From Methanobacteriales archaeon HGW-Methanobacteriales-1 (GTDB lineage Archaea; Methanobacteriota; Methanobacteria; Methanobacteriales; Methanobacteriaceae), in the NCBI GenBank assembly GCA_002839705.1, contig PGYO01000009.1:124001-188000 (forward strand): 64,000 nucleotides of DNA, given 5' to 3'. The position numbers were made by a program, and so were the translations under genes. Positions within the stretch are counted from its first letter, which is position 1; every line of letters starts with the position of its first letter. This document shows, one piece after another, positions 1 through 64,000 of this stretch. The notes beneath the pieces were generated by a model. The model searched no databases, was not told where the DNA came from, and was given only the letters and a program-made list of their open reading frames with translations.

Positions 1-763
1 AATATCTTCAAAAGTAGTGTATACTTGATAAGGAAGCTTTTCATTATTTTTAAATTGAGGTATGGCATTTATTTTTATCCAGCGTTGTTCCTCTCTTTTA
101 GGATCATAAACTCCCATAACTATGTTTTCTATTTTTTGGCCTGTTTTTAGGGCCACCATGGCCGGATGGTTTTCTCCAGGAAAGTCCGATCCATCTTCGT
201 GAATGGACTTCCAACGGGGGTCGGTGGATTTCCTACCTTGCATTTCATCTAATGTTAAACCCAGTATCTTCTGTGCAGCAATATTTGCAGAAGTTATATT
301 GCCCGAGGAGTCTTGATAAACTATTCCCTGACCAATTGTATCAAAAAGATAACGATACTGCTCTTCACTTTCTTTTAAAGCCATTTCCCCCTTTTTAATT
401 TCAGTAAGGTCAATGATAGTCATACTGGTTCTTTCATGACCATTTTCATCTTTAAATATATGTGAAGAAATAAAACCTGGAAATTTTTCCCCATTTTTAC
501 GTATAAAGGTCAGCTCACCTTTTGCTTTACCTTTACGCATTCTTTCTTCTAAAAGAATAGGTAATCGTGGATCTTTTATATTCATTACTCCAGATCTACC
601 CAGTTGACGTAATTCATCTTGAGAATATCCAAAAAGTGTCTCCGCTGTAGTATTTGCAGCTAAAATAGAGCCATCTGGAGCAGTTAATAAAATAGCATCT
701 AAACTACTTTCAAAAATAAATCTATAAACTTGACTTGAATCAGGATTCGTTGACGTCCTTCAT
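1..763 (-). CDS. PAS-domain sensor protein, 3' part outside window, 5' end frameshifted
   Basis: The reverse strand is open from base 1 to 759 and encodes two PAS-type modules: one near the N-terminus (FIFESSLDAILL, then ANTTAETLFGYS and a PAC-like stretch) and a second starting about residue 120 (YLFDTIGQGIVYQD). Such repeats are typical of methanobacterial PAS histidine kinases; the kinase part would lie beyond the left edge. The only nearby ATG (761-763) is in another frame: it reads seven codons into TGA, while the PAS frame itself is closed by TGA at 760-762. Adding one base between the two restores a continuous N-terminus, so the start is probably damaged by a one-base deletion or a sequence error. 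Signal sensing is inferred from the family only. Confidence 0.75.
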
Positions 764-1134
764 CCCCCCGATTAAATTTTACTTAATTTATTAATTTATA
801 AAATGATTTATATCACATGCATCTTCGCTTTAGGTTAATATTTTGTTTTATTTACTATATTAATCAATAATAAAAATAATTTATCGTCATATTTTAATGA
901 AATTTCTAAAATTAGATAATATATGTATAAAATTTTTAACTTTATTTATTAAAAATGTATTCCATTTTATGATTTTTATTTTGAAATCATTGCTGAGAAT
1001 TAAATGTAAAAGAATATATGGTAGGTTATGTAAATATGGAATAATTTATTTTAAGGATTTTAATGCTTATTTTAAAGCTTACAATTTTTAATTTCAAACT
1101 AATTATTACCTAGTTATCAATTTAATGTGATATT
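764..1134. other. AT-rich intergenic region
   Basis: No supported gene. The region is very AT-rich and separates the leftward PAS gene from the rightward 1135 gene, so it should hold two divergent promoters. I see several TATA-like tracts but none that can be assigned. An open frame at 897-1091 is composed of AT-driven Phe, Ile, Lys and Tyr codons and lacks a ribosome-binding site. Confidence 0.6.
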
Positions 1135-1833
1135 ATGAAGACAATACATATACTGGCCATTGCAATTGTAATTCTCATTACATCAGCTATAATTGTGCAG
1201 GGCACACTCAATGTGGATGCCCATATGGGACCACCTACAAAAATAATCGGTTCAGACAACAAAGGTACAGTTACCAAGATCACTTATTCAAATTCAAGCA
1301 ATTCCACTAAAAAAATAGCTGTTGTAACTGGAATGCATCCTCGAGAAACATCAGCTAAAAATATCGTGCCGCAAGTTGTAAAATCATACACTAAAAATCA
1401 CAATGTGGAAATTGTCAATTATAAAATAAACGTTACTGCATATCCAGAAAACTTCTATACTGGTCGTAACAACGGTGAATACTTAGTGTCCAAGTATGTA
1501 GTTCCAGATATTAAAAAATCAAAATATGGTCTGGTGATAATTTGCCATGACCATGAAGAAGGCTATGGTGAGGGATATTACTTTGCTACTCCTAGTATGG
1601 ATACCAAATCCATGGAAATAGCCCAATCCATGCGTTATATTTTAACAGATTTCAATTTCTGTACCCGGGATTTAAGCAAAAAAGCAGATAGTACCTCTAT
1701 TGAAATGGTGGATGACCCTATAGTGGCCACTGGAAACCCGGTGATTGTTTACGAGATCCCAGAATGGCTGGGAAAAGCAGACGTTGTCCATAATACCACT
1801 CGATTATTAGACAGTGTTTTTAAGTCCATTTAA
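1135..1833 (+). CDS. Secreted M14-like (AstE/AspA-type) hydrolase-like protein
   Basis: A 232-residue protein with an N-terminal hydrophobic segment (residues about 5-24) that looks like a signal peptide or membrane anchor. The core has GMHPRE around residues 66-71, which matches the HxxE zinc-binding motif of M14 carboxypeptidases and succinylglutamate desuccinylase-like enzymes, and a later ICHDHEE that could supply another ligand. An arginine (YTGRNN) follows at the expected distance. The protein is short for the family and carries no recognisable substrate domain, so an extracytoplasmic peptidase or amidase role is inference. It is monocistronic, with GTGA just upstream of the ATG. Confidence 0.55.
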   Translation: MKTIHILAIAIVILITSAIIVQGTLNVDAHMGPPTKIIGSDNKGTVTKITYSNSSNSTKKIAVVTGMHPRETSAKNIVPQVVKSYTKNHNVEIVNYKINVTAYPENFYTGRNNGEYLVSKYVVPDIKKSKYGLVIICHDHEEGYGEGYYFATPSMDTKSMEIAQSMRYILTDFNFCTRDLSKKADSTSIEMVDDPIVATGNPVIVYEIPEWLGKADVVHNTTRLLDSVFKSI

Positions 1834-2017
1834 TTTTAGAATATTGTCCTTACCTTTTTTAAAAAAAATAATCTTATAAATATTTATTTTTTAATTTTTA
1901 AATAATTTCAATAAATTGATTCTTTTATAAAATTTTTATATTAACAATTTTAATTTTAAAAGAATATACTTTATTTTAAAAGAATCTTTACACAGCTTAT
2001 ATTTATTTAAAACATTA

Positions 2018-2623
2018 CTAAACTTCTACCATCACCTCATTTCTTCTTAAAAAACCAGGTACAGCAGGGTTATTGTATTGTGCTATTATGAAATTAGTTT
2101 TTGCTTTTATATTATTTTTTTCTAACCAATTTTTAAGCTCTTCAACTTCCATATTTGCTAATTTATGATGCACTCTACCTTTGAATCTCAAAACAGCCAT
2201 TTTTTGATTTTTCACTTCTTTAAACTTTATTCGCTCATCATCTGGTATGGGAAGAGTTTCCAGAGTATATTTAGATGGCATGGTGAATGATATGCGATAA
2301 ATATGTGGTCCTGCGTCTTCTTCTGTCACTGGGGCAGCCATAGATATCTTTTCAGATCCTATTGCTTCTTCAGTTACTGGTATGGTCATAGCTATCTTTT
2401 CTGAGGAAGATATGTTTTCTCCAGATACGGGGGCCATCATGGAGATATTAGATTTTTTCTTATTACCTCCAAATATGTAATTAGCTAATATAGAAAATCC
2501 TAATCCCATGGCTTTATCAAAATCTGCTTCAATGTCAACTTGAGCTAGAATATAACCGGGATACACTCTTATTTCAATATCTTTGTCTTTATTTTCCACA
2601 GTATATGCTGGGCTTTCGGTCAT
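2018..2623 (-). CDS. SOUL family heme-binding protein
   Basis: A 201-residue cytoplasmic protein with the features of the SOUL/p22HBP family: N-terminal YTVENKDKDIEIRVYP, the central NISMMAPV, and the C-terminal AQYNNPAVPGFLRRNEVMV. Family members bind tetrapyrroles or act as heme chaperones; the archaeal role is unknown. Oddity: the family's single MTAPV-type motif occurs three times in tandem here (residues about 60-66, 77-83 and 93-99), with a 16-17 residue period. The gene stands alone and leftward; the start ATG follows AGGGGGAT. Confidence 0.85.
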   Translation of the reverse strand: MTESPAYTVENKDKDIEIRVYPGYILAQVDIEADFDKAMGLGFSILANYIFGGNKKKSNISMMAPVSGENISSSEKIAMTIPVTEEAIGSEKISMAAPVTEEDAGPHIYRISFTMPSKYTLETLPIPDDERIKFKEVKNQKMAVLRFKGRVHHKLANMEVEELKNWLEKNNIKAKTNFIIAQYNNPAVPGFLRRNEVMVEV

Positions 2624-2811
2624 AGCAAAATCCCCCTATAATTTAAATATTTTTGTATAATTTCTCTAAAAAAACCTTTTTTCTACTTTCATTAATAAAA
2701 AAACGTCCTATAACAACTAATTTTATATTGGAACTTTGATAAATAATTAGTTATTTAGTATGACCATAATTATATAAACAGTTATAATATAGAAATGTTT
2801 AATAATAGAAT

Positions 2812-2828
2812 AGTTATATAATATAACT
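2812..2828. promoter_or_regulatory. Perfect 8-1-8 palindrome upstream of the Met/His-rich gene
   Basis: AGTTATAT-A-ATATAACT is a perfect inverted repeat 57 bases before the 2886 ATG. It sits where a downstream promoter element or operator would be. The MarR-type regulator encoded at 3442 is the nearest candidate ligand, but AT-rich palindromes arise easily by chance here. Confidence 0.35.
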
Positions 2829-2885
2829 ATGGGTAGATAAAATTTATAAAAATTATTCAAAGCCCAAAAACAAAATGGTGATATA

Positions 2886-3200
2886 ATGCATGGTGATATG
2901 AGAAGTGGATATAATCATGAAGGTATGCATGGTGATGTAAGACATAGTCATATGCATGGTGATATGAAAAAAGAATTCATGAAGAAGATGTTTTTGAAAG
3001 AGATGATGGGATATCTTTCTGATGATGACAAAAAGAAACTTATTGCTGCTAAATTAGATATAAAAATTTCTATGGCCGAAAAGAAGCTTGAAATGATGCA
3101 AGAAAAAAAGAAGCTGGTAGCCATGAAATTAGATATGAATGAGTCTCTAACAGAACAGAAAATTGATTTTCTTAAAATGATGAAAGATATGATAAAATAA
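2886..3200 (+). CDS. Small Met/His-rich protein with C-terminal coiled coil
   Basis: A 104-residue protein with no family I recognise. The N-terminal 30 residues contain three MHGD(M/V) words plus other His and Met residues, a composition typical of soft-metal (Cu, Ni) or heme binding. Residues 45-104 are charged and heptad-like with repeated K(K/E)L and MKLDM words, so a helical coiled coil is likely. The start is well supported by GGTGA five bases before ATG. A palindrome lies upstream and a hairpin terminator follows, so it is a single-gene unit. Metal binding is inference. Confidence 0.65.
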   Translation: MHGDMRSGYNHEGMHGDVRHSHMHGDMKKEFMKKMFLKEMMGYLSDDDKKKLIAAKLDIKISMAEKKLEMMQEKKKLVAMKLDMNESLTEQKIDFLKMMKDMIK

Positions 3201-3210
3201 AAAATTTATG

Positions 3211-3239
3211 ATAAGCTAATTTAAAATTTATTAGCTTAT
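3211..3239 (+). terminator. Hairpin terminator after the Met/His-rich gene
   Basis: A perfect 9-bp inverted repeat, ATAAGCTAA and TTAGCTTAT, with an 11-base loop, 11 bases after the stop codon and followed by a T-run at about 3247. It ends the 2886-3200 transcript or stabilises its 3' end. Confidence 0.6.
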
Positions 3240-3441
3240 AGTAATCTTTTTTAGATATAGTAATAAAAATTTGTTAAATGTTTAATTGGATTCTTATCGA
3301 TTATATACTATCTCTCATTTGGGGGATAGCCTTTGGAAGTTATTAGTGTAGATTAATCATTAAATAAGTATTTAAATATTCAATAGCTAAGAAATGGTTT
3401 TTTATATAATAGTTTTTTAATATAAACTAAATGGTGAAAAT

Positions 3442-3891
3442 ATGGATGAGGAAAAATTAAACCAGATTGTGGATGATTTATACTTGTTTTTTCCACTATT
3501 TAGAAAAAAACTTTTTAAACCTAATAAAATGCTAAAAGAGAAAAAAATACCCCGTTCTCATTATCATATATTGAAAGTTCTTAAAAAAAAAGGCGAACTC
3601 TCAATATCGGAGATAAGTAGAATGATTCATATATCAAAATCAAATATGACTTCTTTAATTGATAAACTTGTTGTGGAAGGTCTAGCAGAAAGATTACGTG
3701 ATGAAAATGATAGAAGAGTTATAAATATTGCCATAACCGAAGAAGGTTTGCATATATTAGATGACTGGAAAAAGCAAACCAATAATGAAATTAAAATGAA
3801 TCTTTCATCACTATCTGAAGAAGATCTTCAAAAATTCTATGATTCCGTTGAAAATATTAAAATCATACTCTCCAAAATGAGTAATGATTAA
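3442..3891 (+). CDS. MarR family transcriptional regulator
   Basis: A 149-residue protein with a winged helix-turn-helix. The recognition region (ELSISEISRMIHISKSNMTS) is at about residues 51-70, and the wing with DENDRRVINIAITEEG at about 87-102 is the classic MarR signature (DxRDxRxxxLxLTxxG). The N- and C-terminal helices would form the dimer interface. MarR proteins are usually repressors released by small ligands; the target here is not known, but the Met/His-rich gene 240 bases upstream in the same direction, with its palindrome, is a candidate. The start follows GGTGA. Confidence 0.9.
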   Translation: MDEEKLNQIVDDLYLFFPLFRKKLFKPNKMLKEKKIPRSHYHILKVLKKKGELSISEISRMIHISKSNMTSLIDKLVVEGLAERLRDENDRRVINIAITEEGLHILDDWKKQTNNEIKMNLSSLSEEDLQKFYDSVENIKIILSKMSND

Positions 3892-4012
3892 ATAAATTAA
3901 TTATTTATTTTCTAATTTATAATTTAAATCATTTTAATTATTTATAATGATTTGTCTAATTTACTATTTTTACCATATAATCGAATATTAATTTATATAT
4001 CTAAGCCTATCA

Positions 4013-4116
4013 GTAACTAAATTACCACCACAGCCACAGACTTGTGAATCTTCAGGATCCCATGGATGATACAGCTTAAAATTTGTGTATAAATCAATTT
4101 TTACGGTTAAATCAAA
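4013..4116 (-). pseudogene. Remnant of a zinc-ribbon protein C-terminus
   Basis: Read on the minus strand, this segment encodes LYHPWDPEDSQVCGCGGNL, clearly related to the end of the zinc-ribbon protein at 7112-7519 (KLDHQLGPEDSRVCGCGGNL). There is no start codon and the N-terminal zinc ribbon is missing. It lies directly after, and in the same frame as, the stop of the DUF4013 gene at 4117. It looks like a relic of a tandem paralogue left after deletion. Confidence 0.75.
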
Positions 4117-4833
4117 TTATTCCTGCATATTATATATTAATCCCACGGCCCGGGATTCGAAAATGGTGAAGTAGGGCATAAATATGAATATAAAGATTAT
4201 TCCAAAGATTATAGAGCCGGTAGCGAGAACCAGATTTCCATAAAATAATTTGTCTAAAATGAATGCCTGTATAATCAAAAAACATAGCCAGAAGATCATT
4301 CCGGATAGAAGTAGGGCGACGGATAAAAGACCAATAATAACCGTCAGAAAACCCACATAGAATCCTATATACTGATGCCAGCCTATGGATTGAATTATGG
4401 AAAATAACTCTTGTAACTTGAATGCGGCTTTTAAATTCCCCTTATTTTTTACCATGTGTACCATTCCCATGATGGAGAAAAAATATAAAATAATCCCGGT
4501 AAAGAGGGAAGTGATGATTAGTACCATAAAATTTATTTTTAAAATAAGACCCAGAGTTATTATGATAGTAACCGGTAACAGATAGGTGAATTTTACTAGA
4601 AATACCTTGATTCCTTCAATAAACATTTTTTTCCAGTTTTTAAATTCAGGTAAAGGATCTTCACCATTAATCATACCATTTAGAGCAATATGGGTAATTC
4701 GGTAGGAGTATCCACTTACCAAGAATATGGGAAAAAATAGAAAGCTTGCAAATGTTAAACAACCCACCTTTAAAACTGTTTTCCAGCTCTGGGCTGAATA
4801 TTCTATGGAGTCTTTGAGAATATCTAAAATCAT
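4117..4833 (-). CDS. DUF4013 family membrane protein
   Basis: A polytopic membrane protein of about 238 residues with six or so hydrophobic segments. The N-terminus beginning MILDILKDSIEYSAQSW matches the usual DUF4013 opening, so I prefer the ATG at 4833 over an upstream TTG at 4863 that would overlap the preceding gene. FFPIFLVSGYSYRI and the later SIMGMVHMVKN are typical of the family, whose function is unknown. It sits 22 bases downstream of an Xre regulator in the same direction, so the two are probably one operon. Confidence 0.75.
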   Translation of the reverse strand: MILDILKDSIEYSAQSWKTVLKVGCLTFASFLFFPIFLVSGYSYRITHIALNGMINGEDPLPEFKNWKKMFIEGIKVFLVKFTYLLPVTIIITLGLILKINFMVLIITSLFTGIILYFFSIMGMVHMVKNKGNLKAAFKLQELFSIIQSIGWHQYIGFYVGFLTVIIGLLSVALLLSGMIFWLCFLIIQAFILDKLFYGNLVLATGSIIFGIIFIFIFMPYFTIFESRAVGLIYNMQE

Positions 4834-4855
4834 AAAAATACAACTCACTACTAAT

Positions 4856-5050
4856 CTATTCAATTAAAAATACATCTTCAATATGGGAACATCCCAGTAT
4901 TTTGGTTATTTTATGGGCCACCAATAAGGAGGGATTATATCTACCATTCTCCAGTGCATTGATGGTTTGTCTGGTCACCCCAACTTGCTTAGCCAGGTCT
5001 TGCTGACTAATGCCCAATTCCTGACGCAGATACCTTATTCTAGTTTTCAT
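4856..5050 (-). CDS. Xre family (Cro/CI-type) small HTH regulator
   Basis: A 64-residue protein that is almost entirely one helix-turn-helix: [30 protein letters not shown] at about residues 13-42. This short form (YozG-like) is typically paired with a membrane protein gene, here the DUF4013 gene just downstream. It probably represses its own operon. Its target could include the palindrome ahead of the ABC transporter at 6.96 kb, but that is a guess. Confidence 0.88.
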
Positions 5051-5179
5051 AAAATAGAAACAACCCGGAACTTCGAATTTATAATCATAATATTATCTGA
5101 TTCTTATATAACCGTTACGCCAACCATTTTAAAAAGATTTGAAAATCAAACAACATCAAAAAAAGAATAATGTATAGGA

Positions 5180-5929
5180 TTATAATTTCACATCTTCTCT
5201 TTTAAAATAGAGAAAACTGGCCACTAATCCGGCTAAAAAGGTGACCACCACGATCACCAGGGGGATGGTGGGGGTGTATCCATAAGTTCCCAGTTGATCA
5301 GTACCCAGTAAAAAGGCTGAGGTCCAGGGGAATAATGCTGCCAGACTATCATTAAATAAGGCCACATTACCCATACTTATGGCTGCGGCCACTACTATGG
5401 CCGGAACCAGACTCTTCATCCATAAAGTGATAAAGACAAAGGGAGTCAGGGTCAGATAGAGGAGGATGGCTGCAGCATAGAAATGAGAGAATGACTGGGA
5501 GACTATGGCCCAGCTAAAATCTGAGGCACCACCCAGGGCTCCAAAGAAGAAGGTCCCCAACCAGGCTACCAGGGTTAAGAACATGATCCAGATGAAGAAC
5601 ATGATGTATTTGCCGGTGATGTATTTGGCCCGGGACACTGGGGTGGTGATAACAGATTTCAGGGTGTGCTCAGTGTATTCCCGGCTGAAAAGGTAGGCGG
5701 CTATTACCACATACACCACCAGACCAAAGAGTAAAACCACATACATGTTGGTTTGATCCAAAAGATCACCATAGGTGATTATTTCTAAGGGGTTTTCTAA
5801 GTGGGATTTCAATAATCCAATAAAAACCATTATGGGTGCGGTCAAACTACCTAGAAGGCAAATTAAAAACATTTTTGAGCGTTTTAATTTTAAAAATTCA
5901 CCATGTACTATATTATGCAAGGTAATCAT
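5180..5929 (-). CDS. ABC-2 type transporter permease
   Basis: A 249-residue integral membrane protein with about six transmembrane segments. LKRSKMFLICLLGSLTAP at the N-terminus and FSREYTEHTLKSVITTPVSRAKYITGKY in the first cytosolic loop are characteristic of ABC-2 permeases of the bacitracin/lantibiotic export type. It lies 65 bases downstream of the cognate ATPase gene and in the same direction, so the two form an exporter. The substrate cannot be read from the sequence; self-protection against peptide antibiotics is the common role of relatives. Confidence 0.85.
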   Translation of the reverse strand: MITLHNIVHGEFLKLKRSKMFLICLLGSLTAPIMVFIGLLKSHLENPLEIITYGDLLDQTNMYVVLLFGLVVYVVIAAYLFSREYTEHTLKSVITTPVSRAKYITGKYIMFFIWIMFLTLVAWLGTFFFGALGGASDFSWAIVSQSFSHFYAAAILLYLTLTPFVFITLWMKSLVPAIVVAAAISMGNVALFNDSLAALFPWTSAFLLGTDQLGTYGYTPTIPLVIVVVTFLAGLVASFLYFKREDVKL

Positions 5930-5994
5930 CTCCGGCTAGTTCTGTCCAATCGGTTCCTTTCATGATTCTGGTTAAAATTGATTGTTGTTTAGGT

Positions 5995-6912
5995 TTATGC
6001 AATGGAATCCTCTCCAATTAGTTCTGTGAAGTAGTCTTCCAGTTGGCTTTCTCCCAGGCTTATTTTACTCACTTCAATGCCCTCTTCCACCAGGGCATTA
6101 TTGACCTGTCCCCGTTTTTCAATACCAGAATAAATTCGTATGCAATCATTTTCAGCTACCTGGATGGATTCTATAGCAAATTTTTCTTGTAATATGGTAG
6201 AAGCCTTATCTCTATGAGATACTTCAAATTCCACGTAGTGCTGATTCTTTCTTTGCAGATTCTCCAGGGATATTTCTTCAATTAATTTTCCCTGGTGAAT
6301 CACCCCAATGGTATCCACCAGTTTCTCTATTTCAGTGAGGATATGGCTGGAGATAAGTATGGTGGTGCCTTTTTCGGTGCACAGTTTTTTGAGATATTTT
6401 CGGACTTCATTTATTCCCACGGGATCCAGACCATTGACTGGTTCATCCAGTATTAAAAGATCAGGATTATGCATGATAGCCGCAGCAATTCCCAGTCTTT
6501 GCTTCATTCCCAGTGAATATTTTCCAAATATTTTACCTGGTTCTTTATCCAGGCCCATGATTTTCAGGGCATTATCCACTTCCTCTTTTTTATAATTTCC
6601 CCCTAAATAGGCAAAGTATCTCAGGTTTTCTTCTCCAGTGAGGTTCTCATAAAACCCCGGGGATTCTATGATACAACCAATTCTTTTATAGATATCCTGG
6701 TTTTCCTGATAGTTTTCTCCAAAAAGAAGGATTTCACCGGAGGTTGGATGGTAAAGATTCATGAGCATGCACATGAGAGTGGTTTTTCCAGCACCGTTTC
6801 TACCAAGTAAGCCATAGATACTGCCTTTTTCCACTTTAATATTAACTGAATCAACTCCTATTTGAGAGCCATAGTTTTTAGTCAAGTTTTTAGTTTCAAT
6901 AACGTATTTCAT
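5995..6912 (-). CDS. ABC transporter ATP-binding protein (BcrA-like)
   Basis: A 305-residue ATPase with Walker A GRNGAGKTT (about residue 38), ABC signature YSLGMKQRLGIA, Walker B LLILDEPVNGLDP and the H-loop ISSHIL. The C-terminal 90 residues form the extra domain seen in bacitracin-type exporters. Paired with the permease at 5180. The ATG follows AGGAGA. A palindromic operator lies about 50-75 bases upstream, which suggests repressor control. Confidence 0.92.
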   Translation of the reverse strand: MKYVIETKNLTKNYGSQIGVDSVNIKVEKGSIYGLLGRNGAGKTTLMCMLMNLYHPTSGEILLFGENYQENQDIYKRIGCIIESPGFYENLTGEENLRYFAYLGGNYKKEEVDNALKIMGLDKEPGKIFGKYSLGMKQRLGIAAAIMHNPDLLILDEPVNGLDPVGINEVRKYLKKLCTEKGTTILISSHILTEIEKLVDTIGVIHQGKLIEEISLENLQRKNQHYVEFEVSHRDKASTILQEKFAIESIQVAENDCIRIYSGIEKRGQVNNALVEEGIEVSKISLGESQLEDYFTELIGEDSIA

Positions 6913-6938
6913 AGATGTTCTCCTAATTAATTACAAAC

Positions 6939-6981
6939 GGAATGTAAAAAATATATTCCATATGTAAAAAATAGTTTACAT
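6939..6981 (-). promoter_or_regulatory. Palindromic operator and promoter of the ABC exporter
   Basis: ATGTAAAAAATAGTTTACAT (6962-6981) holds a perfect 7-bp inverted repeat ATGTAAA/TTTACAT with a 6-base spacer. A further ATGTAAA half-site lies at 6942, inside a second weaker inverted repeat GGAAT/ATTCC. A TATA-like TTTAAATATAA sits just upstream on the minus strand (about 6982-6993). Binding here would block transcription of the exporter; the regulator is unknown. Confidence 0.5.
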
Positions 6982-7111
6982 TATATTTAAAGATTACTGA
7001 TAAAAAAGAATTTTAATTCAACTTATTAATATGGAAAAAAACAATCTTAAGGTCTATAAATGATTTTAAAATGTATTAGTTAAAAAAATATTTTAATAAA
7101 AATAATAGAAA

Positions 7112-7519
7112 TTAATCCTCATAACGAGGTTTATTAGAGTAAACTAAATTACCACCACAACCACAGACTCGTGAATCTTCCGGACCCAATTGATGGTCTA
7201 ATTTATAATAAACCGGGCATTTATCACAGAGAAGATATCCAAAATCACCGGATTTTTTCTCAGAAAAGTTTCCCATGTTCTGGTTCATATTAAAACCATA
7301 AGTTTTACCCATTACTTTTTGTATGGTTTTTTCCCGGTACTTTTTGGATACCACAGACTTAATAATAATTTTAGATCCTTTAAATATTTTTTTGGCCGTC
7401 TGCACTTTTTTATAGTGGGGGGATAATTCCCTACCACACTGGGAACAGTAAGTGGATAAAGGCCTATTCTGGGCCCCACAGTAGGGACATTTATTGAAGT
7501 TGGTGTTTATTTTTACCAT
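7112..7519 (-). CDS. Double zinc-ribbon protein
   Basis: A 135-residue protein with an N-terminal zinc ribbon (CPYCGAQNRPLSTYCSQCG, residues about 12-30) and a C-terminal cysteine set (CDKCPVYY then VCGCGG). A basic middle section carries little predicted structure. The family is common and uncharacterised in Methanobacteriales. The ATG follows GGAGGGAAATT. A relic of a close paralogue lies at 4013-4116. Confidence 0.7.
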   Translation of the reverse strand: MVKINTNFNKCPYCGAQNRPLSTYCSQCGRELSPHYKKVQTAKKIFKGSKIIIKSVVSKKYREKTIQKVMGKTYGFNMNQNMGNFSEKKSGDFGYLLCDKCPVYYKLDHQLGPEDSRVCGCGGNLVYSNKPRYED

Positions 7520-7602
7520 AATTTCCCTCCAAAACTATATTATAAGTCTGTTTCATGGCCATTAATATTTTAAATATTCCCATATTTTTTTTAACAAACA
7601 AT

Positions 7603-9396
7603 TTAATTCAATACCAATTCACCTAAAACATCACTTAAATTAATATATTCAATATTAGAATCACCATCAATGGCTGATTTAAATTCATCATCATGTCCAT
7701 TACTTATAACCAGGCCTTTAACTTTCTCACCAGTGGATAAACGGTCCAGGGCCCATCCCATATATTCTGAGATTTGATTAAAAGTGGCTTTAGAAGCTCC
7801 GCTATTTTTTAATTGAATTAGTACTAAATCCCTGGTTTCTTTCTCTTTAGTTAAAATATCAATTCTTCCACCGGCACCCTTACAAACAACCTGTCGGTCA
7901 ATTGTTTCTAGATTATATCCTAACTTTTCCAGAATATTGATGTTTTCATATAATGCTTCCACTAAATCGTATTGTTTCTTAAGATCATCAATGGTTTCCT
8001 GTATTTTGAGATCGTCTAAATCAAAATCAGGGTTTCTTTCTTTGAATAATCTCATTAAATGATCCCAATGCCTTTGATCAGTTTTATAGGTTAAACGGTT
8101 GAAATTTGAGGTTAGAGCATTCCATCCCTCTAAATATTCCTCATTTTTCATTTCATTTAAGCTAATAGAATTTTCAAATTTGAATAAAGGTTTATAATCA
8201 CATCCATAAGTCAATCCATTTTCAAAGGCATATTCATCATCTTCAATGGAATAAGCATGGCTGGTGGCCATTAAGAGATATTTTAAATCTTGATAAGTGA
8301 CTCCCTCTTTTTTACCGGCCCGGTATAGGAGGATTAAATCTCCAAAACGGGTATCTTTATGAGATGTCCACCATCCTCCGGATTCCAGAGTTTCTTGTGG
8401 TTCTAAAGATTCTTTTTCTCTATCATCTTCATCCAGGAAATTTTCAGGTTTGGCTATCCATTGCCAGTGCACTGGTTTTTTGCGGGGTTTTAATTTGACT
8501 GGCCCTTTATTCTTCTTAATATTAGAAATATATTCTTTTACTCGGCGGGCAATCAATTTGCTGTCGCTAATGTCATTCTTTTCTACAATTTCTACAAATT
8601 GTTGATAAGCTTCTTGTGACTCTTTTGGCTTGTTTAGTCGCTGAAGAATAATCCCCATTTGATAATAAGCCTCATAATATTCCGGGTCTACTTTTAAAAC
8701 TTTTTCAAAGAAATTTAAGGCTTCTTCAAAATTCTTGGATTCTTTCTCTAGAATAGCCATGTTAAAGTTAGGTAAAATAAACCCAGGGCTATAAGTTAAT
8801 GCTTCTTCAAAGCATTGCCTGGCATCATCATAATCTTCTAGTCTCATGAAGACAAATCCTTTATAATTTAGAACCTCAGGATTATTTGGTTCAAGTTTTA
8901 AGGCTTCTTCAAAGCATTTTAGTGCGTCACGATATTTAGTTAAATTATATAATGCATCCCCTCGGTGGAAAAGCGAGTCCGGATAGAGGAATTCATCTTC
9001 AGGATATTTTTCAAAGTAATATAGTGATTCTGAATATAATCCCATATTCAGTAAAAACCTTCCCTTAAGATATAAACCATCCGAAAAATTATTTTCTAAT
9101 TCCAAAACCTTCTCAGCAGCCTGTAATCCATCTCTAAATTCATTTAATAATAGTAAAATCCAGGCCTTCTTAGCCCAGGCTTCAGTGTCTTCTGGTTTTA
9201 GCTCTATAGCTTTTTCTATTGATTGAAGGGCCATTTCATCCTCTTCTAAATTAATTAAGGTCACGGCCTTCATGAACCAGGCATCCTGACAGGTGGGATT
9301 ATCTTCAGTGAGTTTTTCAAAATATTCCAATGCTTCTTCGAATTCTTCTTCATTAAAAAAATCCATAGCTTCATCAAAATATTGTTTTTTATCCAT
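7603..9396 (-). CDS. TPR protein fused to EVE-like and NucS/DUF91-like nuclease domains
   Basis: A 597-residue three-part protein. Residues 1-290 are about eight tetratricopeptide repeats (for example ALEYFEKLTEDNPTCQDAW). Residues about 308-420 (HWQWIAKPENF, then GWWTSHKDTRFGDLILLYR) resemble an EVE/PUA-like domain, which in known proteins reads modified bases. Residues about 470-597 carry the NucS/DUF91 PD-(D/E)XK fold with GRIDIL (D513) and LIQLK. The usual catalytic Glu is Gln at 528, so cleavage activity may be lost or altered. The gene is alone, with AGGAGATGA before ATG. A role in sensing modified DNA or RNA is inference. Confidence 0.7.
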   Translation of the reverse strand: MDKKQYFDEAMDFFNEEEFEEALEYFEKLTEDNPTCQDAWFMKAVTLINLEEDEMALQSIEKAIELKPEDTEAWAKKAWILLLLNEFRDGLQAAEKVLELENNFSDGLYLKGRFLLNMGLYSESLYYFEKYPEDEFLYPDSLFHRGDALYNLTKYRDALKCFEEALKLEPNNPEVLNYKGFVFMRLEDYDDARQCFEEALTYSPGFILPNFNMAILEKESKNFEEALNFFEKVLKVDPEYYEAYYQMGIILQRLNKPKESQEAYQQFVEIVEKNDISDSKLIARRVKEYISNIKKNKGPVKLKPRKKPVHWQWIAKPENFLDEDDREKESLEPQETLESGGWWTSHKDTRFGDLILLYRAGKKEGVTYQDLKYLLMATSHAYSIEDDEYAFENGLTYGCDYKPLFKFENSISLNEMKNEEYLEGWNALTSNFNRLTYKTDQRHWDHLMRLFKERNPDFDLDDLKIQETIDDLKKQYDLVEALYENINILEKLGYNLETIDRQVVCKGAGGRIDILTKEKETRDLVLIQLKNSGASKATFNQISEYMGWALDRLSTGEKVKGLVISNGHDDEFKSAIDGDSNIEYINLSDVLGELVLN

Positions 9397-9450
9397 TTAT
9401 TCATCTCCTATAAGCGTAAATGTGAGTTAGTTTAAATTTCAATTGAAATT

Positions 9451-9598
9451 AATTGGTTATAAATTGTGATATTTATTGAAATTTTAATCTAATTAAAAAT
9501 TAATTAGTTATAAATTATAAATTTAATTGAAATTAGATCTAATAATTAGTTATAATTGTAACCTGAATTTAAGTTTTAATCTAATAATTAGTTATAAT
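9451..9598. repeat. AT-rich direct repeats, four copies of AATTAGTTATAA
   Basis: The motif AATT(A/G)GTTATAA occurs near 9451, 9502, 9544 and 9586, between the start of the TPR gene and the end of the DUF2085 gene. The last two copies are part of an identical 20-mer, ATCTAATAATTAGTTATAAT, at 9537 and 9579, spaced 42 bases. They lie upstream of the TPR gene promoter and could be regulator sites or simple AT duplication. Confidence 0.5.
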
Positions 9599-9648
9599 CA
9601 ATAATATAATTTGATATCAGGATATAATAGACTAATAATATATTTAAT

Positions 9649-10020
9649 TTAAGTTGGTATTCCTAATAATCCTGGAATGAAGCGTAAACTTGTAATAACA
9701 ATGCCCATACCTATCCCACCAATTAGACCAGTTATGAATCTTAAATTATTATTACTCTCCCTATGATTAAGGTATTGTGTAAGTCCATCTATAAATGTAG
9801 GTATTATCATTAAAAAACCCATTATCAAAATTATTATATTGAAAGCTGGATTAAAAATCATTACCAGTCCTATCACTGAGAAACTTCCCAGGTATATACC
9901 AGTGCACCGAGCACAAACTGGAAACTGATGGCCTTTTATTTTAAATGAACGCTCAGGAAGTCCATGGCAAATTATATGGCCTCTTAGGAAGTTTTTTCGG
10001 ACTATTTTAATTAAAGACAT
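9649..10020 (-). CDS. DUF2085 family membrane protein
   Basis: A 123-residue membrane protein with three hydrophobic segments. The N-terminal [10 protein letters not shown] and [15 protein letters not shown] are the diagnostic DUF2085 motifs, with paired His and Cys residues that may bind metal or heme. Function is unknown. It has a near-leaderless look, with AATAATT just before ATG and no clear ribosome-binding site. Confidence 0.8.
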
Positions 10021-10079
10021 AATAATTATTATATAATTAAAACATATAATACTTATATAAAAATGGAGAGGTAAAATAT

Positions 10080-10292
10080 ATGAAAATTATAGATACTCTT
10101 GCCGAATTAGGGGCATTTGCTATTGGAGTAATAGTATTGATTATTGCTATACTCATTATTGCACTATTCTTAATTCCGGCCTTTTTAGCGTTAGTTGTTG
10201 GATTTGTATTGTTTTTATTTACTAATCCTGTGGGTTGGGCCCTTCTGGTTATTCTAATAGCTGGTTTTTGCTGCTGTGCCCTGGCTGATTAG
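10080..10292 (+). CDS. Small hydrophobic membrane protein
   Basis: A 70-residue protein made of two long hydrophobic segments (residues about 12-38 and 40-66) ending GFCCCALAD. No family recognised. The start is supported by GGAGAGGT before ATG. It is divergent from the DUF2085 gene, with only 59 bases between the start codons, so the two share a promoter region. Confidence 0.6.
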
Positions 10293-10423
10293 GAATAAAA
10301 ATAATTTATTTTTTTTTTTAATGTACTATACGTAATTAAATTAATGAAATAAAATAAGATTAGATGGACTATATAAAAAAATATATTATCAGTTTAAAAG
10401 CAAAGAATTAATATTAAATATAA

Positions 10424-10870
10424 TTATTCAATTTTGACATTGAAATGTTTTTCTTTTTCTAATTTAGGAATTTTAACCTTTAAAATACCATTTTCAAGTT
10501 TGGCCGTAGCTTCTTGAGGTATAACCTTTTTAGGTAGAGAAATTTTTCTTTTAATGGTTCCTTCCTGTTTGTCTTTAAAGCTAATTAAATTGCTTTTCAA
10601 GTGTTTTTCCATGGTAAAATTTGCTTCAAGTGAAATTTGGGATTCAGTTATATTTAAATCTATGTTCTCTTTTTTTATACCAGGTATTAAAATTTTGACA
10701 ATAATGTTTTCTGGAGTTTCTTCTACAGTTTTTCCAGGAATTAAGTCGTTTTTAACCATGGATTCTTCCATTTGGAATCTTAAATTATCTAAGTTTTTAG
10801 CTCCATCTTTCATAATATCCTTAAAATGACATTTCATATGATTCATATGGTCTCTATGATATTTATGCAA
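10424..10870 (-). CDS. Hsp20/alpha-crystallin family small heat-shock protein
   Basis: A 148-residue protein. The alpha-crystallin domain spans residues about 50-148: ENIIVKILIPGIKKENIDLNI at its start and LENGILKVKIPKLEKEKH near its end, the family's A-x-x-x-n-GvL-x-I/V signature. The N-terminus is His/Met-rich. It should act as an ATP-independent holdase chaperone. The predicted start is a TTG behind GGTGAT; an in-frame ATG at 10846 is the alternative. A second, longer Hsp20 is encoded at the right edge. Confidence 0.88.
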   Translation of the reverse strand: MHKYHRDHMNHMKCHFKDIMKDGAKNLDNLRFQMEESMVKNDLIPGKTVEETPENIIVKILIPGIKKENIDLNITESQISLEANFTMEKHLKSNLISFKDKQEGTIKRKISLPKKVIPQEATAKLENGILKVKIPKLEKEKHFNVKIE

Positions 10871-11066
10871 ACTATCACCAGCCCTATTTATTATCTTAAT
10901 AAACTCTTAATATAATTCTTTAATTCAATAATATTAAAATTTTCTATTTCATAATATTTAATAAATCATTCATTAAATCATGGAATATTTATTTAGTTTT
11001 AAATTATGATTTATTAATTCGGTGATTAAATTAATTTACAAGAATTTAAAGCATTATTAAGGTTAT

Positions 11067-11435
11067 TTATTTTCGGAGAGCTGATCCAATGGCCCCTCCA
11101 CAAGCTCCAACTATAAAATTAATTGATAGGCCAATTATTATTCCGGCAATTCCAAACATCATGATTGATGAGCCAGGTCCTAATCCCATGCTTCCCATGA
11201 TAAGCATCAATATAACGGATATTATTCCTCCAAAAACACCTACTAAAGCTCCATTTAGTGCACCTATAATCAGATCTTCACTTAAAATGTAACCAATCCA
11301 CATAGTTACTATAATTATTCCTAAATAGGACCCTATACTTCCAAAGAAGTATCCCAAAACCATACTAAGAATACTGGTTAAAATAGCCCCCCAAAAAACT
11401 TCAATATATTGAATAAATCCATCCAAATTAAACAT
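11067..11435 (-). CDS. DUF5518 family membrane protein
   Basis: A 122-residue, very hydrophobic protein with four Gly-rich membrane segments and the repeated G(A/F)(L/V)(V/G)G pattern of DUF5518 (for example YILSEDLIIGALNGALVG). The family is abundant and uncharacterised in Methanobacteriales. A paralogue is encoded at 62890-63351. It lies just downstream of the UbiB-like kinase gene, in the same direction. Confidence 0.7.
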   Translation of the reverse strand: MFNLDGFIQYIEVFWGAILTSILSMVLGYFFGSIGSYLGIIIVTMWIGYILSEDLIIGALNGALVGVFGGIISVILMLIMGSMGLGPGSSIMMFGIAGIIIGLSINFIVGACGGAIGSALRK

Positions 11436-11510
11436 TCTTAAAGCACCTATTATTTATCACATTAAATTCTCAATTCACCCATTAATCTATGGGAATAGAA
11501 TTTAATCCAT

Positions 11511-13193
11511 TTATATCCTTCCAAAACGTAATATGGCAATGCCAAGTCCCAAAGCAAGAATAGACGCAATAATAAAAATAGCAAGTCCTATCTCTGAGAA
11601 ACCAATTACCGGCATGGGCATTCCTTTATCAGTCTGCAATATAAGGGATGAACCAATTATAAGGGATGAAATTATGAGTGCTAAGGCCACCCTATTTACC
11701 ATGGTTTCAAGTTTTGAAGTCAATTTCTCCATTTCTTTATATTGTAAATCGATTTCAATTTTTCCACTTTCCAATCGAAATAATAGTCGATTCATGGTCT
11801 GAGGCAAATCCTTTAGTAAATGTTCAATTTCAAACAGATACTGTGTTTGATAGTCTAAAAATCTTAGGGGGCTTAACTTTTTCTTTAAGATTTTTTTAAT
11901 AAGTGGTTTTGCCACATTTATTCCATTAAAAGTAGGGTCTAAATTTCGACCTAGTTCTTCAGCCATAGCAAGTACTCTTCCCAGCAATATGAAGTCCCGG
12001 GGGAGTGAAATTTTGTATTTTACTATCATATTGGGCATGCTTAATTCGTTTATCATTCCACCAATATCATTAATTTCAGCACCATAATATTTGTCCAGGA
12101 TGTTCAAAAGATCAAATTTAAGCTCATTAAGGTTGGTTGAATCTTCGATGATCCTCATATAAATCATCTGATTTATCATGCCTTTTATATCATAATTAAC
12201 CATGTAAATAAATAGTTCCGCTAGATTTTCCATGAATTCATTGTCCAGACGTCCAATCATCCCGAAATCAACGAAACATATAGTATCATTCTCCATCACA
12301 AAAATGTTCCCGGGATGGGGGTCTGCATGGAAAAATCCATTCAAAAATATCATTTTGAAGTAACATTCGGTACCAATCTCTGCAATTTTTCGGCGATTAA
12401 TATCCATATCTGATTCTAAAATTTCGCTGATTTTAACTCCATTAATGAATTCCATGGTCAATACGCGACTGGTAGAAAATTTACGATACACTTGAGGTGC
12501 ATATATATTAGAATCATCCTCAAACATCGTTCTGAATTTTTCCAGATTTCGGGCTTCCTGGGAAAAATCAATTTCCCTATCAATAACCACTTCAAATTCA
12601 TCAACTATGAGTGGAATGTTATAATACTTTAAATCTTTAATTCGTTTATTGGCCTGCCGGGCCAGGTAGCGCATGAGAACAATATCTTTTTTTATTTGCT
12701 CTTCAATATCTAATCTTTGAACCTTAACCGCCACTTCAGTTCCGTCAATCAATCGGGCCCGGTGTACCTGGGCAATGGATGCTGAGGCTATGGGTGTCTC
12801 TTCAAATTCTTTGAAAAATTCTTCTATAGGGCCTTCTAATTCTTCTTCAACAACTTTCTTTACATCATCATAAGGAAAAGGAGGAACTTCATCCTGTAGC
12901 TTGGCCAGTTCATCTGCCACTTCTTTACCAACCAAATCTGGGCGGGTACTTAATACCTGACCAACTTTAATAAAGGTGGTGCCCAGCTCTTCTAAAACAA
13001 GTCTCAGCCTTTCAGGAGCAGTGTCATTTAATTCATCCTCGAAATCATCTCTTCGGGAAAATTTGATTTTGAAACTTTTTTTAATTCCTGATTGTTCCAC
13101 CAAATTCCCAAACTGATACTTTACCAGGACACGAATTATTTCACTGAGTCTTCCTAAATCAGGTTTTTGTTTATCTGGTGGCCCTATAAACAT
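11511..13193 (-). CDS. ABC1/UbiB family atypical kinase
   Basis: A 560-residue protein with the KxGQ hallmark (FIKVGQVLSTRPDL, about residues 75-88), the nucleotide-binding lysine in EVAVKVQR, the catalytic HADPHPGNIFV, the metal-binding VDFGMIGRL, and two C-terminal membrane segments. UbiB/ADCK proteins act as ATPases supporting isoprenoid-lipid metabolism. A methanogen makes no ubiquinone, so the substrate may be another prenyl lipid. The gene lies head-to-head with the carotenoid cluster that starts at 13332, which is suggestive. Confidence 0.9.
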   Translation of the reverse strand: MFIGPPDKQKPDLGRLSEIIRVLVKYQFGNLVEQSGIKKSFKIKFSRRDDFEDELNDTAPERLRLVLEELGTTFIKVGQVLSTRPDLVGKEVADELAKLQDEVPPFPYDDVKKVVEEELEGPIEEFFKEFEETPIASASIAQVHRARLIDGTEVAVKVQRLDIEEQIKKDIVLMRYLARQANKRIKDLKYYNIPLIVDEFEVVIDREIDFSQEARNLEKFRTMFEDDSNIYAPQVYRKFSTSRVLTMEFINGVKISEILESDMDINRRKIAEIGTECYFKMIFLNGFFHADPHPGNIFVMENDTICFVDFGMIGRLDNEFMENLAELFIYMVNYDIKGMINQMIYMRIIEDSTNLNELKFDLLNILDKYYGAEINDIGGMINELSMPNMIVKYKISLPRDFILLGRVLAMAEELGRNLDPTFNGINVAKPLIKKILKKKLSPLRFLDYQTQYLFEIEHLLKDLPQTMNRLLFRLESGKIEIDLQYKEMEKLTSKLETMVNRVALALIISSLIIGSSLILQTDKGMPMPVIGFSEIGLAIFIIASILALGLGIAILRFGRI

Positions 13194-13331
13194 AAATTAA
13201 AATATCTCTTAGAAACATATAATACTTTTTATAAGTTATTTATAAATTATTGATTCGATGATATTTTAAAAATAAAAATTAGAACTATAATAAACCCTAT
13301 AATTTAATAATTATATTTAAAGTGGGATTCT

Positions 13332-14087
13332 ATGAAGGATTACTCAAAATATTTTTGGATAACCGCAATTTGCCTGGTCTTTGCTGCATTTTTTCCTGCA
13401 AAACTTACTTTAAATCCAGAAATGGCTCCTTTATCTGGAATTTTTATCATTCTTTTGGCATTGCCTTGTTATTTTGCCCTGTATAAATGGCTGGGCCTTA
13501 AAAAATCTCTGATTTTGATTATTACCCTTAGTATTTATGCTTTTACTATTGAAACCCTAGCCATCATCACTGGTTTTCCCTATTCAAATTTTCAATACAC
13601 CGAATTAATTGGATTTAAAATATTAGGATACACACCATATACCGTCCCTTTTGCATATGTTCCTCTTTTCATAGGATGTTTTTATTTAGCATCTCTTAAG
13701 AGCATTAATAAATGGAAAATAATTATATTATCTACATTAATGGTACTGGCTGCAGATTTGATTCTTGATCCGGCGGCAGTAGCACTTAATTTTTGGAGTT
13801 ATCAATCACCTGGATTTTTTTATGGTGTTCCCTTAATGAATTTTATGGGATGGATACTGACTGGTTTTTTAAGCTCTTTAATATCAGTATACATTTTAAG
13901 TGATCATATTAATGATTCTAATAAGCCTAAAGCCATTATTTCCAGTTTGTTTTTAATTTTGGTATTTTGGAGTGCAGTTTGTTTTTACCTTGATCTGATT
14001 ATACCGGGTATCATAGGCCTAGTTTTCATAGGTTACATATTATATGAAACAAAGGGTAAAATTGGTGAATTCAGTTCTAATTATTAA
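13332..14087 (+). CDS. Carotenoid biosynthesis membrane protein, CruF-like (DUF422)
   Basis: A 251-residue protein with about seven membrane segments. FTIETLAIITGFPYSNFQYTE and the later LAADLILDPAAVALNFWSY are the conserved blocks of the CruF/DUF422 family. In haloarchaea the CruF homologue hydrates bisanhydrobacterioruberin to bacterioruberin. It is the first gene of a rightward cluster with CrtI-, CrtB- and UbiA-type genes, which supports a carotenoid role. GTGGGATTCT precedes the ATG. Confidence 0.8.
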   Translation: MKDYSKYFWITAICLVFAAFFPAKLTLNPEMAPLSGIFIILLALPCYFALYKWLGLKKSLILIITLSIYAFTIETLAIITGFPYSNFQYTELIGFKILGYTPYTVPFAYVPLFIGCFYLASLKSINKWKIIILSTLMVLAADLILDPAAVALNFWSYQSPGFFYGVPLMNFMGWILTGFLSSLISVYILSDHINDSNKPKAIISSLFLILVFWSAVCFYLDLIIPGIIGLVFIGYILYETKGKIGEFSSNY

Positions 14088-14290
14088 TAATTCTCTATTT
14101 ATGTACAACGTTTTTAAGAACTATTTATCTGATTTAGGACTTTATTTTTCCTTATTTGTTTATTTTCAGTCTTTTATGAATAAATTTAAATTGTAGTGAG
14201 TTCATAATTATATTAATACTAACATTTTAATCAAAAATAAAACTATGTCTATAAAATTAAATGCCTGTTAAAAATAAACCAGTGGATAAA

Positions 14291-15763
14291 ATGAAAGCAA
14301 TAGTAGTTGGATCCGGTTTTGGGGGACTTTCAGCAGCAGCCCTTCTTGCAAAAGATGGTTTTGAAGTTACTGTTCTGGAAAAAAATGAGCAAGCTGGAGG
14401 CAGAGCCAGTGTTTATAGTAAGGATGGTTATAATTTTGATATGGGGCCGTCATGGTACTTAATGCCTGATGTTTTTGAAAAGTTCTTTGCGGAATTTGAT
14501 AAAAAGCCCGAGGACTTTTTTGAACTTGATCGTTTAGATCCATCTTATAAAATGTTTTTTGGGAGTGAGAAAGTTGTTGATGTGGCATCAGACATTGAAA
14601 AGAACTATGAACTTTTTGAAAGCTTTGAAAAGGGTGGAGCTGAAAAATTAAAAAAATATCTGGAAACATCCAAAGAAATTTATGATTTTTCCATTGATGA
14701 AATGCTTTACCGGGATTACAATTCAATATTAGACTTTATTAATGGACGTTTAATGCTTAAAGGCTATAAACTTAAAATATGGGAGAATCTACAACACTAT
14801 GTTAACACACGTTTTGAAAGTGATGAGGCCCGTAAAATTCTTCAATACTCCATAGGATTTTTAGGTGGATCTCCGGAAAATACACCTTCATTTTATCATA
14901 TCATGTCCCACATAGACCTTACCATGGGTGTATTTTACCCTCAGGGTGGCATGAGGAAAATTGTAAGTTCTATTAAAGAGCTTGCTGAGTCTTATGGTGT
15001 TGAATTTAAATTTAATGAACCCGTTGAAAGAATTGAAGTTGAAGATAAGCAAGTTAAAAGGGTAATAACCAGTAAAGACATTTATGAACCGGATATAGTG
15101 CTGGTAAATGCAGATTATGCATTTTCAGAAATAGAACTTCTAAAACCTGAAAATCAAACTTATGATGCAAATTACTGGGACAAAAAAGTAATGGCTCCTT
15201 CTGCTTTAGTGGCCTATTTGGGAGTTGATTATGTAGTTGATAAATTAACTCACCATAACTTATTCCTGGATAAAGATTGGGAAGGTGGTTTTGAAACACT
15301 CTTCAATCGTGAAAAAGCAGGATGGCCGGAAAATCCATCCTATTATGTGAATGTACCATCCAGAACAGACAAATCTGCTGCTCCTGAAGGATCAGATACA
15401 CTATTTATTCTGGTACCACTGGCTCCCGGAATTGAAGATACTCCAGCTCTTCGAGATAAGTTATACAACCAGATTATGGATGACCTGGAGGGAAAAATTG
15501 ACGAAAACATCAGGGATCATATTGTGGTCAAAAGAATATTTGCTTTAAATGATTTTAAAGATAGATATAATGCCTATAAAGGCACTGCTTTAGGTCTTTC
15601 ACATACATTAAGGCAAACTGCTCTTTGGAGACCCACTCACATGAGTAAAAAGGTTGATAACCTTTATTACTCGGGCCATTACACTCACCCCGGTATTGGA
15701 GTGCCCATGGTCTTGATATCATCTCAGATAGTGGCAAACGAAATTAAAGATAGGCACGGTTGA
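14291..15763 (+). CDS. crtI: Phytoene desaturase family oxidoreductase (CrtI-like)
   Basis: A FAD-dependent enzyme of about 490 residues. The N-terminus AIVVGSGFGGLSAAALLAKDG is the dinucleotide-binding motif; the C-terminal YYSGHYTHPGIGVPMVLISSQ is the CrtI family signature. It would desaturate phytoene or 3,4-desaturate a C40/C50 intermediate. I prefer the ATG at 14291, which follows AGTGGATAAA and places the Rossmann motif at the N-terminus, over an ATG at 14261 that has no ribosome-binding site. It is followed almost immediately by crtB. Confidence 0.88.
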   Translation: MKAIVVGSGFGGLSAAALLAKDGFEVTVLEKNEQAGGRASVYSKDGYNFDMGPSWYLMPDVFEKFFAEFDKKPEDFFELDRLDPSYKMFFGSEKVVDVASDIEKNYELFESFEKGGAEKLKKYLETSKEIYDFSIDEMLYRDYNSILDFINGRLMLKGYKLKIWENLQHYVNTRFESDEARKILQYSIGFLGGSPENTPSFYHIMSHIDLTMGVFYPQGGMRKIVSSIKELAESYGVEFKFNEPVERIEVEDKQVKRVITSKDIYEPDIVLVNADYAFSEIELLKPENQTYDANYWDKKVMAPSALVAYLGVDYVVDKLTHHNLFLDKDWEGGFETLFNREKAGWPENPSYYVNVPSRTDKSAAPEGSDTLFILVPLAPGIEDTPALRDKLYNQIMDDLEGKIDENIRDHIVVKRIFALNDFKDRYNAYKGTALGLSHTLRQTALWRPTHMSKKVDNLYYSGHYTHPGIGVPMVLISSQIVANEIKDRHG

Positions 15764-15768
15764 AAACT

Positions 15769-16605
15769 ATGAAAATAAATAAAACAATTTACACCATATT
15801 TAAAAAAGGGAGTAAAACATATTTTTATAGCACCATATTCTTCCCAAAAAAGGTTAAGAGGGATGTATTCACACTTTATAGTTTTTTAAGAAAGGCTGAT
15901 GATTATGTTGATGCCATCCCTCAAGATTCAGATGGATTTTATGCATTTAAAGATAGATACTATGATTCAAAAAGTGGTTCGGTAACTGGAGATGTGGTTA
16001 TAGATTCATTTAAAGAACTTTCCATACGTAAGAACTTTGAAGATGAATGGGTAGATGCATTCCTAAATTCTATGGAAATGGATATCTATAAATCCACTTA
16101 TCAAAATCTAGAAGAACTGGAGAGGTATCTTTATGGTTCCTCTGAAGTAGTTGGTCTATTTATGGCTAAAATCATGGATCTTCCCCCAGAATCTTTCCAG
16201 GCTGCCAGAAACCTGGGAAAGGCCATGCAGTACATAAATTTTATTAGGGACATATCAGAGGACATAGAACTGGGTCGGGTTTACTTCCCTCAAGACGATC
16301 TAGAATCCTTTGGATTGGAAAACCTGGAAGAAAAAAATACCCGAACCAATGAGGAAAATTTTAAGGGATTTATTAAAAAACAACTCGAAACTTACAAAAT
16401 ATGGCAGATGGAGGCCGAAAAGGGGTTTGCCTATATTCCTTATCGGTACTTAATATCTATAAAAACTGCATCAGATATGTACAACTGGACTGCTCGTGAG
16501 ATAGAAAATGATCCATTTGTAGTTTATAGGCGGAAAGTGAAACCATCGGCATCTAAAGTTGTTTTAAATGTATTTTCCAATTCCCTGGGACTCAGTATAA
16601 GATAA
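15769..16605 (+). CDS. crtB: Phytoene/squalene synthase family protein (CrtB-like)
   Basis: About 278 residues with both Asp-rich motifs of head-to-head prenyl synthases: LRKADDYVDAIP (DxxxD) near residue 44 and FIRDISEDIELGRVYFP near residue 168. The reaction would join two geranylgeranyl diphosphates to phytoene. The ATG at 15769 lies five bases after the crtI stop; a TTG overlapping that stop at 15760 is an alternative. Tight coupling with crtI makes phytoene more likely than squalene as the product. Confidence 0.88.
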   Translation: MKINKTIYTIFKKGSKTYFYSTIFFPKKVKRDVFTLYSFLRKADDYVDAIPQDSDGFYAFKDRYYDSKSGSVTGDVVIDSFKELSIRKNFEDEWVDAFLNSMEMDIYKSTYQNLEELERYLYGSSEVVGLFMAKIMDLPPESFQAARNLGKAMQYINFIRDISEDIELGRVYFPQDDLESFGLENLEEKNTRTNEENFKGFIKKQLETYKIWQMEAEKGFAYIPYRYLISIKTASDMYNWTAREIENDPFVVYRRKVKPSASKVVLNVFSNSLGLSIR

Positions 16606-16701
16606 TGATTCTATCCAGAAATTTTGTTAAAAAAATAGTACACCCCTCATTTTAAAATTAATATTTTTTTAAAATAAACACCCACCCCAGGAAATAAAAA
16701 C

Positions 16702-17559
16702 ATGAAAGACTTTTTATCATTTCTTTTTAAAGTTTCACGTTTCCGATTCTGGATTTATACGGGTGGAACATATGTAGTTGGATATGCACTGGGCTTTACC
16801 GCCTTTAATGATTTTTTTAATCCAGCTTACTATCTTTACCTTTTTTATTTTTTCATACCAGCTAATATATTCATTTATGGGGTTAATGATTACTGGGATA
16901 AAGAAACTGACGATTTGAACCCTAAAAAGGATGAAAAGGAATACCGTGTCACTAATTCCGATAAAAAAAATCTTTTAAATGTTATTTATTTAGTAACCGG
17001 GTTTAGTTTAATATTAATGATATTCCAGGACACCCCAGAGAAGATAATATTCTCAGTATTTCTCCTATTGTCCTACTTTTACAGTGCTAAACCACTGAGG
17101 TTTAAAGAAAAACCATTCCTTGACTTTTCTTCTAACTATTTGTATATAATGCCTGGAATATTCGCCTATTACCTGGCTTCAGGTTCTATTCCACCTTTTA
17201 TTATATTAATAGGAGCTTATTTACATATATCTGCCATGCACATATTCTCGGCCGTTCCCGATATTAAATATGATAAAGCAGCTAATATTACCACTACGCC
17301 AGTTTTTATTGGTGAAAAGGCATCTCTTGTTTTATGTTTGATTTTTTGGTTAGGATTATCATTAATTGTGGTATCTTTAGCAGGATATTATCCTTTGAGT
17401 TTCCTGGTATTGTTATATCCTATGTTCCCATTCCTTCTACTTCTAAAAAAGAATATAAAAATAATAGATGTTTACTGGTATCTACCTTATGTTAACACTA
17501 TTCTAGGGGGGATATTATTCACTTCCCTGGTGATTTACAAACTTTTTTTCCGGGGATAA
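16702..17559 (+). CDS. UbiA family prenyltransferase, lycopene-elongase-like
   Basis: A 285-residue membrane protein with about eight hydrophobic segments. Both UbiA motifs are present: NDYWDKETDDLNPKKDEKE at about residues 72-90 and PDIKYDKAANITTTPVFIGE at about 191-210. In haloarchaea the homologue LyeJ adds C5 units to lycopene on the way to C50 bacterioruberin, always beside CrtD/CrtI and CruF genes as here. A lipid or quinone prenyltransferase is the alternative, but the neighbours favour carotenoid elongation. Confidence 0.78.
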   Translation: MKDFLSFLFKVSRFRFWIYTGGTYVVGYALGFTAFNDFFNPAYYLYLFYFFIPANIFIYGVNDYWDKETDDLNPKKDEKEYRVTNSDKKNLLNVIYLVTGFSLILMIFQDTPEKIIFSVFLLLSYFYSAKPLRFKEKPFLDFSSNYLYIMPGIFAYYLASGSIPPFIILIGAYLHISAMHIFSAVPDIKYDKAANITTTPVFIGEKASLVLCLIFWLGLSLIVVSLAGYYPLSFLVLLYPMFPFLLLLKKNIKIIDVYWYLPYVNTILGGILFTSLVIYKLFFRG

Positions 17560-17641
17560 ACAAAATAGTACTATTAAAAAAAATCCGTGATGGAATATCT
17601 TGTAATTATAATTTATTTAAATCCTTTTTGATATTGTTTAA

Positions 17642-17705
17642 GCATAATAAAATAAAATAAAAATATAATATAATAAAATATAATAAAATAAAATATAATA
17701 AAATA
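17642..17705. repeat. Low-complexity AATAAAATAT tract
   Basis: About 64 bases built from AATAAA and AATATAAT words, after the end of the prenyltransferase gene and before the hairpin GTTCT-TTTTG-AGAAC at 17750-17764. No coding content. Probably slippage-generated intergenic DNA. Confidence 0.6.
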
Positions 17706-17774
17706 AATCAATTATACCTTTAATAATCTCAAAAACTAATAATAGGGAGTTCTTTTTGAGAACAAATTTATTTA

Positions 17775-17795
17775 AAGGTTAAATATTATAACCTT
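17775..17795 (-). terminator. Hairpin at the end of the small basic gene
   Basis: AAGGTTA and TAACCTT form a 7-bp inverted repeat with a 7-base loop, overlapping the stop codon of the 17794-17886 gene on the minus strand. A second small hairpin with T-rich loop lies 10 bases further on. They probably define the 3' end of this short transcript. Confidence 0.45.
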
Positions 17796-17886
17796 AGTGT
17801 CTAACTCCCCTTCCTCTTTTACTTCCAGCTTTCCTATAACGTTTCTTTTGTCTAGTTCTTCTGTTAGTTCCTTTGATTTTTGACAT
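17794..17886 (-). CDS. Very small, highly basic 30-residue protein
   Basis: A 30-residue frame (MSKIKGTNRRTRQKK at the start, KRGRGVRH at the end) in which about half of the residues are Arg or Lys. It has no acidic residue. The ATG follows GAGTGGTAAA, and a hairpin closes the frame, so it looks like a real gene. The composition is like that of tiny ribosomal proteins such as bTHX or L41e, but I see no clear homology. Binding to rRNA or DNA is inference. Confidence 0.6.
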   Translation of the reverse strand: MSKIKGTNRRTRQKKRYRKAGSKRGRGVRH

Positions 17887-18055
17887 TTTACCACTCGATA
17901 TAATAATATTTGTTTTTAATTTATGTAAAGATTATCGCTTATTCATGACTCATTTACTTTTTTATTAAATCATCCTTTAATTATAAATCTTAAAAATAAC
18001 ATATAATTTATTAATTAACTTTAATTAACTTTATTTATTATTAAGGGGTTTTATT

Positions 18056-20119
18056 TTGACTGAAAAAACTAAAATTGCAGTTGTGGGCGACGTTACTAAA
18101 GATTGGTTAAAATGGGATAATAAGGATTTAAATGATTATCCATATGAACAAACCAATCGAGAAATCTACAAAGAATATGACATTAAGTATCAGATGGGAG
18201 GGGCCATACTTATTGCAAAAATGATTAATGAAGTTAAAAAAGATCACATTAAATTGATCCAATACGACGAATCAAAAATAAAAAACGAAATTGATGGGGA
18301 CTAATCTAAAGATCTAATCAATAGTATGTGCATTCTGGAAAGATATAGTCCTTCTAAAGATAAATATAATAAAAAAAATTTGGTAAGAATTTTTTCCGGG
18401 TTTAAAAAACCAGAAAAAATCATAAAACCCGAACTTAATTATCCAAATGATGAAACTCCACCCCAGGTAGTAGTAATACACGATGATAACAAATATTTTA
18501 GGGATTCAGAAAATCTCTGGAGTCAATTTCAAAATTCAGATTGGATAAATAGTTTATTTATACTTAAGATGAGCCGACCTTTAGTTCGCGGCGATTTATG
18601 GAAATCTTTAAAAAATCAATCAAATTTAATAGTCATCATCAGAGCAGATGATTTGCGAGAAAAAGGTTTAAGAATAAGTAGAAGTTTATCTTGGGAACGT
18701 TCCGCATATGATTTTTTAAATGAAATGGAGAAAATTCGCAAGGGAGAATGTAATTCACATATTAAGGATATTAGTCAATGCAAAAATTTGATTGTTCGTT
18801 TTGGAGTAGATGGCGCAATCCTATATCAATTTGATGGAGAAAAAGCAAATTATACCCTATTTTTTGATCCTGAAGTTTTAGAAGGAGCACTGGAACAAAG
18901 ATATGATGGCCGTTATATGAAAGGATTGCGTAGTGCCTTTATTTCAGGATTAATACATGAAATTCAAAACAATCCCTTAAATTATAGGGATAAATTAATT
19001 GAGGGAATTAAAAAAGGAATAATAGCCAGTCGTAATCTTCTAGAAATTGGTTTCATCACAGACGAGACTGAGAAAATGAATTATCCTTTCCCAGAAATGT
19101 TTAAAAATCTTGATGAAGATAAAGGAAAAATTCAAGATGTGGAATTTGTGGATAAGATAAACTGGAAAATCATGGAACAAAAACTAAAAGGAGAAGACGA
19201 GGTTTCTAAAGCAGCGGGCCAATATGTAAAATCTAAAGAAAGTGTTTTATTACAGTCTCCTATTGCAGAGTTTGGGGAATTACGTACGGTTGATAGAAAA
19301 GAAATTGAAAGCTTTCATAATAGTAGAAACCTCATACTGGACTACTTATCTAAAAAGAACTTAAAAGATCCCCTTTCCATAGCAGTTTTTGGGCCGCCTG
19401 GGTCTGGAAAATCATTTGGTGTTACTCAAATTGCAAAAACTATTTCTGAGGATATAGAACCTATAGAATTTAATTTATCTCAATTCCAATCGCCCAGTGA
19501 TTTGTTCAGTGCTTTTCACATCATTCAGAGTACATCACTTACTGGTAAGACACCATTAGTATTTTTTGATGAATTTGATTCTGATCTGGATAATATTCCT
19601 TATGGTTGGTTGAAATACTTTTTAGCCCCTATGAATGATGGTACTTTCAAACAAGGAGAGATAATTCACCCTATTGGAAAATGTATTTTTGTTTTTGCCG
19701 GAGGCCGGAACAAAACCTTTGAAGAATTTGACAATGATAAAGATAAGGACCAGGTCAAAGGAGCAGATTTCATAAGTAGGTTACGGGGATATATTGATAT
19801 AGCCGGTATTGATAAAAAAACAGAACATGATTACCTTTACATGATAAGACGGGCTATGGTATTGCGATCTATTTTAGAGAGAAAAGCTAAAAACATTTTT
19901 TTAGAATCAGAAGCAAATATTGATCCTTCAGTATTAAATGCCTTAATTAAAGTTCCAGAATATAAGCATGGTGTCAGGTCCATGGAAGCTATTATTGAGA
20001 TGAGTATACTATCTAATATGAGACATTTTGAAAGATCAGCACTTCCAGCTTCTGAACAATTAAAATTACATGTAGATGCTTTTGAATTTAAAAAATGTCT
20101 CAATGAACAGCTTAATTGA
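18056..20119 (+). pseudogene. Kinase-like (PfkB-type) / AAA+ ATPase gene interrupted by in-frame TAA
   Basis: Two open frames, 18056-18304 and 18326-20119, are in the same reading frame and separated only by one TAA at 18302-18304; the joined protein would be 687 residues. The N-terminal half resembles a ribokinase/PfkB fold: IAVVGDVTKDWLKW, then LIVIIRADDLREKG and NLIVRFGVDGAILY. The C-terminal part is an AAA+ ATPase with Walker A GPPGSGKS, Walker B VFFDEFD and a possible arginine finger FISRLRG. The TTG start follows AAGGGG. TAA is not a known recoding codon in archaea, so this is a nonsense mutation, a sequence error, or a gene now split in two. Confidence 0.75.
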
Positions 20120-20181
20120 AAAACAAAGAATTAATTGATGACAGGGGATATCACTAAAATAAAGTTAAGGGAGTACATAAA

Positions 20182-20484
20182 ATGCAAGAAAAAAAACCAA
20201 GACCTTACCGTTTTACAGAATCAGTTAGTGAAGAATTAGATGTCGCATTTAAAAACTTAGCAGAAGAAATAATGAAGGACGGTGCCCTATCATCCAAAGA
20301 TAAATCACTTATAGCCTTAGCATGTGCGGTGGCCGTAAAATGCGAGCACTGTGTAAAGGCCCACAAAGAAAATGCTCTTTTGGTAGGGGCCAGTATGGAT
20401 GAAATTAAAGAAGCTGCTGCGGTGGCGGGCCAGGTACGTTTAGGATCCGGCTTTACCTTTGCCTCTTTTGTACTGGATGACTGA
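20182..20484 (+). CDS. Carboxymuconolactone decarboxylase / AhpD family protein
   Basis: A 100-residue helical protein with the redox motif CEHCVKAH at about residues 54-61, as in AhpD-like peroxidase partners. [19 protein letters not shown] and [20 protein letters not shown] are standard family blocks. It probably helps detoxify peroxides as a thiol reductant. Single gene with AAGGGAGTACATAAA before ATG. Confidence 0.88.
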
Positions 20485-20607
20485 TTGAAATATTCTCACT
20501 ATTTTTTTTTGATTAATTAGGATATTCTATTTTCTATTAATGCTTAAAAGGATTATTTTAAGATTAAGTATAATTCATTATATCTTAATAATTCTAAATT
20601 GATTTTA

Positions 20608-20853
20608 CTAAAAGAAAGTGATAATAAAAATAACTGAAATAAATAAAATTACCCAAACAAAGAATAATTTCTCCCAAATAGAAAAAGAGTAATATTTCTT
20701 ATATTTTTCAGGATCTTTTTTTGAAAGATAAATTTGATATATAAAACCCGATATCAACATTAAAAGTGCTAAAAGCCCTATTAAATTGGCAATAGCACAT
20801 ATAACTATAATAATTCCTATAAAATATATTAATAAAGATGATGAATAATCCAA
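20608..20853 (-). CDS. Small membrane protein, start uncertain
   Basis: From TTG at 20853 this gives 81 residues with three hydrophobic segments; no family recognised. The frame stays open upstream to a stop at 20956-20958, and the added residues (LFNSGILIIIGNSLLIFRQK) form another membrane helix followed by positive charges, which looks coding. No start codon is in frame there; an ATG at 20952-20954 is one base out of frame. Either the start is the TTG or the 5' end carries a one-base deletion. Confidence 0.5.
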   Translation of the reverse strand: MDYSSSLLIYFIGIIIVICAIANLIGLLALLMLISGFIYQIYLSKKDPEKYKKYYSFSIWEKLFFVWVILFISVIFIITFF

Positions 20854-21189
20854 TTTTTCTGCAGGGTATTTTTGTTTTTGTCGAAAAATCAGTAGGCTAT
20901 TTCCAATTATGATAAGGATACCACTATTAAAAAGATTATATCCATAATTTCCATGTTATTTATTTATAAATAAAATATAAAATTATTTCGTTAAAAACTT
21001 AGATTATCTAATGAAAAAATACTCAAATATTAATCATTTATTGGTAGTTGTGATCATTTAATCCGGAAATATCAACAAAGATTAAAATATGAAGATAATG
21101 TATAATTGATACTCGGCTTAATTATAAAAAAATATTTAATGATAATAAATTTATTAAATTATATAGCTAAAACTTAAGAGTGATTTGCA

Positions 21190-21870
21190 ATGATTAAAAT
21201 GAAATGTGGGGATATTTATTTCAATCTTCAAAGAGAAAAAAGAGAGACTATGAACATTTCTGTGGAACCCAGTGGTGCAATTAATGTCCTGGCGCCTGAA
21301 GAAATTACCATTAATGAATTAAACCAGTTTATTGATAATAAAAAGCATATAATTTACAAATCAATGCCAAAATTGAAACCTGAATCTAATATTAAAAGGG
21401 AAATAAAAAATGGCCAAGGATTTTTGTATTTAGGGAAATCCTATAAATTAAAGATTAAAAAAAATCTAAAACAACCCCTCTCTCTTAGACAAGGTCGTTT
21501 TCATCTGGATAGAGATTATCAAGACCAATCAAAAGAATATTTCATTAAATTCTATAAAGATAAAGCCCAACAACATATCCCACAGAGAATAGATTACTTC
21601 CAGGCCAAATTAGGAGTTTCACCAGATCCTATAAGGATTATGGAACTGGATAATCACTGGGGTTCTACTTCAGATAAACACTTGAATTTTAATTGGAGAT
21701 TAATTATGGCTCCTATGAATATAATTGATTATGTAATAGTCCATGAGCTAACCCATTTAATAGAAATTAAGCACAATGAACACTTTTGGGAAATTGTGGG
21801 GTCTGTTATACCAGATTATCGATTAAGAAAAGATTGGTTGAGAATTAGTGGGCCTAATTTGGACTTATAA
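21190..21870 (+). CDS. YgjP-like M48-type metallopeptidase domain protein (DUF45)
   Basis: A 226-residue protein of the YgjP/WLM family. The zinc site HELTHLIEIKHNEHFW (about residues 183-198) gives HExxH plus a downstream His. The preceding ELDNHWGSTSDKHLNFNWRLIMAP is the conserved WGS block. Family members are cytoplasmic zinc-dependent hydrolases; in bacteria they are often found with type I restriction systems, but here the gene stands alone, about 24 kb from hsdR. Confidence 0.85.
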   Translation: MIKMKCGDIYFNLQREKRETMNISVEPSGAINVLAPEEITINELNQFIDNKKHIIYKSMPKLKPESNIKREIKNGQGFLYLGKSYKLKIKKNLKQPLSLRQGRFHLDRDYQDQSKEYFIKFYKDKAQQHIPQRIDYFQAKLGVSPDPIRIMELDNHWGSTSDKHLNFNWRLIMAPMNIIDYVIVHELTHLIEIKHNEHFWEIVGSVIPDYRLRKDWLRISGPNLDL

Positions 21871-22011
21871 TTTATTCTTTTTAGAAATTCTATTATTTTA
21901 ATGAGAATATCAATATTATATTCGGATAATCTATTAAAAAATTTAGACTAAAATTTCAAATACATTATTATGAATTAGATCCATGATTTTTTTTATTTAG
22001 ATTAATACATT

Positions 22012-22094
22012 ATTTTTATTTTTATTTTTATTTTTATTTTTATTTTTATTTTTATTTTTATTTTTATTTTTATTTTTATTTTTATTTTTATTTT
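22012..22094. repeat. Hexanucleotide microsatellite (ATTTTT)n
   Basis: Thirteen full uninterrupted copies of ATTTTT plus a five-base partial copy. The tract lies between the convergent ends of the YgjP-like gene and the DUF389 gene. It is long enough to be unstable by strand slippage but is not inside a gene or an evident promoter. Confidence 0.95.
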
Positions 22095-22166
22095 GTGTTT
22101 TTGAAATAAAAAAAGATTATTCATTGATTGATATTATAAAAAAATATCAGTCTATGAATTACTTCC

Positions 22167-23177
22167 TTATCCATTATTCAATATATATGTACTTGAATAG
22201 ACAACTTCGACTTTAAGAGTTCTTCCATAAAGCTTCCCACTGACCAGCTCCTGAAGTTTTTCCTGAGGGGGTAGTTTTCCATTTCCAATAAGTCTCAAAA
22301 TCACAGTATTATCCTTAGTTTCAGCATCAACCGAGACCACATCGTATCCGCTGTCACCCAACCAGGTAATTGCTGCATCATTAACAGTTTCAGTTATACC
22401 GTTATTTATGAGGATATTGTAACCGTTATAACCCAGAGGAACCGTAATTAAAACCAGAAGGACTATAGTAATCGCAATACCCTTCCGCTTAGCACTTAGT
22501 GACTGATCTAGAACAGCTATCTTAGAAAAACCCATCAGTCCGAAAAGTGCAGCTCCAGTCAACAGTATGGCAAAATAATTCGTCATAAAAAGCAGAAGAC
22601 TTCCCAGGGCCAGGGCATAACTGGATGTTGCTAATAAAATTCCTACATTGGCTAGTGGAGGAACCAGGGATATGGCGATAGCTACCCCGGGAAGGGTATC
22701 AGAAACATCCTGGCGTGACATGGCAAAAGCCCCGGCAATACCTGTAACCAATGCTGCAAGAAGGTCTAAAAGACGTGGCGAAGTACGAACCATGACCTGA
22801 TCAATGGTTTCAGGTTGGATTAAGTTATGCAGAGGTAATGCCAAAAAAAACCCGACTAAAATAGCGGTAAGAATTCCTGCCAGACTAATCAGCACTGAAT
22901 TCTTAATAGAGAATTTATCACCAATGCTTATACTGAAAGAAAGTCCCATAATTGGCAACATTAGTGGCGCGACGATCATTGCCCCGATAATAACAGCCAA
23001 AGAATCCCCGAGTAGTCCATAGGTAGCAATGCCTGCAGAGAGGATCAACAGACAGAAAAATCTCACCAGTTTTTTTTTAAGATCTGGTTCTTCAAATAAT
23101 ATAAGATCCCGTAGCCGATTTAATTCTGCTTTATCAACAGGATCGCCATGTAAAAGAGTACCAATAGATTCGAACAT
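22167..23177 (-). CDS. DUF389 family membrane protein
   Basis: A 336-residue protein with about eight hydrophobic segments in the first 270 residues: YGLLGDSLAVIIGAMIVAPLMLPIMG and MSRQDVSDTLPGVAIAISLVPPLANVG are the conserved DUF389 blocks. A soluble C-terminal domain of about 80 residues follows. The function is unknown; a transporter or channel role is usually suggested. The ATG follows AAAAGGAGAATTTAACT. Confidence 0.88.
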   Translation of the reverse strand: MFESIGTLLHGDPVDKAELNRLRDLILFEEPDLKKKLVRFFCLLILSAGIATYGLLGDSLAVIIGAMIVAPLMLPIMGLSFSISIGDKFSIKNSVLISLAGILTAILVGFFLALPLHNLIQPETIDQVMVRTSPRLLDLLAALVTGIAGAFAMSRQDVSDTLPGVAIAISLVPPLANVGILLATSSYALALGSLLLFMTNYFAILLTGAALFGLMGFSKIAVLDQSLSAKRKGIAITIVLLVLITVPLGYNGYNILINNGITETVNDAAITWLGDSGYDVVSVDAETKDNTVILRLIGNGKLPPQEKLQELVSGKLYGRTLKVEVVYSSTYILNNG

Positions 23178-23260
23178 AGTTAAATTCTCCTTTTACCATA
23201 TAATTAGAACAAAATATTTTTTTTATTATATTATCATGAACTTCCAATGGTTAATGCATT

Positions 23261-24139
23261 TTATGATTTAGGAATTAAAAACTCGGCGATACCATATCCT
23301 TCTTTATCATTCCAAATATATTTAGAAAGAGTTTCTATAAGAATCATCTTCTCATCTACCGGAATCATTCCAAATCTTACAACTTCACCTGTCACAGAAT
23401 ATTCAGAACCTTTTTTATCTAATAAGGCCATGGAAAAACAAGAAGGAATTCCCTTATTAAATTCTACATCAATATCTGATTTTATCAGTGGTTGATTAAC
23501 CGAATCAGTGTAGAAATATCCAGCATCGATATCCCCTTCTTCCACCGATAGTTTGGTTATATTAAAAGCTTCTTCATGTGAAAACTCGGCATTAATCCAC
23601 ATCCACATCTTAGGAGATCCCCAGGCCCTTATACCGCGGCTTAAATCTCGCTCCCCTAATCCATCAATTTCAAATATTTCACCATCAATTTCTATTTTTC
23701 CACTAGCTTTCCCAAATTGTTCATAATGCTCCGAGGCCACATTAGATGACATTTCAGTTTCTTTTTCATCCACACATTCCACATAATCCATTATGGGGTT
23801 TAATGCTTCCCAAGTCACGTCCATAGTGACTTTGAATTCTGTTTTTTCCAGGGGATTAAAAATTGGGCCATCATACTGGAGTTTCCATTGGCCAGGTTCT
23901 ATTTCTTCATACTCTAAACCGGCAATATTTAGTGGTTTATCATCACAGGGAGTTTCTAATTTAATCCCCGCGGTCATGGTGGGTGACATTAGATAGAAAA
24001 ACATTGATTTTTCATTTTTATTAACCTTATTTCCTATACGCATAAATGCAGTTAAATCATTGTTTTTATCATGAAAATTAAAATAATAGCTTTCATTCCA
24101 TTCTTCATTTTTTTTAAGAGTTTCTAAATTGAGTTCCAT
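23261..24139 (-). CDS. CrtC/AttH-like lipocalin-fold protein
   Basis: About 292 residues of mostly beta strand. The block GLGERDLSRGIRAWGSPKMW followed by MWINAEF resembles the G-x-GYRDHSWG-x-R signature of carotenoid 1,2-hydratase (CrtC), AttH and Svf1-like lipocalin proteins. I place the start at ATG 24139, five bases after GGTGA, not at the GTG inside that site. It lies 15 bases downstream of the PEP-synthase-like gene, so the two are almost certainly co-transcribed. The ligand is unknown; a hydrophobic molecule is likely. Confidence 0.6.
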   Translation of the reverse strand: MELNLETLKKNEEWNESYYFNFHDKNNDLTAFMRIGNKVNKNEKSMFFYLMSPTMTAGIKLETPCDDKPLNIAGLEYEEIEPGQWKLQYDGPIFNPLEKTEFKVTMDVTWEALNPIMDYVECVDEKETEMSSNVASEHYEQFGKASGKIEIDGEIFEIDGLGERDLSRGIRAWGSPKMWMWINAEFSHEEAFNITKLSVEEGDIDAGYFYTDSVNQPLIKSDIDVEFNKGIPSCFSMALLDKKGSEYSVTGEVVRFGMIPVDEKMILIETLSKYIWNDKEGYGIAEFLIPKS

Positions 24140-24154
24140 ATGAATCACCCTTTA

Positions 24155-26845
24155 TTATTCTTTTTTATAGACCACGCCTTCATTACCATCAATAACAAGG
24201 TTTTCGCCGGTTTTAAAGATTTTAGTAGCACCTTTAACTGCAGTTACAGCAGGTATTCTATATTCGCGTGAAATAACCGCTCCGTGAGATAATATTCCTC
24301 CGGTTTCCGTAATAAGGCCACCAATCTTAGAGAATACAGCGGTCCAGGCCGGATCGGTGTTACTGGTTATAAGAATTTCATTATCTTCCAGTTTTGATAA
24401 TTCTTCAATTGATTCCACCACCCGGGCCACACCATGGAATGTCCCGGGACTGGCAGCAGCCCCATAGATAGCATTTTTACCGTATTCCATAACTGTATCA
24501 TCAAATTCAATCCCGTTTTTTAAGAATTTAGGAGGTAGTGATGATTTATAGCGATAGAATTCCTTTTTCCTTTTAAGTATTTTATCCCTTAATTCTGGAA
24601 TGATATAGTTTGATTCCGATTCTGAAGGGTTTGTATTAAAAAATAAGAATAATTCATTTTCAAAAAGGAAGAAAACATCATCAATTTCATCAATAATGTT
24701 CCTGGCAACTAATCTCCTACCCATTTCCAGTAACATCAATCTTTGCCGGAAAAGTAAATGATCCAGGTAAAATCGCTGATTTTCCCGGAAGGTTAAATAG
24801 GTCTGGGCAAGATTAAGCACCACTCCAAATATTTTTGCTTTAAATAATCCGCCTTTTTGTTTTTTAATTTTCTTAAAGACCTTTTTTTCAGTTTTAACTC
24901 TATAATGACGACTTTCTGATTCCTTTTTTCTCAAATCTAAATCTGAAGATGATAATAATTTAATAACTTCTAACACGTAGGCCTTATCTTCCCTCCAACG
25001 AGGATAAAGTATTTCCCTGGTATTGGAACGATGCCCATATTTTTTTATAAAGGAATTAAATTCTTTTTTGAATTTGGAATTAAAAGAGACAATTTCTTCA
25101 AGCTCGGTTTCATTTAATGTGTTTAGATCATCAATGGAATTTATTTTGATTAATAGATCAGGGTCTTTTCTTAAAATTTTGGCCAAATCCGAGAATCTAA
25201 TATTCATTTCCACCGTTTTATTATCGTCTAAACCAGAGATTAAGCCAGCATATAGGGTACCATTCTTATCATCCAACCATTTTACCAACCAGTTTTTAAC
25301 CATTAAGTTAGTGGCGATGGAATGGGAGACCATACCGTATCGTATGAGTTGATAGTGTTTAATTCCTGAAGTTTCAATATCATCATAAAGAGCTGCCAGT
25401 TCCCCGTCACTTAGCCAAGTTAAATCTGTTTTATCAAATTTTTTGCATTTTTTCATGAAACCTTTAGCCCATTTGCGATAGGCCTTATCGGTCTTATGCA
25501 TCATGCCGTCCGGGTCCCGGATAGCCACTAAAATCTGGGAGAGTAATGTTTTATGTAAACTGGATGGATACTGGGAAATTCTCTCCTGGTCTTCTAAGGG
25601 GAAGTAATTCAATAACTCTTTAGATCTGGCAAATTTAGGATAATAGGAGAAAGCTTTTTCTAAAACCCAGCTATTAAAATAAACCCTGGATTTGTGCAGT
25701 TTTAAAAGTTTAGTATCTGTTATTTCTTTATAGCCCATTATGCGGGCGCCTTCATGGTTAACGTAGTCCGTGAGCATTTTACCCATGACATCGTAAAAGA
25801 GAGGAGTGGTGGCATCGGCCCAGTACTCGTCCCCATAGGCCCGGCTCCACAAAATATCATCTTTTTCAGAGGTATCGGTGAGGGTGGTTACTGGTCGTGA
25901 TTGGAGGATATAGATATCTGGGTTTTCGGTGTTGTTACATTCCAGGGCCCATTCAATGTCCTGGGGAAGATTAAAGAATTCTTCCAGCTCCAGAGCAGAT
26001 TTTACTAATTTTTCCAGTATCTCTTCATTGAGGCTGGATTTTTCCCTTTTTTCCGCGCTGATATCCATTAAAGTATTGGTCCCATCTTGAAGGAAATATC
26101 CCTTCTTTTTTGTTTTAATATTTTTCTCAATGATATTTCCATCCCGACCTAGAACAAAAATATCCGGGGTTACTATTCCTGATGCAATAGCTTCACCCAG
26201 GCCCCAGGAAGATTCAATAACAATATCATTCCTACCATTTACTGGATTGGCGGTGAAAGTTACTCCACTGATATCGGCATTGACCATTTTTTGTACCAAT
26301 ACAGCTATTCCAGCAGCTGTCATTTCACTGTCTAAGTGTCCAATGGAAGAATCGTGTCGGTATTTCACGGCACGATTAGACCAGTAAGAGGCCCAACAAT
26401 CAACGATATTCTCTAGAATATCTTCCTTTTTCACATTTAAGAAACTGTCCAGCTGCCCGGCAAAACTGGCATCAACCAGATCTTCTGCCACGGCCGATGA
26501 TCTCACCGCATAATGTCCTTCCGGGAGATTTTTTAGGCTGTTGTTAATTTCTAAAAAAAGGTTTGGTGGTAGTTGTTCTGATTTGATTATGCTTCTAATT
26601 AAAGAGCATCCAGAAGAGATAGAATTTTCATCTTTAAAATCAATAGAATCAAGTATTTTAGATATTTTACCTTCTAATTCCTTTTTAATAAAAAAATCAT
26701 AGGCATCTACGGAGACAACAAATGCTGAGGGAATATTAAACCCTGCTTCTGACATTTTTCCCAAATTAAGGGCCTTGCCTCCAATTTTTTCAATAGGAAG
26801 TTCTTTTTCTCTAAGATCTAGCACATAATGAGATATATCGGACAT
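24155..26845 (-). CDS. PEP-synthase-like phosphotransferase (rifampin phosphotransferase architecture)
   Basis: An 896-residue protein. Residues 1-320 are the ATP-grasp PPDK_N domain (KIGGKALNLGKM; YAVRSSAVAEDLVDASFAGQ; WALECN). Residues about 330-780 form a helical middle domain unlike the PEP-binding barrel of true PEP synthase. Residues about 800-896 are the swivelling domain, with the catalytic His in GGILSHGAVISREYRIPAVTA. This order is that of rifampin phosphotransferase and related enzymes that phosphorylate small molecules. True PEP synthase is less likely because the C-terminal TIM barrel is absent. It is followed by a lipocalin-like gene. Confidence 0.8.
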   Translation of the reverse strand: MSDISHYVLDLREKELPIEKIGGKALNLGKMSEAGFNIPSAFVVSVDAYDFFIKKELEGKISKILDSIDFKDENSISSGCSLIRSIIKSEQLPPNLFLEINNSLKNLPEGHYAVRSSAVAEDLVDASFAGQLDSFLNVKKEDILENIVDCWASYWSNRAVKYRHDSSIGHLDSEMTAAGIAVLVQKMVNADISGVTFTANPVNGRNDIVIESSWGLGEAIASGIVTPDIFVLGRDGNIIEKNIKTKKKGYFLQDGTNTLMDISAEKREKSSLNEEILEKLVKSALELEEFFNLPQDIEWALECNNTENPDIYILQSRPVTTLTDTSEKDDILWSRAYGDEYWADATTPLFYDVMGKMLTDYVNHEGARIMGYKEITDTKLLKLHKSRVYFNSWVLEKAFSYYPKFARSKELLNYFPLEDQERISQYPSSLHKTLLSQILVAIRDPDGMMHKTDKAYRKWAKGFMKKCKKFDKTDLTWLSDGELAALYDDIETSGIKHYQLIRYGMVSHSIATNLMVKNWLVKWLDDKNGTLYAGLISGLDDNKTVEMNIRFSDLAKILRKDPDLLIKINSIDDLNTLNETELEEIVSFNSKFKKEFNSFIKKYGHRSNTREILYPRWREDKAYVLEVIKLLSSSDLDLRKKESESRHYRVKTEKKVFKKIKKQKGGLFKAKIFGVVLNLAQTYLTFRENQRFYLDHLLFRQRLMLLEMGRRLVARNIIDEIDDVFFLFENELFLFFNTNPSESESNYIIPELRDKILKRKKEFYRYKSSLPPKFLKNGIEFDDTVMEYGKNAIYGAAASPGTFHGVARVVESIEELSKLEDNEILITSNTDPAWTAVFSKIGGLITETGGILSHGAVISREYRIPAVTAVKGATKIFKTGENLVIDGNEGVVYKKE

Positions 26846-27191
26846 GTTATCATTGCCATTATTAATCAGTATAATTTCTGTATTTATTTTAAAATAAGTA
26901 GAATATAAAACAATATGATATCTTTTTAATTGATATTTGTCCAGAGAATCCGGTAAGAATTAATAAATTTCAATTTAGAGATATTTTAGTCTTTAATAAA
27001 TTGATTTGTAAATAATTGTTTAAAATCATTTTAAAGAATTTCAAATAATTAATCTGGTATTTTATTACTAGAATATCATGGAATAGATTATCCGCCTACA
27101 GAACAAAATATTTACCTAGTTTGAAATAAAAAATTAATAATTAATAATAAAATTTTAAATATTGATTTTTAAGAAAAAAAGGTAAAATAAA
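26846..27191. other. Divergent AT-rich intergenic region
   Basis: The region separates the leftward PEP-synthase-like gene from the rightward 27192 gene. I see no open frame with a ribosome-binding site and no strong hairpin. It must contain both promoters. Confidence 0.6.
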
Positions 27192-28187
27192 ATGAACCGT
27201 GATTTTTTAAAAAAACAGAACCTTAAGGAAAATCTTCTTAAAATTGAGGCCATGCGAAATCTGCATTTTAAAGCGGAAAAATTGCTTAAAATTGAGATAT
27301 TTGTCGGAGGATTGCTCATTGGGTCATTATATTTCTTATTACCCTGGTCTGCACCATATATATTTTCATTTTTAAAAATCAATTATTCTATTATACAACC
27401 TTTTATTGGATTTATCACTCCTATTTTAAGCTTAATATTCACCTTGATTGATTTGAGTATTATCAATCCCCGGATAACTAATATTAAAAGAAAAACCGCA
27501 TCGCTACTGGAAGAATTTGATGGTAATGTTTTACAACTGCCCTGGAATGAAATTAAAGTTGATCACATCAGTGAGCAAGAAATTCTTTATAATGCCCACC
27601 AATATCAAGAAAAATCAAATAATATTGAATCTTTAAAAAACTGGTATCCGGAGATAATAGATAAATTACCACATCCCATAGGCTGCATACTGGCTCAAAG
27701 AACAAACTGCTGGTGGGAAAATAATCTAAGGGAAAATTACATTAAAATATTAAAAATTGGTGGCCTGTTCATATTAATGTCAGTAGTTATATTTACTATT
27801 TATGTGGCCCTTAATACTCAAACACTGATTAATGGAGTTAGAACATTAATTTACGGCCTTTTATCATTTTTATTTTATTATGTATTCCTCCTGAGACAGA
27901 TAAATGACCATAATAATTCCCGAAAAAGACTAAGTAGGCTTATGGGAAAAATGGAGGTTATCTGGCAGGATATACTCCATTCAAAAAGTCAAAATTTAGA
28001 TATTTTATCCCGACAAATTCAGGACGAGATATTTGATTTTAGAAAAACCACACCCATAATATTTGACTGGTTCTATAACTATGAAAAAGATAAAAAGAAA
28101 ATAAGTGCTGCTGAATTCTCCAGAGAAAAAGTTGAAGAGTATTTTTCTAAAAGGAATGGTGAAATACAAAGCATGGAAAAATATTAA
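27192..28187 (+). CDS. Putative S-4TM-like pore-forming effector, four membrane segments
   Basis: A 331-residue protein with four hydrophobic segments in two pairs (residues about 36-55 with 65-85, and about 194-212 with 218-235) and charged N- and C-terminal arms. The motif LAQRTNCWWENNLRENY just before the third segment resembles the QR-t-N-x-W-x-x-x-LR block of S-4TM (SLATT-type) proteins, which are predicted membrane effectors of nucleotide-signal defence systems. No cyclase or nuclease partner is next to it. The family call is from motif memory only. The start follows AAAGGTAAAATAAA. Confidence 0.5.
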   Translation: MNRDFLKKQNLKENLLKIEAMRNLHFKAEKLLKIEIFVGGLLIGSLYFLLPWSAPYIFSFLKINYSIIQPFIGFITPILSLIFTLIDLSIINPRITNIKRKTASLLEEFDGNVLQLPWNEIKVDHISEQEILYNAHQYQEKSNNIESLKNWYPEIIDKLPHPIGCILAQRTNCWWENNLRENYIKILKIGGLFILMSVVIFTIYVALNTQTLINGVRTLIYGLLSFLFYYVFLLRQINDHNNSRKRLSRLMGKMEVIWQDILHSKSQNLDILSRQIQDEIFDFRKTTPIIFDWFYNYEKDKKKISAAEFSREKVEEYFSKRNGEIQSMEKY

Positions 28188-28260
28188 ATCTAAAAAAAAC
28201 CACAAATTTATTAATTTATTAGGTACATAATATTAAATAACATTTCACGGGGGTGAAAAA

Positions 28261-28416
28261 ATGGAGACACAACAAGCTGGTGGTGGGTCATTACTGGGCC
28301 TAGGTATTATTTTCTTAATTATTTTCTTGATATTCCCTGCTTTCGCTATTTGGCTATTATGGATAGCAATATTGGTCATGATAGTTGGTGGTATCGTAGC
28401 ATTAATATCTGGATAA
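28261..28416 (+). CDS. Small membrane protein, 51 residues
   Basis: A 51-residue frame starting METQQAGGGS and continuing as one or two hydrophobic helices to the stop. The ribosome-binding site GGGGGTGA is excellent and perfectly spaced, which is the main reason to accept so short a gene. No family is recognised. It lies 73 bases after the S-4TM-like gene in the same direction and could be part of that transcript. Confidence 0.7.
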   Translation: METQQAGGGSLLGLGIIFLIIFLIFPAFAIWLLWIAILVMIVGGIVALISG

Positions 28417-28499
28417 TTCCAGTTATCTTTTTTGGAACTATCCATTCTTTTTTTATTTTAGTAATATTTTTCAGTTTTATTTCCTATTTGATGGTTTGA

Positions 28500-29234
28500 T
28501 TAAAAACCATTCATAGGAATATTCATATAAAATTTAGGAGTATCATCCACCTGCATGGTGGCATTATTTACAGCAAACTCCAGGACGTGTCCACCCTCGG
28601 TTTTATTCTGGGAGATAAAATGGAAATGGAAACCAGGATTATTTATACCACCCATATTATCGGGACACCAGAATCCGACTATGGTTCCAGTTGTATTCTT
28701 AAACTCAAAGACTGTCTGGTTTTTTATTACATCAGTTAGGTTTTTATAGGGAGGATTCTGCTCAGGCACGCTTCGGGCCTTTATATAACTGAAATTACCC
28801 TCTATTTTAATGGCATAGAATATGTTGTTTTGTGGAAAAGTTTTATTTAAAGAATTTTCCAGGTCACTACCATTGGAATTATTTACCTGGGTGGTATTAT
28901 ATGCATCAAAGTAAGTTAACATAACAAAAGGTATTTTTTCATAATCAGATGGATTAACTATAGTTCCATTAGATTTAACCTGGTAAACGGTATTATTTAA
29001 TACTATCATTTCCCCATCAAGTCTATTGAAGGTCCCGATACCAAAATCACCCTGGTTTTTAAGTTGGCCCAGGGTCAGGTAACCATCATATCCTCCAGCA
29101 GATAGGTTCTGGATTGTTGAAATCTGATACAAAGTGTCCTGATCCTCTTGAAGCATGGGTGTAACTAAATAAGAGTTCATCCCCGCCAGTAAAACCATGA
29201 TTAATCCGATAAAAATGAGAAGCGTGTGTGACAT
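28500..29234 (-). CDS. Membrane-anchored alpha-acetolactate decarboxylase family protein
   Basis: A 244-residue protein with an N-terminal membrane segment (residues about 4-24). The body matches acetolactate decarboxylase: LYQISTIQNLSAGGYDGYLT, GDFGIGTFNRLDGEMIVL, and the metal-site region NPGFHFHFISQNKTEGGHVL with His-x-His and a later His. The enzyme converts acetolactate to acetoin. The anchor or signal peptide suggests action outside the cytoplasm, which is unusual since the substrate is an intracellular branched-chain intermediate. No ribosome-binding site is visible; the transcript may be leaderless. Confidence 0.82.
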   Translation of the reverse strand: MSHTLLIFIGLIMVLLAGMNSYLVTPMLQEDQDTLYQISTIQNLSAGGYDGYLTLGQLKNQGDFGIGTFNRLDGEMIVLNNTVYQVKSNGTIVNPSDYEKIPFVMLTYFDAYNTTQVNNSNGSDLENSLNKTFPQNNIFYAIKIEGNFSYIKARSVPEQNPPYKNLTDVIKNQTVFEFKNTTGTIVGFWCPDNMGGINNPGFHFHFISQNKTEGGHVLEFAVNNATMQVDDTPKFYMNIPMNGF

Positions 29235-29362
29235 AATATAATATCTATAAATTTTAGTATAAATTATTTATTTTATGTGGATAGAATAGAAAAAAATTCG
29301 TTTTAAAAACTATTGAAAATTGTTATAGGATTCTGTTTTACTAAAAAAGAAAAAAAAAGGGT

Positions 29363-31465
29363 TTATTTATTTTTACTACTTACCATTCCACCAATTACCA
29401 TGAATAATGCCAATATTAAGGCTATTAATGGTATTCCAGTGTGTTGCATGGATACTGCTTTTACTTGAGTGTTGTTGTTTGTTGCTGCAGTTGCGTGTAT
29501 GGTTATACTTTGAGTGTCAGTGTTTAGTGTTGGGTCATAGGTAGTGGTTGATAGTGTTGGATTGATGAGGTAGCTTCCGGAGCGTAGTATTTTTAGGGAT
29601 AACCACATGTAAGGGTCTCCTACTGGTACATCACCAATATTCCAAGTTATAGTCCGAGTAGTAGGGTTGTAGGTATAGGTTCCAGTGTCTACGTTGGCTC
29701 CAGCAAACTCTAGTCCTTCAGGCACTACATAGGTCATAACCACATTGCTTGCGGTGTCCGGCCCATTGTTACCCACTTTAAGTGTGTAAATTACTGTGTC
29801 ACCAACTACAGGGTTGGTTTTATTGGGTGTTATGGTAAGATACAGGCTGGATTTAGGATTGATGGTTACTTCGGTGTTTACTGTTTGATTATCAGTCACC
29901 GCATTGACATGTGCTATTCCTGCGGTTTCATCGGCAGTTAAAGTAGCAGTGGCTAATCCATTAATTGTTTCTTTGTCTATGGTTTTAGATCCTATGCTCC
30001 CTTTGTCTGTATTGAAGGTTACGGGACTTCCATCAGGTATATGCCCCGTGTTGGGATCCAGAGGAGTCACCGTGGTACCATCAAACAGATTATTGAAACT
30101 GGCCGTAATTTGACTGGTTGCTCCATTGTTGATAGTTGATGGATTGGTAGTGATAGTCAGGTAAAGCCATGGATTGTAGTCCACCGTACCATTTATTAAA
30201 GTAGCGAAATCCGGGTTATTAGAACCCCACCAATTATATTGAACATTTGATTGACCAGATTCTGTGTCAAAGTAAATGGCATTAGGTGAGTTATTTACTA
30301 TACGGTTATAATTCGCCGTTAAAATACCATTGTTGTTGATTGCCCCACCATAAGCAGATCCCTCGGCGTCGCTAGCGTTGTTGTCAGTTAATGTAGTTTC
30401 GGTAATGGTTAAATCACCATAGTTGTAGATTCCCCCACCATAAACACTATCTCCAGTAGCAGTATTATTGGTTATAGAACTATTATTAACTATTAAATCA
30501 CCGTTGTTGTAAATTCCTCCACCATTAACATTATTTCCAGTGGCCGTATTGTCAGTTATAGAAGTGTTATTGATGGTTATAATTGCACCCCAGTTACTGA
30601 TTCCTCCACCATAAACACTATCTCCAGTAGCAGCATTGCCAGTTATAGAACTGTTATTAATAGTTAAATTGCTTGAAAAAGAATGGCTGATTCCTCCACC
30701 ATAAACACTATCTCCAGTAGCAGCATTACCCGATATTATACTGTTATTGATGGTTATAATACCATACTCGTTACTTATTCCCCCACCATCAGCATATCCG
30801 TCGGTGGAATTGGCAATATTACCCGTTATAGTACTATGGTTGACGATTAAATTCGCATCGTTGTAGATTCCCCCACCATAAGCAGTACCTCCAATAACCG
30901 TATTTTCTAATATTATGCTGTTAGTGATGGTTAAGTTACCATGGTTATATATTCCCCCACCATAAGCATATCCCTCGATTTCTGTAGCGGTGTTGTCTCT
31001 TATGGTAGCCTCACTGATGGTTAAATCACCGTTATTAGTGATTCCACCACCACCAGATGAATTTCCGTTTTTTATGGTGAATTTACTTATAGTGACTTTC
31101 ATGTCTGGATTTATGGTTATGGGTCGCCCAGTATTATTCCCGTCGATAATGGTACCTTCCTGGCTTTCACCTACCAGATTAACGTTTTTATTGATGGTCA
31201 GGTGTTCCTTATAGGTTCCATCGGCTACATTTACTGTTCCATCATTATCTACAGCGTCTATAGCAGTTTGTATGGTTTTCATGGGCCCGGTGATTCCAAT
31301 AGTATAGGTAGGTGTGGTTCCATCCCAGGTGTCATTACCATCAGCACCATTAACATATAACGGCGTGGCTGCATTAGAAGAAGATATAGTAGTTAATGCT
31401 AGAAATAGCAGTAAACTTATAATTAGGATGATTTTGTAGTCGAATTTTATAGTTTTTGTTTTCAA
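29363..31465 (-). CDS. Adhesin-like surface protein with beta-helix repeats and DUF11 domain
   Basis: A 700-residue protein: signal peptide (residues 10-33), then about 350 residues of parallel beta-helix repeats of the type NSSITGNAATGDSVYGGGI, an invasin-like Ig domain (TFNTDKGSIGSKTI), a DUF11-type domain (LYLTITPNKTNPVVGDTVIYTLKV), and a C-terminal membrane segment ending VIGGMVSSKNK. Such proteins decorate the pseudomurein wall of methanogens and are thought to mediate adhesion. The start is TTG behind a perfect GGAGGTGA, a feature shared with the two other adhesin genes here. Confidence 0.88.
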   Translation of the reverse strand: MKTKTIKFDYKIILIISLLLFLALTTISSSNAATPLYVNGADGNDTWDGTTPTYTIGITGPMKTIQTAIDAVDNDGTVNVADGTYKEHLTINKNVNLVGESQEGTIIDGNNTGRPITINPDMKVTISKFTIKNGNSSGGGGITNNGDLTISEATIRDNTATEIEGYAYGGGIYNHGNLTITNSIILENTVIGGTAYGGGIYNDANLIVNHSTITGNIANSTDGYADGGGISNEYGIITINNSIISGNAATGDSVYGGGISHSFSSNLTINNSSITGNAATGDSVYGGGISNWGAIITINNTSITDNTATGNNVNGGGIYNNGDLIVNNSSITNNTATGDSVYGGGIYNYGDLTITETTLTDNNASDAEGSAYGGAINNNGILTANYNRIVNNSPNAIYFDTESGQSNVQYNWWGSNNPDFATLINGTVDYNPWLYLTITTNPSTINNGATSQITASFNNLFDGTTVTPLDPNTGHIPDGSPVTFNTDKGSIGSKTIDKETINGLATATLTADETAGIAHVNAVTDNQTVNTEVTINPKSSLYLTITPNKTNPVVGDTVIYTLKVGNNGPDTASNVVMTYVVPEGLEFAGANVDTGTYTYNPTTRTITWNIGDVPVGDPYMWLSLKILRSGSYLINPTLSTTTYDPTLNTDTQSITIHATAATNNNTQVKAVSMQHTGIPLIALILALFMVIGGMVSSKNK

Positions 31466-31487
31466 CTTTTTTCACCTCCTTTTACAA
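31466..31487 (-). promoter_or_regulatory. Strong GGAGGTGA leader shared by the three adhesin genes
   Basis: The minus strand reads ATTGTAAAAGGAGGTGAAAAA directly before the TTG start, apart from the last few bases. Near-identical leaders precede the adhesin genes at 33107 (ATTGTAAATGGAGGTGAAAAA) and 58578 (ATTGTAAAAGAAGGTGAAAAA). Each combines an upstream ATTGTAAA word, a near-perfect anti-16S site and a non-ATG start, which suggests common translational tuning. Confidence 0.6.
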
Positions 31488-31712
31488 TTTTTTTTGATAA
31501 ATTAATTATCAAATTAAAATGATTATTCAATAATTTAAATAAATCTTATTTACTTAATTATGAATTTAAACGAGGTGAAATGAGTTTAATAAAAAATAAA
31601 AATAATTTTCCTCTTATATTATTATAAAATATAAAACTATTATAATTTTCTATTTAAAAAAGACAAATTATTATATGCAATTAAAAGGAAAAAAAAGAAA
31701 AAAAAGAGTTTA

Positions 31713-33107
31713 TTATTTTTTACTAGATATTAATCCACCAGTAACCATTAAAAGGGCCAATATTAACCCAACTAATGGTATTCCTGTAGATTGCATAGGC
31801 ACCATTTCACCATTCACTGTATTGGAGTCAGAACTGGAAGCAGATACAACAACATCGGTACTTGTAACCTGGCTGTCAGTGGCCGCAGTCACCAGAGCAG
31901 TTCCAGATTCTGTGGCACGTAAAATAGCCGTGGCTACACCACCACTGGTGTATTTAGTAATGGATTTACTACCCACTTCCCCTAGATTTGTGGTAAACAA
32001 TACTGGGGTTCCATCGAGTATATGGCCTAATGCAGGGTCCAGTGCTGTCACCGTGTTACCATCATAGAGATAGTTAAAACTGGCTATTAAAGGTACCTGG
32101 TCCCCTTTATTGACTTTAACCTGATCAGAATTCAATTTCATGTAAATCCACGGGGTGTAATCTATGTTTCCATGAATCAGACTGGCAAAGTTAGGATTAT
32201 TTGATCCCCACCAGTTGTACTGGGCATCCACTAATTCTGAGGTAATCTCTGGATCTGTTTCCTGGTAGATAGCATACGTATTTCCTGCAAAGCGGTTGAA
32301 GTTGATTTTATTGGTGAGTAATGGGTATTCTTCGTTGGAACTAGTTTTTAAGAATGTTTCACTATTGGTGAGATGTATGGCACTGTTAATATTATTGATG
32401 AAAGTGTTTCCAATGATCTGGTAGGTTCCATAATAGTTATGTATAGCTCCTCCACCACTGTATTTACCTGAATCCGTTAAAGCCTGGTTGCCAGTAAATG
32501 TACTTCCAGTAACAGTCAAGACACCTCCTTTATTGAATATGGCGGCACCTGCATCGGCTTTGTTGTCGGTGAAGACACAGTTTACCAGATTGAGTATGGT
32601 ATGAGTAAATATAGCACCACCACCATCACCCACAGCCTCATTATTAATAAAGGCACAGTTATGGACGGTTAAAGTAGCATCACTGGATATAGCTCCCCCC
32701 GAATTACTGAGCTTACCATTTTTAAAGGTAATGTCCTTAATAACTACGTTTAGGTCATAATCAATATCAAATATCTGTGAGTTACCCAAGGCATCAATGA
32801 TAGTAGAATCTTTACCAGCGCCCTGTAAGGTCAGGTTTTTGGAAATTTTTATATTAACGTCCTTACTGTCTCCTGGCCCAGACTTATTATAAGTACCTGC
32901 AGCTAAGGTTACCATACCATTTTCCGCTACATAATCAATACCCACATTAATGGATTGAACCGCAGTTTCTGGTGTGGCCCCATCATTGGCATCATTACCA
33001 TCTGGAGATACATATATCTGACTCACTTGTGGTGTGGCAGAAACTGCTCCAGAAAGAATAATGGCCATGATGAAAACAAAAGCCATGAGGATTATTTTTT
33101 GTTTCAC
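31713..33107 (-). CDS. Adhesin-like surface protein with beta-helix repeats
   Basis: A 464-residue protein with a signal peptide (residues 5-25), a right-handed beta-helix region (about 40-300, units such as FINNEAVGDGGGAIF), an invasin-like Ig domain (PVLFTTNLGEVGSKSI) and a C-terminal membrane anchor ending MVTGGLISSKK. It is a shorter relative of the 29363 protein and lies just upstream of it in the same direction, but 247 bases of intergenic DNA separate them. The start is GTG behind GGAGGTGA. Confidence 0.87.
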   Translation of the reverse strand: MKQKIILMAFVFIMAIILSGAVSATPQVSQIYVSPDGNDANDGATPETAVQSINVGIDYVAENGMVTLAAGTYNKSGPGDSKDVNIKISKNLTLQGAGKDSTIIDALGNSQIFDIDYDLNVVIKDITFKNGKLSNSGGAISSDATLTVHNCAFINNEAVGDGGGAIFTHTILNLVNCVFTDNKADAGAAIFNKGGVLTVTGSTFTGNQALTDSGKYSGGGAIHNYYGTYQIIGNTFINNINSAIHLTNSETFLKTSSNEEYPLLTNKINFNRFAGNTYAIYQETDPEITSELVDAQYNWWGSNNPNFASLIHGNIDYTPWIYMKLNSDQVKVNKGDQVPLIASFNYLYDGNTVTALDPALGHILDGTPVLFTTNLGEVGSKSITKYTSGGVATAILRATESGTALVTAATDSQVTSTDVVVSASSSDSNTVNGEMVPMQSTGIPLVGLILALLMVTGGLISSKK

Positions 33108-33234
33108 TTTTTCACCTCCATTTACAATTAATTAAAAATTTAATCCGATAATCCCGTTATTTTGTAATCGTCATTTAGGAGATTATCAAATTATTTAGAG
33201 GAGAAATATTTTAACTTAAAAATAAAAAAGCAGT

Positions 33235-33360
33235 CAATGTTCCCCCCATTGGATGTTAAATGCCATCCCGTGATAATTATTATGTTAAAGTAATACCTAT
33301 ATTTTTCTATTTAAAAATGGACTTGCCTTTTCACTAATTTCGGTCCTTCCAGGTCTAATT
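33235..33360 (-). promoter_or_regulatory. Conserved upstream element of an adhesin gene (copy 1)
   Basis: On the minus strand the block TTTAACATCCAATGGGGGG (about 33242-33260) and the word TTAGACCTGGAA (about 33347-33358) recur, in the same order and at similar distance, upstream of the adhesin gene at 58578. In this copy GGATG and CATCC can pair around an eight-base loop. The element ends about 135 bases before the GTG start, so it may be a 5' leader RNA structure or a regulator-binding region. Confidence 0.5.
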
Positions 33361-33486
33361 CTTAATCAATCATTTCATTAATTTATAATATTTATTTTAA
33401 TAAAAATATTAATTTAAAAGTTTATATATATAAAAATAACTATAATATTAAAATGATTTTAATAAATCATAAGAGGTGTTTAAAAA

Positions 33487-33921
33487 ATGAAAATGAAAAT
33501 AGTAGCTTTGTTAGCTGTATTATTCATTGCTTGTTCTGCTTTGCATTTTGTAGAACCCACATCTGCAGCTTCCACCAAAAAAGGATACTTAATAGACCAT
33601 GGTACGACATACTTCCAAGATGAGACGAACCCTAAGTTACATTATAAATTTACATGGAAGACTTACTGGTATAGTAACAATAAAAGAACCGTGAAAACTA
33701 TTCAGTATGTAAAAGTAAATAAGAAATGGAAAATTTTGGCAACTGGTACCGATACCATGTACAAAATTTCTAAAACAAAAATCAAACATATAGACACCAA
33801 TAAATATTATCCTACTAAAAAAACAAGCAAAGACGTATGGTACCAAAAAACCAAATTAAATACCAGAAACTACTACTGGAAAGTCTATAGACCAGGTTTA
33901 CAAAAATTTAGTCCGGAGTAA
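33487..33921 (+). CDS. Small secreted basic protein
   Basis: A 144-residue protein with a clear signal peptide (residues 1-26, cleavage near TSAAS) and a mature part rich in Tyr, Lys and Thr, ending YYWKVYRPGLQKFSPE. The protein at 60373-60789 has the same plan and a similar ending (YYLKVYRKSKYMKRF), so they are distant relatives. Family and function are unknown; wall or surface association is inference. The start follows AAGAGGTGTTTAAAAA. Confidence 0.65.
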   Translation: MKMKIVALLAVLFIACSALHFVEPTSAASTKKGYLIDHGTTYFQDETNPKLHYKFTWKTYWYSNNKRTVKTIQYVKVNKKWKILATGTDTMYKISKTKIKHIDTNKYYPTKKTSKDVWYQKTKLNTRNYYWKVYRPGLQKFSPE

Positions 33922-34461
33922 GCTATATCACTTTTTTTCTTTTTTATTATTTTTTAACTTTTAATAGGCCTGATTTTGATTATTTATAGTATGAGGACCT
34001 TAAAACCAGCTATTTTATTTCAATATAAATAAAGAAGGTGTAGTCATTGGATAAATCCATATACATCGTGTTATTATAATGGATTGAAAAATAATATGTT
34101 ATAATCCAGTTTAATTGTTATTTTTATGCGCCATTTTTTGCGCCATTTTTTTGGTTTTTACGCCATAATGATATGCACCATAATTAACTTTTATGTAGTA
34201 TCATATTTTGATATAGCATTCTGTTTCATATCGATTTCTCAATTATTTCAAATTATTGCACCCTTAATTGCACTAAAACTCAAAGAACTGCACCATTAAT
34301 ATCGCTATACATCATTCATGCCTCGAATCGACCCTAATATGCATAACTAATTCATGATAATGAGACATTAAATAGGACATTTTTTCATTTAATGGGTCAT
34401 TTTACCATGCAATAAATAGGACATTAAATAGGACATTTTTTTTATTAATAGGACATTACAC
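33922..34461. repeat. Intergenic region with short ATG-word repeats
   Basis: No intact gene. On the minus strand the DNA directly after the truncated regulator gene is a string of short variants of AATGTCCTATTTA (five copies at about 34376-34453), followed by ATGGTGCA and ATGGCGCA words to about 34128. Similar words follow the full-length regulator at 43791. They resemble decayed short in-frame repeats at the C-terminus of such regulators. The stretch 33922-34100 looks featureless. Confidence 0.55.
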
Positions 34462-34713
34462 CTAAACTGCTTTATATTTTGTTCCTCTACCATAACCGAT
34501 CTTATAAATCTGTTTTAGATCAACTAACTTTTTAAGATCTCTGGATGCGGTTCTTCGTTCTAAATCAAAGGTTTCTTGATAAATTTTATTGCTAAAAACC
34601 TTTCCTTCATTAACCATCATTTCCAGGGCCTTGATCTGCCTATTATTCAAACCAAGTTCTTTTAAATCAACCATTCTATCATCAGGAATGTCAATGATTA
34701 TATCTAAAAACTA
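34462..34713 (-). pseudogene. Truncated ATP-binding regulator, C-terminal HTH only
   Basis: The frame encodes a C-terminal winged helix (LGLNNRQIKALEMMVNEGKV, then RRTASRDLKKLVDLKQIYKIG) about 60 percent identical to the end of the 489-residue protein at 43791-45260. Homology continues upstream of the first ATG (IPDDRM against IPADRK) and then stops abruptly at about 34713, next to the neighbouring gene. The N-terminal ATPase part is gone, so this is a deletion remnant, though the 70-residue frame from 34674 could still be translated. Confidence 0.75.
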
Positions 34714-34716
34714 AAA

Positions 34717-35717
34717 TTATATATTTATGACTTCAATTATCATACCGAATATTAAAACGGCCATTGAAAAATAGGTTATAAGGTTTGTAGGGAGTAAATA
34801 TTCATCTTCGTATAATTTTATATTTAAGGTAATCAAACTTAAAAGAATTATTAAGTATGATAAAAATCCTATTTCACTGGATTCACCTTGAAAAATCTGC
34901 AATATTCTCAGAATGGCCACAGTGGAAACAACTAAATTTAAAATCCATATTATAAAGAGTAATTTACGATCGTAATTTACTTCATATCCAAAATAAATTT
35001 CTTCATTATTCTCAGGAGAGTCATTTAATAGTTCATTAATAATTTTAATTCTTTCAAAATCTTCAAAGTTAACTAAATAACTATATCTTCTAACTTTTTC
35101 TTCAATATCAATCGAAGGTTTTTCAAACCTTATTTGATAAGCTGTTTTATTATTTATTATTCCTAATTTTTCAAGCCCTATAGAGTCTACCTTCTCTTCA
35201 AGAGAACTATTTTCATTAAAATTCAGTAAAAGCAGTAATATGGAAGATTTTTTATCTAATTTGGTTCCACGAGGTAAACTAATATAAAATTCAGGTTGAA
35301 CTATTTGATCTATTGAAAAAGCAGATGTGTAAAAGCGATTTTTAAATAGATCCAATTTTTTACTTTTAAAATTTTGATTCAATAAATCAAAATCAATCTC
35401 AATTTTTACATGACGAAGTTCAGGATCCATTGGATTACTAGTATGATATAAAGGCCAATCCTCCAATGATCCCAGGTTTATACAAATTTTACCATCTTCT
35501 TCTAAAAAAGGAAGTTCTTCACCATTAGATTTTTTCCGGACTTAAGTCTAACGAAATTTCGGGCAAGAGGGGCTTGTAATCTAGTTTCATTAGTTATGAT
35601 ATCCATCACTTGTCTAACATTACGTGAACAAGATCTAAATGGATGATTAAAAGATAATTTAGAAGTTAATACTGGTTTATCCCTGATATGCCACCAGTTT
35701 AGATCAAGCTTTCTCAA
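34717..35717 (-). CDS. Hypothetical protein with three C-terminal membrane segments, frameshifted
   Basis: Two frames belong to one gene. Frame one starts at TTG 35717 behind GAGGAGATTCC and runs through RLKSGKN; frame two continues from SNGEELPFLEEDGK into the long 34717-35466 frame. They meet at a run of six A (minus strand, 35530-35535). The intact product would be about 333 residues: a soluble N-terminal 260 and three membrane helices at the end. No family recognised. The junction reads GGA AAA AAT, a canonical -1 slippery heptamer, so programmed frameshifting is possible, but loss of one A is simpler. Confidence 0.65.
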
Positions 35718-35755
35718 GGAATCTCCTCTAAAATAATATTCAAAAAAAGTAGTCT

Positions 35756-35890
35756 TTAAGATCTATTTTTCTTCTTTTCCTTTTCTTTTTGTTTAGCCCA
35801 CTCAAAAATATCCACACTGGCTCCTCTAACAAGTTTGATGTCAGAAACATCCTTTTCCAGTTTTCCAATAGGCTTTTCAAATCTTAACAT
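35756..35890 (-). CDS. Small charged protein, 44 residues
   Basis: A 44-residue frame beginning MLRFEKPIGKLEKDV and ending in a Lys/Glu-rich helix (AKQKEKEKKKNRS). It is followed after 38 bases by the frameshifted gene, in the same direction, and is preceded by a TATA-like TTTATATATT at about 35935-35944. The ribosome-binding site is weak (GAGG, ten bases away). It resembles small partner proteins of toxin-antitoxin or phage origin in style only; no family recognised. Confidence 0.5.
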   Translation of the reverse strand: MLRFEKPIGKLEKDVSDIKLVRGASVDIFEWAKQKEKEKKKNRS

Positions 35891-36110
35891 GCTTGGTGGC
35901 CTCAATAATGATTAGTTATTATATGATATGATTAATTAATATATAAATATTTCTTGATAAATGGTCTTAGACATCATTTAGATGATTAGGGAACAATTCA
36001 TGGTAAATGAATTCACTTATATATTAATTATTTGATTAATAAATTAAATTCATTTTATTTCATATTACATTATGTTTGATCAGATAAATAGACTTATGTT
36101 ATTAAATCTT

Positions 36111-36310
36111 TATTAACAAAAGAAAGCTCTACACAATAGGGTTCTAATTCCAGGGCCGCTTTTTTAAGTATTTAATATCATAATTTCTATTTTGATTTAA
36201 AATATATTTAGAAACAGTTTCCGGAATAAAAACTCTATATTTCTTATTAAATTCCATTATTTTTCAAATAAGAATTATTATGGCCACTTATGGCCTTGAA
36301 CCAAGATAGG
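36111..36310 (-). pseudogene. Duplicated tail of the NERD-domain gene
   Basis: About 200 bases match, with many substitutions and small indels, the last third of the NERD gene at 36991-37875 (its end at about 36999-37190). Recognisable pieces include the reverse-strand code for the ELEPYCVELSF region and the FQAIVAF region. Frames are broken and there is no start. It is a relic of a second NERD copy about 0.9 kb from the intact gene. Confidence 0.8.
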
Positions 36311-36375
36311 ATGGTTTAAATATATTATTTTCTATTAATTTCAATCCACTTAAAAATAAAATAGGTGTATGTGGC

Positions 36376-36831
36376 CTAAACCACATAAATTTTAGCTGTT
36401 GCACTGCAGGGTTTTAGTTTTCCGTCATATTTTACTAACAGGTTGTAGGTACCCTTCTCTTTAAGGGTGAATTCATCTGGGTTAGCATTTGCTGTTAAAA
36501 AATTAGTCATTGCTCTATCTGACCATACCAGATCCCCATTTGTTCCGTCTGCATTCGATTTATACACATAAAAATCTAGATAACGGTAACTTTGAGGATT
36601 CCAAGAAGGATTCCCAGTAGGATTTTCATCAAGATGATCGTACCAAAAATAATATAATCTTGCCTGTAGTTTGATAGAATCTCCAGAATTTACACTTATA
36701 TCTGGTAGTGGTTCACCGTTTTTCATTGCTATTTTTGTATCCTCTAATTGTGGATTATCAGCAAATATGGGTTGCGCTAAAGAAAACACCATTAAAACCA
36801 TTAAAAATAATGGTAATAACTTCATTTCCAT
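36376..36831 (-). CDS. Secreted protein with Ig-like fold
   Basis: A 151-residue protein with a signal peptide (residues 1-24, cleavage near IFADN). The mature part is beta-rich with ISVNSGDSIKLQARLYYFW early and KEKGTYNLLVKYDGKLKPC late, the pattern of an Ig-like or bacterial surface domain. No family recognised. GGAGG lies nine bases before the first ATG. It sits between a NERD relic and the intact NERD gene, with no obvious functional link. Confidence 0.6.
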   Translation of the reverse strand: MEMKLLPLFLMVLMVFSLAQPIFADNPQLEDTKIAMKNGEPLPDISVNSGDSIKLQARLYYFWYDHLDENPTGNPSWNPQSYRYLDFYVYKSNADGTNGDLVWSDRAMTNFLTANANPDEFTLKEKGTYNLLVKYDGKLKPCSATAKIYVV

Positions 36832-36990
36832 ATAATTAAACCTCCATTTAATGTAACTTTTTTAATTTACATATCCCGAGATTTGATATAAAGTATAATT
36901 TAAAAGTTTAATTATATAAATATTACTATATTATAATTGGATATAAGATTATAATATTGAAAAATAATTTGATTAATTAAAATCAGTTAA

Positions 36991-37875
36991 TCACAGTTTA
37001 TTAACAAAAGAAAGCTCCACACAATAAGGTTCCAGTTCTAAAGCAGCTTTTTTAAGAATTTCAATGTCATACTTTCTATTTTGATTTAAAATATATTTAG
37101 GAACTGTTTCAGGAATTAAAACTTTATAGGCCTTAGGTTTCTCTTTAACTTGAAAATCAGAATTCTTAAAGGCCACTATGGCCTGGAACCAGATTGAGGT
37201 GTCCACTCCCTTACTTTCCATGAACTTTCTCAGTTCCATAGTATTTCTAATAACTTGATGAGCTGGATTCGTTTTTACAGTATGGTAATTTCCACCTTTA
37301 TAATAAAACCAGTCATTTCCCTTAATCAGATATTTGCCCGAGTAACTTTTGGTTTCAATCACAAATATTCCATTAGGCCCTATCACCACATGGTCAATAT
37401 TTCCCTTTTTACCTGGAAGATTAACATCATTGTAAATAAAATAGTCAGTTGGTAATTGTTTAAGATAGTCGGAAACGATGTTTTCTCCTACCAGGCCCTT
37501 GGCCCATCCTTTCCCTTTGAGTTCATTGCGGGAAATAAATGACTGAGCATATATGAGTAGGACTACACCCATGAAGACAAATATTAAGAATAGAAAATTC
37601 CGTAAAAATAAGGTAAGTAGGAACCCCAGAATAGATATGAATCCACCTATAATTTGAAAATTCCGGCCTTTATCCTTATTTTCATAGTATTGATTACTCA
37701 TATCCTCAGTAAAAGTATTTCCCGTAGCTATACTTTCCCTCTGATGATGAGGAGAGTAGTATTCTTCCAGATCTTCTACCTGTATTAATGTCTGGCCACA
37801 TTCACAAGTTGAGAATTCCTCTCCAGGTTCTACTTCGTAGTAGTGGTCGCATTGGGGGCAGATTAGGTAGGGCAT
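36991..37875 (-). CDS. NERD-domain nuclease with N-terminal zinc ribbon and two membrane segments
   Basis: A 294-residue protein: zinc ribbon (CPQCDHYYEVEPGEEFSTCECG, first Cys at residue 6), two adjacent membrane segments at about 80-115, then a NERD domain. The NERD core shows GxxGE (KGLVGENIV), DHVVIGPNGIFVIETKSYSGK with the D and E-x-K of the PD-(D/E)XK fold, and the downstream AHQV and FQAIVAF blocks. NERD proteins are predicted nucleases. It lies 15 bases after another nuclease-like gene, so the two form an operon. Confidence 0.85.
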   Translation of the reverse strand: MPYLICPQCDHYYEVEPGEEFSTCECGQTLIQVEDLEEYYSPHHQRESIATGNTFTEDMSNQYYENKDKGRNFQIIGGFISILGFLLTLFLRNFLFLIFVFMGVVLLIYAQSFISRNELKGKGWAKGLVGENIVSDYLKQLPTDYFIYNDVNLPGKKGNIDHVVIGPNGIFVIETKSYSGKYLIKGNDWFYYKGGNYHTVKTNPAHQVIRNTMELRKFMESKGVDTSIWFQAIVAFKNSDFQVKEKPKAYKVLIPETVPKYILNQNRKYDIEILKKAALELEPYCVELSFVNKL

Positions 37876-37890
37876 GGTGGTTCACCAGAA

Positions 37891-38970
37891 TTAGTTTGAT
37901 AATCCATTTTCTTTTATAGAAGATATAGTTTTAGATAGAATGGATTTAAACTCTTCCAGGTCGTTTTGGCCTATTTTTTGATTTATTTTATAAATAAAAT
38001 CATATTTATTCTTATCAAAGTTTTTTAGCTCTGTAATTTTTAAATAGTCTTCTACAATTTTATCCCCATCATTTACTTTATTTATTATATGGCTATTGGT
38101 TGACAATATACACTGATCATATTTAGCCAAAGCAGAATAACCCTGCAATAAACTAACGGTTTTTCCACCTATTTCTACATTTAAAGAGAATCCTTTAGTT
38201 CCCCATTTCATAACCATATGATTTTCTAAGGCCAGTTTAAATAATTCACTGAAAATTAATTTGCCATTTTCATCAATTAGATCAAAAAAAGTATCTTTAT
38301 TTAATAGAGGTTCAATATCATCAGGATATATGCCGGGGCCAATTATTCGAGGGACCATGGTCTTAATTTTCTCTTCATCATTCACATATTGTTTTATTTC
38401 AAGGCCAAATACTTCAGCCGGATCCATTTGATGATTTAAAAATTCAATAATCCTTTTAAGTTCATTTGGTATTTTATCAGCAGCAAAAACCATTCTTATT
38501 TTACCAATTTTTAAATTAGTTTTAACATTTTGCCAGAATTGTATGCTATTGGTTCCAGGTTGCAAAAAATCCATTAAATCAACATCATTATGTAACTCCA
38601 CAAGTGATCTAATTTCATTCATAGGTAAATAGGCCACTGCGTTGGCTGCATAGTCAAACATTTGGCCAATAACTTCTCTACGGATTTGGTGATTTGATAT
38701 TATTTTATCTTCAACTAAAGTGGGAATACCGTCTTGATCTAGAAAAAGATGATCTAAATAGAAATTTGTATTTCCCGCGTCTTTAGATACCAGATGCAGT
38801 TCGCTGGTAACCAGTATCCACCGGCGAGGGTTTTCAGGATTCATCTGTTCTCCAGCTAAAATATCCGGATATTTACCCAGTAATTCCTGTAAAACGATTT
38901 CTTGTTTATATTCTTTTTCTTCCAAAGTTATAGGATTATCATCTTTGATTAAATAGATTTTATCACTCAT
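37891..38970 (-). CDS. PD-(D/E)XK nuclease-like protein
   Basis: A 359-residue cytoplasmic protein. FYLDHLFLDQDGIPTLVEDKIISN gives the D...E-x-K core at about residues 84-102, and the following RREVIGQMFDYAANAVAYL is the usual helix after it in this uncharacterised endonuclease-like family. The C-terminal half lacks recognisable motifs. It is directly upstream of the NERD gene, and AGGGGGATTCT precedes the ATG. A defence role is inferred from the island context only. Confidence 0.7.
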   Translation of the reverse strand: MSDKIYLIKDDNPITLEEKEYKQEIVLQELLGKYPDILAGEQMNPENPRRWILVTSELHLVSKDAGNTNFYLDHLFLDQDGIPTLVEDKIISNHQIRREVIGQMFDYAANAVAYLPMNEIRSLVELHNDVDLMDFLQPGTNSIQFWQNVKTNLKIGKIRMVFAADKIPNELKRIIEFLNHQMDPAEVFGLEIKQYVNDEEKIKTMVPRIIGPGIYPDDIEPLLNKDTFFDLIDENGKLIFSELFKLALENHMVMKWGTKGFSLNVEIGGKTVSLLQGYSALAKYDQCILSTNSHIINKVNDGDKIVEDYLKITELKNFDKNKYDFIYKINQKIGQNDLEEFKSILSKTISSIKENGLSN

Positions 38971-39043
38971 TAGAATCCCCCTCTTTTTAAAAATTAAAAT
39001 AATATTTATTTACTAATTATAGTGCATCTATAATATCATTTAA

Positions 39044-39090
39044 TATTTACTATTTAATTATATAGAAAAACTATATTAGTATAGTAAATA
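39044..39090. promoter_or_regulatory. Nested inverted repeat in a divergent promoter region
   Basis: TATTTACTAT (39044-39053) and ATAGTAAATA (39081-39090) are perfect 10-bp inverted arms. Inside them lies a second perfect pair, ATATAG and CTATAT, around a five-A loop. The structure sits 40 bases before the 39130 start and 74 bases before the leftward nuclease gene, so it could act as an operator for both or as an RNA hairpin in one leader. Confidence 0.5.
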
Positions 39091-39129
39091 ATAGAATTGT
39101 ATATACTAATATAAACAGGGATGAAATAA

Positions 39130-39537
39130 ATGAGTTTTTCTAAAGAATATCCAGATAAATTTGAAATAAGATACAGTTGTTTTACTATCACCCTATTCAA
39201 TACTGTAACCTTTGAAGATAATAAAATACTTTTTAATAGCTTTTATTCCAAGAACGAGTCTTTTCCAGACCATAAACAATGGAAAAAATTCTGGGAAAAA
39301 CTAGATCAATTAGATATCTGGAGCTGGGAGAAAAGCTATATTAATTTCAATATTATAGATGGCTGTGCCTGGTCCATAGACATAACCCATAATAATAAAA
39401 AAATCAAATCAAGTGGATCCAATGCCTGGCCAGAGAACTTTAAGGAATTCATCCGGGCCCTGGAGGATTTAACAAGTTTTGATATAACTGAAAAAGTAGA
39501 AGAACCCCCTTTTGAGTGGAGTGAGGATATTGTGTAA
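39130..39537 (+). CDS. Hypothetical protein, 135 residues
   Basis: A soluble protein rich in aromatic residues (WKKFWEKLDQLDIWSWEKSY) and acidic near the C-terminus (VEEPPFEWSEDIV). No family recognised and no catalytic motif seen. The start is well supported by GGGATGA before ATG. It is divergent from the nuclease/NERD operon and shares the nested-hairpin region with it. Confidence 0.6.
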   Translation: MSFSKEYPDKFEIRYSCFTITLFNTVTFEDNKILFNSFYSKNESFPDHKQWKKFWEKLDQLDIWSWEKSYINFNIIDGCAWSIDITHNNKKIKSSGSNAWPENFKEFIRALEDLTSFDITEKVEEPPFEWSEDIV

Positions 39538-39890
39538 AAGGCCATCGTGGTATGGAAAACGGTTGAGTAGATGACTGAATTAAATGTCAAGTAAGAAGTT
39601 CACCTGCAGTTCGTTTATGAACCGTAGAAATCATAAAGAAGAAAAATATAGATATTATTGAGTTTAATGAAGACCGTTGGACTAGAAAAGATCTATTTAG
39701 TATTTACTTAACACATTATTGGCTAATGTAAAGATTTCTTTTCCATTGAAAACATTTTATGAACAATAGAAATAGTATTAAATCTTTTTCTATTTATTAC
39801 AATAGTAACTAATAATATGTATTATAACTAATTGAAAACTAATGAATTGATTGTAATATCTATTAAATGGGGTTTAATGGGGGAATGTTA
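39538..39890. other. Intergenic region without recognised features
   Basis: No frame with a ribosome-binding site. Base composition is slightly less AT-rich up to about 39700, which could mean an old relic, but I cannot recognise a protein in any frame. The GGGGG tract at about 39880 serves the next gene. Confidence 0.5.
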
Positions 39891-40901
39891 ATGATATATT
39901 GTGAAAAATGTGGCTTTGAGAATCCAGATGATGCTAAAATTTGTATTAATTGTTTCTACAACTTGAAATCTAAATTTAATAATGATAATATTGATAAAAA
40001 GACAAAAACGAGACAAAAACGAGATTTAAATTTTGATTCAGAAATAGGGAAAATAAAAAAATCTTTAGAAAGGAATAGTAAATCACTCTCATTGAGAAAT
40101 AAAAAATGTCCTATATGTGAAAATGGTAAACTTAAAAAATATGGGGGCTTCATTAATGAAGGAGGTTACATGAATAAGTATCGATGTAACGAGTGTCATG
40201 CACTTCTTGTTCAAAATGGAGATAACTATAAATTGTCAGAAATTTCAGATCAAAACTATCCAAAATGGCAAAAATATGCTAAAGCCACTTTAAGTAAATC
40301 TGCTTGGATACGAATTGCTTATGGTCTGAATCAGGGCAAAGAAACTTCTAAACAGACCAAAAAGATTGATGATAGTATTAATCAAATAAAAAAATCTAAT
40401 ATTCCGGTGCCTAATAAAAAACCAACCATCCAAGAATCTAATTTAAAAGGAACTTGTGCTGTTTGTGGCTCTGTGAATCCAGAAAACTCTAAATTTTGTA
40501 TGAAATGTGGTAGAAGTTTAGATGGAAACTCTGGAAATTACTGTTCTCGTTGTGGAACTAGTAATATGACTGGTGCGGCCTTTTGTAAGGAATGTGGTCA
40601 AAACATGGTTATGATTAATACACCTCCCCAATATCAAGGTCCTGCAAAGAATTATGATGGTTTAAATCCTCTAGAATTTTTATTAATAGTATTTTTTTCA
40701 CCAATTGCTGGTTTAATTGGTTTTGTTGCATGGCATGATACTAAACCTAGAAAAGCTAAAATATCGCTTATAATTGCCATAATAATGTTTTTCATATTCG
40801 TGCCAATTCTAATGCTTTACCTCAATTGGAGGGCTCAAATGGACTATTATGATAGCTTGTATTATCCTTACTGTGTGTTAACTTCATTTTATGCTCTTTA
40901 A
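39891..40901 (+). CDS. Multi zinc-ribbon membrane protein
   Basis: About 336 residues. An N-terminal zinc ribbon (IYCEKCGFENPDDAKICINC), a second CPICENGKL...CNECH set at about residue 71, then two more C-terminal ribbons (CAVCGSVNPENSKFCMKCG and CSRCGTSNMTGAAFCKECG), followed by two membrane segments at about 255-310. I use ATG 39891, which begins directly at the ribbon, in place of an upstream ATG at 39867. Function unknown. Seventeen bases separate it from a second ribbon gene of the same style. Confidence 0.7.
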   Translation: MIYCEKCGFENPDDAKICINCFYNLKSKFNNDNIDKKTKTRQKRDLNFDSEIGKIKKSLERNSKSLSLRNKKCPICENGKLKKYGGFINEGGYMNKYRCNECHALLVQNGDNYKLSEISDQNYPKWQKYAKATLSKSAWIRIAYGLNQGKETSKQTKKIDDSINQIKKSNIPVPNKKPTIQESNLKGTCAVCGSVNPENSKFCMKCGRSLDGNSGNYCSRCGTSNMTGAAFCKECGQNMVMINTPPQYQGPAKNYDGLNPLEFLLIVFFSPIAGLIGFVAWHDTKPRKAKISLIIAIIMFFIFVPILMLYLNWRAQMDYYDSLYYPYCVLTSFYAL

Positions 40902-40917
40902 TTAAGAGGAGATTTAT

Positions 40918-41509
40918 ATGTTTTGCCCAGATTGTGGAACCAATAACAAAGCAGATGCGAATTTTTGCGAAAAATGTGGAAAAAGGTTAAAAAAATCAAT
41001 TACCTTACATTGTTGTAGGTATTGTTCTAGTTATTATTGTTGTTATAGGAGCATTATATGCATTTAATATAAACCATGAAGCCGTTCCAGTGGTAAATAA
41101 TACAACTCATAACAATGTATCCAATGAAAATAAAACCATAGATAATAACTCAGAAAAATCTGAAACTAAATTAATTGATAGTGGTAAAATAACCGGATTT
41201 GATGATGTTTATTATAATAGTAGTTATGTTTCTTCCTGGAAAACTTATGCAACTGGAACGGATATGGTTAATATAAATGTTAAATGGAATTTCAAGGATG
41301 CTAATAAATCATTTACACAAAAAATTACTATAGAAAAAATTGGAAACACTCCACCAGAGGTAAGAATCAGTATTGTACCTAAAGTTAGTGGTCATTCTTC
41401 ATATGAAACTTACACTTCAGCTACTGCCAATGGATATAAAAATGTTTTAGATTACTACTGGAACTCTTTTAGTGAGGTATTATATGAAGATCCAGCTAAT
41501 AGACATTAA
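40918..41509 (+). CDS. Zinc-ribbon, single-membrane-segment protein, frameshifted
   Basis: The first frame starts at ATG 40918 (AGAGGAGATTTAT before it) with a zinc ribbon CPDCGTNNKADANFCEKCG and runs into a run of seven A at 40989-40995. One base out of phase, the sequence continues as a membrane helix (IVVGIVLVIIVVIGALYAF), a Asn/Thr-rich linker and a 110-residue extracellular-type domain to 41509. Removing one A joins them into a normal ribbon-TM-domain protein of about 196 residues. Either an indel or a sequence error. Confidence 0.7.
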
Positions 41510-41530
41510 ATCTACTTGAGGAGTTATAAA

Positions 41531-42670
41531 ATGAGTTTCAATGAATATGTTCAATCAGCAATAACAGCAGTTGCATTTCCTCGCGATTTAGATGGATTAA
41601 AAAAACAAATCGAAAAAAATCAGTATTTACCTATAGATTATCACTTGGATATGGATTTACTATTATATAATGAAGATGTTTTTAAATATATTGAAGAATA
41701 TGATAATGAGCCATATAACTGGAGTGCACCTAAATGGATGAGTGAAGGAGACATATTATTTTATTATCATTCTAAAAGTTCTATGAACTCATCTAAAAAT
41801 GTTTTAAAAGAATTAGATGGATATGAAGAGGATAGTCTATTAAAAAATGTTAATCATGGAGTTGAACTTGCTAAAGAATATGCTGGAAAAATAATTGGTT
41901 TTTCTGAAATTGCAGGCCCTACCGAGTATTTCGGTTTTCAAAATCAACATTTTAAAGACAGAACTTTTGCTTCTGTTAAAAATGTACATCTATTTGAAAC
42001 CCCAATTGATATAGAATTATTTTCAGAATTTATCAAAATCAGCCCTGGTGGAACTAACACTCCCCTATCGCGCGACAGCGACTTCCAACAATTGAAAGAA
42101 TTATTATCTGAAAATAATGAATTACCCGATTATTTAAAAACTGCAAAAATTGGTAACAATAATTTTAGAAATGTAAGTAAAGATAACTGGAGAGAAATTT
42201 CTTGTTCAATAAGTTCTTCTTTCTTATATGAAGACCAAATTAGGGCCTATTTAATTGACTATTTCTTAAAAGAAATTAAAGACAATAGAACTCCTCTTTT
42301 AGAAGAATGTGATTGTTTTAGAGATTCTAAAAAAACAGGAACTGCAGATTATTTCATGAAACTTAATTCCACATGGGTACCGGTGGAAGCCAAGCTAAAT
42401 ATATTATCTGAAAAGGATATTCACCACCAATTATCAAAATATTTACATATTGATAGTTTCCGGCCTACAAAAAGAAACAAAGAACAAAAGGAATTTGATG
42501 CATTAAATCCTAAATTTGCCCTAATAATTGACCAATCAGGCGTTTATATTTACAATGAAGATGAATTTATTGATTGTGAACCTGGTGAACCACTATGGCC
42601 AAGAATAATTATGGGTGAAACAGATAAAATAAGAGCGAACATTATCAGTTATTTAGATGAATTTTCGTGA
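41531..42670 (+). CDS. PD-(D/E)XK-like hypothetical protein
   Basis: About 379 residues, starting at ATG 41531 after GAGGAGTTATAAA. The C-terminal third contains CDCFRDSKKTGTADYFMKL followed by WVPVEAKLNILSEKDIHHQL, which fits the D...E-x-K core of restriction-endonuclease-like folds. The N-terminal 230 residues carry no motif I recognise. It follows the ribbon genes and precedes an EEP nuclease gene, in the same direction. A DNA-cleaving defence role is inference. Confidence 0.6.
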   Translation: MSFNEYVQSAITAVAFPRDLDGLKKQIEKNQYLPIDYHLDMDLLLYNEDVFKYIEEYDNEPYNWSAPKWMSEGDILFYYHSKSSMNSSKNVLKELDGYEEDSLLKNVNHGVELAKEYAGKIIGFSEIAGPTEYFGFQNQHFKDRTFASVKNVHLFETPIDIELFSEFIKISPGGTNTPLSRDSDFQQLKELLSENNELPDYLKTAKIGNNNFRNVSKDNWREISCSISSSFLYEDQIRAYLIDYFLKEIKDNRTPLLEECDCFRDSKKTGTADYFMKLNSTWVPVEAKLNILSEKDIHHQLSKYLHIDSFRPTKRNKEQKEFDALNPKFALIIDQSGVYIYNEDEFIDCEPGEPLWPRIIMGETDKIRANIISYLDEFS

Positions 42671-42714
42671 ATATTAGTTAATTTAAGATTAAATAGTAAA
42701 TATGAGGCCCCAAT

Positions 42715-43409
42715 ATGAAAATAATTAATTTAAATATTCGCTCAGGGGATCAAAAAGAAGAAATCCACTTATTATTGATTATCTATTAAAAAATGAACCG
42801 GACTTGATTATATTAACCGAATTTATTTATAATGAAAGTGGTAAGCAAATAATTGAAGAATTAGAATCCCATGGTTATCAGACTAGACCATCCAATATAG
42901 ACGGAGCTTATGGATCATTTATAGCCTCCAGGATAGAAATGAAGGTGGAGAAAGTCGAAAATAGGTGGAGTGAGGTATATCTTCCTGAATTTGACCTATA
43001 CGTTCTGGGTGCTTATTTCCCAGCCCAGGTAGGTAAAGAAAAGAATAATTTCTGGAAAAAAGTTTTAGAATACAGTGAAAAGAATTCAGAAAAAAATATT
43101 CTAATTACTGGAGATTTTAACAGCTGCAGCAAAGATGATTCAGAAAACATGACTGAATATAATCCACAGGACTTGAAAAAATTAGAAAGTTTGAACTACA
43201 TTGACCTTTGGAAGATAAGCTCTTTTGATGAGGCCCATAAATATACTTGGTTTTACCATGACAATACTGGCTTTAGAATAGACTATACCTTTGTTTCTCA
43301 GGAGTTATACTCTAAAATAAAAGATGTTTCAGTTATCCACGATTCAAATGTTAGAGAATCAAAGATTTCTGATCATTTGGGTATGATTGTAGAATGGGAA
43401 TTTTGTTAA
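42715..43409 (+). CDS. Endonuclease/exonuclease/phosphatase family protein, frameshifted
   Basis: The N-terminus MKIINLNIRS from ATG 42715 and the later frame LIIDYLLKNEPDLIILTEF are in different phases and join at a run of four G (42745-42748); one more G gives a continuous protein of about 231 residues. EEP hallmarks are present: N in the first strand, LIILTEF (metal-binding Glu), ITGDFNS, and SDHLGMIVE at the end. Such enzymes cleave phosphodiesters. The damage is a one-base deletion or a sequence error. Confidence 0.75.
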
Positions 43410-43790
43410 TTTAAGGGCCTATGCCAAAATTAGATTCCAAAAAAAAAGTAATATATTTTTTAATATTTTAAACCAACACCCCTAAACTTTACAACCCCAT
43501 TTTATGCAAGCAATATAAAATGAACCAAATTTTTATGCCTCAAAAATTTAACTTATGCACTATCCAATGCATCAACTTTTAATCTTATGCACCATTTAAT
43601 TTGCATGTCATTCCATGTCTAATTAAGTTGTGTGTCTTTTTACATGCAATCTATGTTTCATTTAGTTGAACCTAATTTTTCTCGCCATTTACTCGCCAAA
43701 AACTAAGTTTTAGTGCCATGTCATTTTAAATTATGATAATATTTTTCTCGCCATTTACTCGCCAAAATTAGAGTTTTCGCGCCATATTAT
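43410..43790. repeat. Intergenic region with short word repeats and a 27-bp direct repeat
   Basis: A perfect 27-bp direct repeat (43675-43701 and 43741-43767, core CTCGCCATTTACTCGCC) lies just downstream of the minus-strand regulator gene. The rest, back to about 43500, is a string of related short words such as TGCACCATTTAA, TGCACTATCCAA and GTGCCATGTCATT. Read on the minus strand these are ATGGCGAG, ATGGTGCA and ATGACATG words, like those after the truncated regulator at 34462. Confidence 0.65.
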
Positions 43791-45260
43791 TTAAAGTGCA
43801 TTATAACGGATATTTTTTCCTATACCTATCGTTTTTATCTGATTTTTATCTATTAATCCTTTTAAATCTCTTGAGGCGGTTCTGGAAGATACTGCAAATT
43901 TTTCTTCATATCTAATTCTTGTAAATGATTCGCCATCATTAACCATCATCTCCAGTGCCTTTATCTGCCTATCATTTAATCCTAAAACTTTTAAATCCGT
44001 TTTCCTATCTGCAGGTATGCTCGATACAAGATCTAAAATATTTTCTCCAGGCCCATAGAATATAACTGCAAATGATTTATCATAAAGTCTAAATTCTGGC
44101 TCAGACAGTCCATAACCCTGCATATCGTCTTTCATCTTATGAATACCTGTACCCAACTTTTCCATATCTTTAGTTTCATGGAAAATCCGACATATGTTTC
44201 GGTTACGGGCTTCGTGCTTTGAACCGATATTTTTGAGTGTTACCCCAGATACTAATCCCCCTGGACTAATAATTTCAACTCTATCATCATATATGTAAAA
44301 GAAAATAGGTGCTCCAGTACGATTATAGTCCCTATGGGCTATAGCATTAATAATAGCTTCTCTTATAGCAGAGTAAGGATATTCTGGAATATCAACTCTT
44401 TTGAAATCCACTATTTTATGTGCCGTACGAGTGTTCCGACGGAAAAAATTCTCAACTTGATCTATTATTTTATAAAAAGAACCTTTTATCTCTTGACTAT
44501 CAATAACAGGAGCCCCTAGAGTAATCCCATCGAAACGAGCAATTCGAATTTCATTTTGGGGGAAATAATATGATGCTTGTTGGCTGAAAAAAAGAACGGC
44601 AGTTGTAGTAGGATATGTTTGACCTTTATGTTCTTTCAAAACTTCTAAGCTATCTAAAATATTATTTATAGGAATATTCGGAACTTTAAGATCCATATTA
44701 ATGGCCCTTTTTTCAAGAAAATCTTTTACTTCATTCTCATCAATTGTATCATAACCAATTTCCGGATTAATCCTATCATCAAATTCTTCAAAATTTATGT
44801 GGCCTTCACTGATTAAAAAAGACTCTAAACTCATTATTATTTCATCTTTAAGGTCTTTAATGGAATTAAATCGTTTGTAAACAGATAATTTTTTGGCTTT
44901 GTTAAAAAATTCAGTGGTTTCTGAATCTCGCAAACTGTTGTTATGACCTTTAATGAATAGTAATATTTCACCATTAGTAACATTTTCTAAAAATGTTTTA
45001 TATTCTAATTCAGTTGCAGAAACTCCATTTTCATTTCTTAGACCATAAGAATTTCCTAAAATTCCAATATAAATATCACTACTTTTTACTTCACTTAAAT
45101 AAGTTGAAACGGCATCACGACCAGCAGCAGGCAAATCTTCAAATAAAAACGGCTCAAAATAGTTTCTAATTATAGGAGTGTTTACAATAGCATCCTTTAC
45201 AGCAAACCTTTCGTCTGAAAGTTCTTTCTGGTTTCCGCTGACAAAGACCTTAATTTTCAT
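43791..45260 (-). CDS. DUF4062 / ATP-binding (AlbA_2-type) / winged-helix protein
   Basis: A 489-residue protein. Residues 1-130 are DUF4062 (KVFVSGNQKELSDERFAVKD, then EDLPAAGRDAVSTYL and SSDIYIGILGNSYG), a TIR-related fold. Residues about 170-400 match the ATP-binding RecG-like regulators (PYSAIREAIINAIAHRDY with the GHKL-type N, then DRVEIISPGGLVSG and GSKHEARN). The end is a winged helix (RTASRDLKGLIDKNQIKTIG). Related DUF4062-ATPase proteins lie in defence islands. It is next to the type I restriction operon and may regulate or complement it. Confidence 0.82.
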   Translation of the reverse strand: MKIKVFVSGNQKELSDERFAVKDAIVNTPIIRNYFEPFLFEDLPAAGRDAVSTYLSEVKSSDIYIGILGNSYGLRNENGVSATELEYKTFLENVTNGEILLFIKGHNNSLRDSETTEFFNKAKKLSVYKRFNSIKDLKDEIIMSLESFLISEGHINFEEFDDRINPEIGYDTIDENEVKDFLEKRAINMDLKVPNIPINNILDSLEVLKEHKGQTYPTTTAVLFFSQQASYYFPQNEIRIARFDGITLGAPVIDSQEIKGSFYKIIDQVENFFRRNTRTAHKIVDFKRVDIPEYPYSAIREAIINAIAHRDYNRTGAPIFFYIYDDRVEIISPGGLVSGVTLKNIGSKHEARNRNICRIFHETKDMEKLGTGIHKMKDDMQGYGLSEPEFRLYDKSFAVIFYGPGENILDLVSSIPADRKTDLKVLGLNDRQIKALEMMVNDGESFTRIRYEEKFAVSSRTASRDLKGLIDKNQIKTIGIGKNIRYNAL

Positions 45261-45319
45261 AACTAATCATCTTCAAGTTATTACTTATTTGTTTTTCTAT
45301 ATTTGATAAATATTTCCTC

Positions 45320-45463
45320 TTAAGAATGAGCCTCGGCCCACTCCTCACAAACCACTTTGGCCTGCTCCAATACAATCTCCACAGCCTTTTGAGTCTCTTC
45401 AGAAGGATATTTATGCTTTTTAAGTATCCTTTTAACAGCCACTCTCATTTTGGCCTGAATATG
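45320..45463 (-). pseudogene. Remnant of a second HsdR C-terminus
   Basis: The minus strand encodes MRVAVKRILKKHKYPSEETQ and then VLEQAKVVCEEWAEAHS before TAA, which is the typical end of the DUF3387-type HsdR class (R-x-L-V-K-RILRKYGYPPD...VLEQAE). The intact HsdR next door (45643) has a different C-terminus and opposite direction, so this is a relic of another type I system at the same site. Homology ends upstream at about 45463. Confidence 0.75.
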
Positions 45464-45642
45464 TTAATAAAATAACGTCGATTTTCCTATTTTTTCCAGT
45501 TGGTTATTATTAATGGAGAATAGTGGCATAAAATTACTTATTTAGAATGATATTTAATAATTTTGATATATTTCTAGCATAATTAGATAATCAAAAAATA
45601 TTATCATAAATTATATATTTAATATACATTAATACCTAAATT

Positions 45643-48372
45643 ATGGATTCTTATACTGAAAATATTACATCAATTTCCGAAGCAAACACTAGGAAACAGT
45701 ATATTGATCCTTTACTCGAGAAAACAGGTTGGCTTGAGAAATATATTAAAGAAGAAGTTAATTCTGTTAAATCTAATTTTAAAAATAAAGATTTTATTTA
45801 TTTTAATGGTTCTATTGAACGTGGTGTAGATAGATTCATTGATTATGTTCTACTGGATGAAGATTACACACCCTTGGCCATCATTGAGGCCAAGAGATTT
45901 TCCAAAGATCCGGATATTGGCCGGATACAGTCCCGCAGCTATGCCCAGGACATTGAATCCCAAATTAATTATAAAGTACCTATTTTTCTAACCAATGGCC
46001 AAAAATGGGTTTTAATTGATGAATATGGTATTGAAAGGAAAGTAAGCGGCCCCTTTTCCCAGAGCGATTTAAAAAGACGCAGGGACCTTTATAAAAACCG
46101 TAAAGATCCTCGTGGTGTTAAATTAAATACTCATATTGTGGACAGGGCCCGCAGTGTGCAGATTGTGAGAAAATTATCAGAACACTTTGCTGAATGCCAT
46201 AGAACAGCATTAATTGAAATGGCCACCGGTACCGGAAAAACCAGGGTGGCCATGGCCCTTATTGATTTGCTGATTAAATCCAATGTGGTGCGAAATGTCC
46301 TATTTATTGCTGATAGAGTAGCTCTGGTAAGACAGGCAAAGGATAATGGATTTAAGAAATATTTCACCGAACCAGTGGCTGATTTAAGGAATGGATTCAA
46401 TGATAACAGCCGATTGTACGTTACCACGGTTCAGACTTTAATGCAGGGCAAGGAAACTCGTTTATTTGAAAAATTCTCCCCCGGATTTTTTGATTTAATT
46501 GTTTTTGACGAGGCCCACCGTTCCATTTATGATAGAAATAATCTCATTTATCAGTACTTTGATTGTATAAAAATTGGATTAACGGCCACACCTCGTGAGC
46601 GGGAAACTCAGAGTACCTTTGATTTATTTGGTAAGGCCACTGCTGAATATTCCTATGATGAGGCGGTGCGGGACGGGGTTTTGGTCCCCTATTTTGCCCA
46701 TATCATCTCTACCAAGGTTTTAAATGAAGGGATAAAACAGGAAAATCTGGATAAGTTTCTCAAAAACCATTTAAGAAGACAGAAAGTGGATCCTGATGAG
46801 CTGGAATTAACTGGTTCTCAATTTGACCGGGTTTTCATGGATGATAAGACCAATGCCCTTATAATTAAAAGTTTTATGGAGCACTGCTATAAATCAGATG
46901 AAGGAAAACCAGCCAAGTCTATTTTCTTCTGTGCCAGCCGAAACCATGCCAAACACATGAAAAAAGTTTTTGGAGAACTATTCCCTAAATTCTCTGATGA
47001 GGTGCAGGTTATAACCTCTAATATGGCCCGCAGCGACGATGAAGTAGAACGCTTTAAAAAACAGTCAAATCCACGAATTGCCCTATCCGTGGGAATGCTG
47101 GATACGGGAGTGGACATTCCAGAAATCTGCAACCTGGTATTTGTAAAACCAGTCTATTCACCCATAAGATTCTGGCAAATGCTGGGCCGGGGAACACGAA
47201 ACCTGCAAGCCTGCAAGCACAAGGATTGGCTGCCTTCGGGTAAGAAGAATGATTTCTTAATATTTGATTTTATGATTGGGGGCCATTCCAATATTGAATT
47301 CCATGAACTGGAAAGGGGAAAAGGTACTGGTGTGCCTAATGATGTTTTAACCACCATCTTTAACAACCGGGTGGCTCTTTTAGATAAAGATTTGACATCT
47401 GAGCAGAAGGAACTGATTACTGGAAAAATTAGAGTTACTATGGATGAGTTGAATGAGGAGTTCTTTTTAGTCAGGGAAAAAGCATCTATAATTTCCAGGA
47501 TTAAAAATAGTGATGATTTAGAGGGCTTTGTTGATCCCTTAATTGAAGAAATATCTCCTTTAATGATTACCCAGTTTGGTTCTAATTCTAAAGTTTCCTC
47601 ATTTATCCTGAAATCAGAAAAACTCTTTGAGTGTATTCTGGATCGTGATAAGGAAAAAATAGATAAAATACGCCGGGAAGTGGTCTTCATGATAAGTAAT
47701 GTCATGGAAAAGGACAACCTCCAGGTAATAAGCGAGAAGAAACCCCAACTGATAAGGGCCAGGCAGAGTGAATTCTGGGAAGATTTAACCTTTGAAGACG
47801 TGGAATTTTTGGTTATAGAAGTAGCACCCTTAATGAAGTACTTTGAACCCACAGGAAATGGCATTATTGATATACCGGTGGCCGATGTAATCACCGACTG
47901 GAAGAAGTTTGAAAAAGAAGTCCAGGAAGATGAGGAACTTAAAAGACTTCTGGAACGGAATGAATCAGTTCGCAAATTAAAAGAAGGCCAGGGTATTAAT
48001 TCAGGGGAGTTACTGGATTTAGAAAGGGAATTATCATCTCTAAAACCAGAAATAACCATAGAATACATTCAAAAACAGCAAAATATTGACTTTTTACAAT
48101 TCCTGAGAGATATTATTGGCCTCTCCCGTGATGACGATCCAAGGATGATAATTGAGAAGAGATTTAATGATTACATAGTGGAGAATGTGCATTACACCTC
48201 CCGCCAGGTTGAATTTCTAATGTTACTGAAGAAAGTCTTCTCTGAGAGAAAACACATTGAAATGAAGGATCTCGGTGGGCCACCCTTCGAGGATGAGAAT
48301 CCACTGGATTTGTTTAGTTATGAGGAGCTAGTGGGGATTGTTGATAAGTGTAATGAGATTAGGATGTGTTGA
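45643..48372 (+). CDS. hsdR: Type I restriction enzyme R subunit
   Basis: A 909-residue protein. The N-terminal nuclease domain has D67 and IIEAKR (E82-x-K84). The helicase follows with motif I MATGTGKT (about 195-202), DEAH in VFDEAHRS (about 290), motif III LTATPRE, and motif VI QMLGRGTR. The C-terminal 300 residues are of the EcoEI type (FLRDIIGLSRDDDP). It translocates and cuts DNA when HsdM/HsdS meet unmodified sites. First gene of a four-gene operon with hsdS and hsdM. The region before the ATG is very AT-rich with no ribosome-binding site. Confidence 0.95.
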   Translation: MDSYTENITSISEANTRKQYIDPLLEKTGWLEKYIKEEVNSVKSNFKNKDFIYFNGSIERGVDRFIDYVLLDEDYTPLAIIEAKRFSKDPDIGRIQSRSYAQDIESQINYKVPIFLTNGQKWVLIDEYGIERKVSGPFSQSDLKRRRDLYKNRKDPRGVKLNTHIVDRARSVQIVRKLSEHFAECHRTALIEMATGTGKTRVAMALIDLLIKSNVVRNVLFIADRVALVRQAKDNGFKKYFTEPVADLRNGFNDNSRLYVTTVQTLMQGKETRLFEKFSPGFFDLIVFDEAHRSIYDRNNLIYQYFDCIKIGLTATPRERETQSTFDLFGKATAEYSYDEAVRDGVLVPYFAHIISTKVLNEGIKQENLDKFLKNHLRRQKVDPDELELTGSQFDRVFMDDKTNALIIKSFMEHCYKSDEGKPAKSIFFCASRNHAKHMKKVFGELFPKFSDEVQVITSNMARSDDEVERFKKQSNPRIALSVGMLDTGVDIPEICNLVFVKPVYSPIRFWQMLGRGTRNLQACKHKDWLPSGKKNDFLIFDFMIGGHSNIEFHELERGKGTGVPNDVLTTIFNNRVALLDKDLTSEQKELITGKIRVTMDELNEEFFLVREKASIISRIKNSDDLEGFVDPLIEEISPLMITQFGSNSKVSSFILKSEKLFECILDRDKEKIDKIRREVVFMISNVMEKDNLQVISEKKPQLIRARQSEFWEDLTFEDVEFLVIEVAPLMKYFEPTGNGIIDIPVADVITDWKKFEKEVQEDEELKRLLERNESVRKLKEGQGINSGELLDLERELSSLKPEITIEYIQKQQNIDFLQFLRDIIGLSRDDDPRMIIEKRFNDYIVENVHYTSRQVEFLMLLKKVFSERKHIEMKDLGGPPFEDENPLDLFSYEELVGIVDKCNEIRMC

Positions 48373-48393
48373 ATTAGAATATTTGGGGATATC

Positions 48394-49389
48394 ATGAAAA
48401 TGCTTTGTGAAAAATTAGAAGAAATAGAATTTATTGACTTTTGTCCTGAGGATAGAACTATTTATGGAACGGTTCATTATTCAGATATTGAAAATAAATT
48501 TGTAGGATATATGGAACAAGGTGAAGAATTAATTCAGATTCCTATAGAACCTGTATCTGGAACTTATTGGAGTAAAAAACTTGTTGATCCTCAAAAAGAC
48601 TGCTATTTAGAAATTCTAAATTTAATATTAAACAATTATTCTTTTTCGAACCCAAACAAGTCCAAGAATATTTTGATGCATTTCAATAGCTTATCTAATG
48701 ATATAATTAATTTTGGGACTTTAATTAACAAACAATTTATTTTATGGGATTATATAAAAAATTCTGAAAAACCAATTCGTTTTTCCAATATTTATGTTAC
48801 TGAGTTAGAATATTTAATGGGGTTAGTGAGGTCTTTTTTTGATTTAATTTATGCAATAATTGTTTCTTTGTATGCTCAATTCAGACCTAAACTCGATTTT
48901 TCATTTCCCAACACATTAAATAAATTTTACCAGAGAATAGAACGATACGAAGTTGATGAGCCTATTTTGGATTTTTTAAAAGAAATACAACCATTATTTA
49001 GGCTTTGCAAAGATATTAGGGATGGTATTTATCACAGAGGTGAAACACCCCAAATCATTTTTATAACGGAGAATGGACCAGGTATTAGTATGCAAAAAAT
49101 TGAAGGATTAATGAGTGGCCCTTTTTTTCAATTTAATGATTTTTTTGAAGATGATCCTAAATTCAAAGATCATCTACTAAAAAATGATATTGCTTCAATT
49201 TTTTATTTAATTAATAGAATCATACAATTTGCATTAGAAAGCACAAATAAATTAGTCGAAGCTATTGAAAATACTTTTATTAAACCAAAATCAATATCTA
49301 ATGAATATAAAACATTTTTTAGGGCCCATGAGGTTCAGTATTTAAACAAAATCAATGAATATTTAGATCAATGCTGGATAGAGCCTTAA
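48394..49389 (+). CDS. HEPN-like protein embedded in the type I restriction operon
   Basis: A 331-residue protein with no family I recognise. The central, helix-rich part (residues about 135-290) contains RDGIYHRG with R209 and H214, which fits the R-x4-6-H motif of HEPN ribonucleases, in a helical context (KEIQPLFRLCKDIRDGIYH). The N-terminal 90 residues look like a small beta domain. It lies 21 bases after hsdR and 21 bases before hsdS, so it is translated with them. An RNase or abortive backup role is inference; a structural accessory is the alternative. Confidence 0.5.
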   Translation: MKMLCEKLEEIEFIDFCPEDRTIYGTVHYSDIENKFVGYMEQGEELIQIPIEPVSGTYWSKKLVDPQKDCYLEILNLILNNYSFSNPNKSKNILMHFNSLSNDIINFGTLINKQFILWDYIKNSEKPIRFSNIYVTELEYLMGLVRSFFDLIYAIIVSLYAQFRPKLDFSFPNTLNKFYQRIERYEVDEPILDFLKEIQPLFRLCKDIRDGIYHRGETPQIIFITENGPGISMQKIEGLMSGPFFQFNDFFEDDPKFKDHLLKNDIASIFYLINRIIQFALESTNKLVEAIENTFIKPKSISNEYKTFFRAHEVQYLNKINEYLDQCWIEP

Positions 49390-49410
49390 TTAATTTTAGA
49401 GTGGAAAAAA

Positions 49411-50610
49411 ATGATCAGCGAATTACCTAATGGATGGACATTAAAATCAATTAAAGAGATTTGTTCAGAGATTTCAGATGGAAATTATTCTTCAAAATAT
49501 CCTAAGCAAAGTGAATTTTTGGATTCAGGTATTCCGTTCATTCGTGCTAATAATTTAGTTAATAACACGGTAATCTGGGAAGATATGCGTTTTATTTCGA
49601 AAGAAAAACATGAATTATTAAAAAAAGGACATTTAAAAGAAAATGATGTTTTAATAACCACTAGGGGAGTTTTAGGGAATGTTGCATTAGTTCCTAAAGA
49701 ATTCGATGATGTAAATATAAACGCACAAATAGTTCGAATGAAAACTGATGAAACAATTATAATACCTAAATATCTGCTACTCACTTTTAAATCGAAAGAA
49801 TTTAAATCACAATTGGTAAAAAAAACAACTGGAACTACTCTAAAGCAATTACCTGTCAGAAAGCTCGAAAAAATGTTAATTGTAGTGCCGCCAATAAATT
49901 ACCAAAAGAAAATAGTCGAAATTCTGGAAAAGGCTGAAAAACTGAAAGAATGGCGTGCCGAAGCTGATGAATTGGCCTATGATTATTTGAAAAGTGTATT
50001 CATTAATATGTTTGGACATCCCCTATCTAAAGAAAATACGCTTGCAAAAGTAAAATTGGGAGATGTTATTGACATCATTGTTCCAACAAGAGATAAGCCA
50101 AAGAGTTTTACAGGAACAATCCCTTGGGTAACATTGCCTGATTTAAAAAATTCATTTTATATTAATAATTCTAAATATAAACTCTCAAAAAAAGAAGCTA
50201 AACCAACTAAAACTCGGTTATTTCCAAAAAAAACTGTTTTATTAAGTTGTGCAGGTAGTATTGGGAAAGTTGCTATAGCTGAGTGTGAATTATATACCAA
50301 TCAGCAATTTTATGGTTTGGTTTGTAATGAAAAAAAGATTATTCCTGAATTTTTGGCTTATCAATTGTCATTTTTAGGGGCTAATTTTTATAAAAGTATT
50401 GGCGGAACTTCAACTTTATCCTTTTTCAAAAAAGATGCTGCTTTAAAAATAAATATTATATTGCCTGACTTAAAACATCAACTGAAATTTACCAGTTTAT
50501 GTAATCAAATAGAAACACTGAAAACACACCAATCACAATCAAAACAAGAAATAGACAACCTATTCAATACCCTAATGCAAAAGGCCTTTAAAGGAGAACT
50601 TATATGTTAG
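49411..50610 (+). CDS. hsdS: Type I restriction enzyme specificity subunit
   Basis: A 399-residue protein with the usual two target-recognition domains (residues about 5-150 and 205-350), each followed by a long helix (ILEKAEKLKEWRAEADELAYDYLKS at about 170-195 and SLCNQIETLKTHQSQSKQEIDNLFNTLMQ at the end). VPPINYQKKIVEILEKAE and LPDLKHQLKF are the conserved junctions. It gives the complex its DNA specificity. The gene overlaps hsdM by seven bases. Confidence 0.93.
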   Translation: MISELPNGWTLKSIKEICSEISDGNYSSKYPKQSEFLDSGIPFIRANNLVNNTVIWEDMRFISKEKHELLKKGHLKENDVLITTRGVLGNVALVPKEFDDVNINAQIVRMKTDETIIIPKYLLLTFKSKEFKSQLVKKTTGTTLKQLPVRKLEKMLIVVPPINYQKKIVEILEKAEKLKEWRAEADELAYDYLKSVFINMFGHPLSKENTLAKVKLGDVIDIIVPTRDKPKSFTGTIPWVTLPDLKNSFYINNSKYKLSKKEAKPTKTRLFPKKTVLLSCAGSIGKVAIAECELYTNQQFYGLVCNEKKIIPEFLAYQLSFLGANFYKSIGGTSTLSFFKKDAALKINIILPDLKHQLKFTSLCNQIETLKTHQSQSKQEIDNLFNTLMQKAFKGELIC

Positions 50611-52091
50611 ATTCAGACCTCAAATCAAAGATTAATCAGTTATGGGATAAGTTCTGGAGTAGTGGGATATCCAATCCCCTGCAGGCCATTGAACAGATGT
50701 CCTACTTAATGTTCATGAAACGTTTAGATGATGATGAGATCGCCAAGGAAAAGAATGTTCAATTAAGTGGAGAACCATTCGAATCCCTCTTTAAAGACTG
50801 TCCTGATTGCCGCTGGTCACAATGGAATAACATGGCCTCTGATGAGATGCTGGACCATGTCCGGGATAAAGTATTTCCTTTCCTTAGAGATTTAGGAGAT
50901 GATAAATCACTCTACAGTCGTTATATGAAAGATGCGGTCTTTGCCATTCCCACCGGTACTCTATTAACTGAGGCCACCAGTATCATTGACGGTATGCACA
51001 TCAAGGAGCAGAACCTGGACACCAAAGGGGATATCTACGAGTACCTCTTATCTGAACTTAAAACCTCTGGTAAAAACGGTCAATTTAGAACTCCCAGACA
51101 TATCATCCAGATGATGGTGGAATTATTAGACCCTAAAGCTAAGGAAACCATCTGCGACCCGGCCTGTGGTACTGCTGGTTTTTTAGTCAATGCTTACCAG
51201 CACATTTTAAAGGCCAACACTTCCCGGGATTTAATAAAAATAGATGAAGATGGAAACCCTTACAACTTCAAAGGGGACAAATTAAGCCAGGAAGAATTCA
51301 AACTCCTCAAAAATAAATCATTATACGGTTTTGACTTTGACCAGACCATGGTGAGAATCTCTTTAATGAACCTTATGATGCACGGCATCAGCAATCCAAG
51401 GATAGATCAAACCAACACCTTGTCAATGCGTTACAGCCAGCATCCTAATTTTGATGTTGTACTGGCCAACCCACCATTTAAGGGAAGCATAAATAAAGAT
51501 GAGCTCAGTGATGATTTCTCCATAAACACCACCAAGACTGAGATTTTATTCCTAGAACTCATGTACAACATATTGACCATTGGTGGCCGTTGTGCAGTTA
51601 TTGTTCCTCAGGGTGTTTTATTTGGAAACTCTAAGGCCCATAAATCCATCAGGCAAAAATTATTAGAAGATTGTAGATTGGATGCTGTTATATCCATGCC
51701 ATCTGGTGTATTCAAACCTTATGCTGGAGTATCCACCGGAATTTTAATCTTTACCAAAGGTGAACCCACAGAAAATGTATGGTTCTATGACATGGAGGCC
51801 GATGGTTATTCCCTAGATGATAAGAGAACCTTCATTGATGGTAAGGGAGATATTCCAGATATTATTGAAAAATATATTAATAAAAACGTGGAAAAGCTGG
51901 AAGATCGTAAGGCCCAATGCTTCACTGTTCCATTAGATGAAATAAAAGAAAATGATTACTCTTTGAGTATTTCTAATTATAAAGAAATAGAATATGAAGA
52001 AATAGAGTATGAGGCTCCGGAAGTTATTAAGGCCAAAATCCTGGAATTAGAAGAAAAGATTATTCAGAATTTAAAAGATCTTGAAATTTAA
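50604..52091 (+). CDS. hsdM: Type I restriction enzyme modification subunit (adenine methyltransferase)
   Basis: A 495-residue N6-adenine methyltransferase. The N-terminal helical HsdM_N domain (LWDKFWSSGISNPLQAIEQM) is followed by the SAM-binding DPACGTAGFLV (about 183) and catalytic LANPPFKGS (about 287). It modifies host sites with HsdS. The start ATG overlaps the hsdS stop, so translation is coupled. Length is normal for the family. Confidence 0.95.
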   Translation: MLDSDLKSKINQLWDKFWSSGISNPLQAIEQMSYLMFMKRLDDDEIAKEKNVQLSGEPFESLFKDCPDCRWSQWNNMASDEMLDHVRDKVFPFLRDLGDDKSLYSRYMKDAVFAIPTGTLLTEATSIIDGMHIKEQNLDTKGDIYEYLLSELKTSGKNGQFRTPRHIIQMMVELLDPKAKETICDPACGTAGFLVNAYQHILKANTSRDLIKIDEDGNPYNFKGDKLSQEEFKLLKNKSLYGFDFDQTMVRISLMNLMMHGISNPRIDQTNTLSMRYSQHPNFDVVLANPPFKGSINKDELSDDFSINTTKTEILFLELMYNILTIGGRCAVIVPQGVLFGNSKAHKSIRQKLLEDCRLDAVISMPSGVFKPYAGVSTGILIFTKGEPTENVWFYDMEADGYSLDDKRTFIDGKGDIPDIIEKYINKNVEKLEDRKAQCFTVPLDEIKENDYSLSISNYKEIEYEEIEYEAPEVIKAKILELEEKIIQNLKDLEI

Positions 52092-52140
52092 TAGGTCTTA
52101 ATTTATTCTTTTTCATCAACATATATTAACGGGGGATATA

Positions 52141-52548
52141 ATGCAAAGAAAGATTATTATCATAGCTACTATAATAATAGCGATTATATTAGTTGCTGGT
52201 GTTTTTTCATACAATATGGTGAGCAATTCAAATGATAAAAGCAACCAAACTAATTCTTCCAATGTTACAAAAACAAATATTACTCCTGAGGAGAAAAATA
52301 ACGATTCTACTACCAAAAAATCATCAAAAACAGGTAAAAGCTATGAATGCGGGTACTGCGATGGAGTTGGATATTATTCCAGTTATAGTGATTGTAGTAG
52401 TTGTGATGGGACGGGATATGTAGGAGAAGATATCTGCCCAAAATGTGACGGTAGTGGTGAAGGAAAAGAAAAGAGAATCCGCTGCGATGGTTGTGGAGGA
52501 GATGGAATCCTTAACCCTAAAGATCCAGGTTATGGATATCCCATATAA
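52141..52548 (+). CDS. Membrane-anchored DnaJ-type zinc-finger protein
   Basis: A 135-residue protein with an N-terminal membrane segment (residues 4-22), a Ser/Asn/Thr-rich linker, and four CxxCxGxG-type repeats (CGYCDGVG, CSSCDGTG, CPKCDGSG, CDGCGGDG) as in the DnaJ cysteine-rich domain. There is no J domain. It may bind unfolded proteins or hold redox thiols; the role is unknown. AACGGGGGATATA precedes the ATG. Confidence 0.72.
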   Translation: MQRKIIIIATIIIAIILVAGVFSYNMVSNSNDKSNQTNSSNVTKTNITPEEKNNDSTTKKSSKTGKSYECGYCDGVGYYSSYSDCSSCDGTGYVGEDICPKCDGSGEGKEKRIRCDGCGGDGILNPKDPGYGYPI

Positions 52549-52646
52549 TTCCTTTTTCATCAAATAATATTCAAAAAATAATTTTTTAATCAATTAATAG
52601 GTTGAAATCTGGTAATTAATTATTAAACTTTTAAGGAGATGTTATC

Positions 52647-53594
52647 GTGGATGAAAAAGAATTTGCAGCTGTTTTAGTTAATGAACTTGTGGATAACATT
52701 CCTGTTGATTCCAGGCTCTTTTTATCGGAAAATGGTCTTGATCCAGACAATCTTGATGATGCAGATGAGATATGGAAGATTTTTGTCAGATACAACGTTG
52801 ATGGAGGCGGAATTAAATCAAGTATAGTTTATAAATACTGGATTTCTCTACCTGAATCTTCTATGTTATTTAATAGAAAAGAATTAATTTCTGAAGTCTC
52901 TAAATTAAAAGATCTAAGATGCTATAAAAATTTCACCACAGAATGCCCTGTAACTTTCAAAGCTGGATCATTTATTGATTCAGAGAAATGTCTTGGAAAT
53001 GGTGATTGCCCGTTTATGACCTTAACAAAAGAATTAAAATGGCATAAGGCCCATTATAGAATGGCTAAAATCTTGTTAGAAACTTCAAAAAGATTGTTAA
53101 TTGAAAATGAAGATGGTTCTAAAAATGGTAACTTGAATGATGTTGTTTCAGGCTTTTTTTTAAAATACAAAGATTGTGACCATAAATCTGAACTGACCAC
53201 TGCAGAATTACTAACTCTTTTTGAAGATATCAAAGGATATGGAAATCCTCCTAAAGTAATTACTTGGATGTTATCTGAGATGAGTAGTCCTGTTCATAAT
53301 TTAAATCATTGGGAAATGTTAGATTATCATCAATTAAATCCCGTGGATACTCATGTGAATAGATTAATGGAAAGATTCGGATTTTTAGAAAAAAATGAAA
53401 TTAACTCGGCCAATATTAATCTTAAACTAAATGAACTGTATCCAGACGAACCTAGGAAATTTGATTTTGCTTTATATCGATTAGGGGCTGAAATGGAGCA
53501 AAATATTTGTGGAAAAGAGCCTAAATGTGATTTGTGTAAAGAAAAATTTCCTAAAATCTTTAATAATTGCCCCTTTTTAAAAACATTAAAATGA
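52647..53594 (+). CDS. Endonuclease III-like HhH-GPD DNA glycosylase with Fe-S cluster motif
   Basis: A 315-residue protein. The helix-hairpin-helix (IKGYGNPPKVITWML, about 195-209), the catalytic-type Asp in NPVDTHVNRLMERFG (D234), and a C-terminal four-cysteine set (C288, C294, C297, C308) match the endonuclease III/MutY superfamily, although the cysteine spacing is not the classic C-x6-C-x2-C-x5-C. The N-terminal 130 residues are an extra part with CPVTF...CLGNGDCPF cysteines. The start is GTG behind AAGGAG. Base-excision repair or self-protection next to the restriction system is possible. Confidence 0.68.
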   Translation: MDEKEFAAVLVNELVDNIPVDSRLFLSENGLDPDNLDDADEIWKIFVRYNVDGGGIKSSIVYKYWISLPESSMLFNRKELISEVSKLKDLRCYKNFTTECPVTFKAGSFIDSEKCLGNGDCPFMTLTKELKWHKAHYRMAKILLETSKRLLIENEDGSKNGNLNDVVSGFFLKYKDCDHKSELTTAELLTLFEDIKGYGNPPKVITWMLSEMSSPVHNLNHWEMLDYHQLNPVDTHVNRLMERFGFLEKNEINSANINLKLNELYPDEPRKFDFALYRLGAEMEQNICGKEPKCDLCKEKFPKIFNNCPFLKTLK

Positions 53595-53990
53595 TCATTT
53601 ATCCAAACCCACACTAAGGGCCATATTAATAGTAAACTTATCAAATCCTTTTTCGGCCATCATTTTAACTACTTTTTGATTGTGGGCATCGTTTTCATCC
53701 TGGAATCTTTTATTCTCAACTGGATCTTCACTGATTTGAACTATACTGGATAGGGCCAGAAGGTGTTTTGTTCTACCATCAGCATATATTCGCTCGTGTG
53801 AATCACTGGTCATTCTATGAACGGCATAGTAATCAAGATAGTCTCCAGTTTCGTCTTTTCCAAAGCAATATTGAATAAGCCATCCACTATCTTGAATAAA
53901 TCCACTATTTTTTGATTTAAGGTCTTCCTCAGGCAAAGTAATGTCCCAGTGGGAAAATCTTTTTCTAAAACTTTCTTCTATTAGCTGCAT
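53595..53990 (-). CDS. Hypothetical protein
   Basis: About 131 residues, starting at ATG 53990, which follows GGAGGATATT; an upstream ATG at 54002 would place that site inside the gene. The sequence (SGWLIQYCFGKDETGDYLDYYAVHRM, with DSHERIYADG) looks like a small alpha/beta protein. No family recognised. It converges tail to tail with the glycosylase gene, with no spacer between them. Confidence 0.6.
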   Translation of the reverse strand: MQLIEESFRKRFSHWDITLPEEDLKSKNSGFIQDSGWLIQYCFGKDETGDYLDYYAVHRMTSDSHERIYADGRTKHLLALSSIVQISEDPVENKRFQDENDAHNQKVVKMMAEKGFDKFTINMALSVGLDK

Positions 53991-54192
53991 AATATCCTCC
54001 ATTTAAATTCATTTATTAGAAAATAAAATATTTAATCCATATATAATATTTAGTGTTTATTATTAAATAGTTAACCTTTTTTATTCAATTTATTATTCAT
54101 AAATGACCTGACTAGAAATTTTGTTTTATAACGTAAATTTTAATAATGATTAACTATTAATTATTACTTAAAGTTTTTATTAATAACTGGGG

Positions 54193-54485
54193 ATGAATAA
54201 ATTAGAAATTTAACTGAAAGAGATATTAAAAATTGGCTTTCAGATATCAGTAGAGAAAAAATAACTATTGATAATCATCCTCGAAAAAGAGCTAGATTAA
54301 GATGTTTTTCTGAAGAAATACTATATGAATATCTGACTGAACGCCGATTCAAAAAGGTAAAAAAGATTGGAACTCCTTCAAAGGTAATTAAATTTGAATT
54401 ACATTATGATAATCTTGACAAAAGTAGAAATGAAGATATAATAATCGTTATTATGCCTCTTGATTTAAACGAAAAAAACTATTAA
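54193..54485 (+). CDS. DUF4258-like small protein (probable toxin-type), frameshifted at the start
   Basis: ATG 54193, after ACTGGGG, opens a seven-codon frame; one base out of phase lies a good coding frame (IRNLTERDIKNWLSDI through ERRFKKVKKIGTPSKVIKFE) to TAA 54485. One more A in the AAA at 54198-54202 joins them into 97 residues. The domain resembles DUF4258/relE-like small proteins, and the next gene is DUF2283-like, a partnership often seen in methanogen toxin-antitoxin-type pairs. Family call is tentative. Confidence 0.55.
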
Positions 54486-54524
54486 GGTTGTAACAGTTAT
54501 ATTAGAATAGAAATGGTGACCATG

Positions 54525-54911
54525 ATGAAACATAGAAATATTTTAAAGCATTTCAGAATGGATCAAGATTATGATTACCAATCTGATTCGCTTATTTTAC
54601 ACATTACTGAAGATTACTAGTACAAAAAATCAGTTCGCCTGGAAGAGGATATAATTCTAGACTTTGATAAAAACGATGTTCCAGTAGCTTTAGAGCTATT
54701 AAACGCATCTAAAACTCTGTGTGTTAAAAAATCTTCTCTTATTCAACCTGTTTCTTTAAAGATGAATATTGGAATTGCTGAAGATATAATAAAATTAGAT
54801 GCTACCTTCTCATTTTTAATTCATCAAAAACAAATACCCAAATCTTTAAACTGGCAGACCAGCAATGATGTTAATTTAGCAGCCAATGAGGCTAGCTTTG
54901 CTACAGCTTAG
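54525..54911 (+). pseudogene. DUF2283-like protein interrupted by TAG
   Basis: The frame starts at ATG behind GGTGA and reads MDQDYDYQSDSLILHITED, then TAG at 54618-54620, then continues in frame with VRLEEDIILDFDKNDVPVAL and LELLNASK, the typical DUF2283 body. The stop replaces a residue inside the conserved domain. Methanobacteriales are not known to use pyrrolysine, so the codon most likely terminates the protein. The frame beyond the domain (about 65 residues) is of unknown kind. Partner of the DUF4258-like gene 39 bases upstream. Confidence 0.7.
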
Positions 54912-54969
54912 TTTAGTTTGGAAAATTTCTAAGGATTCTAAATATCTTTTAAATAAAGCTTAGGATCTC

Positions 54970-55258
54970 TCATACCAGAATGGCCTCCTTCAAGACCTGT
55001 TTTTCAATTTCTTTGCGAACAGTATCAATAGGGACCACATCAACTTTAATATGCATTTCATCTTCTAAAAATTGGGATAGCCCTACCAGGTCCAGAAGAT
55101 TGGCTTTATCATTAATTCTACTAAAACATCAAGATCACTTTCTGGAGTTTCTTCTCCACGAACATATGATCCAAAAATGGCCTTTACCTGAGCTTTATAT
55201 TTTTCCTGAATTTGAGGGTTCAAACTTCTAATGAGTTTAATAATTTCTTTTTTTCCAT
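54970..55258 (-). pseudogene. Minimal nucleotidyltransferase (MNT-type antitoxin) with two frameshifts
   Basis: The minus strand encodes the hallmark GSYVRGEETPESDLDVLVE, the GSxxRG...D-x-D motif of MNT antitoxins, and ends KEIEKQVLKEAILV. The frame is broken twice: at the start, where seven A should be eight after ATGG, and just after VLVE. Both are one-base losses. MNT proteins normally pair with a HEPN toxin; no HEPN gene is adjacent here. Confidence 0.75.
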
Positions 55259-55679
55259 CTTAACCACCCTCATGATTCTAAACCAACAAATTCCATATCA
55301 TTCATAATATTTGGTTCTTTTGATTAATTATTGATTTTTAATGTTATTATAATTAATCATAAAATATTTATTAATTTAAAACAAATTAAAATCACAGGTA
55401 AAACCTGGGAGTCAGTGTACCTTGAGGTGCACGTTTAACAGTACTTCCAGGTGCTGGTTCTATTTTAATGTTATTTTATCCCATATTTTTTATAATTTGA
55501 TTCAATTTTTTAGGGATTATCAATTAAACAAGCAATGAACATATTATTTATCATTTAAATGTAAATTTAATTTTACACAATAAAATAAAAAAAAGGGGCC
55601 CCATCATCAGACCCCTTCCTCTTAAGCCATTATTATTCTAATGGATTACCCTATATATTACCAATACTAGTCCCTTTAT
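55259..55679. other. Intergenic region, mostly featureless
   Basis: No gene is supported. A less AT-rich stretch at about 55400-55465 reads on the minus strand as PGSTVKRAPQGTLTPRFYL, which may be a relic, but I do not recognise it. A hairpin terminator lies at 55593-55617. Confidence 0.5.
55593..55617 (-). terminator. Intrinsic-like terminator of the lipoprotein gene
   Basis: On the minus strand AAGGGG and CCCCTT pair across a 13-base loop and are followed by TTTTTT. It lies 62 bases after the stop of the 55680 gene. Confidence 0.55.
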
Positions 55680-56024
55680 CTAGGCCAGATAAATGCTGGC
55701 TATTGCATAGTCCAGGGAAGAATCTTCTGTATTTGTTGTTACAACTGTTTTTTCTCCTCTTATGATAGATACAATTAGCTCACCAGATTCTGGATCCTTT
55801 TTTTGAACTACAGCTTTCAGGCTACCAGTATACATTCCTAAATCTATTGTTTCATCACCAGTGCCTTCTATTGAACGAGTTCCTGATGAATCCGTGATTG
55901 TACCATTCCAACTACCAGTATGATTAACCACAACTTTAACAGAATCGAATGAAACACATCCAGATATAGCCATAATTAAACAAACAAAAACAACTAATAA
56001 ACCTATTTCAATTTTCTTCGACAA
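55680..56024 (-). CDS. Putative lipoprotein
   Basis: A 114-residue protein with a hydrophobic N-terminus and a lipobox-like IMAISGC, the Cys at residue 22, suggesting a lipid-anchored or secreted protein. The mature part is a small beta domain (GSWNGTITDSSGTRSIEGTG) of a kind seen in many methanogen surface proteins. The start is TTG behind GGGGG; no ATG is available. Function unknown. Confidence 0.65.
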   Translation of the reverse strand: MSKKIEIGLLVVFVCLIMAISGCVSFDSVKVVVNHTGSWNGTITDSSGTRSIEGTGDETIDLGMYTGSLKAVVQKKDPESGELIVSIIRGEKTVVTTNTEDSSLDYAIASIYLA

Positions 56025-56253
56025 TTATACGACCCCCATTAAAACATAATATATAATATTCTTATTAAAGTATTTCAAATTATGTAGCTCAAAAAGAAGT
56101 TATAGGGACATATATTCATTTAAGATAATAAGAAATTTTAAATTCGTTTTATAAGAACATTTTTACTCACACTGAATTTTTAAAAAAATACATTATTCCA
56201 TTTCAATTGAAAAAGGTCTTAAAAAAAGAAAAAAATAAAGCTAAATATTTATT

Positions 56254-58578
56254 TTAGCTTCGTGTTTTGAATTTGTAGGTGTATGTTTTCACCAGATTAT
56301 TACCTGCATAGTCTTTAACTGATTTATACGGCATATATACCTGGAACCATCTAAGAGCTGGTCGTTTATATTTAGTTTTAATATAAAGTATGTTTCCTTT
56401 GATGTATTTGGTTATTGATACTTTTTTACCGGTTTTTAGATTTTTAACATAGATTTTTGACCAGTAAGTGCTGGTTTTAATCTTTTCACTGAATTTAAGG
56501 TATAAAGTAGCTGTTCTTGACTGTCCAGTTCTTAGATTCTTAGGATAGGTGTAAGTCACTTTAGGCGCTGTTTTATCAATCACGTACTTTTCTGTGTAAA
56601 TTGGTGAAACATTACCATCAAGATCTACCAAAATGAACTTCAAAGTAGTAGATGCAGTTATACTTAAATACCCAGCATATTTACTGCTGGTGGTGGTAGG
56701 TGTGGACCCGTTTCTTGTGTAATATATAGTTCCGGCTTTATTCTTTGACAGGTAAACATTTTTATTCACATTGAATAGGCCACCTTTAACATTTGCCCAT
56801 GCAACAGGCTTTAAATCTACAGTTAAATTAGCAGTACTCTCACTGGTGCTGTAGGTATCTGTTCCCAAAAATTCAGCTTGAATTATATTGGTACCAACTG
56901 CCCAGTTTGATGGTATTGTCCAGTTTAATGTGGCTAATCCATTCACCACATCTGCAGTACCAACAGTAATCCCTTTAACTGTGAATTTTACTTGTCCCTC
57001 ATTAACATCAAAACCATCAATATCTTTTACAACAGCCTTTAATTCCACGTTATTACCTGGAAGGTTCTTTTTGTTTTCTGTTGTAGTATTGGTATTCAGT
57101 TTGATGTTTACATCTGTGTTAACTATTTGATTATCAGTCACGGCATTAACATGTGCTATTCCAACTGTCTCATCAGCATTTAAAGTAGCAGTTGCGGTTC
57201 CATTGCTGGTTTCTTTGTCTATGGTTTTAGATCCTACACTCCCTTTGTCTGTGTTGAAGGTTACTATTATTCCGTCCGGTACATGGCCATCTACGGGATT
57301 ATAGTAATCACCGTTTTGATCATGTAACAGGTCTGCAGTGATTTCAGATGTTGCTCCATTGTTAATGGTAGTTGGGTTCGCAGTGATAGTTAAAACTAAC
57401 CACTTAGTAACAGTTGCACCTACAACTCTTCCAGCAGCAACTGGATCGGTTCCATTAAAATTAGTACCCCACCAGTTATACTCCGCATTACAGTAAGAAA
57501 CACTATTGTATATATCATTTTGAGTGTTTCCTACAATTTGACAGAAACTCATAGTCACAGTACCCCTAGCACTATTGTAGATAGCTCCACCACGATAACT
57601 TGCTGTGTTGTTATTAAAAGTACTACTTGTTACCGTCAAATTACCATAATTGGCGATAGCTCCACCCAAATCAGCAGTGTTGTTAGTAAAAGTACTGCAT
57701 GATACAGTCAAATTACCATCCATATTGATGATAGCTCCACCATTACCACCTCCACTAGCAGCCCCATTAGCAATATTGTTGTTGAAAGTACTGCCAGTTA
57801 CAGTCAAATTACCATAATTGTTGAAAATAGCTCCACCAATATTACCCTGGTAAAGAACTCCATCCTGTGCTGTGTTGTTAGTAAAAGTACTACCAGTTAC
57901 AGTCAAATTACTATAATTGTTATAGATAGCTCCACCATTATTAGGTGCTGTATTGTTAATGAAATCACTGTCAGTTACCGTAAGAGCCCAATTATTGTAG
58001 ATAGCTCCACCCAAATCAGCGGTATTGTTAGTAAAAGTACTACTTGTTACAGTTAAATTACCTTCATTATAGATAGCTCCACCATCACCAGTTGCGGTAT
58101 TGTTAGTAAAAGTACACTCTGTTACAGTTAAATTACCATAATTGTGTATAGCTCCACCATAATCATTATTTCCATTAGTTAATGTCAGATTGTTGAGTTT
58201 TACGTTGATTCCAGGATTTATAGTGAATATCCCGTTGGTGCCGGTTCCATTTATGATGGTACCGGTTTGACTTTCTCCATTAATAGTCATGTTCTTATTA
58301 ATATTGATCCCTGTGTTTTTAACTCCGTTGTATTGTCCGTTAGCTATGTTTACTATTCCATTAGTGTTTACAGTTCCTGTAGCGTTTAAAATAGTTTTTT
58401 TAGCGGTTAACCAGTCGGAACCATCGTTATCATCGTTTCCTCCGGTATCATTAACATAGATAGTGTCACCAGCGGCGGATACATCGTTAATACCCATGGT
58501 GAAAACCAGAGCTAATGCTAAAAGCAGCAAAGGTAGCAAAGTTTTGGTCATTTTGAATGAAATTATTTTGTTTGTCAC
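56254..58578 (-). CDS. Large adhesin-like surface protein with beta-helix and Ig-like domains
   Basis: A 774-residue protein: signal peptide (residues 8-35), about 300 residues of beta-helix repeats (TVTGSTFTNNTA...GGAIYN), an invasin-like Ig domain (VTFNTDKGSVGSKTI), a second Ig-like repeat (VDLKPVAWANVKG onward), a chitobiase C-terminal-like domain (YTRNGSTPTTTSSKYAG), and a final Ig-like part (APKVTYTYPKN). There is no C-terminal membrane anchor, unlike the 29363 and 31713 proteins, so attachment is by another route. The start is GTG behind AAGGTGA. A hairpin element lies upstream. Confidence 0.87.
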   Translation of the reverse strand: MTNKIISFKMTKTLLPLLLLALALVFTMGINDVSAAGDTIYVNDTGGNDDNDGSDWLTAKKTILNATGTVNTNGIVNIANGQYNGVKNTGININKNMTINGESQTGTIINGTGTNGIFTINPGINVKLNNLTLTNGNNDYGGAIHNYGNLTVTECTFTNNTATGDGGAIYNEGNLTVTSSTFTNNTADLGGAIYNNWALTVTDSDFINNTAPNNGGAIYNNYSNLTVTGSTFTNNTAQDGVLYQGNIGGAIFNNYGNLTVTGSTFNNNIANGAASGGGNGGAIINMDGNLTVSCSTFTNNTADLGGAIANYGNLTVTSSTFNNNTASYRGGAIYNSARGTVTMSFCQIVGNTQNDIYNSVSYCNAEYNWWGTNFNGTDPVAAGRVVGATVTKWLVLTITANPTTINNGATSEITADLLHDQNGDYYNPVDGHVPDGIIVTFNTDKGSVGSKTIDKETSNGTATATLNADETVGIAHVNAVTDNQIVNTDVNIKLNTNTTTENKKNLPGNNVELKAVVKDIDGFDVNEGQVKFTVKGITVGTADVVNGLATLNWTIPSNWAVGTNIIQAEFLGTDTYSTSESTANLTVDLKPVAWANVKGGLFNVNKNVYLSKNKAGTIYYTRNGSTPTTTSSKYAGYLSITASTTLKFILVDLDGNVSPIYTEKYVIDKTAPKVTYTYPKNLRTGQSRTATLYLKFSEKIKTSTYWSKIYVKNLKTGKKVSITKYIKGNILYIKTKYKRPALRWFQVYMPYKSVKDYAGNNLVKTYTYKFKTRS

Positions 58579-58699
58579 GTTTCTTTTTCACCTTCTTTTA
58601 CAATTATTTCAAAATTTATTAAATTCATTTTTTTTATTAAATAATCTTTAAACTGAGTTTATTAAATGATTTAGAGTAGAAAAATAAATTAATTTAAAT

Positions 58700-58815
58700 A
58701 AAAATTAGTTATCTTCCCCCACTGGATGTTAAACAACACCCAGTATAATATTATTAGGAAATATGAATAATATTATCGCCGGAAGACACATGCGGAAATA
58801 GAGTTTCCGGTCTAA
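58700..58815 (-). promoter_or_regulatory. Conserved upstream element of an adhesin gene (copy 2)
   Basis: On the minus strand CTGGGTGTTGTTTAACATCCAG (58722-58743) forms a nine-pair hairpin with one G-U, followed by TGGGGGAA; further upstream are TTAGACCGGAA and a second hairpin CGGAAA-CTCTA-TTTCCG (58794-58810). The first block and TTAGACC...GGAA recur upstream of the 33107 adhesin gene. Position 140-230 bases before the start suggests a structured 5' leader or control region. Confidence 0.55.
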
Positions 58816-59031
58816 ATGAGGTAAAAATACTTTACCCATATTCTAAAAAAAGGGCCAAATAAGGCAATAAAACCTATTATTAAAAAAATGAAAGGAAAAA
58901 ATTTCATATTGAATCTATTTAAAATAAAATCAAAAAATTCATTTGATAACGACTTATATACCCATCATTTATAATGTCCTAAAACAAAGTATAAATAGCA
59001 TAATACTTTTTAAAATTATAAGAGCAAAACC

Positions 59032-59547
59032 ATGAAAACTATACAAGACTGTCTATTAGAAAAAAACGCAACTGTAGAGGCCTTAGGACAGGGCAAACAA
59101 TCTATTTTAATTAGGAACTATGAAAATACTTTGAAAGAATTTTTACTTTATCCTACTATTGAATATCTGGATGATGAAAAATACCTGGACAGCTTCCAAG
59201 ATAAACATCATTCTTTTATCAAGAAAAATTCCAAGCCTGATATAGAAGGCCCTGAATTTGAAGTCAAATACTATGCCAAAGTGGAAGAAGAAATTAAAAA
59301 ACCAGCCGCTAGTATTGAAACTATAAATAAGCACCATATGTGGACTGATGAGTATGTAAATGATTACATGAACGCTGATACTACCATTGTTTGGCTTTTA
59401 AGAGTTTACAAACTAAAAGAACCAGTGGTTATCAAAAGGACCAATGGTATGGTTTATGCTGATGTGGATGAAGCAATTTCCGTGGAAGATATTGAACCAG
59501 TATTATCTGATGCAGAATTTAATAAATTAAAAAAGAGTTTAAAATAG
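59032..59547 (+). CDS. DUF1802 family protein
   Basis: A 171-residue soluble protein. VEALGQGKQSILIRNYENT at the N-terminus and FLLYPTIEYLDDEKYLDSFQDKH fit DUF1802, whose members are uncharacterised and sometimes near DNA-repair or restriction genes. No catalytic residues can be assigned. It stands alone with weak ribosome-binding sequence before ATG. Confidence 0.68.
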   Translation: MKTIQDCLLEKNATVEALGQGKQSILIRNYENTLKEFLLYPTIEYLDDEKYLDSFQDKHHSFIKKNSKPDIEGPEFEVKYYAKVEEEIKKPAASIETINKHHMWTDEYVNDYMNADTTIVWLLRVYKLKEPVVIKRTNGMVYADVDEAISVEDIEPVLSDAEFNKLKKSLK

Positions 59548-59930
59548 ATCTTTTTCTATTTTAACTATAATTTTCCTTTTTAAAATAAATATTAAACATT
59601 TAAATATCCATATTTACTTAAATCACTATTTTTTAAGATTAGATACTAATTTACCAAGCATAATTAAATTTTTTTATCAAATTTAATTCTATATGGCCCC
59701 GTAGTAGATGATTACATATCAGACAATGTATAATCTATCTAATTTTTTTAAAGTTAATTTAGTAATTTTTTATTTTATTTATTTTTAAATTTAAATCATC
59801 AACTATTACAATTTAAATTATGATTAACTGATTTGGGCCATATCCCCTCGATTACTTTTCATAAGCTCTCCACAGTATTATACCACATGAAAATAACATA
59901 AGTCTATAGAACATTAATTAGGTGATAAAG
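59548..59930. other. AT-rich intergenic region
   Basis: No gene supported. Between about 59695 and 59715 and again at 59835-59850 there are GGCC-containing words in otherwise AT-only DNA, but I see no hairpin or protein. The last 15 bases include GGTGATAAAG, the ribosome-binding site of the next gene. Confidence 0.5.
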
Positions 59931-60194
59931 ATGGCCCTGAAAGTCTATGATTTAGTAAATAAAGCAGAAGAAATTGAAAATGCAACCATATATGTGGAAA
60001 ATTATACCAATAAAGAGGATGCTAATGGAAAAGAAATCCACGTGGTAGAAATTAATTTAGAAGATACCGACACCGAAAAGGTCACCGGCCCCTATATCCT
60101 GGAAGCAGATACCAAATCGGCCCTGGACTCGCAAGTAAAATTCACCCTGGGTGCCTATTTCAAGAAAATAGACGTGGTAAATAAATTATATTAA
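59931..60194 (+). CDS. Hypothetical protein, 87 residues
   Basis: An acidic small protein (VYDLVNKAEEIENATIYVEN, then EINLEDTDTEKVTGPYILEA). ATG 59931 is chosen because GGTGA is correctly spaced before it; the upstream GTG lies inside that site. No family recognised. It appears monocistronic. Confidence 0.6.
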   Translation: MALKVYDLVNKAEEIENATIYVENYTNKEDANGKEIHVVEINLEDTDTEKVTGPYILEADTKSALDSQVKFTLGAYFKKIDVVNKLY

Positions 60195-60372
60195 TATAAC
60201 TCTATTCATTGAATATTTCTAAGTTTAATACTTTTTTAGATTATTTCCATGATTTTTAAATTAAATAACTTTTTTTAAAAAATAATAAAAAGAGAATCAG
60301 AATCAATGGGAAATAAAAATAATAAAAAAAGAATCACCATCAACGGAAAATAAAAAAAGAGGGTATTAATTA

Positions 60373-60789
60373 CTAGGTACTGGGGAATCTTTTCATGTAT
60401 TTGGATTTACGATAAACCTTTAAATAGTAATTAACTGCTGAATATTTAGTTTTAACATATCGGTTTCGGTAGTTACCCTCAATATCTGGAATTACAATTT
60501 TTAATTTGGTTTTAGAAACTTTTTTAAGATACCAGTTGTAAGTTCCATAGCGTTTATAAGTTCCCGATTTATATGGTTTTGAATAAAAAGCTTGTTTAAG
60601 CAATACATTATTCTTATTTTTCTTATAAACCGTGTAAACTAGTTTCACATATCCATGTTGGCCAGTATAAGTATAAACAACTTTTTTATCAAATTTTACC
60701 CAACTGGCTGCTGAGACTGGCTCAGAAAATTGAATTCCTGCTACCACAGCAAAAAATATTAACAAAAGAAAAACCGAATATTTTTTCAT
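60373..60789 (-). CDS. Small secreted Lys/Tyr-rich protein
   Basis: About 138 residues with a signal peptide (MKKYSVFLLLIFFAVVAG to SEPVSAAS). The mature part is rich in Tyr and Lys and ends YYLKVYRKSKYMKRFPST, like the ending of the 33487 protein. I use ATG 60789 (GGGGGTATAAA before it) because the longer frame adds 23 residues without secretion features. Likely wall-associated; the function is unknown. Confidence 0.62.
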   Translation of the reverse strand: MKKYSVFLLLIFFAVVAGIQFSEPVSAASWVKFDKKVVYTYTGQHGYVKLVYTVYKKNKNNVLLKQAFYSKPYKSGTYKRYGTYNWYLKKVSKTKLKIVIPDIEGNYRNRYVKTKYSAVNYYLKVYRKSKYMKRFPST

Positions 60790-61133
60790 TTTATACCCCC
60801 TGAAAAATTTATTCAGATCATATAATATTTTTGAATAAAATGATATATAAAATATCACAATTAGAAAAAAAATTCTATATATATGCTATTTTTAAGGAAA
60901 AAAAGAATTTCTAGGAGTTTTAATAGTGAGTAATTAAGGAGTTCACTTTACACTGATGTGGTTTCAGTATAACTATCAAAATAAATCAGAGATAAATGAT
61001 AATTTACCTAATTCTCAAGATATACAAAATAAGTAAGTAATTTAAGAAGTTTTTTTGAGTATAATAAACAATACCGTGCTTTTAAATCCTCAAAAATAAA
61101 TAATGATTTTAATTATGCATTAATAAGGTTATA
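60790..61133. other. Intergenic region
   Basis: No gene or hairpin supported. The stretch is AT-rich and precedes the leftward 60373 gene, whose promoter should lie at its left end. Confidence 0.5.
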
Positions 61134-61277
61134 TTATTTATGAAGTTTACCTTTTATTTTTCCTTCAGCTTCTTTAGCTTTCCCTTTAATCTCACCCTCA
61201 ACTTCTTTAGCCTTTCCTTTAATTTCACCTTCTTTTAGTTTAGCTTTTCCTTTTAATTCGTCTGTTTTTTCTCCCAT
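61134..61277 (-). CDS. CsbD-like small stress protein with internal repeats
   Basis: A 47-residue frame starting MGEKTDELKGKAK and built of three near-repeats of KGKAKE(V/A)EGEI, an amphipathic helix pattern as in CsbD/LEA-like stress proteins. Excellent ribosome-binding site GGAGGG, seven bases before ATG. Too short for confident family assignment, but plainly coding. Likely induced by stress. Confidence 0.72.
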   Translation of the reverse strand: MGEKTDELKGKAKLKEGEIKGKAKEVEGEIKGKAKEAEGKIKGKLHK

Positions 61278-61393
61278 AAAATCCCTCCGTATTGTTTATT
61301 TAACATTTCAGATTATTATATGCTCTAAATCCAAAATTAAATAATCTGATATGAATTTAATAGGTATGGACCATTAGAATCTACTTATATAAA

Positions 61394-62824
61394 TTATTCC
61401 AGGTTTTGGTACCAACCATTACCCGTACTCCCCTTGAGTTTAGGGATTATAAAACTTCTCATAACTGTTTGCAACATAACTTTGAACATATATCTATGGT
61501 TAAGAAGATATTTAGGCCGGGTATAAAATTTTAAGTAGGCCGTAGCTAGTTTTCTCTCCACCATTTTCTTGGTCAAACCCATTTGATCGTATTTCAAAAG
61601 CGGCTTAAGGACGGTGTATTCTTCCCAATCTTCATTATCAATTAAATTTTTTTCCTTAAGTTCATTGTAAATCGGTGTTCCAGGAAATGGCGTTAATATG
61701 GAGTATTGACTATAGTCAGGTTCAAGTTTTATAGAAAAATCAATTGTTTTATTAATATCCTCTTTAGTTTCTCCAGGATATCCTATGATAAAAGAAGTCA
61801 ATACTTCTAAATCTGCATTTTTCGCAGTCTTAACCGCATTTTCAGCATTTTTAAGACTTATACCTTTTTTCATCAGGTCCAAAATACGCTGTGATCCGGA
61901 TTCAACCCCATAATATATGGTTTTCATGCCTGAACTTTTTAGATTCTGAAGAAGACCTGAATCTACCCGGTCAACCCGTGATGATGCTACAAAACTCACA
62001 TCCAGGCCTCTGGTTTTAATTTCATCTGCAATATCATGGGCCCGTTTTTTATTCAACATGAAGGTGTCGTCCATGAATCCAAAATCCACTATGTGGTATT
62101 TATCTATTAATTCTTCAATTTCATCCACTACATTATCTGGACTGCGCGATCTAAACTTTTTACCCATAATAAGTGATGATGAACAGTAGTTGCAGGAATA
62201 TACACAACCTCTACTGGTTATTATTCCACCAGTTTGCTCTTTGGAAGCAGCATATGATTCAAATGGAACCAGATATCTAGCCGGGAAAGGTAAGGAATCA
62301 AGATCTTTTATTAAAGGTCTCTCAGGAGTAGATTTTATATTTCCAGTTTTTTGGTCTCTGAAAAAAATTCCCGGAACATTATCCATTTGTGGAACTTCCT
62401 GGAATGATTCATCCAGGATATCCACCAGGGTCTCTTCACCCTCACCCATAACTACTACATCCAGATCTTCAGAACTATTTAATGTTTCCAGGGGCATAAA
62501 AGTAGCATGAGGGCCACCAATCACCGTTAAAGATTCAGGTAGAATTTTTTTTATCATTTCCACATATTTCAATGCACTTTTTATGGTGGAGGTAGTGGCT
62601 GTAACCCCTACTACTTGTGGATTAAGCTTTTCTGCCATTTCAGAAACATTTTCATAACCCATCTGAAGTAGATCATCATCTACTATTTTCACGCTATAAG
62701 ATTCCTTCTCCAATGACGAGGCCAGATACATGAGATTCATAGGCGGAGCTATAAAACCCAGTGCATTTTTCAATGCATTCTCATCATAAGGATTTATTAA
62801 CATTGCATCAATGTTTTTATTCAT
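61394..62824 (-). CDS. B12-binding-fold radical SAM protein
   Basis: A 476-residue protein with an N-terminal cobalamin-binding-like domain (residues 1-140, [13 protein letters not shown]) and a radical SAM barrel with C207-x3-C211-x2-C214 ([11 protein letters not shown]). The DxHxxG lower-ligand motif is absent, as in most of this class. Related methanogen enzymes perform methylations or lipid and wall modifications; the substrate cannot be named. [18 protein letters not shown] and [10 protein letters not shown] are standard SAM-barrel blocks. Single gene. Confidence 0.88.
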
Positions 62825-62889
62825 GTTTTACCCTTTTTAAATTGATTAAGCTATTAATAAGAGTTAACATTAGTAATTAATAGTGTATT

Positions 62890-63351
62890 TCAGTCTCTCC
62901 ATTTTTTGTTACTATAGTCCTGATGTCGTTGATTCCCTTCATCATCAGAATCTTCATCTCCATCCCTATATCTTCGGTTTCTACGATTGAATCTTGATAT
63001 TAGAGATCCAACTGCAGCACCTATGGCACCCACGGCTATAACCATAATTATCTCTGATGGTGTGTTTAAGGGAACATAAGTAGACAACTGTGCAGAAAAT
63101 GCCGCGATTTGGCCTTTGAATAAACTCAATAACCACAATATTATTGCCCCAGCAACACCCATGAATGCCCCATTAATAATTCCATCAAAAATATCCCCAT
63201 ATGAAATGTAGCCCACTATTATACCTGCGATTAAAAAACCAAATAGGGCCACCGGCAATCCTATAACCGATCCAATTCCAAGAAATGCTAAAACTACGGT
63301 AAATATAATTGCTAAAATAAATCCTTCAACCACAACCCCGATACTGGCCAT
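62890..63351 (-). CDS. DUF5518 family membrane protein with charged tail
   Basis: A 153-residue protein with four Gly-rich membrane segments (VGYISYGDIFDGIINGAFMG is the family block) plus a hydrophilic tail of about 35 residues rich in Arg, Asp and Asn. A shorter relative is at 11067-11435. It lies between the radical SAM and Hsp20 genes in the same direction. Confidence 0.7.
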   Translation of the reverse strand: MASIGVVVEGFILAIIFTVVLAFLGIGSVIGLPVALFGFLIAGIIVGYISYGDIFDGIINGAFMGVAGAIILWLLSLFKGQIAAFSAQLSTYVPLNTPSEIIMVIAVGAIGAAVGSLISRFNRRNRRYRDGDEDSDDEGNQRHQDYSNKKWRD

Positions 63352-63421
63352 TTAACATCCCCCTATTTAAAAAAAAAATATTATTTAATCATATGTATAT
63401 CCCTAATATTTCACACATTTA

Positions 63422-64000
63422 TTAATTTATATTAATTTTATGTACTTCTTGTTGTATTTTTGGTAGTTTAATGGTTAAAACCGAGTCTATAAAGTTAGCT
63501 GATGCTTCTTTAACTTTTATTTCTGAAGGAAGTTTAATGGTTCTTTTTGTTTCGCCGTAACTTCTCTCTTTTTGAATGAAATTAACGTCTTCCCCTTCCA
63601 TTTCCTCTTCGAACTTTACCAGAATATCTATTCTATCACCAGCAATTCCAATATCAATAGCATCCTTTTTAACACCAGGAATGTCAATTTTTAAAATTAT
63701 ATTATCCATAGTTTCAATAACGTCTAATGATGGTTTGGGGGATGATGTGTAATCGGATAGAGTTTTTCCAACTTCAACTTGTTTGGATTTAATAGTATTC
63801 ATTATGTCATTTAACAAGTTTTCAGTCTGATTTTTCTTTTTTTCAACTTCTTCTTGTACATCTTCCGTTTTATCCTTAGTATCCTCTTTTATATCATCTA
63901 TTTTATCGGTCACATCATCCTTCTTATCAGATGCACTAGATTTTATATCATCTATTTTATCGCTCACATCATCCTTCTTATCAGATGCACTAGATTTTAT
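63422..64000 (-). CDS. Hsp20 family protein with repetitive charged N-terminus, 5' part outside window
   Basis: The alpha-crystallin domain is at the C-terminal end (MDNIILKIDIPGVKKDAIDI, then KLPSEIKVKEASANFIDSVL and TIKLPKI). Upstream lies a long, helical, Lys/Asp-rich region with words such as DKIDDIK and TKDKTEDVQEEV, and the frame remains open to base 64000. The GTG at 63967 falls inside a repeat unit and is unlikely to be the start. Compared with the 10424 Hsp20, this one carries an extra N-terminal coiled-coil arm. Confidence 0.8.
   Translation of the reverse strand: MKSSASDKKDDVSDKIDDIKSSASDKKDDVTDKIDDIKEDTKDKTEDVQEEVEKKKNQTENLLNDIMNTIKSKQVEVGKTLSDYTSSPKPSLDVIETMDNIILKIDIPGVKKDAIDIGIAGDRIDILVKFEEEMEGEDVNFIQKERSYGETKRTIKLPSEIKVKEASANFIDSVLTIKLPKIQQEVHKININ
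63893..64000 (-). repeat. Tandem 54-bp coding repeat in the Hsp20 N-terminus
   Basis: Two successive, nearly identical 54-base units encode S-D-K-(I)-D-D-I-K-S-S-A-S-D-K-K-D-D-V; only a Thr/Ser change (ACC/AGC) is visible in the second pass. The repeat reaches the window edge, so more copies may follow. Confidence 0.8.

Follow-up and report, generated by a model that had tools for sequence, protein, structure and literature searches.

If glutamine stands at the position of the catalytic glutamate, can a nuclease domain fused to a modified-base reader still cut? The question is raised by a gene in a 64,000-nucleotide stretch of DNA, referred to here as the window, from Methanobacteriales archaeon HGW-Methanobacteriales-1 (contig PGYO01000009.1, positions 124,001 to 188,000). 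A first-pass annotation had described its product as a triple fusion of tetratricopeptide repeats (TPR), an EVE-like domain and a NucS-like domain, and had suggested a sensor of altered nucleic acid that may bind without cutting. Fusion of a reader to a nuclease is a known logic of modification-dependent restriction.

Domain architecture and active site

Profile searches support all three parts of the fusion, the EVE part weakly in the window protein itself (Table 1). The tandem 34-residue repeats of the window protein score above the cut-off of PF07719 (142.7 bits). The EVE region matches PF01878 at 17.5 bits (E 0.0043), which is under the Pfam cut-off of 23, and the same region of an orthologue that is 48% identical to the window protein (genome G010) reaches 26.5 bits, above that cut-off. 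A PF01878 match at E values up to 0.1 was found in four of the seven members of the EVE alignment (A3), and small standalone EVE-like proteins show 29-32% identity to the window EVE region; searching PDB sequences with the EVE alignment returned nothing useful (best E 1.3). The C-terminal domain matches PF01939 (NucS_C) with E 2.8e-5, its 24.5 bits just passing the cut-off of 24. When a profile of nine relatives was compared with PDB sequences, it matched Pyrococcus abyssi (Pab) NucS (2vld, 7.8e-9) and T. kodakarensis (Tko) EndoMS (5gke, 1.5e-5). The N-terminal DNA-binding domain of NucS is absent, as PRK04247 scores only 26.1 bits against a cut-off of 216, over model positions 131-235. The last 80 residues of the window protein also match the PADLOC model PDLC04824 of PDC-S02 (E 7.5e-12), a partial match covering only positions 218-297 of 308 and leaving the N-terminal part of the model unmatched. 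A 319-residue search gave chance-like matches only. The assignment of the middle and C-terminal domains as EVE-type and NucS-type, placed behind a TPR region, is supported at the level of profile comparison.

Table 1. Positions in the window of the TPR-EVE-NucS_C gene, its domains, its active-site codons and its neighbours.
Feature	Position	Strand	Basis or remark
Zinc-ribbon protein, 135 aa, downstream	7112..7519	-	neighbour conserved in genus, no shown link
TPR-EVE-NucS_C gene	7603..9396	-	open ORF, 597 aa, start ATG
TPR solenoid, aa 1-275, ~7 repeats	8572..9396	-	PF07719, seven stretches, E 3.2e-43
EVE-type (PUA-like) domain, aa 306-461	8014..8481	-	PF01878, below cut-off in window protein, above it in G010 orthologue
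NucS_C / DUF91-type PD-(D/E)XK domain, aa 463-597, altered active site	7606..8010	-	PF01939, PDB profile matches
Codon 475, CAA Gln at conserved helix Glu (Pab NucS E127)	7972..7974	-	alignments
Codon 513, Asp retained (Pab NucS D160)	7858..7860	-	alignments
Codon 528, CAA Gln at catalytic Glu (Pab NucS E174)	7813..7815	-	alignments
Codon 530, Lys retained (Pab NucS K176)	7807..7809	-	alignments
Codons 541-545, QISEY: Gln and Tyr of Q-x3-Y retained (Pab Q187, Y191)	7762..7776	-	alignments
DUF2085 membrane protein, upstream	9649..10020	-	neighbour conserved in genus, no shown link

In Pab NucS the site comprises D160, E174, K176, K44, E127, Q187 and Y191, and the catalytic residues of EndoMS are D165, E179 and K181 (reviewed in PMC7343888); the DUF91 motif is given as E-D-E(I/L/V)K in a survey (PMC1189080). 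The equivalences of D513, Q528, K530, Q541 and Y545 to Pab NucS are our own reading of the rows of the PDB alignment, and residue 475 was likewise assigned by us to E127 from the pairing of profile position 7 with chain residue 127. D513, Q528 and K530 lie exactly where the first-pass annotation had placed them. It had missed a second change, Q475 at the helix Glu, so that the window site reads Q-D-QxK as against E-D-ExK: both glutamates are replaced by Gln, and Asp, Lys and Q-x3-Y are retained.

The same ORF is present, in register, in the window genome, G001 and G002, which represent three species of one genus, with 94-95% identity over the C-terminal half. The CAA codon at 528 is common to all three and the codons just before it differ; because both Gln codons recur in three species amid differing codons, neither chance nor a base error explains the glutamines. 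D513, K530, Q541 and Y545 are invariant within the genus. The residue adjoining the site is also altered in G001 (I527T).

Two structure predictions, each from an input of two near-identical rows, were poor. The model of EVE plus NucS_C had a pLDDT of 37.7 and did not confirm the PUA-like beta-barrel expected of EVE; for NucS_C by itself the pLDDT was 49.4. In the latter model a helix is followed by three strands, a second helix and a last strand. Foldseek placed NucS/EndoMS chains in the top four rows at E 0.018-0.048, none reaching 0.001, and VIA-align 2 gave Z scores of 6.1 (5gkj), 5.5 (2vld) and 5.3 (5gke) for NucS/EndoMS chains, a range of Z also seen for restriction enzymes and RNA polymerase subunits. 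Taken alone, the NucS_C model supports little, and the geometry that we suggest for the altered site is that implied by the alignment.

Distribution of the fusion and selection on its domains

Full-length orthologues occur in four of the 98 other genomes searched (G001, G002, G013 and G010). Of 151 genomes surveyed in the phylum, 5 carry the full fusion, and the same five were recovered among 395 relatives searched, where the other matches cover the nuclease part only or the EVE part only. Such rare and patchy occurrence is common among defence genes. Scanning genome contigs with the single protein gave one locus, a near-identical record. A viral or plasmid origin was rejected on scans of viral contigs, phage records and plasmid records: viral contigs scanned with two alignments (A1 and A3) gave no confirmed relative, phage records gave none either, and plasmid records yielded only short matches to the nuclease part, in 11 records, with query coverage below 80% in every case. 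A plasmid count for the nuclease domain by itself came to 12 records.

In order to compare the altered positions across relatives, 51 distinct NucS_C-type domains were assembled (66 rows minus 15 duplicates). Column 528 was readable in 50 of these, with Glu in 45, Gln in three, Lys in one and Asp in one. Column 475 was readable in 43, the other eight being without it, and holds Glu in 38, Gln in three, Ala in one (L063, a row that is apparently misaligned) and Thr in one (L032, a short ORF). The Gln rows of the two columns come from one set of proteins, those of the window genome, G001 and G002, hence from one genus. All of the 30 best-scoring NucS_C loci carry Glu at 528; of the PF01939 loci (matched in 94 of 99 genomes) the survey took in these 30, which leaves weaker NucS_C-type domains under-sampled. 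Glu stands at both 475 and 528 in the remaining full-length orthologues, G010 and G013, the second of which is 73% identical to the window protein over the C-terminal half. Gln as a family-wide trait is ruled out by these two orthologues and by most NucS_C-type domains. As judged from the alignments, Q475 and Q528 are a derived change at the level of the genus, not a property of the family. The first-pass annotation had named orthologues with Glu, marking Gln as a local change or an error, as evidence against its reading. Half of this applies: such orthologues exist, but an error is excluded by the three species that share Gln. The window genome also encodes a canonical NucS whose site is intact (L049, G000:C1:12869-13216).

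A NucS_C-type domain at L007 (G093; 1438-2325, minus strand) has Asn and Lys at the positions of the metal-site Asp and Glu. This domain is degenerate at those positions, so the site has been lost elsewhere too, independently.

Rates for each domain come from Nei-Gojobori counts on sequence pairs, together with Fisher tests. The comparison takes in three closely related species and two distant orthologues; the tests are simple, the sample is small, and G010 is near saturation at synonymous sites. Pairwise omega among the three Gln species is 0.04-0.08 for TPR, 0.08-0.09 for EVE and 0.18-0.32 for NucS_C, and the C domain of canonical NucS in the same three genomes gives 0.02-0.03. Omega is below 1 at p below 1e-6 for TPR and EVE in the three species, and it is below 1 for NucS_C in all three pairs (p 0.032, 0.012 and 0.0001). 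The ORF is intact and of identical length in the three species at dS of ~0.16-0.19. Within the genus, 15 of 135 sites vary in NucS_C versus 23 of 462 in the rest of the protein (p 0.015). The order is reversed between the Glu orthologues G013 and G010, where 63 of 133 NucS_C sites differ and 282 of 461 sites in the rest (p 0.005); the contrast between the two comparisons is significant (z 3.6, p 0.0004), and that between NucS_C alone and EVE within the genus is not (p 0.14). Among sites identical in both Glu orthologues, those altered in the genus number 22 of 70 in NucS_C, 16 of 97 in TPR and 9 of 82 in EVE (NucS_C against the 25 of 179 in TPR plus EVE, p 0.0035). Conserved acids have become amides in all three species at 3 of 11 positions in NucS_C (475, 487 and 528), 3 of 21 in TPR and 0 of 11 in EVE; the TPR cases show that such replacements are not confined to the active site. 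Purifying selection still acts on the nuclease domain, less tightly than on the domains beside it, and the domain does not drift freely. With all domains under purifying selection, the protein appears to be in use.

Defence neighbourhoods and related systems

No defence gene was recognised beside the TPR-EVE-NucS_C gene in the three congeners (PADLOC models excluded for those neighbours). Among the five full-length orthologues, one, that of G010, lies in a clear defence operon. There, a run on one strand consists of hsdM, hsdS, an OLD-like ATPase-TOPRIM gene, hsdR, TPR-EVE-NucS and a Mrr-type nuclease (PDC-S02), and the spacers on each side of TPR-EVE-NucS, worked out by hand, are 13 bases if an internal Met is the start. 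The 9.3-kb contig of G013 has no gene in common with the fetched defence loci, homology having been assessed among fetched loci only.

In G002, a lone EVE-like ORF adjoins a type I system. Compared with the G010 genes, hsdR of this system is 96% and hsdM 84% identical. This EVE ORF (L039 8467-8835), beside hsdM, has no in-frame start where its 98%-identical relative in G001 begins, and perhaps its start has decayed. In G001, the two halves of the fusion come as separate genes behind a BREX locus, in the order pglX, pglZ, brxL, DUF1802, EVE, TPR-NucS_C; the split TPR-NucS_C protein has the ExK motif. Homologues of DUF1802 occur in the window (59032-59547, plus strand) and, near EVE genes, at L037 7859-8380, L039 10540-11055 and L046 8053-8580. 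The family name derives from the L037 copy, which is beside EVE 8402-8827, and the DUF1802 homologue may belong to EVE modules.

The window genome also encodes, next to Hma/helicase-type genes, a McrB-like ATPase that carries a fused EVE domain. This EVE-McrB-like gene (L046 5728-7737, G000:C1) and an archaeal NucS_C nuclease (L044 1100-2194, G094) have a common front module (42% identity over 208 aa). The window itself contains a type I system on the plus strand (45643-52091), made up of hsdR (45643-48372), a gene for a 331-aa protein, hsdS (49411-50610) and hsdM (50604-52091). Adjoining it on the minus strand (43791-45260) is a gene for a 489-aa protein, residues 172-402 of which match the pAgo model PDLC02394 (1.5e-22) and SIR2/kinase-PNTD Argonaute-associated models.

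EVE is listed as one of the modified-base readers (PMC7641849), and other readers are joined to NucS_C in archaea, namely DCD in L028 and MrcB_N in L023; with such fusions recurring, the sensor of altered nucleic acid suggested by the first-pass annotation is plausible. Among the systems closest in design, EVE-HNH proteins such as VcaM4I are described as modification-dependent nucleases (PMC7897488). They and EVE-McrB resemble the window protein in that an EVE reader is fused to, or cooperates with, a nuclease, and differ from it in that the window protein has NucS_C rather than HNH or McrC, a TPR scaffold and an altered active site. The likeness to NucS/EndoMS lies in the homologous C-terminal PD-(D/E)XK domain with D, K, Q and Y kept, whereas the NucS N-terminal domain is replaced by TPR and EVE and the equivalents of E127 and E174 are Gln. 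Standalone EVE proteins accompany archaeal type I systems and are predicted to direct restriction to modified DNA (PMC7641849). Our loci echo this, with the nearly identical hsdR systems of G002 and G010 carrying a lone EVE and the triple fusion, respectively; in contrast, the window protein unites reader, docking and nuclease parts in one chain, and its gene lies outside such an operon. As regards PDC-S02, the likeness is confined to the C-terminal 80 residues.

The literature retrieved on the EVE domain with NucS, or with restriction and tetratricopeptide, held no description of a TPR-EVE-NucS_C fusion, and the words 'TPR', 'tetratricopeptide' and 'NucS' are absent from the main text of the EVE census (PMC7641849). 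What is new is the combination of a known reader and a known nuclease domain with TPRs, together with a doubly altered site fixed in one genus.

A probable path from restriction nuclease to reader

We think it probable that a restriction-type, modified-base-dependent nuclease was domesticated into a non-cutting reader or scaffold, both glutamates having changed to Gln in the ancestor of the genus. This reading starts from what was observed: the architecture, both substitutions and their phylogenetic limits, the defence context of the relatives and the pattern of selection. The ancestor would have been a TPR-EVE-NucS_C nuclease of restriction type, with EVE reading a modified base and NucS_C cutting. 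Its TPR would have docked a partner of the restriction system, and the intact protein would presumably have served as an accessory nuclease. E475Q and E528Q, which affect both metal-binding glutamates, would then have arisen in the ancestor of the window's genus, where the gene stands outside recognised defence operons. The window protein most likely still binds modified nucleic acid by its EVE domain and a partner by its TPR, and NucS_C, with D513, K530, Q541 and Y545, may hold DNA without cutting. We infer that a modified base is what EVE binds in the window protein, that cutting has been lost there, and that the direction was from defence enzyme to domesticated protein. Binding without cutting, as proposed by the first-pass annotation, gains indirect support beyond what was then known, since two site glutamates are lost rather than one; with a single acid left for the metal, cutting would be harder to explain than after one Gln change. 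As for the direction, G013, which has Glu and lacks defence-locus neighbours on 9.3 kb, implies that departure from the defence operon may predate the Gln changes, or that the direction is the reverse.

A change of use of this kind has a precedent in Staphylococcus, where PcdA, an EVE-McrB protein whose catalytic motifs have degraded, was coopted for cell division (PMC10602043). PcdA resembles the window protein in being EVE-bearing, restriction-derived, decayed in its catalytic motifs and retained for a new role. It differs in that its remainder is a McrB ATPase and not a nuclease, in its cell-division role, and in being unrelated to the window protein except for EVE.

It appears unlikely that the nuclease can still cut by means of an unusual site, either by tolerating Gln at ExK or by another acid having taken over. 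TnsA of Tn7 reportedly has Gln before x-Lys and would be a precedent for one Gln, its helix Glu being retained. In some PD-(D/E)XK members the acids are replaced by Asn or Gln, or have moved, according to the survey (PMC1189080), and an active site would also accord with the invariance of D513, K530, Q541 and Y545 in the genus and with omega below 1 in the domain. Against it, the helix Glu of the window protein is gone as well, so that the metal would have a single acid to bind; the domain is constrained about ten times less tightly than canonical NucS of the same species; and I527T lies beside the site in G001.

We regard it as quite improbable that the silenced protein still works in defence as a non-cutting specificity factor or brake, lending its EVE domain to a restriction system elsewhere, such as the type I system at 45643-52091. 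That system lies ~36 kb off in the window, a lone EVE adjoins a type I system in G002, and standalone EVE proteins beside type I systems are the archaeal pattern cited above. However, the gene shares no operon with any restriction gene in three species, the window HsdS and HsdM share no more than 22-27% identity with their counterparts next to EVE genes, and nothing ties the gene to the type I system of the window.

A decaying gene, in which the Gln changes would be first steps of loss and no role would remain, is highly improbable: the raised rate in the nuclease domain and the patchy occurrence of the full fusion would fit decay, but the intact ORF of identical length, the strong constraint on TPR and EVE (omega 0.04-0.09) and the omega below 1 of NucS_C in every pair speak against it. 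A role in repair of the NucS/EndoMS type, unrelated to restriction, is barely credible despite the NucS kind of the nuclease domain, as the genome already has a canonical NucS whose site is intact, TPR-EVE stands in place of the NucS N-terminal domain, and the relatives are located with restriction and BREX genes.

Under domestication of a restriction-type nuclease, it is possible, and we put it forward only tentatively, that the genus turned a defence nuclease into a resident reader of its own modified nucleic acid (DNA, tRNA or rRNA), acting as a non-cutting clamp with a TPR-recruited partner. The Glu- and Gln-bearing orthologues, being of one architecture, provide a natural pair for testing the capture of a restriction nuclease, and NucS_C-type nucleases and TPR scaffolds join the partners of EVE readers.
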